The notes under the pieces were generated by a model, which saw only the letters and a list, made by a program, of their open reading frames with translations, ran no database searches and was not told the DNA's origin. A DNA stretch of 64,000 bases from Bacteroidota bacterium (GTDB lineage Bacteria > Bacteroidota > Bacteroidia > NS11-12g > UBA955). Below are positions 1 to 64,000 of this stretch, piece by piece (the first letter of the stretch is position 1; the number at the start of each line of letters is the position of its first letter). The position numbers were made by a program, and so were the translations under genes. The DNA lies in NCBI GenBank assembly GCA_005798825.1, contig SYIL01000006.1, forward strand, positions 40,350 to 104,349, written 5' to 3'.

Positions 1-1
1 T

Positions 2-790
2 CACTTTCGGGATAGCCTTGACATACATACTATTACAAATTCTTTCAGCTTTCATCACATTCAAAGTGCTGCCTATTTCTTTATTCCACATGCCACATTA
101 ATAGCCTGTTTTTGCGTTTCAATTTTCAAACCCTGGCGATGGCAATTCACAGCCTTCACACTGGCTTTTTATTCAGCCCTGATTGCAAGTGTAATCGTTT
201 ATTCCGATGGCGATGCTACAATTAATATGGAGAAATTCTTTTACCCTGTTTCAATTCTGGGAATCCTTTCTCTTGCATTCTATTCCAGTCTTTCTAATTC
301 AGCCAAATATGGGACGACATTTTCAAAAGACAAGGCAATTCGTTTCAATTACACAAACAAAATAATCAACTTTATTCCATGGTTTATTGCATTGTGTTTT
401 ATGATTAACCTTCAATATCCGCTCGCTTTGTATCAAAATAGACTGCTGCAGCTAGAGAAAATAACCCGTCAAATGAAAAACAATAAAGAGATACAGGCCG
501 ACGAGTTCCTTCAAAAAAAACTAATTGGAAGTACCTGGGCCATTCCATATGAAACTGCATTGACTTCAACAAGAATGAATCTTTCCAGCACGCATACCAT
601 TAAAAACGAAAATTTTGCCACTATTTTAGATCCTGAAAAAATGAAGGAAATGCAAATACGCATTGGAGACTCCTTGTTTTTAGGGGCTGTTTTTGAGTTG
701 CCCCAATCCATACAAGCTATCAATTCCCAATATTTTTATTTCCCAGCAAAATCTTGTTACCAAGTCATTTACCAAAATTTACCTCCATGA
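2..790 (+). CDS. Membrane protein, 5'-truncated by the window edge
   Basis: The frame is open from base 2 with no stop before the listed 227 start; several hydrophobic segments; stop TGA at 788-790. Confidence 0.6.
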   Translation, partial: HFRDSLDIHTITNSFSFHHIQSAAYFFIPHATLIACFCVSIFKPWRWQFTAFTLAFYSALIASVIVYSDGDATINMEKFFYPVSILGILSLAFYSSLSNSAKYGTTFSKDKAIRFNYTNKIINFIPWFIALCFMINLQYPLALYQNRLLQLEKITRQMKNNKEIQADEFLQKKLIGSTWAIPYETALTSTRMNLSSTHTIKNENFATILDPEKMKEMQIRIGDSLFLGAVFELPQSIQAINSQYFYFPAKSCYQVIYQNLPP

Positions 791-870
791 GAACCCATAC
801 AGACTCCATGAGAACCCATACAGACTCCATGAGAACCCATACAGACTTCATGAGTACCCATACAGACTCC
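787..870. repeat. Four tandem copies of a 21-bp unit (ATGAGAACCCATACAGACTCC)
   Basis: Read directly: units at 787-807, 808-828, 829-849 and 850-870; the last two carry 1-2 substitutions. Confidence 0.95.
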
Positions 871-951
871 CAAATCCACTCACACTAGATCAATTGAACC
901 AGAGCCGGCATTAACCACCCCCAGCAATTGATTAGTAAATCGGAAATACAA

Positions 952-2250
952 TCAATAACGGTAGGAATCCTTTTTAAAAGGACCATTCACGGATACTCCA
1001 ATATAATCGGCTTGCTCTTGTGTAAGGGTAGTTAGTTCAGCACCAATATGCGCTAAATGCAAACTTGCTACCTTCTCGTCGAGGTGCTTTGGCAACACAT
1101 ATACTTCGTTTTTGTAGCTCGCATGATTATTCCACAATTCTAATTGCGCCAATGTTTGGTTGGTAAAACTGTTGCTCATCACAAAACTGGGATGCCCCAT
1201 TGCACAACCCAAGTTTACCAAACGACCTTCAGCCAACACGATGATTTCGTTGCCTTTCATGTTGTAAACGTCCACTTGTGGTTTGATGGTGTATTTGGTA
1301 TGACCATATTTTTCATTTAGCCAGGATATGTCAATCTCGTTATCAAAATGACCAATATTACACACAATGGTTTTGTCTTTCATTGATTCAAAATGCTTTG
1401 AAGTGATGATATTACAATTCCCTGTTGCAGTTACGACGATATTGGCCAAAGGAATGGCTTTGTCTATTTGAACAACATGATAGCCATCCATTGCAGCTTG
1501 TAAAGCACAAATGGGATCAATTTCTGTAACCATTACCCGCGCACCGGCACCACGCAGAGAATCGGCAGAACCCTTTCCTACGTCTCCGTACCCACATACC
1601 ACAGCCACTTTACCAGCCATCATAATATCGGTTGCGCGTCGAATTGCATCTACCAGACTTTCTTTGCAACCATATTTATTGTCGAATTTGCTTTTTGTTA
1701 CGCTGTCATTCACATTGATTGCAGGAATGTGCAAGGTTCCTTTTGCCATACGTTCGTATAAACGGTGAACGCCGGTCGTTGTTTCTTCGCTCAATCCTTT
1801 GATGCCTTCAATTAAGGCTGGATAATGGTCAAAAACCATGTTGGTTAGATCGCCACCATCGTCTAAGATCATATTCAGGGGTTTGCGGTCTTCTCCAAAG
1901 TATAAGGTTTGTTCGATACACCAATCAAATTCTTCGTTGGTTTGTCCTTTCCAAGCATAGACAGGTGTACCTGCAGCCGCTATTGCAGCTGCAGCATGGT
2001 CTTGTGTAGAAAAAATATTGCAAGAACTCCAGGTAACATCTGCTCCTAAATCAACCAAAGTTTCAATCAAAACAGCTGTTTGAATTGTCATGTGCAAACA
2101 ACCGGCAATGCGGGCACCCGCCAGAGGATTTTTGCCCTTAAATTCTGCGCGAAGAGCCATCAAACCGGGCATCTCTGCTTCGGCCATTTTGATTTCTTTT
2201 CTACCCCATTCGGCAAGTGAAATATCTTTTACTTTATAAGGAATGTACAT
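952..2250 (-). CDS. ahcY: Adenosylhomocysteinase (S-adenosyl-L-homocysteine hydrolase)
   Basis: Full-length SAHH motifs such as [38 protein letters not shown] and C-terminal KKDSYRY. Confidence 0.97.
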
Positions 2251-2278
2251 ATTGAGGTTTGATTTTAATTATTGGGTG

Positions 2279-2286
2279 CAAATTTA
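2279..2286 (-). promoter_or_regulatory. Bacteroidota -7 promoter element TAAATTTG upstream of ahcY
   Basis: CAAATTTA on + strand, 29 bp upstream of the ahcY start; no clear -33 element. Confidence 0.4.
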
Positions 2287-2763
2287 CGAAACTTTCACAC
2301 GATTCCGATTACACTGAATATCATTGGCCTATGTTTTTTACTTGCTTTGGTGAATACTTTTTTTTGGACCCATGTTGGTAGTATGGATGGCGATGCACCC
2401 ACCTGAATCTAATTTTATGCAACCCTTCCGCTTTCAGAAGGAATTTGTCTTTGGGATTCTGGGTGTAGCGCGCAGATCCGATTGGACTGAAGATGGAATC
2501 CATCCCCCCGATTCGAGCTTAAAATCCGCAATTGCAATCCGATTTTTTGTGCGGAGACCCTGTTTTATGACGGACAGCACACGACCCAGCCGACAAAACC
2601 GCGAAAATAATAAGAAACCATATTGCGTGTGTAAAGGGTTTAAAACCCAGTGGAATGGGTTGGTGTGGAGAGGTCTTCTGGATCAAAGGATTCACTAAAC
2701 ACAAATATACATAGCACAATAACAATTCCGTCGATGCGTTGTTGTAAAATTGCAAACTGTTTC

Positions 2764-3417
2764 ATGGTACTATTAACCCTACTCGATTTTGCCAAAGATT
2801 GGCTTTTACACCTGGATGAAAAATTGGTGTTTTTGGTTGCGGAATATAAAAATTTCACATATATTATTTTATTTGCCATCATTTTTGTTGAAACAGGATT
2901 GGTGGTAATGCCCTTACTTCCGGGCGATTCATTGCTTTTCGCTGCTGGAAGTATCGCCGCCATGGACGGGAATCCACTAAATATAGCCATCCTTATTCCA
3001 CTGTTGATTGTTGCCGCACTTCTCGGAGACAATACCAATTATTTTATCGGCTCTAAGATTGGCATAAAAATTTTCGACCTCAAATGGAAACTTCTGAAAC
3101 GCGAATATCTCGAACGGACCGAAGCCTTTTTTATAAAACACGGAGGCTATACACTCATTATGGCTCGCTTTGTTCCTATTGTGCGCACTTTTGCTCCCTT
3201 TGCTGCAGGGTTAGGCAAAATGAGCTATGGGAGGTTTTTGGGATATTGTGTTGCAGGTGCTGTATTTTGGGTAAGTAGTATCACTGGCTTGGGATATGTA
3301 TTGGGTTCACAACCCTGGGTAAAATCTCATTTTGAGACTGTTGTCTTTCTCATTATCGGGTTTTCACTATTGCCCATCGTTTTCAATGCAATCAAAACTA
3401 AATTTTTATCAAAATGA
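2764..3417 (+). CDS. DedA/SNARE-associated family membrane protein
   Basis: FVETGLVVMPLLPGDSLLFAAGS and RFVPIVRTFAPFAAGLGKM motifs; the ORF-track start at 2650 is over-extended, natural start at 2764. Confidence 0.88.
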   Translation: MVLLTLLDFAKDWLLHLDEKLVFLVAEYKNFTYIILFAIIFVETGLVVMPLLPGDSLLFAAGSIAAMDGNPLNIAILIPLLIVAALLGDNTNYFIGSKIGIKIFDLKWKLLKREYLERTEAFFIKHGGYTLIMARFVPIVRTFAPFAAGLGKMSYGRFLGYCVAGAVFWVSSITGLGYVLGSQPWVKSHFETVVFLIIGFSLLPIVFNAIKTKFLSK

Positions 3418-4265
3418 CTGTGTTTGGTTTGATAGGACACCCCATTTCTCACTCAAAATCACCCCAGATTTATGAAAAAATTTTTTCATCCGAAAAAATA
3501 AATACCCTCGATTATCAACTTTTCGATCTGGCTGATTTGGCAGAATTACCTGCATTGCTCATTTCAAACCCAGCAATACAGGGCTTTAACGTAACACTCC
3601 CTTACAAAACTGAAATCATTAATTATTTAGATATTCTATCCCCTGAATCAAAATCAATCAACGCCGTAAATACGGTATTGGTCAAACGAAATCATTCCCC
3701 CATTGAATCAATTTCCCGAATACAAATACCCAAGAATGGCCGTAAACAAAATCCTTTCAAACTTCTATCTAACAAAAATATATCCCTCCATGGTTACAAT
3801 ACAGATTCTATTGGCTTCGATCAAACCCTTACATCACTGATTGAAAGTACGCAAATCACACCAAGACACTGTATTATTTTGGGCAACGGAGGAAGTGCAA
3901 ATGCGGTAAAATGGGTAATGCAAAAAAAAAAAATTCCCTGGACTGTCTTCGCCCGAACAACAAAAAATGGCGATATTCACATCCAAAATATGACAGCATT
4001 AGCAGACCACCCATTGATGCCAAAAACACTAGTGGTTCAAACCACACCGCTTGGAATGTATCCCAACGAAATGGAATGTATTCCATTCCCTTTTCATAAA
4101 ATCAATCCTAGCCATATTGGCATCGATTTGATTTACAATCCCAAAGAGACAGAATTTATGAAACAATTTCACCACGCTGGTGGATGTATTGTGGGCGGAA
4201 ATCAAATGCTGGAAGTACAAGCCTTGGCTAGTTGGAAATTATTCAAAACCCAACTTTTGGCTTAA
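3414..4265 (+). CDS. aroE: Shikimate dehydrogenase
   Basis: GLIGHPISHSKSPQIYEKIF, GFNVTLPYKTEI and ILGNGGSANAVKW motifs; overlaps the preceding gene by 4 nt. Confidence 0.93.
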   Translation: MTVFGLIGHPISHSKSPQIYEKIFSSEKINTLDYQLFDLADLAELPALLISNPAIQGFNVTLPYKTEIINYLDILSPESKSINAVNTVLVKRNHSPIESISRIQIPKNGRKQNPFKLLSNKNISLHGYNTDSIGFDQTLTSLIESTQITPRHCIILGNGGSANAVKWVMQKKKIPWTVFARTTKNGDIHIQNMTALADHPLMPKTLVVQTTPLGMYPNEMECIPFPFHKINPSHIGIDLIYNPKETEFMKQFHHAGGCIVGGNQMLEVQALASWKLFKTQLLA

Positions 4266-4340
4266 AACAAGTGCATTAGACAATGATCAATAGCGGGTTT
4301 GAACCTAATTTCGTAAGCAATTGATGCCTAAGTCCAGGAA

Positions 4341-7300
4341 ATGATACATAAAAACTTTTCATTATACCCAACAATTAAGCCCCATAACACCATGTATTTA
4401 ACTACTTATTATGCCATTGATGATTCGACGGAGCAGTTGCGTTCTTCCAAAAAATACCCCCTATTTCAGTTCATCTTACTACTAATACCCTTCCTGTTTT
4501 GTGCCTGTGGAATGCTAAAAAATTCTCAGGATTACATTGTCCCGCAAATAAATGAAGATTTTCCGGAAAATGATTTTCTGGACGCTCATTCCAATACTTT
4601 ACAGTGGAGTAAAACCAAATACTGGGATCTCATCCATACCGAACTCGACTTGACTCCCAATTTTGATTCGCAAAGCCTGGATGGAACTGCCATTATTTCT
4701 CTAAAACCGCACTTTTACGGGCAAGACAGTGTCATCCTAGATGCCGTAAATATGGATATTTATTCTGTTCAGGAATTTAACAGTGGCAACACTTTGTCTA
4801 ATTCTAGAACGCTTGATGGAACCATAATTTCACCACCTGGACCAGAATCCAGAAAATTTATTTACAGCAATTCCAAACAACTTATTGTTTATTTTCCTGT
4901 TGTCCAATTGCCTGAAAACCCCGTAAGGCTGAAAATACAATATACTGCGTTCCCAAACCGAAAAAATGTCCCAGAAATGAATGATAATGCCAATTCTGCC
5001 ATTTCTAATGACAAAGGTTTGTACATAATAAATCATGATTTAACTGACCCTTGCAAACCCAGGCAGTTGTGGACCCAAGGTGAACCAAACAGCAACTCTC
5101 ACTGGTTTCCCACACTGGATGCTCCCAACCAAAAACACACACAAAAAATTACTGTACGCTATCCAGATACCATGGTTAGCCTCAGCAATGGAACATTGAT
5201 CAGCCGAACCTCCAACAGATTGACCCATCACACAGAAATAAATAAAGGACTTAAGCCCAATCAAAGTTCAAGTTCAAGTTCAAGTTCAAGTTCAACAACC
5301 GATAATCTTTCTGCAATAATTACGGATGTCTGGGAACAGAAGCAAGCCCATGCTCCTTATCTCACCATGTTGGCAATTGGAAATTGGTCGGTTGTGGAAG
5401 ACTCGCTTGTCCTCCCAGATGAAACCACTCCACTGGTTTCAAATATACCCGATGCCACCCTATTATTTTCTGAAAAGAACAATGCTGAAAGCAAGTCTGG
5501 TGAATCTTCACCCCTGAAATTATCGGAAAAAAAGCCATATAAATTTAAGGAAAGTGTGGGTTTGGGGGCAAAAAAACAAGTCAGAAAAACACTGCCCATT
5601 CAATATTTCGTTGAACCCAAGTATGAGAAATTTGCAAAAATGATTTTTGGCAACACCCCTGAAATGATCAAATTTTTTAGTACCTATACTGGGGTTCCAT
5701 TTCAATGGGATAAATATGCACAAGTTGTGGTTCGAGATTTTGTAAGTGGTGCTATGGAAAACACATCGGCTACTGTTCACATGGAACAAGTTCAGCATGA
5801 TAGTTTGTCGCACCAAGACCAGTCCTATGAAGATTATATCTCCCACGAATTGTTTCACCAATGGTTTGGCGACTACGTGACAGCCGAAAATTGGAGTGAT
5901 TTAACACTCAATGAAAGTTTTGCCACTTATGCAGAATACCTTTGGAGAGAGTACAAATACAGTCAAGACAATGCCAACTTTTGGCTAAAAGAGACCGTGA
6001 ACAACTACAAATTTGCCAGTAAGTTTGGAAACAATACACCACTTTTAAACCACAAATACCAAACAGCCAATGAACAATTCGATGCAGTACGTTACCAAAA
6101 AGGAGCCGCTATACTGCATGTGCTGAGAAATTACATTGGTGATGACGCATTTAGGGCAAGCATGCACGATTATTTAGAAGCCCACAAATTTGGCAGCGCA
6201 GAAGTAGCCGATTGGCGAATGAGTATCGAAAAGGTTACGGGAAAGGATATGAAACCTTTTTTTAATCTCTGGTACGAGAACACCAACCTTCCACAATTCC
6301 AGATAATGATCGAGAAAGTACCCCTCAATGAGCTTGCTTTAGAAAGTCGAATATCTCCATCAAACAGTGATTCTTCAATCACATATTCGGAAAACGAAAC
6401 AATTGAAATTTCAGCAGAACCTCAATATCAATACAAACTTATTATCGTTTCCAATGTAAAAGGTTACGCTTCAGAAAATAAGCAAGCAACAATGAAAACC
6501 CATATTGCTTACCAAATAGGTGAAAGACACTTCACCAAAGAAGTGGAAATAAATGAAAACGAGACATTGAGCCTTACTATCGGCAATACAAAACCCAGTC
6601 ATATCGTCTTTGATCCCCTGCAGGTTATTCCCTCAGCAAGTGAAACAGACTATGTTTTTTGTCAGGATTCAATAGAGCAAATCATGCGCATGAGCGAATT
6701 ACATTCAATGATAATGAAAGAATTATCTTCTCAGCCAAAGCTTCTCATAACAGAAAACTCCTACCCCAAAAATACACCCAAACCCCGATATGCCATTGTG
6801 TTTCAATTGGCAACCATAGCAAAGAATTTTATGGAAAGCAAACACTACCAAAATGTCAATTCGGAAAACTCAGACAATACTTTACATACAAATCATGATG
6901 ATGCAGTCTATTACGGAAATTCTGACCCGCAAACATTCAGTTTTATTCCATCAAAAAAAGATTCGTTTTTATATGAAAGCATTATTCGTGTCTTGCTTAA
7001 TTCAGACAATACCGAATGTGTTTTAATGGGTATTGTTTCAACAAATGAATATACACAAGGCCGATTTGACCTCGATTTTACCCCACTTGACACTAGAAAT
7101 GAAGAAATAAATACATCTACCTTTTCAATAAACCAAGTACTGAAACGGCAACTCACAAATACTGAAATTTCAACCATCCTCAAATCAAATATTCTTGAAA
7201 TTGTGATCGCCTTGTCAAACCCCAACACAGAAATAGAGTCCACTGCTACTTTCATTTGGAATCAAGTTCACAACCCTAGCAGAATCATTGCAAAATCAGC

Positions 7301-7784
7301 CATCGAATCATTGCAAATTAATACCGACTCCGTTCGCCTTATAGCACTCGGTGAAATGAAAAAAACACCGACCTCCTCACATCTGAGTTTTTGGGCATCT
7401 AAATTGATTGAAGACGGCCAATTGTTTGATTTAAACCACAATGCCAATACCATAGATCTTCTCAAATCACTGATGAATAATCCCAAATTTGAGTTGAATG
7501 AAGCAAAAAATCTTCTCAAAAATTCCATTATTCCGGAGGGATTTAACGACGCTTCGGCAAATATTTTTGATGTACTGTGGAGAGAATCTATATCCTTAAA
7601 AAATAGACCTTGGCAACAACTCCTTCGATTTGTAACCAAGGCCCAGTATGATGAAATGGTAACGATTGACAAAGTAGCTAATGATTTAGGCGCACAAAAA
7701 ACTTTAGAAAATGACGTTAATGCCTCTTTTAGCGCAATTCAAAGGGCCGTATTGGTTACAATTCATTCAAAAAATATCGATTAG
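4341..7784 (+). CDS. M1 family metallopeptidase (aminopeptidase N-like), probable lipoprotein/exported
   Basis: GAMENTSA and HELFHQWFGDYVTAENWSDLTLNESFATYAEYL (HExxH-x18-E) motifs. Confidence 0.93.
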   Translation: MIHKNFSLYPTIKPHNTMYLTTYYAIDDSTEQLRSSKKYPLFQFILLLIPFLFCACGMLKNSQDYIVPQINEDFPENDFLDAHSNTLQWSKTKYWDLIHTELDLTPNFDSQSLDGTAIISLKPHFYGQDSVILDAVNMDIYSVQEFNSGNTLSNSRTLDGTIISPPGPESRKFIYSNSKQLIVYFPVVQLPENPVRLKIQYTAFPNRKNVPEMNDNANSAISNDKGLYIINHDLTDPCKPRQLWTQGEPNSNSHWFPTLDAPNQKHTQKITVRYPDTMVSLSNGTLISRTSNRLTHHTEINKGLKPNQSSSSSSSSSSTTDNLSAIITDVWEQKQAHAPYLTMLAIGNWSVVEDSLVLPDETTPLVSNIPDATLLFSEKNNAESKSGESSPLKLSEKKPYKFKESVGLGAKKQVRKTLPIQYFVEPKYEKFAKMIFGNTPEMIKFFSTYTGVPFQWDKYAQVVVRDFVSGAMENTSATVHMEQVQHDSLSHQDQSYEDYISHELFHQWFGDYVTAENWSDLTLNESFATYAEYLWREYKYSQDNANFWLKETVNNYKFASKFGNNTPLLNHKYQTANEQFDAVRYQKGAAILHVLRNYIGDDAFRASMHDYLEAHKFGSAEVADWRMSIEKVTGKDMKPFFNLWYENTNLPQFQIMIEKVPLNELALESRISPSNSDSSITYSENETIEISAEPQYQYKLIIVSNVKGYASENKQATMKTHIAYQIGERHFTKEVEINENETLSLTIGNTKPSHIVFDPLQVIPSASETDYVFCQDSIEQIMRMSELHSMIMKELSSQPKLLITENSYPKNTPKPRYAIVFQLATIAKNFMESKHYQNVNSENSDNTLHTNHDDAVYYGNSDPQTFSFIPSKKDSFLYESIIRVLLNSDNTECVLMGIVSTNEYTQGRFDLDFTPLDTRNEEINTSTFSINQVLKRQLTNTEISTILKSNILEIVIALSNPNTEIESTATFIWNQVHNPSRIIAKSAIESLQINTDSVRLIALGEMKKTPTSSHLSFWASKLIEDGQLFDLNHNANTIDLLKSLMNNPKFELNEAKNLLKNSIIPEGFNDASANIFDVLWRESISLKNRPWQQLLRFVTKAQYDEMVTIDKVANDLGAQKTLENDVNASFSAIQRAVLVTIHSKNID
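5265..5294. repeat. Hexanucleotide microsatellite (AGTTCA)x5 encoding a poly-Ser tract
   Basis: Direct read inside the M1 peptidase ORF; encodes the run of serines. Confidence 0.95.
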
Positions 7785-8008
7785 GTTTGGTTTTGTCTTG
7801 CAATAAATAAAAGAAAGAACTGCATGAAAATCGGCACAATAAAAAACCGTATTAGACGCCCTACCCAATGACCCAATGGTGATTTAAATTCACTATTTTC
7901 CGTTTTTATTGTTCAAAAAATCCTGGATGAGGAATTAGGCGTTAATGAATTAATTGAAGGTATTACTTGCGTTATTTTCAGAATTATAAGACCTTAAAAG
8001 GCAAATAC

Positions 8009-8039
8009 TTGCTTCTTATTTAAAATCATTCTAAATTTG
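8009..8039 (+). promoter_or_regulatory. Candidate promoter for feoAB: TTG (8009-8011), 20 bp, TAAATTTG (8032-8039)
   Basis: Matches Bacteroidota primary sigma consensus TTG-N19-21-TAnnTTTG; 7 bp upstream of the feoA ATG. Confidence 0.6.
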
Positions 8040-8046
8040 TTGGCGA

Positions 8047-8304
8047 ATGGAAGCAACAGCAGATTTGCTCTTACAAGGGGAAAAAGCAAAAATTGCTGGG
8101 TTGGAAGACGGACAATTTTCTCAAAAACTTGCCGAAATGGGCTGTGTCCCCGGCACTGAAATCATTCGATTGTATCAATCTTCTCGGGGCTCTTGCATTG
8201 CATACCGCATTGATACCTATCTTTTGGGCCTCAGAAAAGAAGAAGCCCGCATGATTAAAGTAGTTCCTTTTGTTCCAGACCCTCTGCCCGAAAATACCGT
8301 ATGA
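8047..8304 (+). CDS. feoA: FeoA domain protein (ferrous iron transport protein A)
   Basis: FSQKLAEMGCVPGTEI and LGLRKEEARMIKV; overlaps feoB. Confidence 0.88.
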   Translation: MEATADLLLQGEKAKIAGLEDGQFSQKLAEMGCVPGTEIIRLYQSSRGSCIAYRIDTYLLGLRKEEARMIKVVPFVPDPLPENTV

Positions 8305-10271
8305 AAGCTACCAGAAGCTTTTCAATGGTCGGCAATCCCAATTGCGGAAAATCTAATCTTTTCAATCGCCTTACAGGGCTAACCCAGAAAATCAGTAATT
8401 TGCCGGGTACAACGGTTGAAGCCTGCTCGGGCAGCTTCAGTATCGATAAAGAAAAGTATTCCATTCAAGACCTCCCTGGTATTTACAGTTTATTTACAAA
8501 AACAGAAGATGAGCGTCTGGTAGTTGAGCACCTTATAGGAAAGGGAGCAAATAAGCCCGATGCGATCCTATTTGTCATTGATGCTTCCAATTTGCGTCGA
8601 AATCTATTGCTGTTTTCGCAAGTTGCTGAATTGGGTATCCCGACAGCCTGCGTGCTCACAATGGAAGATACGGCTATTCGTCGTGGGATTGAAATTACAT
8701 TACCCGAACTAGAGATGGCATTGGGAGTACCCTGCGTGTTTTTCAATCCGCGAAAAGAAAAAAATACTGATACAGTTCGAGCAATACTGAAAAAACCGCG
8801 TACCCCTAAATTATTTGGAAGCACTACCGACCTTTTAAATCGGCTTTTACTGTATAGCAAAGGCAAAACAGTTGCTGGATTGTCTGAAGAAACATTGCGT
8901 CGATACATCGATATTGAAAAAATTATCAAACAAACCACCCTAAAACATCCCGTGGGTGTAAAAAGTTTAACCCTAAAAATTGATCGCTGGGTTACCCATA
9001 AAATTGGAGGATATGCAATTTTTGGAATGATAATGATGGCACTTTTCCAGGGAGTATTTAGTTTGGCAACCAAACCAATGGAATGGATTACGAATTGTTT
9101 TCATTGGATTTCTGGAGGAATTGAAGATATTTTACCTGCTGGAATGGTTTCCAACTTCATAACCCATGGTTTGCTTGGTGGATTAGAAGGTGTTTTGGTA
9201 TTTGTCCCCCAAATTTTTATTTTGTTTTTCCTAATCGGCCTACTAGAAGATACAGGATATATGGTGCGTGCAAGCTTTATTACAGATAGATTAATGCAAA
9301 AAGTAGGTCTAAATGGCCGCAGCATTATTCCGATGGTTGGTGGATTTGCCTGTGCAATTCCCAGCATTATGGCTACCCGAAATATAAAAAGCAAAAGCGA
9401 ACGCTTGGCGACCATGCTTATTATACCGCTGATGAGTTGCAGCGCACGCTTACCAGTATATGTATTATTGGTTTCTGTAGCCATTCCATTCAAACAATTT
9501 TGGGGACCCTTCCATGCCCAATCATTGGTTATTACGAGTGCCTATATGTCGGGTATCACCCTGGCGTTATTGCTGGCTCTTGCATTTCGATTGTTTAAAA
9601 GAAAACAAACCCAATCAGAGTTTATATTGGAACTTCCAACATACCAAAAACCCCGCCTTCAAACTGTATTTCATCAAGCATGGCTTAAATGTGTTTCTTT
9701 CATATCCGAGGCGGGAAAAGTAATTATTGTCATTTCTATGATTCTCTGGTTTCTGTCTAATTTTGGACCATCCGAATCGATGAAACGGGCCAAAGACGAG
9801 GGTTATATTTTATCACAATTAGATTCAAACCACGCATCGGAAATTTGCACAAATCTCAGATTAGAGGCAAGTTATGCTGGCCATCTTGGAAAGTTTATGG
9901 AACCGGCCATTGAGCCCCTCGGTTACGATTGGAAAACCGGTATTGCATTGATTACCTCCTTTGCTGCCCGTGAGGTATTTGTGGGAACAATGGCTACCCT
10001 ATTTCAATCAGACAAAGACAAACCATCGGGAATAATAGAAAAAATGCAAGCGGAAAAAAATCCCAGTACTGGAAAACCAATCTATGGACTACCGTATGCC
10101 CTGAGTTTGATTATCTTCTATGCCTTTGCGCTGCAATGCATGAGTACAATGGCTGTTATTAAAAGAGAGACTGCCTCTTGGAAATGGCCTATCGTGTTAT
10201 TTTTTGCTTATGGATTGATCGCATATCTCGGCGCTTATTTCGTATATCAACTGTCAACCCTAATTCCATAA
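8301..10271 (+). CDS. feoB: Ferrous iron transport protein B
   Basis: GNPNCGKSNLFNRLTG G1 motif, DLPGIYSL, Gate domains GGFACAIPSIMATRNI. Confidence 0.96.
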   Translation: MKATRSFSMVGNPNCGKSNLFNRLTGLTQKISNLPGTTVEACSGSFSIDKEKYSIQDLPGIYSLFTKTEDERLVVEHLIGKGANKPDAILFVIDASNLRRNLLLFSQVAELGIPTACVLTMEDTAIRRGIEITLPELEMALGVPCVFFNPRKEKNTDTVRAILKKPRTPKLFGSTTDLLNRLLLYSKGKTVAGLSEETLRRYIDIEKIIKQTTLKHPVGVKSLTLKIDRWVTHKIGGYAIFGMIMMALFQGVFSLATKPMEWITNCFHWISGGIEDILPAGMVSNFITHGLLGGLEGVLVFVPQIFILFFLIGLLEDTGYMVRASFITDRLMQKVGLNGRSIIPMVGGFACAIPSIMATRNIKSKSERLATMLIIPLMSCSARLPVYVLLVSVAIPFKQFWGPFHAQSLVITSAYMSGITLALLLALAFRLFKRKQTQSEFILELPTYQKPRLQTVFHQAWLKCVSFISEAGKVIIVISMILWFLSNFGPSESMKRAKDEGYILSQLDSNHASEICTNLRLEASYAGHLGKFMEPAIEPLGYDWKTGIALITSFAAREVFVGTMATLFQSDKDKPSGIIEKMQAEKNPSTGKPIYGLPYALSLIIFYAFALQCMSTMAVIKRETASWKWPIVLFFAYGLIAYLGAYFVYQLSTLIP

Positions 10272-10301
10272 AGACACCAAAAACTTTTCGATTTTATTCC
10301 G

Positions 10302-10309
10302 TATTTTTG
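10302..10309 (+). promoter_or_regulatory. -7 promoter element TATTTTTG upstream of the sigma factor gene
   Basis: TAnnTTTG consensus, about 54 bp upstream of the start. Confidence 0.4.
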
Positions 10310-10362
10310 CATGATTGTATATTAGGCTGTACAAACCCTTTTAAAAAAATCAATTTTACTAC

Positions 10363-11226
10363 ATGAGGCAACTAAAAATTTCAAAACAATTTACCAATCG
10401 CGAAAACAAATCATTAGACAAATACCTTAATGAAATTTCCAAAGTGCCAATGATTGTTGCACAAGAGGAAGTAGAATTGGCTCGTAGAATTAGAGAGGGT
10501 GATCAAGCAGCGTTGGAAAAATTGGTAAATTCCAACTTGAGATTTGTCGTTTCTGTATCAAAACAATATCAAAATCAAGGTCTAACATTGGGTGATTTGA
10601 TTAATGAAGGCAATATGGGTTTAATCAAAGCCGCCAAACGTTTTGATGAAACACGCGGTTTTAAATTTATTTCCTATGCGGTTTGGTGGATTCGCCAAAG
10701 TATTCTTCAAGCCCTGGCTGATCAAAGTCGTATCGTTCGATTGCCCTTAAATAAAGTGGGTAGTCTTGGGAGAATCACCCAAGCCTCAGCCCGATTGGAG
10801 CAAAAATTTGAACGTGAACCCACTCCCCACGAAATTGCCGAGTCATTGGAAATTTCCATATCAGAAGTTGAAAATGCCCTTCGTTCTAGTGGAAGACATC
10901 TGAGTATCGATGCTCCATTGGCTGAAGGAGAAGACAATACATTGTTGGGTGTAATCAATCAAAACGATGAGCCCCATCCCGACGCCCCGCTGTTGAATGA
11001 GTCCTTGCAAAATGAAATAACCAGGGTAATTTCTACCTTAAGTGATAAAGAAAGGGATGTTTTGAAATACTATTTTGGGTTGGACGGAAATGCAGCGCAT
11101 ACACTCGAAGATATTTCTGAAAAAGTGGGATTAACCCGCGAACGTGTTCGCCAAATTAAGGAAAAAGCTTTACGCAGATTGCGCAAATCAAGCAAAAGCA
11201 AAATTCTTAAAACCTATTTGGGGTAA
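10363..11226 (+). CDS. rpoD: RNA polymerase primary sigma factor RpoD/SigA
   Basis: Region 1.2/2/3/4 motifs: [57 protein letters not shown] and [28 protein letters not shown]. Confidence 0.96.
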
Positions 11227-11233
11227 TTCCAAG

Positions 11234-11255
11234 ACTCCATTTGATGGGAGTTTTT
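11234..11255 (+). terminator. Putative intrinsic terminator after the sigma factor gene
   Basis: ACTCCAT-TTG-ATGGGAGT imperfect hairpin followed by TTTTT, 8 bp after the stop codon. Confidence 0.5.
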
Positions 11256-11420
11256 GCCAGCCAGAGGCAGCGATATATTGGCATCGTGCATTGAACCTAG
11301 GCGTAAAATCCCAGCCATTTCAATAAGTTTACCAATAATTATTGCTTGTTTTTATGGAAACAAACCCATTTAAACAAAGAGAGGAAACTCTATTTGAGGG
11401 AATCGTACAACATTCTGTAC

Positions 11421-14400
11421 TTAACGCAACACGGTTACAGTGCCCTTAAATACATTCATCTTTCCATCAATATAACGGAATGAAACTGCATAGGCATATG
11501 AACCTTCCAATACAGGTTTTCCGAGCTTGTCAAGGCCTTTCCAACCCATGGCTGGATCAGTAGTGGAAAACAATATTTCACCCCATCGATTGAGTATTGT
11601 CATCCGGTATTTGGATATTCCAAAGGATTGGTAGGGTTTGAATTCTTCGTTAAGGCCATCAATATTGGGAGAAAATGCATTGGGAAGCCACCACAATAAT
11701 TCTGGCTTCAAGAAAATATTCTTTTCAATGGTATCACTACAACCTGAATTATTGGTTGCCTCAAGTCGAACTTTAAAATCACCAGTACCGGAAAAAGTCA
11801 TAAAAAAGGGTAACCCAGAGGTAGATGTTTGGTTGTCTTGAAATAGCCAATTGTAAGCATCTGTATTTTTTCCTGTGAATGTAAATTTCCAATCCGTTTC
11901 TAATCCCCGTGATAACAAATACTCGAAATCAAAATCTGCAATGGGTTTGGGGGAAACCAGAATAGATAATTGGGGAGATTTGGTTCCACAGCCTTTATTT
12001 GAAATAGCCTGCAATACAACATTGTAATTTCCCTCTTTCGAATATGCATGCATTGGGTTGGCGGTATTTGCGGTAAATCCGTCACCAAAGTTCCAATCGT
12101 AGGAGACTATAGTACCTCTATTAATTTTGGCAATAGACGAGAATTGAATGGGTATTTCTGCACATGCATTTTTACCCGAAATACTCAAGCTAGGATGCTC
12201 ATTTACACGCAATAATAGTGTTTTTTCAGTTCCGCATCCTTTGTCAGAAAGGGCTTTCAGTGTTATGGAATAATTGCCTGTATCTGGAAATGTTTGGGAA
12301 GGAATAGTCTTAATGCTAGACAAAATTGCTTTGTTAAGCAACCAAGCATACGCCACTCCAGAAGCGGAATTCTCGGAAGTGGTATTCGTGAATGTGAACG
12401 CATTTCCAATTAAACATTGCTCAGGATTGTTGACTGTAAAATTTGATTTGGGAAAGGGCCATACATTCACCGATTTAGTCAAAGAATCGCGACAACCTGA
12501 AGAAGAAGAAAGAACCAATTTTACATCGTATTTACCGGGGTTTAGATATTCTTTATTGGTGACATTTTTGGTTGTTTCAAAAGTCCCATCCGCCAGAGTC
12601 CACCTGCTTGTATAGCTAGATCCGAATACTGTATTGTCGGTAAAAGTAAATTTGTGGCCCGTCAAGCAAGCTGTATCCTTGCTGGTTGTAAACGAAGTTT
12701 TTGGGGTTTCAACAACAGAAACAACAACGGAAACCGAATCATAACAACCCGATTCTGTTTCAATCGAGTGAAATACCCGATACTTTCCGACTGCACCAAA
12801 CGTATGAGAAAATGAATCCAATGTACTGGATTTGCCATCCGAAATTTTCCAACTATGGGTTACATTGCTTCCACCCGTCCATGGAAATTTTTGTTTAAAT
12901 ATAAATTTATTCCCGACCAAACACTGAGATGCCGAGCTTGAAATATCGGCTTTTGGCATAACGAATATTTCTATGTTTCGCTGGAATGAATCTTTACATC
13001 CATCCGTGGTAGTTGCTATAATTCTCACCCAATATTTCCCAACTGCAGGGAATGTTTTATTCGGGACAGATTTTGCAAAATTACTGGTTCCATCTTGATA
13101 TTTCCAATCGGATCGTGGATTGAGTTTTGCATTCGTTGGCACTTTGCTTGCGTCTTCAAAGGAAAAGAAATGGTTAAAATAACAAGCATTAGAATCGGTC
13201 ACAATAAAATTCGCTTTGGGTTCGGGTGCAACAAATACTTTGGCTGTGTCAATATCGGTGCAACCAAAATCTGATGTATTTTTTAAGATGACAAGGTACC
13301 AACCTGTATCGGTAAATTTCACTGATTTTAACATCGATGAGGTAGCGGTCGAATTGATGCCGTATCTCCATTCACTGGTATAAGAACCAGAAACGATGGT
13401 GCTTTTGTCGGTGAAATCAAATTCATTGGCTTTAAAACAAATATTCTTTTTATTTACATCAATCTTGTTGATGGGTGCCGGTCGAACAATAAAGGTAGAG
13501 TCGGCAGTGTCCCTACAACCAAAAGGGGTAATGGTTATCAGTCGAACCGTAAATGTATCAGCAATTTTATAAGTGTAAACAGCCTTATACGGCGCAACTG
13601 TATCGGTTACCCCATTTCCGTATAGCCAAATAGACTTGCCAACCCCTTCATTGCTTTGGGAGGAATCAAACAAGCTTATTTTTTGATTCTGGCAAAAATA
13701 CGCACCTGAACTGGCAATTTTTGCCAAGGGATAAGGATAGACGACCAACATTGTATCTAAGGTATCGGCACAACCCTTTTTGGATTGAACAATGTAACGC
13801 AATTCATTTTTACTGATCGTATCAAATTTGTATCGGAAAGAAACAGAATCGCTATAAAAATAGGTGCCCAGGCCAAACAATCCTTTGTAATTGTCTTTTA
13901 TGCGCCACAATGAAGTTTTTCGGGAATCTTTATTGTACTTGGTTCCATCCCGCATAACAAATTTATTGGTCTTATAACACATGTCGAGTGAATCGAACGA
14001 AATAGCAGCAATTATGGCATCTGCCCTGCGAACTATGGTCGAATCAATGCTAACACAATTGGTAGAAGTATCGGTGATCTTTAACCACACCTTTCCTTCC
14101 TTCACTGCGGTGAAAGTTTTAAGTTTAGTGGAATCATGCCATTTATAAATAAATTTATTCGTGTATGGAGCTGTTATGGTAAGGTTTATGGCAGACGCAC
14201 ATTGGGTTGTGGTATCGGTAAAATATAAGATAGGGCCTTGTTTTACGGTGATAATCTTACTCCTAATGATGGTATCAACTGAACCACATTGAATTTGAAC
14301 AGGTATTTTTACAACCACATAAAAGGTGCCAATTCTTGAAAATTTATGTTTTACCGTTTTGCCTGTATCAATGGCTGAACCATCTCCAAAATTCCATATA

Positions 14401-15983
14401 TACCCTTTGATTTTAGGATTCCCTGCCACCACAGCCTCCAACTTAACATCTTCTCCTGGACATTGCGTCTTGCGGGTTAATTTGATATCATAATTTACAT
14501 TTTCAAACAGTGCGCCTGCCGAATAAGAATAACTCTCATATGGTCCTACACCATAAGCTACAGCCACAAAACCACTATCGCACTCTATTGCATTTGAACT
14601 GGGATTGGCAACAGACACCAAGGCATAAGAATATTTTCCATCACAAGTCACATCTGTAAAACTTGAAGCTGCCATAAATTTACCATTCAGTTTTACCGAA
14701 TTTTTCGCGCCTTTATCAATGAGAATATTCACATAATGTTTATTCATATTGCTCGTCGTTGCCGTACCTACTAAGGTTTTAAGCAAGCGCTGATTTATGT
14801 CAGGCATGATTAAAATAGCGGGATCACCATTGGTACCTCCTAGGCCAGAACAAGCCCCATTTTTCATATATTGAACAACATAAGCTTGCTTGCTGGTTTT
14901 GATGCAAACCGCTTTGGCGGAACCAACATTTTGGTATATCCATTGACCTTTTTTAAGAATGGTGTAGGATAGTGTCCCATCTATATATACATCGGTAGAA
15001 TCATAAGCTGCCACTACCTTATACACATATCCATTTACTTGACCAAAAAATGGCATTAATATATAATTCTTACCCAAAGCCAACGTAGGAATCACTTGCG
15101 TGTACAAGTGATCACGACCATTGAGACCCGATCCACAATTTCCTTTGGTAACGTGGGCTGAACGAGATCCTGAAAAAACATTAATCTTTCCACAACCTTC
15201 TATAACCCGCACACGAGTACCTGTTAAATCACCCTTTAAAGCTCCAGTTGTGCTCCAAGAAGTAGCAGCGGGATCTGTGTTGTTTGATCCATCAGATGAT
15301 TTTGACTGTACTTGGTATACTTGGCCCTTGTTTAAGGTTACGGTATATGCAGTACCTGCCACATTGCCGCCTTTGGTTGTAGCAGTTGGTGTTATCTCGA
15401 CTTTAACATTATTGTCCATGCCAATAACAACAAATTCACTTTCGGAATAATTGGAATTAATTGTTGCATTCGGAGGGAAACTACACACAAAAAATTCTGG
15501 CGATGGGGGAATGCTTTCATAAGGCATTACAAATGTTGCATCAGAACGATTATATTCCAAATTCATGCAATACACATTTATCAAATCTTTTGCGACTATG
15601 CGCAACCCTTTTTTACTATTGACGTCTGATGAACCGAACTCAGACCCCAATGGATAATAATAGGTTTTATCAACTTCAATACGATTAACCCTGCCAGCCG
15701 TAATTTTTACAGTTTGATTCGAGCCAGCAACTCGGGGATTGTCTAATACAAGGGAGGTATTCACTTCTGAGGTAACAAAAATGAGTAAGGTATCAGGCAA
15801 AGAGCCTGTTCGGACTTCCATCTGCATGAAACTCATATAAAAAGTTTTTCCAGAGGAAGAAATTTGAGCACCGACATGGGCCGGAAATAGAAAAAGGTAT
15901 ATTGTTAAACTTGCTACTATTCGGTAAAAAAATTTCATTCCAATTTTTTTTAGGCAAAACTGTTTTGGTTCACGAATTTTCAT
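11421..15983 (-). CDS. Large secreted multi-PKD-domain protein with T9SS type B (gliding motility-associated) C-terminal domain
   Basis: Repeated PKD-like motifs (YDWNFGDGFTANTANPMHAYSKEGNYNVVLQA) and CHU_C-type C-terminus LPNAFSPNIDGLNEEFKP..MTILNRWGEILF; IgGFc-binding-like N-terminal region. Confidence 0.88.
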   Translation of the reverse strand: MKIREPKQFCLKKIGMKFFYRIVASLTIYLFLFPAHVGAQISSSGKTFYMSFMQMEVRTGSLPDTLLIFVTSEVNTSLVLDNPRVAGSNQTVKITAGRVNRIEVDKTYYYPLGSEFGSSDVNSKKGLRIVAKDLINVYCMNLEYNRSDATFVMPYESIPPSPEFFVCSFPPNATINSNYSESEFVVIGMDNNVKVEITPTATTKGGNVAGTAYTVTLNKGQVYQVQSKSSDGSNNTDPAATSWSTTGALKGDLTGTRVRVIEGCGKINVFSGSRSAHVTKGNCGSGLNGRDHLYTQVIPTLALGKNYILMPFFGQVNGYVYKVVAAYDSTDVYIDGTLSYTILKKGQWIYQNVGSAKAVCIKTSKQAYVVQYMKNGACSGLGGTNGDPAILIMPDINQRLLKTLVGTATTSNMNKHYVNILIDKGAKNSVKLNGKFMAASSFTDVTCDGKYSYALVSVANPSSNAIECDSGFVAVAYGVGPYESYSYSAGALFENVNYDIKLTRKTQCPGEDVKLEAVVAGNPKIKGYIWNFGDGSAIDTGKTVKHKFSRIGTFYVVVKIPVQIQCGSVDTIIRSKIITVKQGPILYFTDTTTQCASAINLTITAPYTNKFIYKWHDSTKLKTFTAVKEGKVWLKITDTSTNCVSIDSTIVRRADAIIAAISFDSLDMCYKTNKFVMRDGTKYNKDSRKTSLWRIKDNYKGLFGLGTYFYSDSVSFRYKFDTISKNELRYIVQSKKGCADTLDTMLVVYPYPLAKIASSGAYFCQNQKISLFDSSQSNEGVGKSIWLYGNGVTDTVAPYKAVYTYKIADTFTVRLITITPFGCRDTADSTFIVRPAPINKIDVNKKNICFKANEFDFTDKSTIVSGSYTSEWRYGINSTATSSMLKSVKFTDTGWYLVILKNTSDFGCTDIDTAKVFVAPEPKANFIVTDSNACYFNHFFSFEDASKVPTNAKLNPRSDWKYQDGTSNFAKSVPNKTFPAVGKYWVRIIATTTDGCKDSFQRNIEIFVMPKADISSSASQCLVGNKFIFKQKFPWTGGSNVTHSWKISDGKSSTLDSFSHTFGAVGKYRVFHSIETESGCYDSVSVVVSVVETPKTSFTTSKDTACLTGHKFTFTDNTVFGSSYTSRWTLADGTFETTKNVTNKEYLNPGKYDVKLVLSSSSGCRDSLTKSVNVWPFPKSNFTVNNPEQCLIGNAFTFTNTTSENSASGVAYAWLLNKAILSSIKTIPSQTFPDTGNYSITLKALSDKGCGTEKTLLLRVNEHPSLSISGKNACAEIPIQFSSIAKINRGTIVSYDWNFGDGFTANTANPMHAYSKEGNYNVVLQAISNKGCGTKSPQLSILVSPKPIADFDFEYLLSRGLETDWKFTFTGKNTDAYNWLFQDNQTSTSGLPFFMTFSGTGDFKVRLEATNNSGCSDTIEKNIFLKPELLWWLPNAFSPNIDGLNEEFKPYQSFGISKYRMTILNRWGEILFSTTDPAMGWKGLDKLGKPVLEGSYAYAVSFRYIDGKMNVFKGTVTVLR

Positions 15984-16099
15984 GTTAATTTTAAATCAAT
16001 ACAAATGTATAAATTACATACATAAAATTAGACATTGCTTAGACTCTTAAATTGCTTAAAACGTTGTATCAATTTTATTTTGTAATTCTGAACAAAACA

Positions 16100-17290
16100 T
16101 CAAAAAGAAATAACGCCACTAAATACGATTTCCCCCTCAAGATATAGCGCTATAAACTGACCTGGGCTTACCGATTTTTGGGGTTCTTGAAAAAGAATAT
16201 TATATCCATTTTGAGATTTCAATACCTGACAAAAAAATAACTCCTGGCGATACCGGAATCTCCCCTGGACATTATCTGAATCCAGTACTCTCTGGGTTAC
16301 ACTGGGTCTAAGCCAATGCGCCTCTTTATCATCGACAAACAAACCGGCAGAATACAAGCCAAGGTGATCTTCCCCTTGTCCGACAAAAATGAGATTTTTC
16401 TCTACATCTGTATGAATTATAAATAAAGGCTGGGGTTTTCCACCTATGTTAAGTCCTTTTCGCTGGCCGCGGGTAAAATAATATGCTCCCTGGTGGCGAG
16501 AAATACACTGCCCATCTGTTGCATCAAATTTTGCATGCCACAAGTCTTTATCTTTGAGTCCATTTCTTGATTTTACATTCTGCCAATGTGTTTTGACTGC
16601 CGAAGATTCATTATCAATTTCAATTACATCACCTTCTTTTACTTGCAATTGTTGTTGCAAAAATTCGGGAAGTCGAACATGTCCGATAAAACATAATCCC
16701 TGGCTATCCTTTTTTGAAGCTGTCGCCAATGCCGTTTTTTCGGCCAATTCCCTCACCGCAGATTTTTGCATTTCTCCGATGGGAAAAAGTGCTTTAGACA
16801 ATTGAGATTGATTCAATTGACATAAAAAATAACTTTGGTCTTTGTTGAGGTCTTTGCCCATCAACAATCGAAATTCTTCATTTCCATTGACCCATACCGA
16901 TTCTTTTCGCGCATAATGGCCTGTTGCTACAAAATCTGCTCCAAGCTTAAGGGCTTCTTCCAAAAAAATCGAAAATTTGATTTCTCTATTGCATAAAATA
17001 TCTGGGTTGGGTGTTCTGCCTTTGCCGTATTCATCAAACATATAGTCAATGATACGCGTTTTATATACTTCACTTAAATCAAGAATCTGAAAGGGAATTC
17101 CAAGATGTTCAGCAACCAACATAGCGTCTCGACTGTCTTCAATCCATGGACATTCATCTTCCAAGGTGACGCTCGCATCATTCCAATTGCGCATAAATAA
17201 GCCAATCACATCATGTCCCTGTTGCAGTAAAACCAATGCAGCAACTGAGCTATCCACTCCGCCACTCATACCCACAACAATTTTTGCCAT
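16100..17290 (-). CDS. mnmA: tRNA-specific 2-thiouridylase MnmA
   Basis: VVGMSGGVDSSVAALVL P-loop, GHYAR, TPNPDILCNREIKF motifs. Confidence 0.96.
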   Translation of the reverse strand: MAKIVVGMSGGVDSSVAALVLLQQGHDVIGLFMRNWNDASVTLEDECPWIEDSRDAMLVAEHLGIPFQILDLSEVYKTRIIDYMFDEYGKGRTPNPDILCNREIKFSIFLEEALKLGADFVATGHYARKESVWVNGNEEFRLLMGKDLNKDQSYFLCQLNQSQLSKALFPIGEMQKSAVRELAEKTALATASKKDSQGLCFIGHVRLPEFLQQQLQVKEGDVIEIDNESSAVKTHWQNVKSRNGLKDKDLWHAKFDATDGQCISRHQGAYYFTRGQRKGLNIGGKPQPLFIIHTDVEKNLIFVGQGEDHLGLYSAGLFVDDKEAHWLRPSVTQRVLDSDNVQGRFRYRQELFFCQVLKSQNGYNILFQEPQKSVSPGQFIALYLEGEIVFSGVISF

Positions 17291-17320
17291 TGAGCAAAGT
17301 TCGGAATAGTTTTCCGATAA

Positions 17321-19366
17321 TTACCATTTGCCCAAGTATCGTCGAATAAACCATTCTCCAGCCAACAACAAGGGTATTCCCAAAAACCAAATGATCGAAT
17401 CATACCAATGTCTGGTTTGAATAGCCATGCGCATCAACGACTGGGTTTGCAATTTCTCTTTTAATAATGTATCAATCATCGCTTGGTTTTTGGCCAAAGA
17501 AAATCCGCCCTTCGATTTTTCGGAAATGGATTGTAAAGAAAGATGATTGGCCTGCAAATTCATCGTTTCTATCGGCTGATCAACAACCGCAAATTGTGCT
17601 TCCGATTGTAAATTCCCCAAAGCCGAAGCGGTGGCAATTAGATTGTATTCACCAGGTGCAATTTGCCCAATGCTTGCCTTCCATCCACCAAAACTGCGTT
17701 GCAAAGGAATCTCACGCATCCGGCCGTCGTTAGATCTCAACATTAAATTACGATTGATTTTATCGTCAACAATACCCGCCCTGTCTCGACAAATTACGCG
17801 GGCTGTAACAATTTCTCGCAAATCAAATTGGTCTTTCGGCAACTGAATTTCGATACCTTTTCTTGCGGTGTTACCGGCGGCAAGTATGGTCAGCATTCTT
17901 CTTATCCAGGGATCAAAAACAATCGATTGTTCATTGTTTTTTTTGTCCTGCATCCGCCATCGCCAAATTCCTTCCCCTAAAAACAAAGCCAAGGAAGCAT
18001 CGTCGATATTCCAATGTAGCATCAAAGGAAATTGCGTTTCGATGCCGCTCCATTTTTGTTTGATTGGACACTCTGCAGCAACAGGCAATGAGATTTTAAG
18101 CACTGGAGACATTACCGGGGGAAATATTTGCCAAATTTTTTTCTCTTGGTCTGTCAATTCCCAACCCATATATTGGGTGTTCCAAGCGGGTTGCACTTCC
18201 TGATAATTAATCCTGCGATTCGATACACCCAAATTTACAATTGAAGAAAGAACTGTCCACTGGGTTTTTTGTGTAGCAAATATCCAAATGGCTTTTCCTT
18301 CATTAATCCATTGTTTCAATTTTTGCACCTCAGAAGATTCCGAAAATGACCATCCATGTAATATGTAAACATCAGCATCCAATATGGTAGCAGAATTGGG
18401 ATTAATATCACAAATAAACTGACCATTTAACTCCAAGGCCCTGCGAATTGCAGCCACATCAGGATGTGGACTGCCATAAACTATTTGAACCCGCTTGCGT
18501 TGATCTGAAATTTTAATAAAGCGATGTAAGGTATTATTGGCAATATTCTTTTCCCCCTCCACCACCGCGATTTCTAAAGACAATTTCATCAAACCCGCCT
18601 TGGTGGGTTTGATGTCAAATTCAATGCGTTTCCAATCTTGGTCTCCTGACGAAACCCATTGTTTTGATGAAATCAAAACCGCATTCTGAAACAATCGCAA
18701 TTGAAGGGTTTTTCCATTCACAAGGCGAGACTTTATGAGAGCCTCTGCAACAAACGTATTGCCAATATAGGCTTCAGTATTGCAAGAAAAAGAAGAAACC
18801 TGCACATCTATTTGGGGTGTGGGATCTCCCAAACCTATAGAAATAACCGGAATTCTAGGAGGCAAAAGGGCAAATTTTGGATCGGTTCCGCTGTTTACAA
18901 TACCATCGCTGATGATTACGATACCAGACAAAGTTCCTTGGGTTGCGATGGACTCGGCATGTTTTATTACAGCGGAGATATTGGTATTCATCGTTGAAGA
19001 AGTAGGCATACTATCTGCTGTTGAAACCTCTTTTCCAAATAAATATGTGCGAAGATTCTTTTCACCGACAATGTCTTTTATGTGCTTTAAAACCGAACTA
19101 GATTGACGTTTATCATAATCCGAAATAGATGCACTTGCGTCGCTATAAACCAACAATACTGGCTTTTCAATTCTCTGTACCATTGATTTCCAGTAGGGGT
19201 TAAACAAAACCAATACAAGAAAAAAAACCGCTAAAAAACGAAATGTTGCTGCAAGAATCCAAAGCCGATTGGCGTTGGTCTTTAAAACAGGATAATACAG
19301 AAATCCGACATATAAAGATGAAATACCCAGAGAAAAAAACCAAGCCCAAACTGGAATCCCTATCAT
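17321..19366 (-). CDS. VWA-like membrane protein, Bacteroidota conserved
   Basis: N-terminal TM helices, VWA-like LLVYSDASASIS..GIVIISDGIVNSG, C-terminal TM segment. Confidence 0.65.
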   Translation of the reverse strand: MIGIPVWAWFFSLGISSLYVGFLYYPVLKTNANRLWILAATFRFLAVFFLVLVLFNPYWKSMVQRIEKPVLLVYSDASASISDYDKRQSSSVLKHIKDIVGEKNLRTYLFGKEVSTADSMPTSSTMNTNISAVIKHAESIATQGTLSGIVIISDGIVNSGTDPKFALLPPRIPVISIGLGDPTPQIDVQVSSFSCNTEAYIGNTFVAEALIKSRLVNGKTLQLRLFQNAVLISSKQWVSSGDQDWKRIEFDIKPTKAGLMKLSLEIAVVEGEKNIANNTLHRFIKISDQRKRVQIVYGSPHPDVAAIRRALELNGQFICDINPNSATILDADVYILHGWSFSESSEVQKLKQWINEGKAIWIFATQKTQWTVLSSIVNLGVSNRRINYQEVQPAWNTQYMGWELTDQEKKIWQIFPPVMSPVLKISLPVAAECPIKQKWSGIETQFPLMLHWNIDDASLALFLGEGIWRWRMQDKKNNEQSIVFDPWIRRMLTILAAGNTARKGIEIQLPKDQFDLREIVTARVICRDRAGIVDDKINRNLMLRSNDGRMREIPLQRSFGGWKASIGQIAPGEYNLIATASALGNLQSEAQFAVVDQPIETMNLQANHLSLQSISEKSKGGFSLAKNQAMIDTLLKEKLQTQSLMRMAIQTRHWYDSIIWFLGIPLLLAGEWFIRRYLGKW

Positions 19367-19392
19367 GGCTTATCCAGAGAATAACTGCTTGA

Positions 19393-20115
19393 TTATTGTT
19401 TAATAAACAATGAACTACCATTGACCCCTTGGGCGGTAAAACGCAGGGTATACAATCCATTGTTTAGCTGAGAAACATCCACTTTTCCATTAACTGGAAA
19501 GGTTGAAAAGACCCTTTGGCCAGATGCAGTATAAATGAATACCTCACCCTGAACATGTGCAGAAATATTTAGATATTGACCCGTTGGATTGGGATACATC
19601 CGCATTAAATCGGAATGCAGGGATTGGAAATTGGCACCCCATCTTACGTGTATATTCCATGTGATGGTATCAATTTTTTTCGGATTATCATTGTCCCAAA
19701 CTGCATATTTAACCTGCGCAGTATCGGCTTTTCCATTGGGAAAAATTGTAATTTTTATTGATGCTTTGTTGCCAGGTAAAACCTTAGAAAAGGTATCATT
19801 ATCGTAAAATGCAGAATAACAATTTCTATTGTCACAAAAGGATACATCCCAAGATTTAGGAAAATCAACAGCAATTTTCTCATAGGCAAAAATTATCGGT
19901 GATAATTTCTTGTTTTTGAAATAAATAGCACAATCCATAGGGTCATTGGCGTTGGGGAAATACGTGTGCACCAAGCCTCCTTCTACCTCAAAACTTTGTG
20001 CTGAAAGAGAAGAATTAGCAATCCCAGAAAAAAAAGAGACCTCTATGGTTATCAAAAAAGCTACTACGCGAAATAATAAAATTTTCATGGATAACAAAGG
20101 TACAAATAAACCCAA
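19393..20115 (-). CDS. T9SS type A sorting domain-containing secreted protein
   Basis: C-terminus MYPNPTGQYLNIS..VFIYTASGQRVFS..GLYTLRF; N-terminal signal peptide. Confidence 0.8.
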   Translation of the reverse strand: MGLFVPLLSMKILLFRVVAFLITIEVSFFSGIANSSLSAQSFEVEGGLVHTYFPNANDPMDCAIYFKNKKLSPIIFAYEKIAVDFPKSWDVSFCDNRNCYSAFYDNDTFSKVLPGNKASIKITIFPNGKADTAQVKYAVWDNDNPKKIDTITWNIHVRWGANFQSLHSDLMRMYPNPTGQYLNISAHVQGEVFIYTASGQRVFSTFPVNGKVDVSQLNNGLYTLRFTAQGVNGSSLFIKQ

Positions 20116-20132
20116 AAAATAAAAACCGATAC

Positions 20133-20903
20133 TTACAAACTCGAAAAAATTCGCAAATCTGCAACACTTCCCCCATATAAATTTAAATCCAAAATATCGT
20201 TCATTGGAGGTGGTTCAGATTGAATATCTAAGGTTTGATTTGAATACCAATAAGACATAATACCCGCACCAATTCCTCCCAAAACATCTGTATGCCAGGT
20301 ATCTCCTAAATAAACGGCTTCTTTAGCACTGCACTGCGCTTTGGTCAAAGCCAATGCAAAAAAATCGCTTTGGGGCTTTGCAAAACCGACCCCTTCAGAT
20401 GTAATCATAAAATCAATAAACGCTCCAATCCCCGAATGACGTAATTTGATGCGCTGTGTAGTTTCAAAACCATTGGTAAGTATGGCTATTTTATATTTTT
20501 TTTTCAATTTTTCCAATGCCATAAGGGCAAAGGGCATCAAGCGCGGCATTAGCGGACATATATCCAAATATTCTTGCCATATGTTTTTGGGTTGTTGCAC
20601 AATCGGAATTCCCATCGCTGTAAAAGTTTCTGAAAACCGGATTGTTCTCAAAGTTTCTTTATCCAGTTCTCCGGATTCATAGCGTCTCCATAAACTGGCA
20701 TTGATTGATTTGTATAGTCTTAAGAAATCGTTTACTGAGCTGGCGCAAAGTTGGTTTAATCTGTATTTTGTATACAAAATTTTTAATGCCTCCTCTGCAT
20801 TTCCGTCGAAGTCCCACAGTGTATTGTCAAGATCAACAAAGACCCACTTTGTGGTGGTTAAAAAGGGTTTAATCATTTCCTTGCATTGTTGACACTTGCA
20901 CAC
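20133..20903 (-). CDS. YjjG-family HAD hydrolase (noncanonical pyrimidine nucleotidase)
   Basis: WVFVDLDNTLWDF, ILTNGFETTQRIKLRHSGI, FAKPQSDFFALAL, YLGDTWHTDVLGG HAD motifs. Confidence 0.85.
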   Translation of the reverse strand: MCKCQQCKEMIKPFLTTTKWVFVDLDNTLWDFDGNAEEALKILYTKYRLNQLCASSVNDFLRLYKSINASLWRRYESGELDKETLRTIRFSETFTAMGIPIVQQPKNIWQEYLDICPLMPRLMPFALMALEKLKKKYKIAILTNGFETTQRIKLRHSGIGAFIDFMITSEGVGFAKPQSDFFALALTKAQCSAKEAVYLGDTWHTDVLGGIGAGIMSYWYSNQTLDIQSEPPPMNDILDLNLYGGSVADLRIFSSL

Positions 20904-21466
20904 AGGGAGTGAAAAATGGTCGAAAGATCACCCGCACCTTGGATACTGTAATATTTTCCTTGATTTTGATAGAAGTCTTGCAAGGGCAATGTCTTGGTCT
21001 GATACTCTTTGAAACGGGTGCGAATGGTATTTTCATCTTGGTCATCTATCCTTCCACTTGATCGACCACGCAGTAAAAGACGAGATACCAATTCATGTTC
21101 CCCGACATCCAAACCCAAAACGCAGGTTATTTTTGTATTGTTTTCGTCTAACATCGAATCCAAGGCAATTGCTTGATTTACTGTACGGGGAAAACCGTCA
21201 AAAATAAAACCCTCTGAATCGCTGTGGTTGAGCATAAAATTGCGCACCATGCCAATCACAACTTCATCTGGAACCAGTTCTCCCTGGCTAATAAATTCAT
21301 TGGCTTGTTTACCCAATTCTGTTTTAGCTGCACGTTCTGCGCGCAACAAATCGCCTGTTGAAATGTGTTTCAATTGAAATTTATCCAATAACTTTTGGCT
21401 TTGAGTTCCCTTTCCGGAGCCTGGAGGGCCAAAGATGACAATGTTTAAACTTTGCGTGTGAGCCAT
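20873..21466 (-). CDS. adk: Adenylate kinase
   Basis: IVIFGPPGSGKGTQSQKL P-loop, HISTGDLLRAE, GFIFDGFPRTVNQA, GRSSGRIDDQDENTIRTR. Confidence 0.96.
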   Translation of the reverse strand: MAHTQSLNIVIFGPPGSGKGTQSQKLLDKFQLKHISTGDLLRAERAAKTELGKQANEFISQGELVPDEVVIGMVRNFMLNHSDSEGFIFDGFPRTVNQAIALDSMLDENNTKITCVLGLDVGEHELVSRLLLRGRSSGRIDDQDENTIRTRFKEYQTKTLPLQDFYQNQGKYYSIQGAGDLSTIFHSLCASVNNARK

Positions 21467-21536
21467 CTGAATCTTTACCTATCTGAGTCTAGGTTCGCTG
21501 CAAATGTATAGGAAATTCTTTTCTAATGTATGCTGC

Positions 21537-22637
21537 TCAATTTCCCATGAAGCGGTTTTTGATACGTTTTAAGGTTCTTTTTATGCCAGCGATACTGAGT
21601 GGAAATAGCCATCGAAAACGCTCATTCCACCGAAAATAATAGAGCACGGATTGGTATTCGTCGCGTTGAGAAAAAGAATCATTGCCTATACAAAATATCG
21701 ATTTTACATACTCATTTCCTGCAATCATCGCAAATCCATGAAACTTCATAAGTGCCCTGATACTGTGTAAAGTAAAATGATACACATGGGCATTTTGGTA
21801 ATAGGTCATCGCATCCATTCCATAATTTTTATGGATATTTTTAATCCCGGGTACCTCTATGTATAGCTTTGTTTGCACTGAACACAAACGTCGAATGGCG
21901 CTTATTTCTGCATGTAAATCTAAAATGTGTTCCATTACGTGAGAATACACTATCAAATCTATAGGATCTTCAGAGTGAAAATCTGCCAAAGTGCCAACGC
22001 GAAGATCTAAAGAATGGTTCTTACTGCCGTAATTTATATACTCTGAACCAAGATCAATACCCGTGACTTTGTGTCCTTTACTGCGAAAAAAATCCAAAAT
22101 ACCACCCGCCCCGCAACCCACTTCCAACACACGCATTGGCCGATCAGAAATTTGATTGGCCGAATCCAAAAATTCATAAATCTGCTTCCCTTGCTTTTGT
22201 TGCTCCCGAAAAAAAGCTTCCCCAGCAACTTCAAAACCAACATACAAAGGCCGGTATTCATGATCATAAAAACTAGAATACGCGGTTTGGGTCATTCTAG
22301 GATTGGTATACACAAACCCACATTGTTTACAAATACACACAGAAAAATACAATCCATAACGATCTCTTTCTGCAATGGGCTCAGGATTGTCTGCACTACA
22401 CACCGCACAAAAAACCGATTCAAAATCGTATTCTCCGGTTTTTACCTTATTGGCCACTTCCTGTTTAACCCTAATTTGAATAGGATTTAACACAATAGAA
22501 GGTATGCCTTCACCCATCATTCTCGGGAATAACGCCATTGTTTTTTTGGGTTTACCCAAAACGATTTGGGCCATTTCGGGCAAATCTATACAATTTATAC
22601 TATTGGAACAATCTGGCGATGCAATTGCCCACGGCAA
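21537..22637 (-). CDS. Class I SAM-dependent methyltransferase with N-terminal zinc-ribbon-like region
   Basis: CAVC..CKQCGFVYTNPRMT and RVLEVGCGAGGILDFF methyltransferase motif I. Confidence 0.85.
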   Translation of the reverse strand: MPWAIASPDCSNSINCIDLPEMAQIVLGKPKKTMALFPRMMGEGIPSIVLNPIQIRVKQEVANKVKTGEYDFESVFCAVCSADNPEPIAERDRYGLYFSVCICKQCGFVYTNPRMTQTAYSSFYDHEYRPLYVGFEVAGEAFFREQQKQGKQIYEFLDSANQISDRPMRVLEVGCGAGGILDFFRSKGHKVTGIDLGSEYINYGSKNHSLDLRVGTLADFHSEDPIDLIVYSHVMEHILDLHAEISAIRRLCSVQTKLYIEVPGIKNIHKNYGMDAMTYYQNAHVYHFTLHSIRALMKFHGFAMIAGNEYVKSIFCIGNDSFSQRDEYQSVLYYFRWNERFRWLFPLSIAGIKRTLKRIKNRFMGN

Positions 22638-22921
22638 AAAATCCTTGTGTAAGTCTTTAGATGCCTTGCAATGAATGGTCTGATTGAATTTTGATTCTAC
22701 ATAAAATTGGATGTCGATTTACGGATTTCGTTGGCTACAAGTCTAACGTATATTCATAGGTCATTGGAAAAGAATCTGGGATTAATCATATACACCAAAG
22801 ACACAATGCGACTATTATCCCAAACTTCTTTTCAGCAATGTGAAGACGAATTGGGTTGTTCGACGAATGAATTTTCCTATTTTTGTTTACTTTTATTACA
22901 TTTTTAATCGCTAAAAAAACC

Positions 22922-23788
22922 ATGCTGTTCAAAACTCCCCAACTCATAGCCGAAATTGGATGCAACCACAAAGGCGATTTCTCCATTGCAAAGGAGTTGA
23001 TTGTTATGGCCAAGCAAGCCGGGGCACATTTTGCCAAATTCCAAAAACGCAACAATATTGAATTGTTAACACCCGAACAATACCATGCACCCCACCCCAA
23101 TCTGTCAAATGCTTACGGCAATACCTACGGTGAACACCGGGAATTTTTAGAATTTACCACAGATCAGCATGCCGAACTAAAAATCTTCGCTGAGTCTCAA
23201 GGCATTGGCTATTCAACCTCTGTTTGGGATGTGACATCTGCCAAAGAAATCATACAAATTACACCCGAATTTTTAAAAGTACCCTCAGCGTGTAATAACC
23301 ACATAGAGCTCCTTCGGGTCTTGCGTGACGACTTCATTGGGGATGTTCATATTTCAATGGGAATGACAACCCAAGAAGAAGAAAAGGAAATTGTTTCATT
23401 TTTTTTAGAAACTGGCCAAGCCCATCGCTTGGTAATTTATTCATGTACATCAGGCTACCCTGTTCCCTTTGAAGACATTTGCTTATTGGAGATTTTACGA
23501 ATTAAGGAACGCTTCCAAACCACAGTGAAAGATATTGGATTTTCAGGACACCATTTGGGTATTGCTGCAGATATTGCAGCGTATTCTCTGGGTGCTTCAT
23601 GGATTGAACGACATTTTACAAAAGACAGAACATGGAAAGGTACCGACCACGCCGCATCTCTAGAATTTGCTGGTTTACAAAAACTCGCCCGCGATTTATC
23701 GGCTGTATACAAAGCCTTACGACCCAAAGCAACCGAAATACTAGACATCGAAAAAGTCCAACGAGATAAACTCAAATTCCGCGCTTAA
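22922..23788 (+). CDS. neuB: NeuB-family N-acetylneuraminate/nonulosonic acid (phosphate) synthase, apparently lacking the C-terminal SAF domain
   Basis: LIAEIGCNHKGDFSIAKELI, KFQKRNN, GFSGHHLGIAADIAAYSLGASWIERHFTKDRTWKGTDHAASLE; 288 aa. Confidence 0.88.
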   Translation: MLFKTPQLIAEIGCNHKGDFSIAKELIVMAKQAGAHFAKFQKRNNIELLTPEQYHAPHPNLSNAYGNTYGEHREFLEFTTDQHAELKIFAESQGIGYSTSVWDVTSAKEIIQITPEFLKVPSACNNHIELLRVLRDDFIGDVHISMGMTTQEEEKEIVSFFLETGQAHRLVIYSCTSGYPVPFEDICLLEILRIKERFQTTVKDIGFSGHHLGIAADIAAYSLGASWIERHFTKDRTWKGTDHAASLEFAGLQKLARDLSAVYKALRPKATEILDIEKVQRDKLKFRA

Positions 23789-23792
23789 TCCA

Positions 23793-24479
23793 ATGAAAAC
23801 TATTGCCTTTATCCCTGTTCGTGGGGGCAGCAAATCGATACCCAAAAAAAATATTTTGGAGTTTAATGGGTATGCATTGGTTTATTGGGCATGTCTAGCA
23901 GCGCAAAATTGTAGGTCTATAGAGGCAATCATTGTGGCAACGGATTCTGCAGAAATTGCATCTACTGTCGATGCTTTTGGATTTAATAAAGTGCGTATTT
24001 ACCATCGATCGTTAGAAAGTGCCCACGATACATCTCCAACAGAATCTGTACTTTTGGAATATATCGAAGCGGAAAACCCCGACCCAGAAACACATATTGC
24101 ATTGATTCAAGCTACAAACCCTTTCATAACCGCTCATGAACTTCAAAAGGGTTGCGATTTGCTCCTAAAACAAGCTGAAGGATCTGTCATCTCCTGTGCC
24201 ATTTTTAAACGATTTTTATGGGACAAGAATGGGAAATCTCTCAATTATGATTTCATGAAACGCCCACGCAGACAAGACTTTGCTGGGATATTTCTCGAAA
24301 ATGGTTCATTTTATATCAATTCCGTAAAAAATATAGTAGCGACAGGAAATCGACTTACGGAGCCCATTGCTATCGCTGCAATGGCTGAGTATAGCGCCAC
24401 AGAAATCGATGAATTCGAAGACTGGTTGATTGCAGAAAAAATACATAAAAAGTATATCTTAGACATAGAAAAAACATGA
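23793..24479 (+). CDS. neuA: Acylneuraminate cytidylyltransferase (CMP-nonulosonate synthetase)
   Basis: IAFIPVRGGSKSIPKKNI and ALIQATNPFITAHEL motifs. Confidence 0.92.
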   Translation: MKTIAFIPVRGGSKSIPKKNILEFNGYALVYWACLAAQNCRSIEAIIVATDSAEIASTVDAFGFNKVRIYHRSLESAHDTSPTESVLLEYIEAENPDPETHIALIQATNPFITAHELQKGCDLLLKQAEGSVISCAIFKRFLWDKNGKSLNYDFMKRPRRQDFAGIFLENGSFYINSVKNIVATGNRLTEPIAIAAMAEYSATEIDEFEDWLIAEKIHKKYILDIEKT

Positions 24480-24979
24480 ATCTACCCAAACTAATCATTA
24501 CGGATATTGATGGTGTATGGACTGACGGAGGAATGTATTACGACAATACTGGCAACGAATGGAAGAAGTTTAATACCATTGACAGTGCCGGAATTATTTT
24601 TTGTCGTCAACTCGCTGTTCCAATTGCCATTATTACCGGAGAAAATACCAAAATAGTTGCCAATCGTGCCCAAAAGCTCAATATCGATTTATTGTTTCAG
24701 GGCATTACCGACAAACTGCAAGTTGCAAAAGATTTGTGTAAAAAAATGGATATAACGCTGGCTGAAGTTGCTTATATCGGTGATGATTTGGGCGATATAG
24801 ATCTCTTAAAAGCAGTTGGATTTTCGGCTGCCCCTGCCAATGCCAGCGATTATATCAAAGCCTTGTGTAATTATACAACCAAAACCCGAGGCGGCGACGG
24901 CGCATTTCGTGAATTTGTTGAAGAGATTCTCTCGCGGTGTGGAATGATGACAAGCGTTCTAAAAGAATTTAATGTGTAA
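24476..24979 (+). CDS. kdsC: KdsC-like HAD phosphatase (KDO-8-P / nonulosonate-9-P phosphatase family)
   Basis: IITDIDGVWTDGGMYYDNTGNEWKKFNTIDSAGI..AIITGE..AYIGDDLGDIDLLKAVGFSAAPANA; ATGA overlap with neuA. Confidence 0.9.
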   Translation: MNLPKLIITDIDGVWTDGGMYYDNTGNEWKKFNTIDSAGIIFCRQLAVPIAIITGENTKIVANRAQKLNIDLLFQGITDKLQVAKDLCKKMDITLAEVAYIGDDLGDIDLLKAVGFSAAPANASDYIKALCNYTTKTRGGDGAFREFVEEILSRCGMMTSVLKEFNV

Positions 24980-25874
24980 AATCGTGTTTTTCAATACCCT
25001 GCTCAGCATCGCCAAAATACTCGTCAAATCTCGTTGGATTTCGCTTGTAAAGGCAAAAAATGTTGAAGCACTGTATATTGTTGGCAACGGTCCATCGGCA
25101 CTGCCTTTTTTGGCAATGGCCCAAACCAAAACCACTCCAATGCCTTTGTTTTGCGTGAATAAATTTGCAATTAGTCCAGAATTTCACACCTTAAAACCCC
25201 ACTATTATTTGTTGCTCGATGCTGATTTTTTTCTATTTTCTGAAGCCGTATTTCAAGATCCATCCAAACACCCCCGCGTACAATTAAAACCTGAATTCGC
25301 GGTTTACCAAGACCAAATAAACCGTACATGGAATGCAATTTTGGGACATACTTGGGCAATGACATTGTTTATTCCCAGAACCTACAAAAATACTTATGTG
25401 GTTGCATTGGCTATCAAACAAAACATACACATTCAATTTTTCAATTACACTGTAACCCAAGGCTTCGATTGGTTTAAAAACAAGATATACGCTCTGGGTT
25501 TAGGAATGCCACAATCCCAAAATGTTATTCATGCCACCCTGTTTCTTGCAATTCAAATGGGTGTAAAAAATATCTATATCACTGGAATTGATCATGATTT
25601 TCACCGCAACCTAATATTGGATGATTCCAATACACTGTTTGAAGAGGTATCACATTTCTACCACAAAGAACCCTTCAAGCATAAATTAATTCACGCGCAT
25701 GGCAATGGAGAGTCGGTTCGACTCAAAGACGTGTTCTACAATCTTCACAAGGTTCATGTAGGATACCAAGAACTACATCGTTTCGCCAAACATTGCAAGT
25801 GCCAAATTTTCAATATTACACCTGGCGGATTTGTAGATGAATTCCCTCGTGTGTCCACAAACACAATTGCATAG
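24972..25874 (+). CDS. Putative glycosyltransferase, GT42 sialyltransferase / MptE-like (DUF115) fold
   Basis: LYIVGNGPSALPFLAM, LFCVNKFA, LFLAIQMGVKNIYITGIDHDFH and HAHGNGESVRLKD motifs; overlaps the kdsC-like gene. Confidence 0.6.
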   Translation: MCKIVFFNTLLSIAKILVKSRWISLVKAKNVEALYIVGNGPSALPFLAMAQTKTTPMPLFCVNKFAISPEFHTLKPHYYLLLDADFFLFSEAVFQDPSKHPRVQLKPEFAVYQDQINRTWNAILGHTWAMTLFIPRTYKNTYVVALAIKQNIHIQFFNYTVTQGFDWFKNKIYALGLGMPQSQNVIHATLFLAIQMGVKNIYITGIDHDFHRNLILDDSNTLFEEVSHFYHKEPFKHKLIHAHGNGESVRLKDVFYNLHKVHVGYQELHRFAKHCKCQIFNITPGGFVDEFPRVSTNTIA

Positions 25875-25912
25875 GTTGGTTTAGCTCCCTGTTTTTGGGG
25901 ATTTCTGGGCCC

Positions 25913-27457
25913 TTAATCTCGCAATTTGATTCCCAATGGGGCCAAAATCTTCTTGGCCATACTGTGAATGTCTTCACTGAGCCTAAGGTATAGTATTACA
26001 CCAACAGAACCACCCACCAAAACCAAGGTTTTGGCAATAGAAACTCCGATTATATTTCCAATACCCAAATAACCAAAATCTTGCAAGCTCAAAATAGAAG
26101 CCTGGGTATCCCACAAATAATTAAGTATAAAAAACACAGTGAACAAAGCCACGCTGGCGACAACTCGTTTGGACAATGGCTGCATTTTATATATATGCCA
26201 AACAAGAACTGCCATTGCAATACCCGTGGCCAACCAAACACAAGCTGTTGCAATGGCGGCCCCTTCTAAACCATAAATTGGTATCAGCCAAAGTCCCATT
26301 ACTATACCCACAACAATAGCAACAACATGCAGAATTAAGGACAAATAATAGCGTTTAGAGAAGATTAACATGGCTGCAGAATTTCCTTGCAAAAGCACAA
26401 AAAGTTTCCCGATACCCAGGTAAAAAACAGCCCATTTCCCCGATTGATAACGATTTCCATTTGGCATGTAGTGGTATAACAAATCAATATTCACCCAAAT
26501 GAATAACAAAGCAAGCGCCCCAAGCATAAACTGGTTAAGGCTGGTTTTATGATACAATCGTTGAATTTCTGGTTGATCACCCTGATGAATTGCTTCAGAT
26601 AGTTTGGGATTGGCAATTTGTAAGATACTTCTTGTTGGAATTTCAATGAGCATAGCAATGTTTACCGCGATGGCGTAGATTCCGGTTTGGGCAATGCCTT
26701 TCATGGAACTCACCATTAAAAAATCCATTCGCTGCAAAACCAACATGGCCACGTACGTCAAAAACAAATACCCCGTGTATCGATAAAAATCGGGTTTCAA
26801 TCCTGATTGATTATTTACAAATACCATATCTGGCTTGAATGACAATCGGGTGTTTTTCAATACAAACGAAACATTCAATACCATCACTACCGCATATACC
26901 GCTGCGATAGAGTGTATCGTTTGACCAAAATCAACCTTCCCTATAAAATACAACCAACCCAATAATCCCAGTAAAATTCTTACAATATTTTCTCGCAAAA
27001 ATGAAGCAAATACAATCTTACCCAAGGACGCCGAAAAAATTTCAAATACCGTGTTGAATACAAAAAAGAAAACAAAAGGTATCAACCAATAGTAATAGGG
27101 TAAAAAATCTTTGGAATTCTTTGTCAGATAGGCAAAGACCCAGGGTTGTCCAAATACCAATAAAAATGCCACGAAAATAAATCCAATGCTTGGTATCAGC
27201 AATAACCAAAACCCCACACCATTGTGTCCGTTATCATTTTTAAACCTTGGAAAAAATTTCCAAATTGAATACCCTGTTCCCAATTGTGCAACTCCTGCAA
27301 GCAAGGCTCCCATTTCAATAAACAAACGAAAAACTCCGTTTTCACTCGGAGTAAACACCTTCGGAAATAGATAAAACGCGGTAAACAGACCAATAAGACT
27401 GCCGCTATAATTGACTATAGACGCCCAAAAACTATTTCTGGCGATAGCACCCGACAT
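25913..27457 (-). CDS. Polysaccharide flippase / Wzx-like membrane transporter
   Basis: About 12-14 hydrophobic segments, MATE/PST-like N-terminus ARNSFWASIVNYSGSLIGLFTAFYLFPKVF. Confidence 0.85.
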   Translation of the reverse strand: MSGAIARNSFWASIVNYSGSLIGLFTAFYLFPKVFTPSENGVFRLFIEMGALLAGVAQLGTGYSIWKFFPRFKNDNGHNGVGFWLLLIPSIGFIFVAFLLVFGQPWVFAYLTKNSKDFLPYYYWLIPFVFFFVFNTVFEIFSASLGKIVFASFLRENIVRILLGLLGWLYFIGKVDFGQTIHSIAAVYAVVMVLNVSFVLKNTRLSFKPDMVFVNNQSGLKPDFYRYTGYLFLTYVAMLVLQRMDFLMVSSMKGIAQTGIYAIAVNIAMLIEIPTRSILQIANPKLSEAIHQGDQPEIQRLYHKTSLNQFMLGALALLFIWVNIDLLYHYMPNGNRYQSGKWAVFYLGIGKLFVLLQGNSAAMLIFSKRYYLSLILHVVAIVVGIVMGLWLIPIYGLEGAAIATACVWLATGIAMAVLVWHIYKMQPLSKRVVASVALFTVFFILNYLWDTQASILSLQDFGYLGIGNIIGVSIAKTLVLVGGSVGVILYLRLSEDIHSMAKKILAPLGIKLRD

Positions 27458-27599
27458 AATTCAAAGGTAAGACACATGCTAAAACATTTGAATCTCATGG
27501 ATAAAGAAATAAAAATTACTTGGATAACTCTTGTAAAATGTCTAGATTGCAAGTTATTACATCACTTATATATAAATTCCGTTCTTCCAACCTACACCC

Positions 27600-28514
27600 A
27601 TGAAAAAAATCTTATTGCTTTCCTGCATTACATTCAGTCTTTCTGGATTGTTTCAAAGTTGTAAAAAGGATCCTGCCCCTGGTGGTGGATCCTCTGCGAC
27701 GCTCACCGTTAATAACAAACAGCGTTCATTTGTTGTTTACAATACTGCTACTTGGTGTGGTCCCTGTGGACTTAACGCAAAACCTGAGTTTGGCAAATTG
27801 GCTGATGGCAACGATAAAGACAATATCTTGCCTGTAAGCTTCCACAATAGCAATGCCTCTACCTTGGTGTCTATTTGGGCGAAACCCAATAATGATACTC
27901 TTTTTGTTGCTCCTTATCTTTCTGAATTGGGGCCTATTGTAACAAATATGCAATCCATACCCTGTTTCTGGTTAAATAATTCTTTGTTGGGTAACTCTGC
28001 GAAATACAATGACCTTGTAAACAGTGCTGCCAATGCCAATGGGTATCCAACTGAAGTAGGTGTTGCCGCAAGTGCAAGTGCAAACGGCATGACATTAAAT
28101 ATTAAATATAAATTGAAGGCTTTTGCTCCTGAAAAAGGTGACTATTATGTTTCTGCATTCGTCATTGAAAAGAAAGTGAATGCTTTGCAAAATATCACAA
28201 ATTCGGGTTACGTAGCTTCTGACCACCATAACGTAATGCGCGCCTCTGCATTTACCAATGCCTCCGGTAAGCCTTCTGCCTTTTCACCAACTGCCATCAT
28301 GAACAGTCCAATTGCAAATAATGAAGTTGAAAAAACAATCTCATGGACATACACCGATGTGTCCTCTACGATCAAAGCCAAATATCCAACTTTTTCTTTT
28401 TGGAACTGGAATCCTGCTAACACAGCTGTAGTGGTAGCTGTATGGAGAAAGCTACCCGATAACCCTTCTAAGCCCTGGTACTTTATCAATGCAGTTTGGG
28501 TCGATGTGAAATAA
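27600..28514 (+). CDS. Omp28-related lipoprotein with thioredoxin-like CxxC motif
   Basis: Lipobox LFQSC; YNTATWCGPCGLNAKPEF thioredoxin-like motif. Confidence 0.78.
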   Translation: MKKILLLSCITFSLSGLFQSCKKDPAPGGGSSATLTVNNKQRSFVVYNTATWCGPCGLNAKPEFGKLADGNDKDNILPVSFHNSNASTLVSIWAKPNNDTLFVAPYLSELGPIVTNMQSIPCFWLNNSLLGNSAKYNDLVNSAANANGYPTEVGVAASASANGMTLNIKYKLKAFAPEKGDYYVSAFVIEKKVNALQNITNSGYVASDHHNVMRASAFTNASGKPSAFSPTAIMNSPIANNEVEKTISWTYTDVSSTIKAKYPTFSFWNWNPANTAVVVAVWRKLPDNPSKPWYFINAVWVDVK

Positions 28515-28540
28515 TCTGTATTCCTTGTATTAGATCTGAA

Positions 28541-28574
28541 AAAGAGAGTGGGTGTTCACCCACTCTCTTTTTTT
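28541..28574 (+). terminator. Strong intrinsic terminator
   Basis: AAAGAGAGTGGGTG-TT-CACCCACTCTCTTT perfect stem followed by further T residues. Confidence 0.92.
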
Positions 28575-28669
28575 TACAAATCAGTTACCTAACCCTTCAT
28601 AAAACGCGCCTGACCGAGCATCCATTTCACTTAAAAGTCTGATCAATAGTTTGCGAAATTCTTATTACG

Positions 28670-29449
28670 TCATTTTCCTTTAAAATTCGCTTTTCGCTTC
28701 TCAACAAAAGCCGCCATCCCTTCTTTTTGATCTTCAGTGGCAAACAACATGTAAAAATTCTTTCGTTCAAAATACAAGCCCTCTTGTAAATGAGAATCAA
28801 AGGCCTTTAACACGCTCTCTTTGGCCATCTGCACAGCAATCGGTGATTTGGTGGCAATTTCTCCAGCCAACTTAATTGCCTCTTCCAAATACAACTCCAC
28901 GGGTACAATTTTATTGATTAATCCGGCCTCCATGGCTTCTTCTGCAGAAATAAATTTGCCTGTCAACACCATTTCCATCGCCCTTACCTTTCCCACTGCG
29001 CGGGTCAAACGCTGGGTTCCACCAGCACCAGGCATCACACCAATATTAATTTCAGGCTGTCCAAATTGGGCCGTTTCACTGGCAACAATCATATCGCATA
29101 ACATACACAATTCACAACCACCGCCCAATGCAAAACCAGACACTGCAGCTATCAAAGGCTTTTTTGTTTTCCGAATGCTATCCCATGTGCTAAATTGATC
29201 AATTTTAAGCATATCAACCGAGGTTCGACCGGCCATTTGCTTGATATCTGCACCCGCAGCGAATGCGCGATCATTTCCGGTAATCACGATGGCTCTGACA
29301 GATTCGTTTGCATCTAAATCCAACAACGCATCACGAATTTCACCCATTAATTGCAAATTCAATGCATTCAATTCCGTGGGACGGTTCAATTGAATTATAG
29401 CTACGCAAGGCGCCACTTGGGCATCTACCAAAATAAATTCATAGGCCAT
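28670..29449 (-). CDS. Enoyl-CoA hydratase/isomerase family protein
   Basis: GNDRAFAAGADIKQMAG, GFALGGGCELCMLCDMIVASETAQFGQPEINIGVMPGAGGTQRL crotonase motifs. Confidence 0.94.
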   Translation of the reverse strand: MAYEFILVDAQVAPCVAIIQLNRPTELNALNLQLMGEIRDALLDLDANESVRAIVITGNDRAFAAGADIKQMAGRTSVDMLKIDQFSTWDSIRKTKKPLIAAVSGFALGGGCELCMLCDMIVASETAQFGQPEINIGVMPGAGGTQRLTRAVGKVRAMEMVLTGKFISAEEAMEAGLINKIVPVELYLEEAIKLAGEIATKSPIAVQMAKESVLKAFDSHLQEGLYFERKNFYMLFATEDQKEGMAAFVEKRKANFKGK

Positions 29450-29511
29450 GTTGCGAAGTTAAATGATTAATTTGGTTTGACGTCCACATTAAACGGCCTT
29501 CGCCGGTTTTG

Positions 29512-30138
29512 TCATGAAAATACATTTTTTGGCCCAAAATCAAATCGTTTCCAAATCGCAATTAAGAAGAAAAAAATTATAAGCCCCAGCAAAGCGCCAA
29601 ACAATACATCCCCCAAGTAATGCACCCCCAAATAAACTCTGGAATAGGCAATAGCAGAAGCCAAATACATCAATATTACACGAATTCTTCTCGATAACCC
29701 CAATACAAATGAAGCTGTTAAAAATACAGCAAATACATTGGCGGAATGGCTGCTAACAAACCCAAAACGACTACCCGGAAGCTTGGTCTCTAAGCTGCGC
29801 TTTCCCCCTGCGTCTTTCTTCCATTCCTTTTCGGGTAATCTTGGCGACAGGGAGGTCTCAAAAGCAGGTCGAACCCGTTGAAAAAATGGCTTGCAAATCT
29901 TTGAACTAATGCTATCCGAAAGTCCAAAGGCAATTATAATAAATACAATAGGGAGGTAAAAGCGAGTTTTAAATTTTCTGAGCGCCATCCCCAAAAAAAT
30001 TACATATAAGGGCACTAAAATATACGGATTACTCAATGCTATCATGGTAGAATCTACAGCAGGAGATGCGAGTCTTTGATTAATTAATACGAATGCATCT
30101 CGGTCAAAAAAATCAAGAATAAACAAAGTATTGATCAT
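29512..30138 (-). CDS. PAP2-family phosphatase
   Basis: KPFFQRVRPAFE, SRFGFVSSHSANVFAV, SRVYLGVHYLGDV PAP2 motifs. Confidence 0.92.
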   Translation of the reverse strand: MINTLFILDFFDRDAFVLINQRLASPAVDSTMIALSNPYILVPLYVIFLGMALRKFKTRFYLPIVFIIIAFGLSDSISSKICKPFFQRVRPAFETSLSPRLPEKEWKKDAGGKRSLETKLPGSRFGFVSSHSANVFAVFLTASFVLGLSRRIRVILMYLASAIAYSRVYLGVHYLGDVLFGALLGLIIFFFLIAIWKRFDFGPKNVFS

Positions 30139-30149
30139 GCCCTGTAGAA

Positions 30150-31094
30150 CTATTTTTTGTGCAAAGAACCACTTTTTTGTGAAACAATAATAATACGCGG
30201 TGAAGAGTTCGCATCAAATTTGCCCAACCCATAATCTCCAAAAACTGTGAGCACTTCCAACCCTGCCCCCCAATGTAATCTCATCAATTCTTCCTTTGTA
30301 TACATCCTTACACGTTCCTGAAATTGATGTAGAACCCCTTTGTCATGGACCCGTATATCTTTCACAATGAAATTACCCTCTGGGTATTTATGGGTTTCAA
30401 ATGCAAATTTGCCTACCTGCAAGGTAGTCTTATCCGAAAGACTTGGCACAAGAATACCCCTGTTAATGGTCTGATTAGCGGTATGTAATTCAGACAAAAT
30501 TGATTGGGTATTTAAATAATCTTGAACCACAAATCCCCCGTTAATTAAAACTGATGACATATTGTTTAATACCAATTGATCCTCCATCTTGGTTTCAAAA
30601 TACCCAAAGCTTGTAAATAAATTAACCACAACGTGACAGCCGAAAAAAGGAAATTTATCGCGCATATCGTGACAAAAAAACTGCGCATTCACTGCTCCTT
30701 GGGCATTGGCTTCTGCGATACTGTTCTGACTCAAATCTATTCCCAACACATGAAATCCCAGACTTGCCAAATGCGCTGCATGTCGGCCCTTTCCGCAAGC
30801 GACATCAACTACCTTTGAACCCGATTCCAATTGTAAATACCCCATGAGAACATCTATAAAAGAGATTGCTTCGGCATCGTCGCGATGCGCGTACAAGGCA
30901 TGGTAATAAGCCGTATCAAACCAAGATTCAAACCATTTCATCCTAAATTGTAAATAATTTTCAAAGTTACAGTAAGTTATGTCAACCCTATCACCTCTGT
31001 TGGTTTGGTTCCAGATGGGAGTTGATCTGGGCAAGTTGATCGTCTTACTGATCGCAACAGAAATGAAAGGCTTAACATCGCTTATGTTCAACAA
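30150..31094 (-). CDS. Class I SAM-dependent methyltransferase
   Basis: [34 protein letters not shown]; likely true start nearer 30943 ([14 protein letters not shown]). Confidence 0.85.
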
Positions 31095-31144
31095 TTGAAA
31101 AACGTGGCTTCACTTATTCCTATCTTTGCAACCACTACAACACC

Positions 31145-31966
31145 ATGAGCACCCATTTATGGTCATCCATCAAAATCTATTCAGACATTCTGTTTGAACA
31201 ACATGGCAACATCGCAAAAATCAGTATCAATCGCCCCAAGGTATTCAATGCATTTCGCCCGCAAACCATCGTGGACATGCTAGACGCTTTTGATATATGT
31301 AGGGAGAGGGCAGATATTGGTGTTGTGATTCTCACCGGTGTAGGAGACAAAGCCTTCTGCTCTGGTGGCGACCAAAACGTCAAAGGAATTGGAGGATATG
31401 TAGACGAAAATGGGGTACCGCGTCTGAATGTATTGGATTTACATAAAAAAATTCGATCGCTACCTAAACCCGTGGTAGCTATGGTAAATGGTTATGCCAT
31501 CGGAGGTGGCCACGTCCTGCATGTAGTGTGTGACCTCACCATCGCTGCTGAACATGCCAAATTTGGACAAACTGGCCCCAAGGTGGGTAGCTTTGATGGT
31601 GGGTTCGGAAGCAGCTACTTGGCCAGACACGTGGGACAGAAAAAAGCCCGCGAGATCTGGTTCTTATGCCGTCAATACACGGCTGAGGAATCGGAAAAAA
31701 TGGGAATGGTGAACAAAGTGGTTCCCTTGGAAAAGCTGGAAGACGAAACCATTGATTGGTGCAATACCATGCTAGAACGCTCACCCATGGCCCTGCGCAT
31801 GCTCAAACGCGCCTTCAATGCCGAACTCGATGGCCAACACGGCCTTATGGAACTCGCCGGAGATGCGACACTATTGTTCTATCTAACCGAAGAAGCTCAG
31901 GAGGGGAAAAAGGCATTTCTAGAAAAACGCAACCCCGATTTCAAGCAGTTTCCAAAATTTCCCTGA
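31145..31966 (+). CDS. menB: 1,4-dihydroxy-2-naphthoyl-CoA synthase
   Basis: [71 protein letters not shown] characteristic of MenB. Confidence 0.95.
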
Positions 31967-32103
31967 AACCAATTTTCCTAAATTTTTTCAATGAATGTTC
32001 TGCCACTTCGACAATTACGATAGAGTGTTTACCCGTTCACTCGCCTTTTTATATTCCTCCCAAAAATCGTAACTTTACGCAGTTAAAATCAATGGTATTT
32101 CAA

Positions 32104-33330
32104 ATGAAAATTAAAGTAGAAAACCCCGTAGTAGAATTGGATGGCGATGAAATGACGCGCATCATCTGGCGTTTTATTAAAGACAAACTGATCCTACCCT
32201 ACCTCGATATAGACATTAAATACTTTGACTTGGGCATGGAATACCGCGATACAACCAACGATCAAGTAACCGTTGACGCCGCTCAAGCAATTAAACTTTA
32301 CAATGTCGGAATTAAATGTGCTACGATTACCCCTGATGAAGAACGGGTTAAAGAATTTAACTTGAAACAAATGTGGCGAAGTCCAAACGGAACCGTGCGC
32401 AACATTCTCGATGGCACTGTTTTTCGTGAACCAATCGTTTGCAAAAATGTACCCCGTTTGGTTCCCAATTGGACCGCTCCTATTTGTATCGGCCGACATG
32501 CCTTTGGAGACCAATATCGTGCTACAGATTTTGTAACCAATGGCAAAGGGAAACTAACCATCAAATTCGAGGGCGAAAATGGACAAGTAATCGAACATGA
32601 AGTATACAATTTTGGGGGTGATGGCATTGCTTTGGCAATGTATAATACCGATGAAAGTATTCGAGGATTTGCACGCTCTTGCTTTAATATGGCTGTCAAG
32701 AAAATGTGGCCCTTGTATTTGAGCACCAAAAATACCATCCTCAAAAAATACGACGGTCGTTTCAAAGATATATTTGAGGAGATCTACCACACAGAATTCA
32801 AAGAGGTGATGGACTCCAAGGGTATATCCTACGAACACCGCCTTATTGACGACATGGTCGCGAGTGCGTTGAAATGGAATGGCAATTTTGTATGGGCTTG
32901 TAAAAACTACGACGGTGACGTTCAATCTGATACAGTAGCCCAAGGTTTTGGTTCTTTGGGATTGATGACCAGTGTATTAATCACCCCCGATGGTAAAACC
33001 ATGGAGGCAGAAGCCGCACACGGAACTGTTACACGACACTACCGCATGCACCAAAAAGGTCAAAAAACCAGTACAAATCCCATTGCAAGTATTTTTGCTT
33101 GGACACGCGGATTGGAGCACCGAGGGAAATTGGATGGAAACACAGACTTGATTTCCTTTTGTCATACCCTGGAACAAGTGTGTATTGATGTGGTGGAAAG
33201 TGGAAGAATGACCAAAGACCTGGCAGTTTGTATTTATGGGAACAAGGTTTCAGAAAACCAATACTTGCATACTGAAGAATTTCTTGAGGTGCTCAATGTC
33301 GAATTGAAAATTCGATTGGACAGCATTTGA
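32104..33330 (+). CDS. icd: NADP-dependent isocitrate dehydrogenase
   Basis: [35 protein letters not shown]..; the ORF-track start at 31756 is over-extended. Confidence 0.95.
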
Positions 33331-33360
33331 GGTTTTACAGATCGTTCAGGAAAGACTGAC

Positions 33361-34479
33361 TTAAAACAGATTTTTGAGTTTGTCAAAAAAAGATTTCTCC
33401 TTTTGTGAAGGATTGAAATTGTGAAATTGTCTCATTTCTTGGAGCATCTCTTTTTCTTCAACACTGAGTTTAGTGGGAACATATACATTGACCACTATCA
33501 ATTGATCCCCCGTTTTGTATCCATTAATTTCAGGAAATCCCTTGCCTTTTAAACGCAACATTTTGCCGGGCTGGGAACCTGCATCAATTTTAATACGTAC
33601 CTTGCCCTCTAGAGTTTCCACCTCTATGCTATCGCCCAAAGCAGCCTGCGAAAAACTCACCCACAAATGAAGTATAACATTGTCTCCATCACGAACAAGG
33701 TGTTCGTGCTCGATGCCCTCAATTAAGACCATTAAATCACCTGCGGATCCTCCTCCAGGGCCATAATTTCCCTTTCCATTGATGCTCAGTTGCATGTTTT
33801 CAGCCACCCCTGCAGGAATTCGAACCACGGTTTCAATTTCTTGGGAAATCAAACCATATTCATTCGCTTCTTTGGGTTTGCTTTCAATCATCTTTCCGAT
33901 ACCCTGACAAACAGGACAGGCGCTATTGGTAGCCATTTGACCCAAAAATGTATTCTGTACCCTGCGCACAGCACCCGTTCCGTTACAATGTTTACAATTG
34001 CCGTATTGAACACCTTCGGCCTGAACCATGCGTCGATATTTGACTGTTTTTTCCACCCCAACCTTCATTTCTGACAAGGTTAGTTTAATTTTTATTCGAA
34101 TATTAGAACCCGATGAACGCCGAGATCTTCCACCCCCTTGACCCCCAAAAAAAGAGCCGAAAACACTATCATCTCCGCCAAAAACATCTCCAAATTGCGA
34201 GAAAATATCGTCCATGCTAAAACCATGAGATCCACCACCTCCGCCACCACTGGCACCCATACCGGCATGTCCAAACTGGTCATACCGTTGTTTTTTTTCG
34301 GGATTACTCAATACATCATAGGCACTGGCAGCCTCTTTGAACATGTCTTCAGCCTGTTTATCTCCCTGATTTTTATCAGGGTGGTATTTGATAGCCAACT
34401 TTCGGTAGGCCTTTTTTATTTCTTCAGCACTAGAAGATTTTGAAACACCCAATACATCATAAAAATCTTTTTTGCTCAT
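33361..34479 (-). CDS. dnaJ: Chaperone protein DnaJ
   Basis: J-domain [16 protein letters not shown], Gly-rich region, C-terminal domain; appears to carry only CKHCNGTG and CPVCQGIG zinc-finger repeats. Confidence 0.94.
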
Positions 34480-34497
34480 ATCAATTTATGTAATACA

Positions 34498-35067
34498 CTA
34501 GCTACCAATTACCACTTTTGCAAAACGAATCACCTTGTCGCTCAGAAAATAGCCCTTCTCTACTTCATCAATCACTTTGCCTTTCAAATCTGGTGAGGGT
34601 GCTGGAAATTGGGTAATGGCTTCGTGAACTTCAACATCAAAAACTTTTCCGATACTATCCATAGATTTCAATCCTGTTTTTTGAAGAATGCCCATGAATT
34701 TTTTGTTTATGAGATCAAATCCTTCTACTGCCTTTTTTTCAGTTTCTGACAAACTTTCCATAGACTTGATTGCCCTTTCTAGATCATCAACCACTGGAAG
34801 CAAATTTACGACTAGCTCTTTCGAGGCTGTTTGCATCCATTCTAAACGGTCTTTTGTTGTCCTGCGGCGAAAATTTTCAAACTCACTATAGAGACGAATG
34901 TATTTGTCACGTTCAATCTCCAACTGCGTCTCCGGGCTTGCAACTTCAACAGATGGCGTTTCCAATGCATCGGTAAGATCGGCATTTTCGATAGTACTTT
35001 GATTGCTTATTTCTTCTGAAGACAAACCAGTATCTTTTTTCTTTGGGTTAATATTGTTTTTTGCCAT
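34498..35067 (-). CDS. grpE: Nucleotide exchange factor GrpE
   Basis: EFENFRRRTTKDR, LLPVVDDLERAI, GKVFDVEVHEAI; MAKNNIN start preferred over the extended ORF start. Confidence 0.93.
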   Translation of the reverse strand: MAKNNINPKKKDTGLSSEEISNQSTIENADLTDALETPSVEVASPETQLEIERDKYIRLYSEFENFRRRTTKDRLEWMQTASKELVVNLLPVVDDLERAIKSMESLSETEKKAVEGFDLINKKFMGILQKTGLKSMDSIGKVFDVEVHEAITQFPAPSPDLKGKVIDEVEKGYFLSDKVIRFAKVVIGS

Positions 35068-35108
35068 TGCGATGCTACCAAACAACTTTATTGCCAAAAT
35101 GTATAAAT

Positions 35109-35121
35109 TGCCATTCTGTCA
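35109..35121. promoter_or_regulatory. Inverted repeat TGCCA-TTC-TGTCA upstream of grpE-dnaJ (candidate stress operator)
   Basis: TGNCA-N3-TGNCA dyad about 42 bp upstream of the grpE start. Confidence 0.45.
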
Positions 35122-35171
35122 GACCAACTTTTTTGCATAATTATTGTTTAAGAAAATGTAATTTAACCAAT

Positions 35172-35756
35172 ATGTTTACAGGAATTATAGAAAGTCAGGC
35201 GCAGGTTTTACTTGTCGTACCTCAATTGCAAAACGTAAACCTGAAATTTTCTAGCACGATTACCCCAGAACTTACGATTAATCAGAGCCTTTCTCACAAT
35301 GGCGTTTGTTTGACAGTTACCCAAATTGAAGAAGATGGATATTGGGTTACCGCCATCAATGAAACTTTGGTTCATACTCAACTTGGTTCTCTTGAAGTAG
35401 GTGACCGTGTTAATATAGAGAGATGCCTCATACTCAATGGAAGATTTGATGGCCATGTCGTTCAAGGTCACATAGATTGCAAAGGACTGGTTGAAGAAAT
35501 TTCCGAAGATGGTGGCAGTTGGATTCTCAAAATATTGCATTCAAGAGACGCTGGTATGACAGTCAAAAAAGGAAGTGTTTGCTTAAATGGTGTAAGCCTT
35601 ACAGTAGTAGATAGCTTTCTGGATGCTTTCAGCGTGGCCATCATACCCTATACTTGGGAAAACACCAATATTTCATCACTTCGTAAAGGTGACCCCGTAA
35701 ACATAGAATTTGATATTTACGGCAAATACCTCCAAAAAATGATAGGACATAAGTGA
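35172..35756 (+). CDS. ribE: Riboflavin synthase alpha subunit
   Basis: MFTGIIESQ start, SHNGVCLTVT, GHVVQGHIDCKG, KKGSVCLNGVSLTVVD repeated lumazine-binding domains. Confidence 0.95.
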   Translation: MFTGIIESQAQVLLVVPQLQNVNLKFSSTITPELTINQSLSHNGVCLTVTQIEEDGYWVTAINETLVHTQLGSLEVGDRVNIERCLILNGRFDGHVVQGHIDCKGLVEEISEDGGSWILKILHSRDAGMTVKKGSVCLNGVSLTVVDSFLDAFSVAIIPYTWENTNISSLRKGDPVNIEFDIYGKYLQKMIGHK

Positions 35757-35943
35757 ACCAAAATTTTTTAGACAAACAAAAAAATTATCTCTAAACCACC
35801 CATCACAATGGAAACTGAACCTCCCATAAATTGGCAAGTAAACAAAAAAAACTTCTTATTTTCGGTCCCATAAGGGCGACTAAAACATCCTCAAATGCCA
35901 CCTAAAAATAGAAATGCAAAAACAAAGATTACATCAATTGGCG

Positions 35944-35951
35944 TATCTTTG
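35944..35951 (+). promoter_or_regulatory. -7 promoter element TATCTTTG upstream of sdhC
   Basis: TAnnTTTG consensus 36 bp upstream of the sdhC ATG; no clear -33. Confidence 0.4.
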
Positions 35952-35987
35952 TAGAAAGAAATTTACTGATACAATATATAGCGATTT

Positions 35988-36662
35988 ATGAAACTTTTCT
36001 CCTTCCTTTTTACCTCTAGTATTGGTCGGAAAATACTAATGTCGGTCACTGGATTGTCTTTGGTGGCTTTTTTACTGGTGCACTGCAGTATCAATGCTTG
36101 TATTTTTTTTAACGACCACGGAAAAACCTTTAACGAAGCGGCTGCCTTTATGGGCAATAACTGGTTGATACGGAGCGCAGAAATAGGCTTATTTGTTGGC
36201 CTACTATTGCACAGCTTTCAAGGGCTCTATCTGTGGGCAAGCAATGACCAAAAACGAAAACAAAAATACCATACAACAGCCGGAAATTCGAACAGCAAAT
36301 GGTATTCTCGCAGCATGGGTATTCTCGGCAGCTTGCTGTTGTTATTCTTGGTTTTACACCTCAGCCATTTTTGGGTAGTTAGCCGTTTTACGGATGAACT
36401 TTCCGAAACGGGTAGCAACACATTGTTTCATAAAATGTCTCTGATTTTCCAATCTCCAGTGATTGTTATTGTTTATGTAATAGGGTGCATAAGTTTGGCG
36501 TATCACCTATTGCATGGTTTCCAAAGCGGTTTCCAATCTCTGGGATTCAACCATCCTTTACTAAATCCCATCATCAAAAATTTTGGTATAGTATTTTCTC
36601 TTTTAGTCCCGCTCATTTTTGCATCAATGCCTATTGTCATGTATCTGGGTTGGATAAAATAA
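35988..36662 (+). CDS. sdhC: Succinate dehydrogenase/fumarate reductase cytochrome b subunit
   Basis: [27 protein letters not shown]; multi-TM; immediately upstream of sdhA/sdhB. Confidence 0.9.
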
Positions 36663-36682
36663 ATTCATTAATTGTAAACACG

Positions 36683-38662
36683 ATGAAACTCGATTCAAAA
36701 ATTCCCAAGGGTTCTATTGCTGATAAATGGACCCAATATCGCAGTTCTGTATCCTTGGTTAATCCTTCCAATAAACGAAATCTCGAAATAATTGTAGTAG
36801 GTACAGGTCTAGCGGGTGCCAGTGCTGCTTCCTCTCTGGCCGAATTGGGATACAAAGTCAAAGCTTTTTGCTTTCAAGATAGTCCCAGACGCGCGCATTC
36901 AATTGCTGCCCAAGGGGGAATTAACGCGGCCAAAAACTACCAAAATGATGGTGATTCTGTGTATCGTTTATTTTATGATACCATAAAGGGTGGCGATTAT
37001 CGTTCACGGGAAGCCAATGTTCATCGTTTGGCTGAGGTTTCAACCAGTATTATTGACCAATGTGTCGCTCAGGGCGTTCCCTTTGCCCGTGAATACGGCG
37101 GAACCCTCAGCAATCGTTCATTTGGAGGTACACAAGTTCAACGAACTTTTTATGCAGCTGGTCAAACAGGGCAGCAATTGTTACTCGGTGCATACAGCGG
37201 GCTAGAAAGACAAGTAGGTTTAGGAAATATAAAAATGTATGCCCGCCACGAAATGGTAGAAGTGGTAAAAATTGATGGCAAAGCACAAGGGATTATTGCA
37301 CGAAACTTAATCACGGGCGAACTAGAGCGACATTTTGCCCATGCCGTTTTGCTGTGCACAGGTGGATACGGCAATGTATTCTATCTTTCCACAAATGCGA
37401 TGGGCAGCAATGTTACCGCAGCCTGGAAAGCCCACAAAGCGGGAGCCTTTTTTGGCAATCCTTGCTTCACCCAAATACATCCTACCTGTATCCCAGTTTC
37501 GGGTCATTACCAATCAAAATTAACCCTTATGAGTGAATCTCTTCGAAATGATGGACGCATTTGGGTTCCCAAGATAAAAGACGATTCCCGTAACCCAAAC
37601 AATATTCCAGAGGAAGATCGCGACTATTATTTGGAACGTCGATACCCCGCATTCGGCAATTTGGTTCCCAGAGATATCGCATCCCGCGCAGCCAAAGAGC
37701 GCTGCGATGCAGGGTTTGGAGTAGGGCCAAATAAAATGGCTGTTTACCTCGATTTTAAACACAATTTGATGTACAAATACGGTCAATCTGAGGCCAGTAA
37801 ATTGGGTATCGTTAATCCTGATGACGACACACTTACCCGATTGGGAAAAGCTGTAGTGAAAGAAAAGTACGGCAATCTGTTTGATATGTATAAACAAATT
37901 ACCGATGAAGATCCCTATGAAATACCGATGCGTATATATCCGGCTGTTCATTATACAATGGGAGGCTTGTGGGTTGATTACGATCTAATGACGACAATCC
38001 CAGGTATGTATGCATTGGGTGAAGCAAATTTTTCCGATCATGGTGCGAACCGATTGGGAGCTTCTGCTTTGATGCAAGGTTTGGCCGATGGGTATTTTGT
38101 AATACCCTATACAATTGGTTCTTATCTCAGTAAAGAAATACATACCAAGCCCATCTCGACAGACCATGAAGCATTTGTGGCTGCAGAAAAATTCGCCGCC
38201 GATCGGATTTCAATGTTGATGGAAATTCAAGGTACTCGGAGCGTAGAGAGCTACCACCGTGAATTGGGTTTAATTATGTGGAATAAGTGTGGCATGGCAA
38301 GAAATGAAAAAGGCTTGAAAGAAGCCATCGAAGAAATCAAAGAACTTCGTACAAATTTTTATAAAAATGTACGTATCCCCGGATCAATCAATGAATTTAA
38401 TCCGGAACTGGACAAAGCTGGACGCGTAGCCGACTTTTTGGAATTGGGCGAATTGATGTGTGTAGATGCCCTCGAGCGAGAAGAAAGTTGTGGCGGTCAT
38501 TTCCGTGAAGAGCACCAAACCGAAGATGGAGAAGCGCTGCGCAATGATGATACACACATGTATGTATCTGCATGGGAGCACAAAGCAAATTGCCAATGGG
38601 AATTAAACAAAGAAGCATTGAACTACGAGAATATCAAAATTCAACAACGCAGTTATAAATAA
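36683..38662 (+). CDS. sdhA: Succinate dehydrogenase/fumarate reductase flavoprotein subunit
   Basis: [46 protein letters not shown]; real start 36683 rather than 36485. Confidence 0.95.
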
Positions 38663-38679
38663 CACTGAGCAAATTTATC

Positions 38680-39435
38680 ATGATTAAATCGATGAAAATA
38701 AACCTAAAAGTATGGCGTCAACGCAATGCTGATTCCGTCGGAAATTTTGCGGACTATACAGTGGAAGCTAGCCCTGATATGAGCTTTCTGGAAATGTTTG
38801 ATGTTTTGAATGAGCAACTTATCGAAAATGGTCGGGAGCCTGTGGCCTTTGACCACGACTGTAGAGAGGGCATTTGTGGAATGTGCAGTATGGTAATCAA
38901 TGGTCGACCGCACGGCCCAAAACGAGGGGTAACGACTTGCCAACTTCACATGCGCAGTTTCAATGATGGCGACACAATTTCAGTAGAGCCCTGGAGAGCA
39001 AATGCATTTCCTGTTGTCAAAGACTTAAGTGTAAACCGAAGTGCCTTCGACAGAATTATTTCAGCAGGCGGTTTCATTTCTACAAATACAGGCAATGCCG
39101 TTGATGCCAATACCATTCTCATACAAAAAGAAATAGCCGATGAGGCTTTTAAAGCTGCTACTTGTATTGGATGTGGCGCTTGCGTAAGTGCTTGCAAAAA
39201 TGCCAGTGCGATGTTATTTGTGGGGGCAAAGGTGACACAACTATCTCTGTTACCCCAAGGCAAACCCGAAAAGGAATCTCGTGTCGTGGCTATGGTCAAC
39301 CAAATGGATGCAGAAGGTTTTGGTGCTTGTACCAATACCGGAGCTTGTTTCGCTGAATGTCCAAAGCAGATTCCATTGAGTGTGATTTCAACGCTGAATC
39401 GGGAGTATCTAAGTGCCAAATTAAGCGGGAAATAA
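38680..39435 (+). CDS. sdhB: Succinate dehydrogenase/fumarate reductase iron-sulfur subunit
   Basis: [43 protein letters not shown] Fe-S motifs. Confidence 0.95.
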
Positions 39436-39678
39436 TTTTTAACATCATCTTAGAACATCTTTCTCAAAGATGTTATAAAAAAGGGATGCGTTGGCAAATC
39501 TCACTGAACATCGAATTTGAGATTGCGCTTTTAACATGCAACTATTTGGGGATTTGAGGATTGTTTTTGTAATCAAAAATGAGGCAATACCATCGGCATT
39601 GCGAAAGATGTATTGATAGCTTTCTGGGTTTGGTTTTAAGATCTCTGACCATGGCCCTGTTTATACCTTTAAAATTTT

Positions 39679-40440
39679 TCACAATATTCTTGCAGGGTTA
39701 TGTTCCTTATTACGCAGTATTCTATGGGGAAGCCACGCCACAAAAAACAAACCCAGTACAATGATATCACCTTGAATAATATACCACGGCCAAGGGCCAA
39801 GAATGTCTAATATTGATTCAGTGAGGGGTTTGGTACGCAGGAAAAAATAATTTCCCTGAACGCCAATTACAGAATTTATTGTTATGCATAACAAGACAAA
39901 AATTTGTAAAATCCCATAGGTTTGAAACAAGTTTTTTATACTGATTCTCGGGGCTCCCAATAAAAGTAAATGAATCACAAACATAACCAGTCCAGTGTGA
40001 GAAATCCAAAATTTACAAAAATTGTAATGTGGAAAATTTTCTGTAAGTGCCGGGGTTATGATGGCATTGAATGTAAATACCCAAACAAAAAAATACAGGA
40101 TATTCCAAAGCCATTTTTGGGGAGTAATGCTGTAATACAAGGCCAAAAAAGCCAACCAGTTACAAGGGTTTAGAGGCAGGTCTTCTCCCCAATTATATTT
40201 CACATATGCAATGTCTGTAGGAGGAAGAAAACTAACATACGATTTGATGAGTTGCCATACCAATACGTTAATGACCAATACCCATGCGAAGCCTCTGGTG
40301 ATAGAATTCTGTTTTTTTGAATCTGATTTTTTAGCCCACCTAGTGGTTGCAAGGCACAGAATAACGACTACAACAACAGCTATCCAGTGTTCAAAAGAAC
40401 CCACGCAGAAATTTTTATTGGGCTGGAGATAGGCATTCAT
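39679..40440 (-). CDS. YwaF/TIGR02206 family integral membrane protein
   Basis: Multiple TM helices, LPLNPCNWLAFLALYY and final GPWPWYIIQGDIIVLGLFFVAWLPHR. Confidence 0.75.
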   Translation of the reverse strand: MNAYLQPNKNFCVGSFEHWIAVVVVVILCLATTRWAKKSDSKKQNSITRGFAWVLVINVLVWQLIKSYVSFLPPTDIAYVKYNWGEDLPLNPCNWLAFLALYYSITPQKWLWNILYFFVWVFTFNAIITPALTENFPHYNFCKFWISHTGLVMFVIHLLLLGAPRISIKNLFQTYGILQIFVLLCITINSVIGVQGNYFFLRTKPLTESILDILGPWPWYIIQGDIIVLGLFFVAWLPHRILRNKEHNPARIL

Positions 40441-40784
40441 TGGGTTGATTTGGTTATAGATTGTGTTTACAGATTCTTCTGGTGATTAACAAGATTTATA
40501 TACCCTCCAAATATCAAGAATTTACATCGGTAATTATGCTGTTTATTTATTGTTAGAATTGAATAAAGTTAGGGTGTTTTATGAATTTGCAATCGTTTGA
40601 GACGCAAATGCATCAAATGGAATAGTTTTACACCCATCGTTTTTTAGTTGACAACGAGCCTATGGGTTGTGAAAATATATACAAGGTGGAAATAATTTAA
40701 GCACACGCATGCATTCCCGATGGCTCGAAAAATAGTCGACATGTACCATCCGAGAATTCTTTTTTTTATTGTAATTTTACCACA

Positions 40785-41192
40785 ATGGAAGATACTTGTA
40801 TTAAGAAACTTTATGAGATCAATAATCCTGATTTCGAAACTGTTGACGCTGATCAATTCACCCATCTTTTGACACGCATTCATTGTTTATATCGCACCTC
40901 AGACAGATATACTTCAAACTGGTGGATAAATATTGCGAAAACTACATTTCTGATTAATTCAACCACCGGAGATCGATTAGAATTGTTGGGTGTAAAAAAT
41001 ATTCCTTACTTCCCTGCAAGACATTTTCTAAAAAATTATGGTGATACAGTGAATTTTACCCTCGTTTTTCCACCTGTACCCAAAAATTGGGCATCTTTCC
41101 ATTGTGTTGAAATTATCAAATCCAATAATTGTTTGTCTATACACAATATCAATAGAAATGATTCTGGGGTGTATTTTAAGAAAATCCAATAA
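40785..41192 (+). CDS. Conserved hypothetical protein
   Basis: ORF with protein-like composition, FTLVFPPVPKNWASFHCVEI motif. Confidence 0.55.
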   Translation: MEDTCIKKLYEINNPDFETVDADQFTHLLTRIHCLYRTSDRYTSNWWINIAKTTFLINSTTGDRLELLGVKNIPYFPARHFLKNYGDTVNFTLVFPPVPKNWASFHCVEIIKSNNCLSIHNINRNDSGVYFKKIQ

Positions 41193-41296
41193 ACTTTTGA
41201 TTGCTATTTCTTGGTGATCGAGTATGCGGAAAATAGCTTGTCAGATGACCTGAACAAACATAATCAGGCATCTAATATATTCGCATTGGGGTCATC

Positions 41297-42127
41297 CTAA
41301 ACCGCAATTGGCGCCTTGATACCCGGCCATGGATCATAATTCTCGAGGGTAAAATCCTCGAAACTGAACGCAAATAAATCCTTCACTTGTGGATTGAGTG
41401 TAAGCATTGGATATGGCTTTGGTTCACGGGAAAGTTGCAGGTTTACTTGTTCTAAATGATTGGAATATATGTGGGCATCACCAAAAGTATGGATGAAATC
41501 TCCTGGCAACAAGCCGCATACCTGTGCCATCATTCGTGTCAATAACGCATAACTGGCGATATTGAATGGCACACCCAAAAACAAATCCGCACTGCGCTGG
41601 TATAGTTGGCAACTCAATGTACCAGCCGCTACATAAAACTGAAACATCGTATGGCATGGCATCAATGCCATTTGGTGAATTTCTCCGACATTCCAGGCAT
41701 TTACAAGAATACGTCTGCTGTCTGGATTGTTTTTTATAAGTTCCACAGCCTCGACAATTTGGTCTATTATTCGACCATCCTTGGCTTCCCAAGCCCTCCA
41801 TTGTTTCCCATAAACTGGGCCTAATTCACCATTTTCATCGGCCCATTCATCCCAAATTTTAACCCCGTTTTCGTTTAAGTACGAAATATTTGTATCGCCT
41901 TTTAAAAACCACAACAATTCGTAGACAATGCTTTTGAGGTGCACCTTTTTACTGGTAATCATTGGAAACCCTTTTTGTAAATCAAACCGCAATTGCCCCC
42001 CAAAAACACTAATGGTGCCCGTGCCAGTTCGATCTGATTTGTGATTGCCGTTGGCCAACACATACCGCAAAAATTCTTCGTATACAAAAGCTGAACCCAT
42101 GGATAAAATATATTGCAATGATACCAT
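41297..42127 (-). CDS. thyA: Thymidylate synthase
   Basis: [72 protein letters not shown]; start is probably downstream of the annotated Met. Confidence 0.96.
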
Positions 42128-42460
42128 TTACAGGGAATAAATTGCCCATTTTAGCTCGGTTCTTATGCAAATGTTTTCCACCAATATAGAGGATTTTTGA
42201 GAAAGGTATTGATTGTTACAATTGTCAATTTTCAAACTACATGACCCATTTTATCCAGTGCCATTTGTATACTATACCGCGATTTGAAGTTCTTAAAAAA
42301 ATAGATGTTTAAGCCCATCGATGTCCTTGGCGTTTGCAATGCGCCAATGCCCAAAATACAAAGAGAAACCCAATTCAAAAACAATATATAATTTTGATTT
42401 TCGGTTATCGAAAAGCCCAAATACTATGAAATATCGCGTAAATTTGTAAATAATTGTATT

Positions 42461-43777
42461 ATGGCAGAAGTAGTTAGATTACCCAAAATGAGTGACACCA
42501 TGACTGAAGGTGTCATCGTTAAATGGAATTATAAAGTGGGTGACGCGATTAAAAGTGGCGATATCTTGGCCGAAGTAGAAACCGATAAGGCCACCATGGA
42601 CATGGAAATTTACGCCAAAGGGATTCTTTTGCACTTGGCCCTAAAAGAAGGAGATGCCACTCCTGTTGATTCTATTATAGCGGTCGTTGGATCTGCAGGT
42701 GAATCCTTTGAAAATCTAATGATTTCATCTGCGGGCACACCCGTTTCAATGCCAATATCCACATCCGAATTGCCCATTGCTCCCCCCGTAATGCTTGTTC
42801 CGCCAATCGTTGTTGACATTCCTTCTGTGAATGCATCTTTGGAAAAAGAAACACTTATGCCAAGCGAAGAAGAATTTTCCACCTTGGCTATTTCGGGCAA
42901 TGAGTCTGAGCGACTAAAAGCCAGTCCACTTGCCAAAAAATTGGCCGCTGAAAAAGACATTGATATTTATCAGATAAATGGTTCTGGAGAAAATGGAAGA
43001 ATTGTGAAGAAGGACATCGAATCACATATACCCACCATCCCAAAAATTGCTACTTCCTCTTCAAATGCACCCATTGAAACCCGAATGTCTGGTAAAGAAA
43101 GTTTCCATGAAGTGGCCGTAACGCAAATGCGTAAAACCATTGCAGCCAGATTAGGAGAAAGTAAATTCAGTGCTCCCCATTTCTATTTGAGCCTGGAAAT
43201 CAATATGGATAAGGCAACCATAGCCCGTGCGCAAATGAACGCAGTGAGTGCAGTGAAAATTTCCATGAATGATTTAATTATTAAAGCTGCTGCAGTTGCT
43301 TTGCGCAGCCATCCCAATATCAATTCAAGTTGGTTGCAAACGAAAATTAGGTATAACCACCATATTCACATTGGCGTTGCCTTGGCAGTAGAAGAAGGAT
43401 TGCTGGTTCCAGTGGTTCGTTTTGCTGACTCAAAGTCTTTGGGACAAATTAGTGTGGAGGTAAAAGAATATGGCAAAAAGGCCAAAGAAAAAAAATTGCA
43501 GCCCCAAGATTGGTCTGGAAATACCTTTACCATTAGCAATTTGGGGATGTTTGGCATCGACGAATTTACGGCCATCATCAATCCTCCAGATGCCTGTATT
43601 CTGGCTGTAGGCGCTGTAAAAGACACGGTTGGAATTATAAACGGAGAAATAACACCCGTAAAAACAATGAAAGTCACACTTAGTTGTGATCACCGCGTTG
43701 TGGACGGAACGATGGGCGCCAAATTTCTACAAACCCTGAAAGACTATTTAGAAGAGCCTTACCGCTTACTGGTTTAG
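42461..43777 (+). CDS. pdhC: 2-oxo acid dehydrogenase E2 component (dihydrolipoamide acyltransferase, PdhC-like)
   Basis: Lipoyl domain EVETDKATMDMEI, E3-binding domain ASPLAKKLAAEKDIDIYQINGSGENGRIVKKDI, catalytic SCDHRVVDG. Confidence 0.93.
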   Translation: MAEVVRLPKMSDTMTEGVIVKWNYKVGDAIKSGDILAEVETDKATMDMEIYAKGILLHLALKEGDATPVDSIIAVVGSAGESFENLMISSAGTPVSMPISTSELPIAPPVMLVPPIVVDIPSVNASLEKETLMPSEEEFSTLAISGNESERLKASPLAKKLAAEKDIDIYQINGSGENGRIVKKDIESHIPTIPKIATSSSNAPIETRMSGKESFHEVAVTQMRKTIAARLGESKFSAPHFYLSLEINMDKATIARAQMNAVSAVKISMNDLIIKAAAVALRSHPNINSSWLQTKIRYNHHIHIGVALAVEEGLLVPVVRFADSKSLGQISVEVKEYGKKAKEKKLQPQDWSGNTFTISNLGMFGIDEFTAIINPPDACILAVGAVKDTVGIINGEITPVKTMKVTLSCDHRVVDGTMGAKFLQTLKDYLEEPYRLLV

Positions 43778-43902
43778 TCTGATTAAAGTGTTAACGAATC
43801 CAAAAATCCATTTTTTTATTGAACGGTTTTTCCGTTTGCTTAACTACAAATTGGGGATTTATAAACAACCAAAAATTCAGCTTTCTTGTTTTTTCAATCT
43901 GC

Positions 43903-44545
43903 GATGAAAATAAAATTTAACTCTATTCAAGACCTTTCTGATGCCCGTTATGCCTCAGCTGCAATGGCAGAATGGATGGGTTTTGCCGTTGGAGAATTGC
44001 CTGTAGACAAAGTGCAAGAAATTATAGGCTGGTGTTCAGGACCCAAACTGACTCTTGAATTACCTTCTGTAGATCAACTCGAAACAGCCATCAGTTGGTG
44101 TAATATACTCCCCATAGAGGCCATTGAATGCCCCATTGAAGAATATACATTTTGGCATCCATCACTCCATACTGAAAATATTGAATGGATTTTACTTTGT
44201 AGAGACAATCCCAGCCCGCCACCCACTATCAACACTGATAATCACCCAAATCGCCAAGATGTGCTTCCCACTGCGCATGAAACTTTCAACTGGCAACTAT
44301 GGAAGGAAATATGTAAAGACGATTTGCCAACAAAACCCCACTGGTATCATTTCGAGAAATTTAACCCCAATCCGAGCCCAACAAACAATACGATATATCA
44401 TATTAATCCCGATGAATCAAATGCAATTTGGGTAAAAAATCATCACTGCGAAGCCATTAGCCTACAATGTAAAAAAGAAACCGTGTTGGGAATGAAAAAT
44501 TACGATCTTTGGAATGAATTACTTGAAAACCTTGGGGTCTGGTAA
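43903..44545 (+). CDS. TrpF/PRAI-like beta/alpha-barrel protein, divergent
   Basis: MKIKFNSIQDLSDARYASAAMAEWMGF resembles the PRAI N-terminus but lacks the catalytic Cys motif. Confidence 0.6.
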
Positions 44546-44556
44546 TACAATAAATA

Positions 44557-44862
44557 ATGATAGAGAGAATGAAAATACACACAAAAAAATTCAGCCTTGA
44601 ATCTGGCATTCTGATTGCGTTGTTGGCAATGGCTTGCTCTTCCAGCACAGACAGTGCATTTAGCAAACAAGAAAAAATCAAACAAGACTCAATAGACAAT
44701 GCAACAAACGAAGGTATGTTTGAGGAGCTAACGACACCCCCCAGCTCTGAAAAAACAGATAAAAATCAAGCGCACACCAACGACATCGAGTTGCAAGATG
44801 GAAGCACTACTGAAACCATAAACCAAACACCTTCAAACAATACCCCAATCCAAACTAGATAG
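44557..44862 (+). CDS. Small predicted lipoprotein
   Basis: Signal sequence LIALLAMACSSS lipobox followed by a low-complexity Thr/Asn tail; tightly packed upstream of asd. Confidence 0.6.
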   Translation: MIERMKIHTKKFSLESGILIALLAMACSSSTDSAFSKQEKIKQDSIDNATNEGMFEELTTPPSSEKTDKNQAHTNDIELQDGSTTETINQTPSNNTPIQTR

Positions 44863-44864
44863 TC

Positions 44865-45857
44865 ATGAAAGTTGCAGTGATTGGTGCCACAGGGCTGGTA
44901 GGCAGTAAAATGTTAGAGGGTTTGGCCACACGGGCGTTTCCCCTTACTGAACTTATTGTAGCTGCTTCGTCGCGCAGTATCGGAAATCATATTCATTTCA
45001 AAGGCCATGATTATCCTGTGGTATCAATGCAAGAAGCCCTTGATTCGAAACCCCAACTGGCAATTTTTAGTGCAGGTGGATCGGTTAGCCTGGAATGGGC
45101 GCCCAAATTTGCTTCGACTGGCTCTTATGTAATTGACAATTCAAGCGCTTGGCGAATGGACAAAGGAGTTCCACTCATTGTACCAGAGGTTAACCCCAAT
45201 TCCATGCAATCGACCCACAGTATCATCGCCAATCCCAATTGTTCTACCATTCAAATGGTTGTGGCGTTGCAACCACTTCATGCCCATTTTGGACTCGAAC
45301 GCGTTGTGGTAAGTACCTATCAAAGTGTAACTGGGACAGGACAAAAAGCCGTTACCCAGCTGTTCAACGAACGCAAAGGCATTCAGGGAGAAATGGTTTA
45401 CCCCTACCCTATAGATCTTAATGCTTTGCCTCATATCGATGTATTCATGGAAAATGATTACACAAAAGAAGAGTGGAAAATGATGGTGGAAACACGTAAA
45501 ATAATGGGCCTCCCCGAACTGAAAATAACCGCTACAACTGTCAGGATTCCAACTCTCGGAGGACATTCTGAAAGTATTAACGCCAGTTTTACAAGACCCT
45601 TTTCTATAGCGGATGTCAAATCTATTTTGGCCAATTCACCGGGAATCGTTGTACACGACAATCCCAGTAACTTGGAATATCCGATGCCCATTTTCATTGA
45701 AAATAAAGACGATGTATTTGTTGGTAGAATTCGCCGGGACGACAGTGCGAATAATACCCTCAATATGTGGGTTGTTGCCGACAATCTCAGGAAAGGAGCC
45801 GCGACCAATGCAATACAAATTGCCGAAATTTTATTGGCAAAAGGATGGATTTCATAA
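44865..45857 (+). CDS. asd: Aspartate-semialdehyde dehydrogenase
   Basis: VAVIGATGLVGSKML, NPNCSTIQMVVALQPLH, STYQSVTGTGQKA. Confidence 0.96.
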   Translation: MKVAVIGATGLVGSKMLEGLATRAFPLTELIVAASSRSIGNHIHFKGHDYPVVSMQEALDSKPQLAIFSAGGSVSLEWAPKFASTGSYVIDNSSAWRMDKGVPLIVPEVNPNSMQSTHSIIANPNCSTIQMVVALQPLHAHFGLERVVVSTYQSVTGTGQKAVTQLFNERKGIQGEMVYPYPIDLNALPHIDVFMENDYTKEEWKMMVETRKIMGLPELKITATTVRIPTLGGHSESINASFTRPFSIADVKSILANSPGIVVHDNPSNLEYPMPIFIENKDDVFVGRIRRDDSANNTLNMWVVADNLRKGAATNAIQIAEILLAKGWIS

Positions 45858-45916
45858 ATGCAGGAAATGAGATTTTTCAATACAAACAAATTGCCAAAAC
45901 CAATTGTTATACAAAA

Positions 45917-46357
45917 ATGACCGTCGAAAAAGACAATCGCCCATTGGTATTGAAGGATGCTGTTTTCCAAGGTGATCTTCACGACTCACCCTATGCATTG
46001 AGTGTCTCTTCACCAAAAATTGAGCCTATCGATAAACGCTTGCTCGTTGCAAATGCGCATGAAAGCATGCAACACCAAGCGGACCAGCAAATTATCATGC
46101 TGCGAAAACAAGCCGAACTGCTAATCAATCAGGCAAAAGCCATTGAAGAAAGATTGGTATTATCCCACAGCATTTACAAAGCTGATATTAATTTTGAACC
46201 TGTGATTCATGGAATTTACCACTTGTATCAAAAAGAAGATGGCTCGCAGGTATTGAGTATGGTAGCCCCTTATGAATGGGGAAAATCATGCCCATACGAA
46301 TCTTTTCTCAACACAGTAAGGTTGTTGGCGGATAGAACTTGGGAGATTTTGGTTTAA
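45917..46357 (+). CDS. DUF2452 domain-containing protein
   Basis: YALSVSSPKIEPIDK..GIYHLYQKEDGSQVLSMVAPYEWG; start 45917 (MTVEKD) rather than 45767, which overlaps asd. Confidence 0.75.
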   Translation: MTVEKDNRPLVLKDAVFQGDLHDSPYALSVSSPKIEPIDKRLLVANAHESMQHQADQQIIMLRKQAELLINQAKAIEERLVLSHSIYKADINFEPVIHGIYHLYQKEDGSQVLSMVAPYEWGKSCPYESFLNTVRLLADRTWEILV

Positions 46358-46371
46358 TCGAAAGCAATACT

Positions 46372-47181
46372 TCAATATTTCTTGTTCGCCCAAGCATCTA
46401 TAGCCTTGCGAACCGACCCTTGTGAGAGCAATAATTTTTTTGCTGCCTCAGCGTCCAAATCTGTTTCATCCATCACCATAAACATACCCCTTTCGATTAA
46501 TTTATGGTTAGTGAGTTGCATGTCAACCATTTTATTGTCTTTGACATGGCCCAATCGAATCATCACACTGGTGGAAAGCATGTTTAATACCATTTTGGTT
46601 ACAGTTCCCGCTTTCATTCGGGTACTTCCTGTAATATATTCCGCACCTGTTTCTACCTCAATGCATACACTGCAAACAGCACTTAGTTCGCTTGCTTTGT
46701 TGCAAACAATTGCACCTGTTGCAATCCCGTGTTCTTGACAGGCTTTTAGCGCACCCATCACATAGGGAGTCCTGCCGGAAGCCGCTATACCCACCACTAT
46801 GTCCAATGCCGAAATATGAAATGCCTGCAAATCTCGAAATCCTTGCTCAAAATCATCTTCTGCAAACTCAACTGCCCGTCGAATTGCAGAATCACCACCA
46901 GCAATGATACCGATGACTGTATCAAAGGAAACGCCAAATGTGGGAGGGCATTCACTGGCGTCTACAATACCCAAACGACCACTGGTACCCGCACCCATAT
47001 AAAACAAGCGACCTCCCTTAGAAAGTCGAGAAAAAATCAATTCTGCCAAGGCTGCAATTTGTGGCAACTCTCTGTTTACCCGTTCATGACAAAACGCATC
47101 TTCCGCATTGATACCACTAATCAATGACAAAAAATCCAAATGCTCTAAATCGCGGTGCAGAGAATTTGATTCGGTGTGCAT
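46372..47181 (-). CDS. murQ: N-acetylmuramic acid 6-phosphate etherase
   Basis: GRLFYMGAGTSGRLGIVDASECPPTFG, GIAASGRTPYVMGAL, GSTRMKAGTVTKMVLNMLST. Confidence 0.95.
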   Translation of the reverse strand: MHTESNSLHRDLEHLDFLSLISGINAEDAFCHERVNRELPQIAALAELIFSRLSKGGRLFYMGAGTSGRLGIVDASECPPTFGVSFDTVIGIIAGGDSAIRRAVEFAEDDFEQGFRDLQAFHISALDIVVGIAASGRTPYVMGALKACQEHGIATGAIVCNKASELSAVCSVCIEVETGAEYITGSTRMKAGTVTKMVLNMLSTSVMIRLGHVKDNKMVDMQLTNHKLIERGMFMVMDETDLDAEAAKKLLLSQGSVRKAIDAWANKKY

Positions 47182-47184
47182 AAA

Positions 47185-48750
47185 TTATGTAAAATTATCT
47201 AATTGGTGTCTTGCACCCAGAAATTTCACCCATTCTTGGTAAACAGTTTCTGCCATTACTCTGGGGAATTTGACTTGACCACCCAATTTACCTCTAATTT
47301 CCATAAAATCTATAAAATCAATTTCTGGGAGCAAGTATAATTCCATTTTTTTAAGAACATGTGCTCGTTCGGTGGCATAATCATCGTTCAACACACACAA
47401 ATGCTTGTCCAAGGAATTTCGAATAATATCAATTGATGGCTTTTGTATTTCGGAAGAATATGCAATAAACCAGCAATGCCCCAAACTTCCGTCAGGATAT
47501 TTCAAACCCCGAACCGAATATTCTGCAATACCAAAATTCAATTCTAGGGCTGTTCTTTCGATCCCTTGGTTCATGTTGTCTACTGTCAAATGCTCTCCAC
47601 ATAAACTCAAATATTGCTTCGTTCTTCCGGTGATTTTAATTTCAAAGGCGGCGAGATTCGTAAACTCTACGGTATCCCCGATTAAATAACGCCAAGCCCC
47701 TGCACAGGTGGTAATGACAATGGCATAATTAACCCCTTTTTCAACATCATTGATACCAATGGCTCTGGCATTGTTTTTCAATTCTCCATCTTGATCAAAA
47801 TTGTCTTCATTAAATGCCAAGAATTCAAAAAACATATTGTTTCTCAAGACCAATGCCATCCCCGTAGAATTGACTTTCTTTTGAAAAGAAATGAATCCTT
47901 CGCTGGCAACATAGCTTTCGAAATAATAAATGGGCTTTCCCATCATGTCATCAATTTGTTTCTTGTAGGGACTTATTGAAGTAGCACCCCAAGAATAAAC
48001 AGACAAATTGGGCCATAATTGGTGAATATTTGATAATTCGTAGCGTTGAATTATTTGTTCAAGAAGCATTTTAATCCATGCGGGGCCCCCTGACAAAAAA
48101 GCCACATCCCAATTCGGAGCTTCTGCAACCATTTTTTCAATCTTCTTATACCAATCTTTCTCAAAGCGAATTTCTTTTGAAGGTTGCGATAAGGGCTCAA
48201 ACCAATAGGGAAAACGAGAGGAGAGAATTCCACTCAAATCTCCACTGTATTTTGAACCGTCAAAATTCAAATCGGTGCTTCCTCCCAATTGCAAATAGTG
48301 TTTCGCCAAAAAATCTTTGGGTATATCTGTTTTAAAAATGGAGAAAAGTTGCCTCTTTCCGCCGCGTATCATGGCCTTTAATTGATCATCGGTAACAGGA
48401 ATGAATTTTGAACTTCCCTGGCTGGTACCAGAGCTCATAGCAAAATACTTGGGCATCCCCGGCCAGGAAACATTCCGTTCGCCAGCGAGTTCTCGACCCC
48501 ACCATGAGTGCATCAATTCATAATTGTGAATCGGGACACGGGCCCTGAATTCAAATTGGACGTCTTTTTGAATTAATATTTGATCAAACCCAAAGTGTTT
48601 GCCGAATTGCGTATTTCGCGCCTTGTACAACATTTTTTTAAGTGTGATGTCTTGGGACTGAATATACCGTTCCTGTTTTGAAAAAACGTTTTTTACTATT
48701 TTTTTTGAACGTGTAAATAAAGATGAAGCCATAAATAGATTTTGAGCCAT
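47185..48750 (-). CDS. GH3 auxin-responsive promoter-family protein
   Basis: SSGTSQGSSKFIPVT, YFESYVASEGFISF, CAGAWRYLIGDTVEF, GRTKQYLSLCGEHLT motifs. Confidence 0.92.
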   Translation of the reverse strand: MAQNLFMASSLFTRSKKIVKNVFSKQERYIQSQDITLKKMLYKARNTQFGKHFGFDQILIQKDVQFEFRARVPIHNYELMHSWWGRELAGERNVSWPGMPKYFAMSSGTSQGSSKFIPVTDDQLKAMIRGGKRQLFSIFKTDIPKDFLAKHYLQLGGSTDLNFDGSKYSGDLSGILSSRFPYWFEPLSQPSKEIRFEKDWYKKIEKMVAEAPNWDVAFLSGGPAWIKMLLEQIIQRYELSNIHQLWPNLSVYSWGATSISPYKKQIDDMMGKPIYYFESYVASEGFISFQKKVNSTGMALVLRNNMFFEFLAFNEDNFDQDGELKNNARAIGINDVEKGVNYAIVITTCAGAWRYLIGDTVEFTNLAAFEIKITGRTKQYLSLCGEHLTVDNMNQGIERTALELNFGIAEYSVRGLKYPDGSLGHCWFIAYSSEIQKPSIDIIRNSLDKHLCVLNDDYATERAHVLKKMELYLLPEIDFIDFMEIRGKLGGQVKFPRVMAETVYQEWVKFLGARHQLDNFT

Positions 48751-48929
48751 ACCCTAATTCAAATCTATTGTATTTTTTCACAATCAACTAAAAAAATAAT
48801 GCAGATACGCATACGTTTTCCAAAATTTAGACGTAAAAAAAATTAAAGGGGCGCTATTTTAAACTACAATCGCAGCAACATTTATATTTACCCTTAACCC
48901 TTTAGACTTTCGAGAGACAAAATTTTCAC

Positions 48930-48937
48930 TATTTTTG
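48930..48937 (+). promoter_or_regulatory. -7 promoter element TATTTTTG
   Basis: TAnnTTTG consensus in the 48751-49069 intergenic region. Confidence 0.35.
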
Positions 48938-49069
48938 TTCGCCGTATCGATAAATACGAATGTTTTGATTGCACAAAGGCATTCATTTTTGATACCGAAC
49001 TCTCGTATGCGAATATTCTCCTCCACAACAAAAAATTTATTTCAATAGACTAACTTTGAAATTGAAAGG

Positions 49070-49453
49070 ATGGCTGACGGACTAATTCAAGAAATACGTG
49101 ACAAATGGTTAAAAGTGGTGGAATTTGTCGAGCAAAATTTCGAAAGAAAACCCGATCTAAATGCAATTTTGTTTTTGATTGGTATTCGGGAACTGGGTGA
49201 AATACGCGAAACTGCTTTTTCAAAAGAAGAAAAAGTACACCTCATGCATATTGCCACTTGTAAAATTTTGAGTTATTCGGGATATTATCAACATATCGGT
49301 TCTGATCAAAACGGTTGGCCCGCTTGGGAAAATATTCAAGCTCTGCCCAATCTAGGATACCTCGAACAAGAAAATTTAATCAGACAACACATCGTAGAAT
49401 ATTTTGAAAAAGAGGAAATTCTGTCTTTTAATTCTATTCAAACACCACTGTAA
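49070..49453 (+). CDS. Conserved hypothetical protein
   Basis: Globular ORF (DLNAILFLIGIRELGEIRETAFSKEEKVHLMHIATCKILSYSGYY) 3 bp upstream of the peptidylprolyl isomerase gene. Confidence 0.7.
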   Translation: MADGLIQEIRDKWLKVVEFVEQNFERKPDLNAILFLIGIRELGEIRETAFSKEEKVHLMHIATCKILSYSGYYQHIGSDQNGWPAWENIQALPNLGYLEQENLIRQHIVEYFEKEEILSFNSIQTPL

Positions 49454-49456
49454 TCC

Positions 49457-50356
49457 ATGAAAAATTTCCTACCCTTGATTGCCCTGATTGCCCTGTTTTA
49501 CCTAATTGGCTGCACAAGCAAACAGAACGATGAAAATTTAGATTCTGGAACTGACACGATTGGTATTGAAACTATCACCCCAGAAAATCCGGATTACAGT
49601 GACTCCACTGCACCTGTAAATTGGACGCGCATAGAGTTAAATACAACACTGGGCAAACTCATTTTGGCGCTCAATCCCGAACAAAAAATTCACAGTGAAA
49701 ACTTTATAAAACTCACAAAATCAGGATTTTACAATGGGATATTATTTCACCGCATTGTTAAGGATTTTATGATTCAAGCAGGTGATCCTACATCTAAAAC
49801 AGCCACATTATTCGATACATTGGGTGCCGGTGGACCAGGATATACCCTTGCATCAGAAATCAAAAATACCGTTTATCATTTTCGAGGAGCCTTGTCTGCT
49901 GCCCGCCAATCTGATGAAATTAATCCAAAGAGAAACAGCTCTGGATCACAATTTTTTATAGTTAGTGGGACAAAAATTGATGCGCCTTCTTACAAAAAGA
50001 TACTCGAAGAAACTGCGTTCAATATATTCAAAAGAAACCCTGCAAATAGAGCAACAATTGAGAAGGGAAACATGCTATATAATTCTGGAGACAGTATTGC
50101 TTTCACTGCATTTGAACAAACGATCAAAGTGAAATTATTGTCTATAGTTGACCAGATTTTCGCCTCAATTCCCGAAGAAATTAAAGCCCGATACTACTAT
50201 TGGGGAGGTGCACCCAATCTTGACAACGAATACACTGTATTTGGAAAACTGATTTCTGGTTATGGAGTTCTCGATCAAATTCAGGGTATTCCAACGAATA
50301 AAATAGACCGCCCAAATAAAGATGTTCGTATTATTTCGGCACGAGTGCTTCCATAA
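49457..50356 (+). CDS. Cyclophilin-type peptidylprolyl isomerase (lipoprotein)
   Basis: FYNGILFHRIVKDFMIQAGDPT..GALSAARQSD..SGSQFFIV, YTVFGKLISGYGVLDQI; lipobox YLIGC. Confidence 0.94.
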   Translation: MKNFLPLIALIALFYLIGCTSKQNDENLDSGTDTIGIETITPENPDYSDSTAPVNWTRIELNTTLGKLILALNPEQKIHSENFIKLTKSGFYNGILFHRIVKDFMIQAGDPTSKTATLFDTLGAGGPGYTLASEIKNTVYHFRGALSAARQSDEINPKRNSSGSQFFIVSGTKIDAPSYKKILEETAFNIFKRNPANRATIEKGNMLYNSGDSIAFTAFEQTIKVKLLSIVDQIFASIPEEIKARYYYWGGAPNLDNEYTVFGKLISGYGVLDQIQGIPTNKIDRPNKDVRIISARVLP

Positions 50357-50386
50357 ATAATAGAAAAATTGTTATACTCTTTCACC

Positions 50387-50417
50387 TTGCTTAATTTCTA
50401 AATAAATAGTATATTTG
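50387..50417 (+). promoter_or_regulatory. Candidate rimP-nusA operon promoter: TTG (50387-50389), 20 bp, TATATTTG (50410-50417)
   Basis: Matches the Bacteroidota TTG-N20-TAnnTTTG consensus. Confidence 0.6.
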
Positions 50418-50441
50418 CAACACTTTCCGTTAAAATTTAGG

Positions 50442-50473
50442 AAGGGGACAAGCCACAAGCAGTCCCCTTTTTT
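50442..50473 (+). terminator. Terminator-like hairpin in the rimP leader (possible attenuator)
   Basis: AAGGGGAC (50442-50449) / GTCCCCTT (50462-50469), 12-nt loop, followed by a T tract, ending 9 nt before the rimP ATG. Confidence 0.55.
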
Positions 50474-50481
50474 GTTGACTT

Positions 50482-50946
50482 ATGGCAAACCTGGCAAAAA
50501 AACTAAGTGCACTTGTCGAACAGGAATCTCCTTTGTTCGGTCTGTTTTTGGTTGCCAAAACAGATAGCCCGAGCAACCTTTATCGTTTTTTTCTCGATAG
50601 CGAAAGAGTGCTATCTATGAAATCAATCACTGATTTTACCAAACATATATCCGAAAAAATTGATGCTTCTGAATTGAGTTCGCAAGCATTCACATTTGAA
50701 ATCTCTTCTCCAGGTGCCGATAGGCCCCTGATTCACCGCAAGCAATATTCAAAACATGTCGGCCGAAGTTTTGATTTTGAAACCCTTGCTGGTAAAATCA
50801 GTGGTGTATTGAAAGAAATTACAGCCGAAGAACTATTTATTATCGAACAAATTGTCAAAGAAAAAGGCAAAAAAGCGAATACTGTTTTGATTGAAATCCC
50901 TTATACATCAATTATATCTTCCACCATTGTAATCAAATTTAAATAA
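50482..50946 (+). CDS. rimP: Ribosome maturation factor RimP
   Basis: TFEISSPGADRPL motif, synteny with nusA and infB. Confidence 0.9.
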   Translation: MANLAKKLSALVEQESPLFGLFLVAKTDSPSNLYRFFLDSERVLSMKSITDFTKHISEKIDASELSSQAFTFEISSPGADRPLIHRKQYSKHVGRSFDFETLAGKISGVLKEITAEELFIIEQIVKEKGKKANTVLIEIPYTSIISSTIVIKFK

Positions 50947-50947
50947 C

Positions 50948-52210
50948 ATGAAAATCAAGGCAAAAGATTTAGGCATCAACCTTGTAGATAGTTTCTCTGA
51001 ATTTAAAGAATTCAAGAATATCGATCGCGCAACCATGATGCGCGTATTAGAAGATGTTTTCCGCAATATTTTAAAAAAGAAATTTGGCAACGACGCCAAT
51101 TTCGATATTATCATCAATACCGAAACAGGGGATATAGAAATGTATCATCTGCGTTTGATTGTCGAAATTGGAGAGGTTGAAGACATTTCTCTCCATATTT
51201 CTATTTCTGATGCTCAACTACTCGAATCTGACTATGCTGTGGGTGAAGATTGCATTGAGCAAGTTTTTCTTGATGATTTTGGACGTCGCAGTATTTTAAA
51301 TGCGCGTCAAACGCTCATGAGTCGAATAATAGAGCTTGAAAAAGATGAATTATTTAAAAAATACAAAGACAAACGGGGTGAAATCATTGCAGGTGAAGTA
51401 TACAATGTTTGGAAGCGCGAAATTATGGTTCTTGACGATGAAGGAAATGAACTTTCATTGCCCAAAGACCACATGATATCCCGCGATTTGTATAAAAAAG
51501 GCGATACCCTTAGGGCCGTAATCCACGAGGTTGAAATGGATAAGGGTTCCCCAAAAATTATACTTTCCCGTACCTCTCCCGAATTTCTTGAACGCCTATT
51601 TGAATTGGAAGTTCCAGAAATATTGGATGGCCTGATTACGATAAAAAAAGTTGTGAGAGAACCCGGTGAGAGAGCAAAAGTAGCCGTTGAAAGCTACGAT
51701 GACCGAATCGATCCTGTAGGGGCTTGTGTCGGGGTAAAAGGGGCTCGAATTCATGGAATTGTTCGTGAATTGCGCAACGAAAACATAGATGTAATAAACT
51801 ACACAACCAATACCAATTTGTATATCCAACGATCGCTTCAACCCGCTGCAATTTCTCGGATTGAACTCAATGAAACTAAAAAAACAGCCGATGTTTATCT
51901 AGATGCAGATCAAGTATCCTTGGCCATAGGTCGGGGCGGACACAATATCAAATTAGCTGGAAAATTAAGTGGCTACCAAATTGAAGTATACCGTTTGGCA
52001 GCAGCCATAAACGATGTTGACGATGTTGATTTGGTCGAATTTTTGGATGAAATTGATTCTTGGATTATCGATGAATTCAAAAAAATTGGTTTGGACACAG
52101 CAAAAGCCGTTATCAATACTCCTGCCGAAGACCTGATGCGCAGGACCGAACTAGAAGAAGAAACGATTGTTGAAGTTCAAAAAATTCTCAGGGCGGAATT
52201 TGAAGACTAA
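50948..52210 (+). CDS. nusA: Transcription termination/antitermination protein NusA
   Basis: GEIIAGEVYNVWKREIMV S1 domain, DPVGACVGVKGARIHGIVRELRNENIDVI KH domain, GRGGHNIKLAGKLSGYQIEV. Confidence 0.96.
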   Translation: MKIKAKDLGINLVDSFSEFKEFKNIDRATMMRVLEDVFRNILKKKFGNDANFDIIINTETGDIEMYHLRLIVEIGEVEDISLHISISDAQLLESDYAVGEDCIEQVFLDDFGRRSILNARQTLMSRIIELEKDELFKKYKDKRGEIIAGEVYNVWKREIMVLDDEGNELSLPKDHMISRDLYKKGDTLRAVIHEVEMDKGSPKIILSRTSPEFLERLFELEVPEILDGLITIKKVVREPGERAKVAVESYDDRIDPVGACVGVKGARIHGIVRELRNENIDVINYTTNTNLYIQRSLQPAAISRIELNETKKTADVYLDADQVSLAIGRGGHNIKLAGKLSGYQIEVYRLAAAINDVDDVDLVEFLDEIDSWIIDEFKKIGLDTAKAVINTPAEDLMRRTELEEETIVEVQKILRAEFED

Positions 52211-52301
52211 GATGACCAAACATAGATACTGTATGACTCCCAAAAATGCAGGATTTGTTTTACCCGAAGTGTTATTTACCCAAGGTAAAATAAGGCTTCA
52301 C

Positions 52302-52332
52302 TTGGGAATTGTATTGAATAGAACTAATTTTG
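52302..52332 (+). promoter_or_regulatory. Candidate internal promoter for infB: TTG (52302-52304), 20 bp, TAATTTTG (52325-52332)
   Basis: Consensus TTG-N20-TAnnTTTG; ends 9 bp before the infB ATG. Confidence 0.5.
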
Positions 52333-52341
52333 TAAGAAAAG

Positions 52342-55065
52342 ATGGCGGAATACCGTTTAGCGAAAGTAGCCAATGAATTGAACCGTAGTTTTCAAGCGCT
52401 TGCTGATTTATTAAACCAGCGAGGCTTTGATGTAGTACCAAAGCCAACCACCAAGATCAGTGAAGAAATGCACCAGGCATTGCTTCTAGAATTCTCGAAA
52501 GACAAGGCAGCAAAGGAAGAATCTAAACTGTTAAAAACATCCAAAGAATCAGAAATTCCGGCTCCAAAAATTACCCCTGCCCGAGAAATTCCGATTGCAA
52601 AACTAGAAGAAAAAGTTGTTTTACTGCCCAACGCTGAAACATCTTTGGCCCCCCCTTTAGAAAAAATTGTACTTAAAAAACAGGATTTAGCTGGACCCAA
52701 GATCATCGGAAAAATTCCCGTTGCCGCATACGAGAAAAAAACAGAACTAGAAGTTCCAAGCACTCCAAAAAAAGTTACATCATCCGAACAAAGAAAGACC
52801 ACAGAACCTTCTGTTGAAACCCGTGTCCAACCCACTGTTGAAACCACTAAAATAATACCTGATCCTGTTGTTTCTCCTTCGGTTTCCGCTCCAACCTCAA
52901 CGGAAGAAATTGTAGACGAAGAAGTTCAAAAAATCAATACAAAATTTGAGAGACTGTCTGGCACCACAGTGTTGGGTAGAATTGAATTGTCAAAGGCTGC
53001 ACCCACTGGCGTGAAGTCCCTGGCGGGAGTAGCCAGAGATGAGCTACGGGAAAAGCGCAAACGCAAACGTTCTGGAACTGAAAAAGTAGCCGTTCAAGAA
53101 CGGGTTAAAATTGAGCAACGATCTGAAATCAAAAGCCCCGATCCCAAAGCGGTAATCAGCAAAGAGGCCGTGCAACTAAAAGTTAAGAATACCATGGGGC
53201 AGATGGGTTCGGCGGGTAAAAACCGCGGTTCAAAAAGAAAAATTAAATTACAAGACAAGGAAACCCGCGCTACAGAAAAAAAAGAGGATAATTTACGCCG
53301 AGAAAAAGAAGACAAAATACTAAAAGTGAGTGAATTTCTTACTGCAAATGAATTGGCCACCATGATGAATATCGGTGTGACTCAGGTTATCTCTACCTGT
53401 TTTATGCTGGGTGTAGTAGTTTCCATTAACCAACGATTGGATGCAGAAACCATTCAAATTGTTTCCGATAATTTTGGATTTGAAGTCGAATTTGTGGATG
53501 CTGAGTCGCAAATTGAAGCGATTGATAACAGTTCAGAAGACCCAAAAGATTTGGTACACCGCGCTCCGATTGTTACGGTTATGGGACACGTAGACCATGG
53601 CAAAACTTCTCTGCTAGATTATGTCCGAAAGGCCAATGTTATCGCGGGAGAAGCGGGTGGTATTACCCAACATATTGGTGCCTACGAGGTAACAATCGCA
53701 GACGGCAAAAAAATAACCTTTCTAGATACACCCGGACACGAAGCATTTACTGCAATGAGGGCAAGGGGAGCCAAGGTTACCGATTTGGTTATTATTGTAA
53801 TTGCAGCAGATGATTCTGTGATGCCTCAAACCCGAGAAGCCATTTCTCACGCACAAGCAGCAGGCGTTCCGATGGTATTTGCCTTCAATAAAATTGACAA
53901 AGAAGGAGCCAATGTAGAAAAAATTCGTGAGCAATTATCGGGTATGAATATCCTTGTCGAAGACTGGGGTGGAAAATTTCAGTGTCAAGAGATTTCTGCG
54001 AAGAAAGGATTAAATATTGATAAACTGCTCGACAAGGTTTTGTTGGAAGCGGAAATGATGGATTTAAAAGCCAATCCAAACCGCCGTGCCAAAGGAACTG
54101 TCATCGAAGCCACACAGGAAAAAGGCCGCGGAATTGTTTGTAGCATGCTGGTACAAAATGGTACACTGCGCGTGGGAGATCACGTCGTTGTAGGTCCCTA
54201 CTATGCCAAAGTACGTGCATTGTACAATGAACGTGATGGCAAAATAGAGAGCGCTCCTCCAAGTACACCGGTTAAAATGTTGGGCTTTACCAATGCCCCA
54301 ACCGCGGGTGATGCATATATTGTTTTTGAAGATGAGAGCGAAGCGAAAACCCTCGCAAACAAAAGACTTCAATTGGTTCGAGAACAGGGAATTCGCACAA
54401 AACGCCATATTACACTGGAAGAAATTGGCCGTCGCTTAGCCATTGGAAACTTCAAAGAATTGAAATTGATTGTAAAGGGCGACGTGGATGGTTCGGTCGA
54501 AGCACTTTCTGATTCATTGTTAAAATTAAGTACCGAAGAAATTGCTGTCAATGTGATTCACAGCGGTGTGGGTCAGATTACAGAAAGTGATATTTTACTG
54601 GCTTCCGCCTCGGATGCAATCATTGTTGGTTTTCAGGTTAGGCCATCCGCCAAAGCCAAGCAAATTGCTGAAAATGAAGAAATTGATATCCGCACATATT
54701 CTGTTATTTACCAAGCGATTGATGAAATCAAAGCGGCAATGGAAGGTATGTTAAGCCCTGAAGTGATAGAGAAAATTATTGGAAATGTTGAAGTCCGTGA
54801 AGTATTTAAGATTTCCAGGGTTGGTACAATTGCGGGTTGTTATGTTACCTCTGGAGTCATTGAACGGAAATCAAAACTCCGTGTAATTCGAGATGGCGTG
54901 GTGGTTTTTGCGGGAGAATTGTCTTCGTTAAAACGCTTCAAAGATGATGTGAAAGAAATCGCGAAAGGCTTCGAATGTGGCTTACAAATCGATCGTTACA
55001 ATGACGTTCAAGCCGGTGATTATCTCGAAATTTTCAAAGAGGAAGAAGTTAAACGAAAACTCTAA
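52342..55065 (+). CDS. infB: Translation initiation factor IF-2
   Basis: [64 protein letters not shown]. Confidence 0.97.
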
Positions 55066-55167
55066 ACGCGCAATTTATAGAGTTTAACTATCCATTAAAT
55101 TTTCAAACACCCCCTTGGGATTTGATTTTGGTACGGACTTTGTTAGTATCAACCAAAAAACAATACC

Positions 55168-55578
55168 ATGAAAAAAATCCTTACATCACTTACTTGCGTT
55201 TTAACTTTGTTTGCAAGCAGTTTTGCACAGACTGAAGATGCTATCAAATGGGAAAAAAAGTCTTTCGATTTTGGTTCAATAAAAATGGGTCCAAAAGCCG
55301 ATGTCACTTTCAAATTTACCAATACCTCAAAAGCTCCATTAATTATCACTGCTGCAAATCCCTCATGTGGTTGCACGGCATCTGATTATACCAAAACGCC
55401 AATCATGCCCGGTAAAAATGGTGAGGTTACTGCCAGCTATGGCACAGATGGTCGTCCCGGATTCTTTCAAAAATCAATTAAAGTGACTTTCGATAACGGA
55501 ACCATTACCGATTTGATTATTAGTGGTACAGTAACTACAGATACCGCTCCTGCCGGAAAAAGTAACGAATTAAAATAA
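55168..55578 (+). CDS. DUF1573 domain-containing secreted protein
   Basis: Signal peptide, FDFGSIKMGPKADVTFKFTNTSKAPLIITAANPSCGCTASDY. Confidence 0.85.
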   Translation: MKKILTSLTCVLTLFASSFAQTEDAIKWEKKSFDFGSIKMGPKADVTFKFTNTSKAPLIITAANPSCGCTASDYTKTPIMPGKNGEVTASYGTDGRPGFFQKSIKVTFDNGTITDLIISGTVTTDTAPAGKSNELK

Positions 55579-56024
55579 TGAGACTTTCACACACCATAGC
55601 CTTGGGCTTGGCAATATGCTTTTTCTCCAACGCTTCAGCCCAAGTGATAACCGAAAATAATACGGCATCCATTAAAGGAAGCAATGCAAGCATTAAATTT
55701 GAAAATACATCGCATAGCTTTGGAAATATTATTGAAGGTCAGATTGCGCGTTACGATTTTAAATTTGTCAATTCAGGTACAGAATCATTGGTGCTTTCAA
55801 ATGTTTCTGCGAGCTGCGGTTGCACAACACCCAAATGGCCCAGAGAAGCTATTGATCCCAGTAAATCAAATATCATTACCGCCGAATACAATAGCCAAGG
55901 TAGGCCAGGCACATTCACAAAGAGCATATTTGTGAAAAGCAATGGTGGTGAGGTGACGCTGACTATTTCTGGGAATGTAATTAAGGAACCAGAAGCGCCC
56001 CGTTCTCCGATTATAATTCGATAA
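55578..56024 (+). CDS. DUF1573 domain-containing secreted protein
   Basis: Signal peptide, HSFGNIIEGQIARYDFKFVNSGTESLVLSNVSASCGCTTPKWP. Confidence 0.85.
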   Translation: MRLSHTIALGLAICFFSNASAQVITENNTASIKGSNASIKFENTSHSFGNIIEGQIARYDFKFVNSGTESLVLSNVSASCGCTTPKWPREAIDPSKSNIITAEYNSQGRPGTFTKSIFVKSNGGEVTLTISGNVIKEPEAPRSPIIIR

Positions 56025-56064
56025 TTGCATACCAATCCTCACTTTTTGCACAATCAATATTTCA

Positions 56065-56934
56065 ATGGTTTTAGACCTTGAATTCAATATTTGTTACAGT
56101 ATAATGGGTTTTGGAAACAGTTCAACATCAAAATACCCTGTTAAAACTCTGTGTTTAATAGCGGGATTATTTTTGTCACTTTTTTATTGTCCGATTGCAC
56201 TCGCCCAAGATGGCCCTCACCTAGGCAATGCCCAAATTCCAGGCATTGAAATTTTGGGAACCCGAATTATAGAAGTTGATGCGAAAGTGGGAGATATGAT
56301 CGAAGCCGTTTTCTTGGTTCGCAACAATACCCTTGACGATTTTATCATAAAAAATATACCCACCGACTGTCAATGTACAGCCCCTGTTTTTCCAAAATTA
56401 ATACCCAGAAACTCTACAGATTCAATCAGAATTGTATTCAATACATCCAATACACCCCCCGGATCTTTTGTAAAAAAAGCCTATTTAGAGATTCCCGGTG
56501 ACAACGTAATTGACCTTGTTATTCAAGGCAATTTACAGGTCATCAAAGCCATCGCAAAAGTCGGATCTAAGCCCATCCTCTATAAACCAATTCACATTCA
56601 ATTGAACAGTAATACAGTAAAATTCGTGCCGGTTGAATGGCTTAAAACCCAGCATGATTTTGGGTATATCAAAGCACCCAATCCTGCGATTACCGAATTT
56701 AGATTAGCCAATAGGGGAAGTGGCTCTATTGTGATAAAAATGGTGGAGCCAGGATGCAGTTGTACAATTTCTAACTACACCCATGGCAATATTGGTCCAG
56801 ATGAAATGGGCATTGTTACGGCCTCCTATACCACAAAAGGCGCTTTTGGATATTTCAAAAAATTTATTAAAGTAGAATTGGAAGATGGCCGAATCTATAA
56901 TTTGTCTATCACCGGGAATGTGGAGCCAGAGTGA
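56065..56934 (+). CDS. DUF1573 domain-containing secreted protein, two DUF1573-like repeats
   Basis: Two modules ending in CQCTAPVFP and CSCTISNY; likely start downstream of 56065. Confidence 0.82.
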   Translation: MVLDLEFNICYSIMGFGNSSTSKYPVKTLCLIAGLFLSLFYCPIALAQDGPHLGNAQIPGIEILGTRIIEVDAKVGDMIEAVFLVRNNTLDDFIIKNIPTDCQCTAPVFPKLIPRNSTDSIRIVFNTSNTPPGSFVKKAYLEIPGDNVIDLVIQGNLQVIKAIAKVGSKPILYKPIHIQLNSNTVKFVPVEWLKTQHDFGYIKAPNPAITEFRLANRGSGSIVIKMVEPGCSCTISNYTHGNIGPDEMGIVTASYTTKGAFGYFKKFIKVELEDGRIYNLSITGNVEPE

Positions 56935-56981
56935 GAAGGAATCATCAATCCCGACACTTATTATGTAAACAGTTAATTTTG

Positions 56982-57007
56982 TGGTACTTCTAGGAATCGA
57001 ACCTATA
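56982..57007 (-). pseudogene. tRNA 3'-end fragment (T-arm plus acceptor strand), no 5' half
   Basis: Reverse complement TATAGGTTCGATTCCTAGAAGTACCA has a TTCGATT T-loop and an acceptor 3' strand; upstream sequence is the end of a CDS, not the rest of a tRNA. Confidence 0.5.
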
Positions 57008-57009
57008 TT

Positions 57010-57900
57010 TCAACTATTGAGGTTCAAAACACCTCCTGTATGCAAAAAAACAATGTCTTTTTCATGATTATCCAAAGACAATAAACCATCATTAAGTGCA
57101 AATAAGGCCTTGGCAGTATATACTGGATCGAGTCTTATTCCATTCATTTTTTCAACCGTTTTCATAAACGCTACTAACATTGGCGTTGTTTTGGCATACC
57201 CACCAAATTCGTATCCCTCAATCCAGTTTATCTTTGATTCTACCGAAAATTCCTTTGCCATGGCGCGCTGCTCATTGATATTTTTGAGTACCAATACTGC
57301 CTCTATTCTTGATTGCATTTGATATTGATGCAATGCCTTTGCCAAACCCACCGCTGTTGTGGCAGTTGCACTGGCGTGGTAAATTGCTGTAGGACTTATT
57401 CCCTTGTTTTCCCAATCTGCTATCAAATCAATAAAACCCAGCAACCCATCTTGTCCTTTTCCACCCTCATCAATTACCAATACTTTGTCCCACCGCATAT
57501 TCTTGAACACTGGCAATGCTTTGACTGTTGAAAGTGCTTCCACTTTATTGCGGTAGGATGCCCTGCTTATTCCTATCAATTGCATATTATACTGCAAACA
57601 TATTTTTGTATAATCATTGCTCACTTGCTCTTCCCCACGAAGAATTCCGATGGATTTTAATCCAGAATTTTTAGCTGCACACGCAGTCGCCAATAAATGA
57701 TTGCTGAAAGCACCTCCAAAAGTGAGCACTGTAGTCTTGCCTTCACTGATTGCTCTGCCGAGCCAGCCTTGTAATTTGCGCCATTTATTGCCAGAAATAA
57801 TCGGATGAATCAAATCATCCCTTTGGATGCGAACGCACCCATTTGGAAGTAGAAATGACTCTAAGGGAGGATTTGTGTTCAAAATGTCTTTGAGTGACAT
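57010..57900 (-). CDS. 1-aminocyclopropane-1-carboxylate deaminase / D-cysteine desulfhydrase family (PLP)
   Basis: HPIISGNKWRKLQGWL (PLP Lys), TFGGAFSNHLLATACAAK, VFLHTGGVLNLNS. Confidence 0.88.
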   Translation of the reverse strand: MSLKDILNTNPPLESFLLPNGCVRIQRDDLIHPIISGNKWRKLQGWLGRAISEGKTTVLTFGGAFSNHLLATACAAKNSGLKSIGILRGEEQVSNDYTKICLQYNMQLIGISRASYRNKVEALSTVKALPVFKNMRWDKVLVIDEGGKGQDGLLGFIDLIADWENKGISPTAIYHASATATTAVGLAKALHQYQMQSRIEAVLVLKNINEQRAMAKEFSVESKINWIEGYEFGGYAKTTPMLVAFMKTVEKMNGIRLDPVYTAKALFALNDGLLSLDNHEKDIVFLHTGGVLNLNS

Positions 57901-58105
57901 GAAATTTATTGTAAGCGTTTCTCCTTGGCAAAGATGGACAATGGATTGTTTGGAGTGGTATTCAATAAATGACTCAACAAAAGATTCGACTCCATAGCCA
58001 ACAAAAATCGGAATTCATTGTATAGGAAAAACCCTTTCCAAGAATTGGGAAAAAAAATAGTATCATGTTTTACAAAAATAGGGAGCAATGACATATTATT
58101 GCAGC

Positions 58106-58184
58106 GTCATTCGGGGTGCCTCCAGGAGCGCTGAGATTATACCCGCCAACTTGATCAGGATAATGCCTGCGCAGGAAAATGCTT
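58106..58184 (+). promoter_or_regulatory. TPP (thiamin pyrophosphate) riboswitch / THI element
   Basis: Core read directly: TTCGGGGTGCCTC..GCGCTGAGATTATACCC..AACTTGATCAGGATAATGCCTGCGCAGGAAAATG, matching conserved THI-box blocks. Confidence 0.93.
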
Positions 58185-58228
58185 CAGCCATTGCTGGAAA
58201 CATCTCGGATGAAATATTTCGATATGTT

Positions 58229-60652
58229 ATGAAAAAATACCACTTCCCATTACTGTTTCTGGTTTGTTTTCTGGTCGAAGTAATTTTTATTCCCCTTGAT
58301 GCCCAAATTGTGAAACAATCCAAGCTTTCCGATAGTATCGAATCGATTGAATCGGTAATGGTTCGTGTTGCCGACGGCAATAATGGGAATTATATGAGTT
58401 CGGAATTACTTCAAATGACCTGTCAGAAAGACATTTTAAAAATCAACAATACGGGCAGAGATATTCCACTTATGCTGCAAAATCAAATTTCGACCCTCTC
58501 CACTTCCGACGCCGGGAATGGCATTGGGTATTCAGGAATTCGCGTGCGTGGTTCTGATGCAACCCGCACAAATATTACACTCAATGGGGTACCCATTAAT
58601 GATGCTGAAAGCCAAGCGACTTATTGGGTGAACATGCCCGATTTGGCAAGCTCCTTGAGCCGAATTAGGCTTACACGGGGAGTGGGAAGCTCCGCAAATG
58701 GAGCCGGAGCATTTGGTGCTACTGTGGCGATGGAAACCGAAAGAAATTCCAAACCCCAAATAATAGCCAATATTAGGGGGGGGTCTTACGGAACAAGCCT
58801 TGTGAATATAGTTATGGGATCGGGCGATATGCCTTTTGGTAAAAATCCCTCCCAACGTTTAAACCTTGAAACACGTTTTAGTTCAAGCCACTCTGATGGA
58901 TACATTAACCAATCTTCCAGTGACTTAAAAAGTCATTGGGCTTCAATTGGGTATAAAAATTCGTCCTGTGAAATTACATTTTTGTCTTTTGGAGGTCATG
59001 AAAAAACGCATCAAGCTTGGTGGGGAATTCCAATCGAAAAATACAATATTGGAAATGGGGCAGACAAAAGCAACACCCGAAAAGAAGCACTGTTAAATCA
59101 TTATAATAGAAATATTGGTTCTATTTATCGCAATGTAAACGACAGTCTTACCCTGTTCAATAGCAATCCAAATACCTATAATTATTATACCTACAAAAAC
59201 GAAATTGACGATTACCAACAGCAACACCAACATTTGTATTTCTTCGCCAAAACAGGCAATAAAGGAAATTTGAGTACCACACTTTTTCACACACTTGGCA
59301 AGGGTTTTTTTGAGCAATATCGGATTAATGATTCATTCAATCGTTACGGAATCCATCCAATACGAACTGCAAAAGACAGCAATAGCACCCAACTAATCAG
59401 CGCATCAGATTTGATTCGCCGCCGCTGCCTTCACAATAATCTATTTGGAATTATCGCAAATTGGCAATATCAAACTATTAAAAATATTTGGATTATTGGG
59501 GGAGGCGTCAACCAATACTTGGGCAATCACTTTGGTATTGTTACACAAATTTTTGCCACAGGAAACCAAATTTTAAACCCCAAACAAGAATACTACCGCG
59601 CAAATGGAAATAAGTTTGATGCCAATCTTTACATTAAATTAGACCATACATTCCACAATAAATTGATGGGTTTTATTGACCTGCAAATTCGCAAGGTCAA
59701 GCACAAAGGACTGGGCAAAGACAACGACCAAAGACCGATTAGTTTTGTAGGGGATTTTGTTTTCTTCAACCCAAAATTTGGAATCTATTCACGCCTCAAT
59801 CGCTACAATAGTATAAGCGCAAGTGCAAGTGTGGCCAACCACGAGCCCGCCCGCACCGACTTTACAGATAATCCCACACTGCTTGCGCCAAAACCTGAAT
59901 CCATGCTTGATATAGAACTAAATCATAAATTTGCCCGCATATCTTCTTCTAATAAAAATACAGAAATCAGCACAACACTGTATTACATGAAATACAAAAA
60001 TCAATTGTTGGTAAATGGCGACCTGAATGATGTCGGCGCTGCTTTGCGTGTCAATGTTCCCAATAGCTATCGATCTGGTATAGAAATAAATGCTGCGCAA
60101 CAGATTTTTTCGATCACCAATGCCAATAAATCCAGCAATACTAAAAATGAACACCTATTGACTGTAGTTTCTGCACTTTCTATTAGTCAAAATATCATTG
60201 CCTTATCTCCAGTTTCATGGATGAATTATGCAAATAATTTACGCTTTGACACCATTTATAAAAATGTGCCTATCGGCTATTCTCCCAATCTAATTGCAAG
60301 TGCAGGTATCGACTATCACTACAATGCATTTTCTGTCTTTTGGAGAACAAAATATGCGGGTAGACAATACCTCGACAATACAGGCAATCAATCGCGCAGC
60401 ATTGAAGCGTTTACCCATTCCGAGCTAAGCATTGCCTGTTCACGAAAAACCCGCAATGGACTGCGAATCGAAATAAATCTTCAACTCATCAATATCTTTA
60501 ACAAACGGTATGTAAGCAACGCGTATACCTATGGTTACTTTTATGGAAATGATCCCCAAAAAACCCCCACTACAGACCAGTTAATCCAAGAAGTATTTGT
60601 TTTTCCGCAAGCACCCAGAAATATTTTAATGGGTTTGCGAATCGGATTTTGA
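58229..60652 (+). CDS. TonB-dependent outer membrane receptor, predicted thiamin (or precursor) importer
   Basis: Plug domain GIRVRGSDATRTNITLNGVPINDAESQATYWVNMPDLASSLSRIRLTRGVGSSANGAGAFGATVAMET; start 58229 (MKKYHF), preceded by a TPP riboswitch. Confidence 0.9.
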   Translation: MKKYHFPLLFLVCFLVEVIFIPLDAQIVKQSKLSDSIESIESVMVRVADGNNGNYMSSELLQMTCQKDILKINNTGRDIPLMLQNQISTLSTSDAGNGIGYSGIRVRGSDATRTNITLNGVPINDAESQATYWVNMPDLASSLSRIRLTRGVGSSANGAGAFGATVAMETERNSKPQIIANIRGGSYGTSLVNIVMGSGDMPFGKNPSQRLNLETRFSSSHSDGYINQSSSDLKSHWASIGYKNSSCEITFLSFGGHEKTHQAWWGIPIEKYNIGNGADKSNTRKEALLNHYNRNIGSIYRNVNDSLTLFNSNPNTYNYYTYKNEIDDYQQQHQHLYFFAKTGNKGNLSTTLFHTLGKGFFEQYRINDSFNRYGIHPIRTAKDSNSTQLISASDLIRRRCLHNNLFGIIANWQYQTIKNIWIIGGGVNQYLGNHFGIVTQIFATGNQILNPKQEYYRANGNKFDANLYIKLDHTFHNKLMGFIDLQIRKVKHKGLGKDNDQRPISFVGDFVFFNPKFGIYSRLNRYNSISASASVANHEPARTDFTDNPTLLAPKPESMLDIELNHKFARISSSNKNTEISTTLYYMKYKNQLLVNGDLNDVGAALRVNVPNSYRSGIEINAAQQIFSITNANKSSNTKNEHLLTVVSALSISQNIIALSPVSWMNYANNLRFDTIYKNVPIGYSPNLIASAGIDYHYNAFSVFWRTKYAGRQYLDNTGNQSRSIEAFTHSELSIACSRKTRNGLRIEINLQLINIFNKRYVSNAYTYGYFYGNDPQKTPTTDQLIQEVFVFPQAPRNILMGLRIGF

Positions 60653-60672
60653 TTTATTGTCTCCAGTCAAAT

Positions 60673-62016
60673 TCACTTCGGTTGAATCAAAAAATGTTGG
60701 TTATACCATTGTGTCTTTTGCCAAGCCTCTAAGAGCGTATCCGACAAAGGCATTTTAATATTCCAATTGGGAAGATTGTTGGATTTGGGGGTGATCATTT
60801 TCTTGAATTTAATCGTTTGATTGCCACTGATTGACAATGGCAATTGACTTGACTGATTTTCGGATGTTTCAGGGAGTGGATAATCTGTAGGGGTTTTGGA
60901 AGGCGAATGGATATTTTTTTTGGCAAATTCTGAGGCGATTTGTTCTGCAATAAACTGTCTCATGTGTCCGTCTACATGTTCGGTTGGATACCATTGGTCT
61001 GTATAGTGGTGTCCGCTTGGATAGTCTCCATATTTCTCACGGTATAATGTGGGTATATCGATGTAGGAACTACCCCATTGGGTCATCCGATCGCGCAAAA
61101 AATTGAGATTGAAATCGATATACGAAACGAGTGCGTTTCCAAATAATAATTTTGCGTGGTCGCGATTGGGCATCAATAAAACAAATACCAAATTCAGATC
61201 TTTTTGCTTGCATATCTCGGCAATGCGTTTCAAGGAATGAATTCGAGGATTTTCATCGTTTAATACAAAGGCAAATTCTTTTACATAGGCATCTGCCATG
61301 TTTCGAATTTTTTCTGGCTGATTTGGATTTGATTGAGCAAGGTCTTTGAGCCAAGACTTTGCTGTGGGATAAAACGAATTCGCAGCACTAAAACTCTGTG
61401 GCAATGACTCATTAACAAAACAGTCTTGGGCTATCGCTAAGTTATGTGTCCTGAACCACCGAACTTTTTCGCCTTCCATCTCCCTCGCATTGCGGTTGTC
61501 ATAGTGGTGCAAACTAACAAACATTCTGTTTAAAAGTGGCATACGGCGAGCATAAAAAACAGCTTCTTGTTGGTTGCTTGCCTCGTTGTCGCTAAACATT
61601 GCCGATGGCCCACAGGTTCGCATATTGAGGGTTACAAGCAATGTAAATGGTTTGCCGCTTCTTTCTTGCTTGGGGGGTATTAATGCCAACATCTTTTCGA
61701 AAAGCCCAGGGTGATACCCATCATGTGAAACTGAAGCTATCTTGTTGTTGGGAAGGTACATTTGCACAAATTGGCTAATACTGTAGCCAAATGTGTCTGT
61801 CCACGGGTTGAAGCTGGTATTGGAACTTTCGCCCAAATAAACTAGGTCGAATTGAGAAAAAGCGCTGTCGAGTTCACTGGCCACAGGACTAAATTTACTG
61901 CGTTCATCAGAATATAAACAATGCTCGTAATAGGCGTTTGCAGCAAAGAAAATAAGCAGGGCAATTGCCATCCGAAGAAAAATTTTAGGTGCAATATCGA
62001 GTATCCAATGTTTCAT
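60673..62016 (-). CDS. Exported/membrane-anchored SGNH-like protein paired with MBOAT
   Basis: N-terminal TM helix, FDLVYLGESSNTSFNPW (GxS-like block I), C-terminal GHHYTDQWYPTEHVDGH (His block). Confidence 0.6.
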   Translation of the reverse strand: MKHWILDIAPKIFLRMAIALLIFFAANAYYEHCLYSDERSKFSPVASELDSAFSQFDLVYLGESSNTSFNPWTDTFGYSISQFVQMYLPNNKIASVSHDGYHPGLFEKMLALIPPKQERSGKPFTLLVTLNMRTCGPSAMFSDNEASNQQEAVFYARRMPLLNRMFVSLHHYDNRNAREMEGEKVRWFRTHNLAIAQDCFVNESLPQSFSAANSFYPTAKSWLKDLAQSNPNQPEKIRNMADAYVKEFAFVLNDENPRIHSLKRIAEICKQKDLNLVFVLLMPNRDHAKLLFGNALVSYIDFNLNFLRDRMTQWGSSYIDIPTLYREKYGDYPSGHHYTDQWYPTEHVDGHMRQFIAEQIASEFAKKNIHSPSKTPTDYPLPETSENQSSQLPLSISGNQTIKFKKMITPKSNNLPNWNIKMPLSDTLLEAWQKTQWYNQHFLIQPK

Positions 62017-63557
62017 TAGAATTGAAAATAGACAAATGGATGATTAATGGCTCCGCCCCAAATCCATATACTAATGGCCATCATACAATACAAAATCCAA
62101 CGCAATGGCAAGGCAAACCTACCCATCCAAACATCAGCACGTTCTTTCATAACAAATAGATCTAAGAGTAAAAAAATACTCAGAAAAATGGGAATTTGCA
62201 TCCCAATTGTGAGTTCTGCTGAACTTTCTTGCACAACGGAGGCAGTCGACGTTGATCCTATATTGTTAGAACCACCAAACCACAACTGATTCCAAATTTT
62301 GGAGGCTTGATGCATGCTAGAACTTCGGAAATATATCAGTGTCAACATAAAAAAGAAACCCGTTTTACACTGTTTAAACCCATCCCAAATCTTGAGCCGC
62401 AAAGAACCCCACCGTGTTGTTTCTAATTGGCTCTTTCCAATCCATTCGAGGCGTTTAAATACAAATCGATCAAACAAATAAAGTATCCCCTGAGAAAGCC
62501 CAAATGCAATCATTGTTGCGCTAGCTCCATGCCATAAACCACTCGCAAAAAATACCAATAATACCGCAACTGAAAGCACCAAGGGTCCCCTTTTATTGCC
62601 GCCCACCGGAATAAAAATATAATCACGAAACCATGTACTCAGGGAAATATGCCAGCGATGCCAAAATTCAGGAATACTTTTAGCCAAAAAAGGTTTGTTA
62701 AAATTATCCATCAAATGAATACCAAACAACAACGCGCTGCCCTGTGCCAAAAGAGAATATCCGAAAAAATCGGTATAGACTTGGAAAGCAAAAAAGAAAC
62801 TTGCTACCCAGGCGTCAAAACAAGAATATACCGGGCTATTGGCAATCCCAGAAGTGCTACCAGCATAATATGTGTCAACTACAGATGCCAAATTGTCGGC
62901 CACGGCCACTTTTAGAAATAACCCGTACATCAGCAAACGAGCGGCATTGCGCAAATCCTGCCATTGGGGCAAATACGGCCGGAATAGTTGGGCATGGAGT
63001 TTTCCAAATCGCTCAATTGGACCTGCAACCAATTGGGGAAAAAACGATACATATAACATAAATTTAGGCAAACTTTGCTCTGCTTTCTCCTGTCCTCTGT
63101 ATACATCTACCACATAACTGATACTTTGAAACGTATAAAATGAAATCCCTGCGGGTATGGTATATTTTCCCAATTCAATAATCCAAGCGGTAGCATTGTG
63201 GTCTGCCATCCACCGGGCTACTGATGTTGAACCCATGCTAAAATCGAGGTATTTAAACATAAAAAGCATGAGCATATTGCTGCCTATACTAAACCACAGC
63301 CAAAACCGTTTCCAGCCAATTCTCGGATTTGATTCGATATATTTTCCACAATACCAATCAATGGCAGAGGTCAATAACATCAAACCTGCAAATTCAAGTT
63401 TCCAGAATCCATAAAAAAAATAACTTGCAAGAAGTAACCAAATCCAACGAAATCGGACGGGTAACATAAAATAAGATACCCAAACTGCCGGCAAAAACAA
63501 CCAATATACAATTGAGTTAAAAAGCATGAATCCCTGCGAATATACACCATTGGTCAT
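62016..63557 (-). CDS. MBOAT family O-acyltransferase (AlgI/DltB-like)
   Basis: FNSIVYWLFLPAVW, ISFYTFQSISYVVDVYRG, FWHRWHISLSTWFRDYIFIPVGGNKRG, SGLWHGAS. Confidence 0.93.
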   Translation of the reverse strand: MTNGVYSQGFMLFNSIVYWLFLPAVWVSYFMLPVRFRWIWLLLASYFFYGFWKLEFAGLMLLTSAIDWYCGKYIESNPRIGWKRFWLWFSIGSNMLMLFMFKYLDFSMGSTSVARWMADHNATAWIIELGKYTIPAGISFYTFQSISYVVDVYRGQEKAEQSLPKFMLYVSFFPQLVAGPIERFGKLHAQLFRPYLPQWQDLRNAARLLMYGLFLKVAVADNLASVVDTYYAGSTSGIANSPVYSCFDAWVASFFFAFQVYTDFFGYSLLAQGSALLFGIHLMDNFNKPFLAKSIPEFWHRWHISLSTWFRDYIFIPVGGNKRGPLVLSVAVLLVFFASGLWHGASATMIAFGLSQGILYLFDRFVFKRLEWIGKSQLETTRWGSLRLKIWDGFKQCKTGFFFMLTLIYFRSSSMHQASKIWNQLWFGGSNNIGSTSTASVVQESSAELTIGMQIPIFLSIFLLLDLFVMKERADVWMGRFALPLRWILYCMMAISIWIWGGAINHPFVYFQF

Positions 63558-63627
63558 TTTATTTCGGACAAATTATTCAACGTGCGAATACCTATATATT
63601 TTAACGATATTTGTGGAACAATTGCAT

Positions 63628-64000
63628 GGGGTTGACCGGATTCGACGGGATGATTGATTGCAGTGTAAGCATGTGGTGCCTTGGAGGCCGGCACCTTAAA
63701 CTCAACCTTCAAAACCACAAGAGGCGAATCTAACTTTGCCTTGGCTGCTTAATCGGAATGATTGAGTAATTGCCAACTATCTCGAATGACTCTATCTGAG
63801 CCGTTGTTCACCAGAGATAGTCGACCCGCTCAGGTATAACCCCCAAGTGCCAATGCAAGGGTTTATTACAAAGTTGGATAAGGACCGACGTTGGCCAGGG
63901 TAGAGCCGGCCCGATCCCGAAAATCAATTTAACCCTAAACATGTAGAAAGCGCTGGTAATTGCATGACCGGACGGGGGTTCGATTCCCCCCAATTCCACC
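63628..64000 (+). ncRNA. ssrA: tmRNA (transfer-messenger RNA), 3' CCA end cut one base short by the window edge
   Basis: 5' GGGGTTGACCGGATTCGACGGG and 3' GGGGGTTCGATTCCCCCCAATTCCACC; acceptor GGGGTTG/CAATTCC pairs; tag ORF GGCGAATCTAACTTTGCCTTGGCTGCTTAA = GESNFALAA-stop at 63723-63752. Confidence 0.96.

Follow-up and report, generated by a model that had tools for sequence, protein, structure and literature searches.

A compact Bacteroidota operon combining a SAF-less NeuB-type synthase with a predicted KDN-9-phosphate phosphatase

Which nonulosonic acid would be made, and from which sugar, by a locus whose NeuB-type synthase ends without the usual C-terminal SAF (antifreeze-like) domain and whose genes include a phosphatase of the KdsC type? 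The question is raised by a stretch of DNA of 64,000 nucleotides from a Bacteroidota bacterium (hereafter the window), in which ORF calling located four genes, encoding a synthase (neuB), a CMP-nonulosonic acid synthetase (neuA), a HAD phosphatase and a glycosyltransferase, all on the forward strand between positions 22922 and 25874 (Table 1). The packing is as close as a preliminary description of the locus had it, with 4 bp between neuB and neuA, an overlap of 4 bp between neuA and the HAD gene and another of 8 bp between the latter and the transferase gene; the convergent flippase-like ORF and the nearby methyltransferase gene that it listed were also recovered, the latter being divergent. 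The true start of the methyltransferase gene is probably near 22541, since homology begins at about residue 33 of the called ORF. The operon architecture is repeated in five further genomes of the genus. The operon is, with good probability, a minimal phosphorylated-route KDN pathway starting from Man-6-P, a reading in which substrates, product, residue roles and export are predicted from the observed gene content, domains, residue signatures, phylogeny and presence or absence of families.

Table 1. Features of the locus, with positions in the window
Feature	Position	Strand	Description	Basis
neuB	22922..23788	+	288 aa SAF-less NANS/NeuB-type barrel, predicted KDN-9-phosphate synthase	PF03102, 210.8 bits
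neuA	23793..24479	+	228 aa CMP-nonulosonic acid synthetase, predicted CMP-KDN synthetase	PF02348
HAD (type C0) phosphatase	24476..24979	+	167 aa, predicted KDN-9-phosphate phosphatase	NF058599 equivalog
GT42/Maf-like glycosyltransferase	24972..25874	+	300 aa, predicted CMP-KDN transferase	PF01973, fold match
Flippase-like membrane protein	25913..27457	-	convergent; adjoins cassettes A and B	likeness to Polysacc_synt proteins
SAM methyltransferase (Methyltransf_23)	21537..22637	-	divergent	PF13489, 72.7 bits
KFQKR motif, K39-R43 of the neuB product	23036..23050	+	K42-R43, proposed sugar 6-phosphate readers	
Lys283 codon of neuB	23768..23770	+	conserved C-terminal/linker lysine beside the NmNeuB Phe288 position	

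A synthase family without the SAF domain

The sole Pfam domain of the window synthase is NeuB (PF03102), and the PF03102/PF08666-type profile search that had been proposed as a check found no SAF domain either in the protein or anywhere in the source genome (an assembly of 1.93 Mb, 91% complete), which bears out the earlier description of a NeuB-like protein lacking this C-terminal domain. According to a whole-genome profile search it is the only strong NeuB of the genome, the second match being weak and partial. The AF2 model of the synthase (pLDDT 92) has 6ncs (Z 33.5) and 1xuu (Z 32.5) as its top PDB folds, and its catalytic residues K39, H210 and H231 are equivalent to Lys53, His215 and His236 in the numbering of the Neisseria meningitidis enzyme. 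The PF03102 barrel, the catalytic Lys/His/His set and the fold (Z about 32-33) thus place it in the NeuB/NANS superfamily. Its scores stay below the cut-offs of the canonical N-acetylneuraminate synthase (TIGR03569, 171.3 bits against 399.65) and pseudaminic acid synthase (TIGR03586, 121.4 bits against 340.25) models, and the SAF domain with Arg314 of a canonical synthase is absent from it.

Loss of the SAF domain by a frameshift or an assembly error was considered and rejected, as 80/80 homologues end at the equivalent place; the gap of 4 bp between neuB and neuA leaves no space for a frameshifted SAF. A GTDB genome scan, for which an alignment of ten SAF-less synthases served as query, matched at least 593 stretches, at least 565 of which encode relatives. 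The family counts given here refer to the best 80 of these at least 565 relatives, all in other genomes and 64-76% identical. In all 80 the SAF domain is lacking and the ORF stops 0-9 residues past the match, in most cases with a conserved QRDKLKYR at the C-terminal end. Since these close relatives end at the equivalent place, the absence of the domain is a trait of the family and not a truncation.

The best 80 relatives come mainly from Bacteroidota, and also include records labelled Sulfurimonas, Arcobacter, Poseidonibacter, Novosphingobium, Planctomycetota, Lentisphaeria and others, several of them MAGs whose labels may be wrong. A HAD gene lies inside the fetched stretch for 70 of the 80, either as a NeuA-HAD fusion (56) or separately (14), and most of the ten without it reach a contig edge; an unfused neuA with the HAD gene immediately after it is found, among the best 80, only in the genus of the window. 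The combination of SAF-less architecture (80/80) and a HAD close by (70/80) is far beyond chance. Nothing relevant on SAF-less synthases or on a named phosphate-reading motif was found in the literature searched, which does not prove that such reports are absent.

Phylogeny, residue signatures and the partner enzymes

In the barrel tree, a branch with a support of 100/98 separates the synthases associated with a HAD gene from the canonical rows (ManNAc, Leg and Pse types), Neisseria NeuB among them, as does one of 99/95 in another barrel tree. The HAD-associated rows comprised the SAF-less family, a second SAF-less class, the synthases of cassette B (described below), those of the Bacteroides type and the NeuB domains of longer ORFs. 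The phylogeny called for in the preliminary description therefore places the window synthase outside the canonical NeuB/LegI/PseI types; its grouping as a KDN-9-P synthase is read from this 100/98 branch, in a tree that does not itself include the B. thetaiotaomicron and Prymnesium synthases.

The alignment points in the same direction, with counts that refer to related sequences and not to independent events. After the catalytic lysine, K/R42 and R43 are found in 117/117 HAD-associated NeuBs against 0/16 others, and position 241 is Thr or Ser in all 117, against Pro (15) or Val (1) in the rest. Every HAD-associated class has Lys at 283, adjoining the Phe288 position, and none of the canonical rows shown does, in a region where the alignment may be off by one. 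Moreover, the Arg314 position is occupied by Ser in 23/23 HAD-associated synthases that contain a SAF domain, its presence having been confirmed by Pfam, and by Arg or Lys in 16/16 canonical rows. In Neisseria NeuB, Arg314 is the sole SAF residue in the active site and positions ManNAc; the R314A variant has no activity, and the enzyme does not accept mannose (PMC6795526). Loss of the Arg314 contact, via Ser or via SAF deletion, would fit a substrate without an N-acetyl group, and K42-R43 together with the linker Lys283 are proposed as the residues that hold the 6-phosphate. The marks common to the HAD-associated synthases are the KR pair, the linker lysine and the loss of Arg314, SAF loss itself not being a mark of the route. 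The initial interpretation is supported, the search for a SAF domain and the position of the synthase in the tree both having come out in its favour as refutation tests. It is refined in that the SAF-less state does not serve as the mark of the route, the Bacteroides-type relatives having kept the domain with Ser in place of Arg314.

Some further synthases were observed beside HAD genes. The second SAF-less NeuB class (L080:7268-8140, L026 and L027), 33-34% identical, adjoins a HAD and keeps the Lys-Arg pair, with Trp replacing Lys239. NeuB and CTP-transferase domains are joined in a single protein of 557 aa at L201:5040-6713(+), and a protein of 586 aa at L203:10051-11811(-) gives a weak NeuB match, each of the two having another NeuB and a HAD of the Bacteroides type as neighbours.

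The HAD of the window scores 251.1 bits with the KDN-9-P phosphatase equivalog NF058599 (cut-off 180), and its nearest PDB entries are 3e81/4hgo (6e-58; 59% identity to 3e81). Glu56, Arg64 and Lys67, in the numbering of the B. thetaiotaomicron enzyme, of which 56 and 67 are altered in 4hgq/4hgr, are kept in the window HAD and in all cassette HADs. On the basis of the equivalog score and these three residues, the KdsC-like gene, earlier taken to encode a dedicated phosphatase, is predicted to be that of a KDN-9-P phosphatase.

As for NeuA, CTP_transf_3 (PF02348, 66 bits) assigns it to the CMP-nonulosonic acid synthetase family. Its best PDB match is PpNeuA (9t4z, 8.4e-36), from its name presumably the Prymnesium enzyme, followed by the mouse-type (mammalian) CMAS 1qwj; it also matches PseF weakly, and shares 43-54% identity with the NeuA portion of most NeuA-HAD fusions. 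The transferase has an MptE-like match (PF01973), and its AF2 model (pLDDT 84.6) resembles Maf (5mu5, Z 13.4, 202 residues, rmsd 3.8) and Cst-I/Cst-II (Z 10.4-11.4; 2p2v, Z 11.4, 191 residues, rmsd 4.0), with lower values for mammalian sialyltransferases (Z 7-8). Since the modelled fold, of the GT42/Maf type, matches Maf and Cst-I/Cst-II, the protein is likely a CMP-nonulosonate transferase. The flippase-like protein, with 11 hydrophobic segments and no Pfam hit of its own, shares 27-29% identity with members of the Polysacc_synt family (PF01943) encoded in two loci (L141 and L144), near other SAF-less neuB genes.

In L123 and L141, a homologue of the methyltransferase gene separates neuB from neuA-HAD. 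In several Bacteroides-type loci, the HAD and the SAF-containing synthase flank a similar-looking protein (L198:7297-8046, L200:7954-8703(-), L204:7313-8071 and L205:8240-8989(-)), the L200 copy with a weak Methyltransf_24/TylF match; the window methyltransferase is unrelated to it, hinting at methylated KDN in both locus types. Furthermore, Gfo/Idh oxidoreductase and SDR genes lie downstream of neuA in three loci of Cytophagales/Chitinophagaceae members (L110, L117 and L118), ahead of the HAD in the last two, suggesting a modified product there.

The proposed pathway and its alternatives

The sugar sources were sought as families present or absent in six congeneric genomes (the source genome, G000, and five congeners), 91-100% complete. 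The NeuC/WecB, NanE and AGE families (PF02350, PF04131 and PF07221) were found in none of them; a single absence could be a gap in the source genome, 91% complete, but the five congeners agree. Further, a NeuC/WecB homologue occurs in 0/80 neighbourhoods of the best relatives. The initial remark that no NeuC-type epimerase or other sugar-modifying enzyme is seen is thus extended, for the ManNAc-source families, to the six genomes. As a source of Man-6-P, a type-I PMI was rejected, its catalytic domain being missing in all six genomes. The bifunctional PGI/PMI family (PF10432) is present in 6/6, the copy of the source genome lying at G000:C43:29698-30078, and is a plausible source.

In the pathway proposed, which has established precedents in Bacteroides and Prymnesium (PMC6200933), Man-6-P would be supplied by the bifunctional phosphoglucose/phosphomannose isomerase and condensed with PEP to KDN-9-P by the SAF-less synthase, Lys42-Arg43 and the linker Lys283 holding the sugar 6-phosphate, and SAF loss having taken away the arginine (Arg314 of Neisseria NeuB) that recognises ManNAc by its N-acetyl group. 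The HAD would then remove the 9-phosphate to give KDN, NeuA would convert this to CMP-KDN, and the GT42/Maf-like transferase would place KDN on a surface glycan, which the adjacent flippase may export and the methyltransferase may decorate. The dedicated phosphatase, the missing ManNAc sources and the presence of a PGI/PMI all support the phosphorylated route to KDN, which had been suggested at the outset for KDN or a related acid.

The main rival is the phosphorylated Neu5Ac route of animals (ManNAc-6-P to Neu5Ac-9-P, Neu5Ac and CMP-Neu5Ac), with ManNAc-6-P obtained through an unrecognised enzyme or from imported ManNAc. On the signatures alone Neu5Ac would be possible, because Man-6-P and ManNAc-6-P are both substrates of animal NANS, whose motif presumably resembles that of the window synthase. 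What the KR signature and the HAD class indicate is a 9-phosphate, not the group at C5; NeuA resembles mammalian CMAS too, and the human enzyme accepts ManNAc-6-P (PMC6200933, Table 2). This route is weakened by the missing ManNAc sources, both in the six genomes and around the best relatives, and by the absence of the N-acetyl-reading Arg314, and we consider it unlikely.

It is quite unlikely that another aldose-6-phosphate is condensed to a different nonulosonic or ulosonic acid, possibly methylated. The methyltransferase forms part of the cassette, and the Gfo/Idh and SDR genes between neuA and HAD in some relatives indicate that the family may have several products; however, the genus of the window has only synthase, NeuA, HAD, transferase and methyltransferase, and its HAD shares a clade with the proven KDN-9-P phosphatase. 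A canonical route starting from unphosphorylated ManNAc or a Leg/Pse-type hexose, in which the HAD has no part, would agree with the superfamily of the synthase and with the weak PseF match of NeuA, but is very improbable in view of the tree position apart from the canonical types, the absence of sugar-modifying genes, the HAD linkage with NeuA-HAD fusions among relatives, and the missing R/K314. Finally, that the HAD, a member of TIGR01670 (KdsC/YrbI family), is the KDO-8-P phosphatase of the cell lying beside neuBA by chance is hardly credible, since its linkage is conserved across phyla and a second KdsC, at G000:C30:24740-25195, with G, R and G at the three specificity positions and 99.5 against the NF058599 cut-off of 180, is likely the KDO enzyme of the cell.

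Known systems and cassette exchange in the genus

The KDN pathway of B. thetaiotaomicron, reportedly described by Wang et al. in 2008, comprises a KDN-9-P synthase and a KDN-9-P phosphatase (PDB 3e81/4hgo). The window operon shares with it the phosphorylated route; its HAD is likewise stand-alone, groups in one clade with that phosphatase and is 59% identical to it. The type of the B. thetaiotaomicron synthase is deduced from the loci of the nearest relatives of its phosphatase (class-wide search, relatives up to 72%); next to these closest HADs (61-72%) the synthase has a SAF domain and the CTP transferase is mostly SpsF-like, and in the window the SAF-less synthase and NeuA take their place. 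The Prymnesium pathway likewise leads from Man-6-P to CMP-Kdn, and the window NeuA is nearest in the PDB to PpNeuA, but the organism is an alga and a dedicated phosphatase was not found there. The animal NANS/NANP/CMAS system has in common the sugar 6-phosphate route, and the NeuA-HAD fusion of the relatives mirrors the N and C domains of CMAS; unlike the window synthase, NANS bears a C-terminal antifreeze-type domain, and the literature already mentions some bacteria whose NeuA is fused to a CMAS-like C domain (PMC13214540).

Among the fold matches, N. meningitidis NeuB (1xuu) shares the barrel and the catalytic residues but acts on ManNAc without a phosphate, has no KR pair and carries Arg314 in a SAF domain, and Campylobacter jejuni PseI (8h2c) shares the barrel fold. 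At 290 aa, the Leptospira NeuB-type protein 6ncs is likewise too short to accommodate a SAF domain; it is distant in sequence and outside the HAD-associated clade; for L. interrogans, a NeuB with an extra C-terminal domain has been described and an animal-like phosphorylated route proposed (PMC3438082).

The pathway itself is not new; what is new is a widespread class of SAF-less synthases tied to a 9-phosphate phosphatase. In granular sludge, KDN is the second most abundant nonulosonic acid by mass spectrometry, and its makers could not be named, since databases do not separate KDN from Neu5Ac synthases (PMC10483923). The signature residues may separate the two, and would then offer a direct and cheap sequence test. 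The SAF-less family occurs in cultured isolates, such as Aquimarina latercula DSM 2041, Flammeovirga pacifica and Runella limosa DSM 17973, in which KDN can be searched for, and the short synthase is a natural test of the role of the antifreeze-like domain.

The chromosomal slot bounded by the adk block and the flippase gene is filled, within the genus, by either cassette A (the window type, with the divergent methyltransferase) or cassette B, composed of an SpsF-like CTP transferase, a SAF-containing synthase, a HAD and a glycosyltransferase; the methyltransferase is absent in cassette-B genomes. The glycosyltransferases of both cassettes form one clade (98/97). The window HAD is placed in the Bacteroides-type HAD clade (100/100), apart from the NeuA-HAD fusions; forcing the cassette-A HAD onto the fusion HADs gave a borderline rejection only (AU p 0.048), and the HADs of cassettes A and B as sisters a p of 0.19. 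Because HAD and transferase cluster with the Bacteroides type and with cassette B, respectively, and NeuA matches the fusion halves, cassette A combines two sources, synthase and NeuA coming from the fusion lineage, and HAD and transferase being like those of the Bacteroides-type cassette.

One genome, G401, carries cassette B between flanks 85-99% identical to those of the cassette-A genomes G408, G399 and G404, and whole cassettes have therefore been exchanged, in a manner that may be likened to surface-antigen switching. Retention of HAD and transferase with a swap of only synthase and NeuA was ruled out, the whole cassette having been exchanged between sister genomes, and the mosaic must therefore be older. 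The wider reading, namely a large and so far unremarked family of bacterial KDN-9-P synthases in which mannose specificity arose through the loss of Arg314, by Ser or by SAF deletion, in which the KR pair and the linker lysine would read the 6-phosphate, in which sequence would distinguish makers of KDN from those of Neu5Ac, and of which whole cassettes of two types are swapped at this locus between sister genomes, seems to us evenly balanced. In another genus of the family, the slot is occupied by a pseudaminic-type cassette (L084:636-6520), which includes a gene for a protein distantly homologous (29%) to the window transferase.
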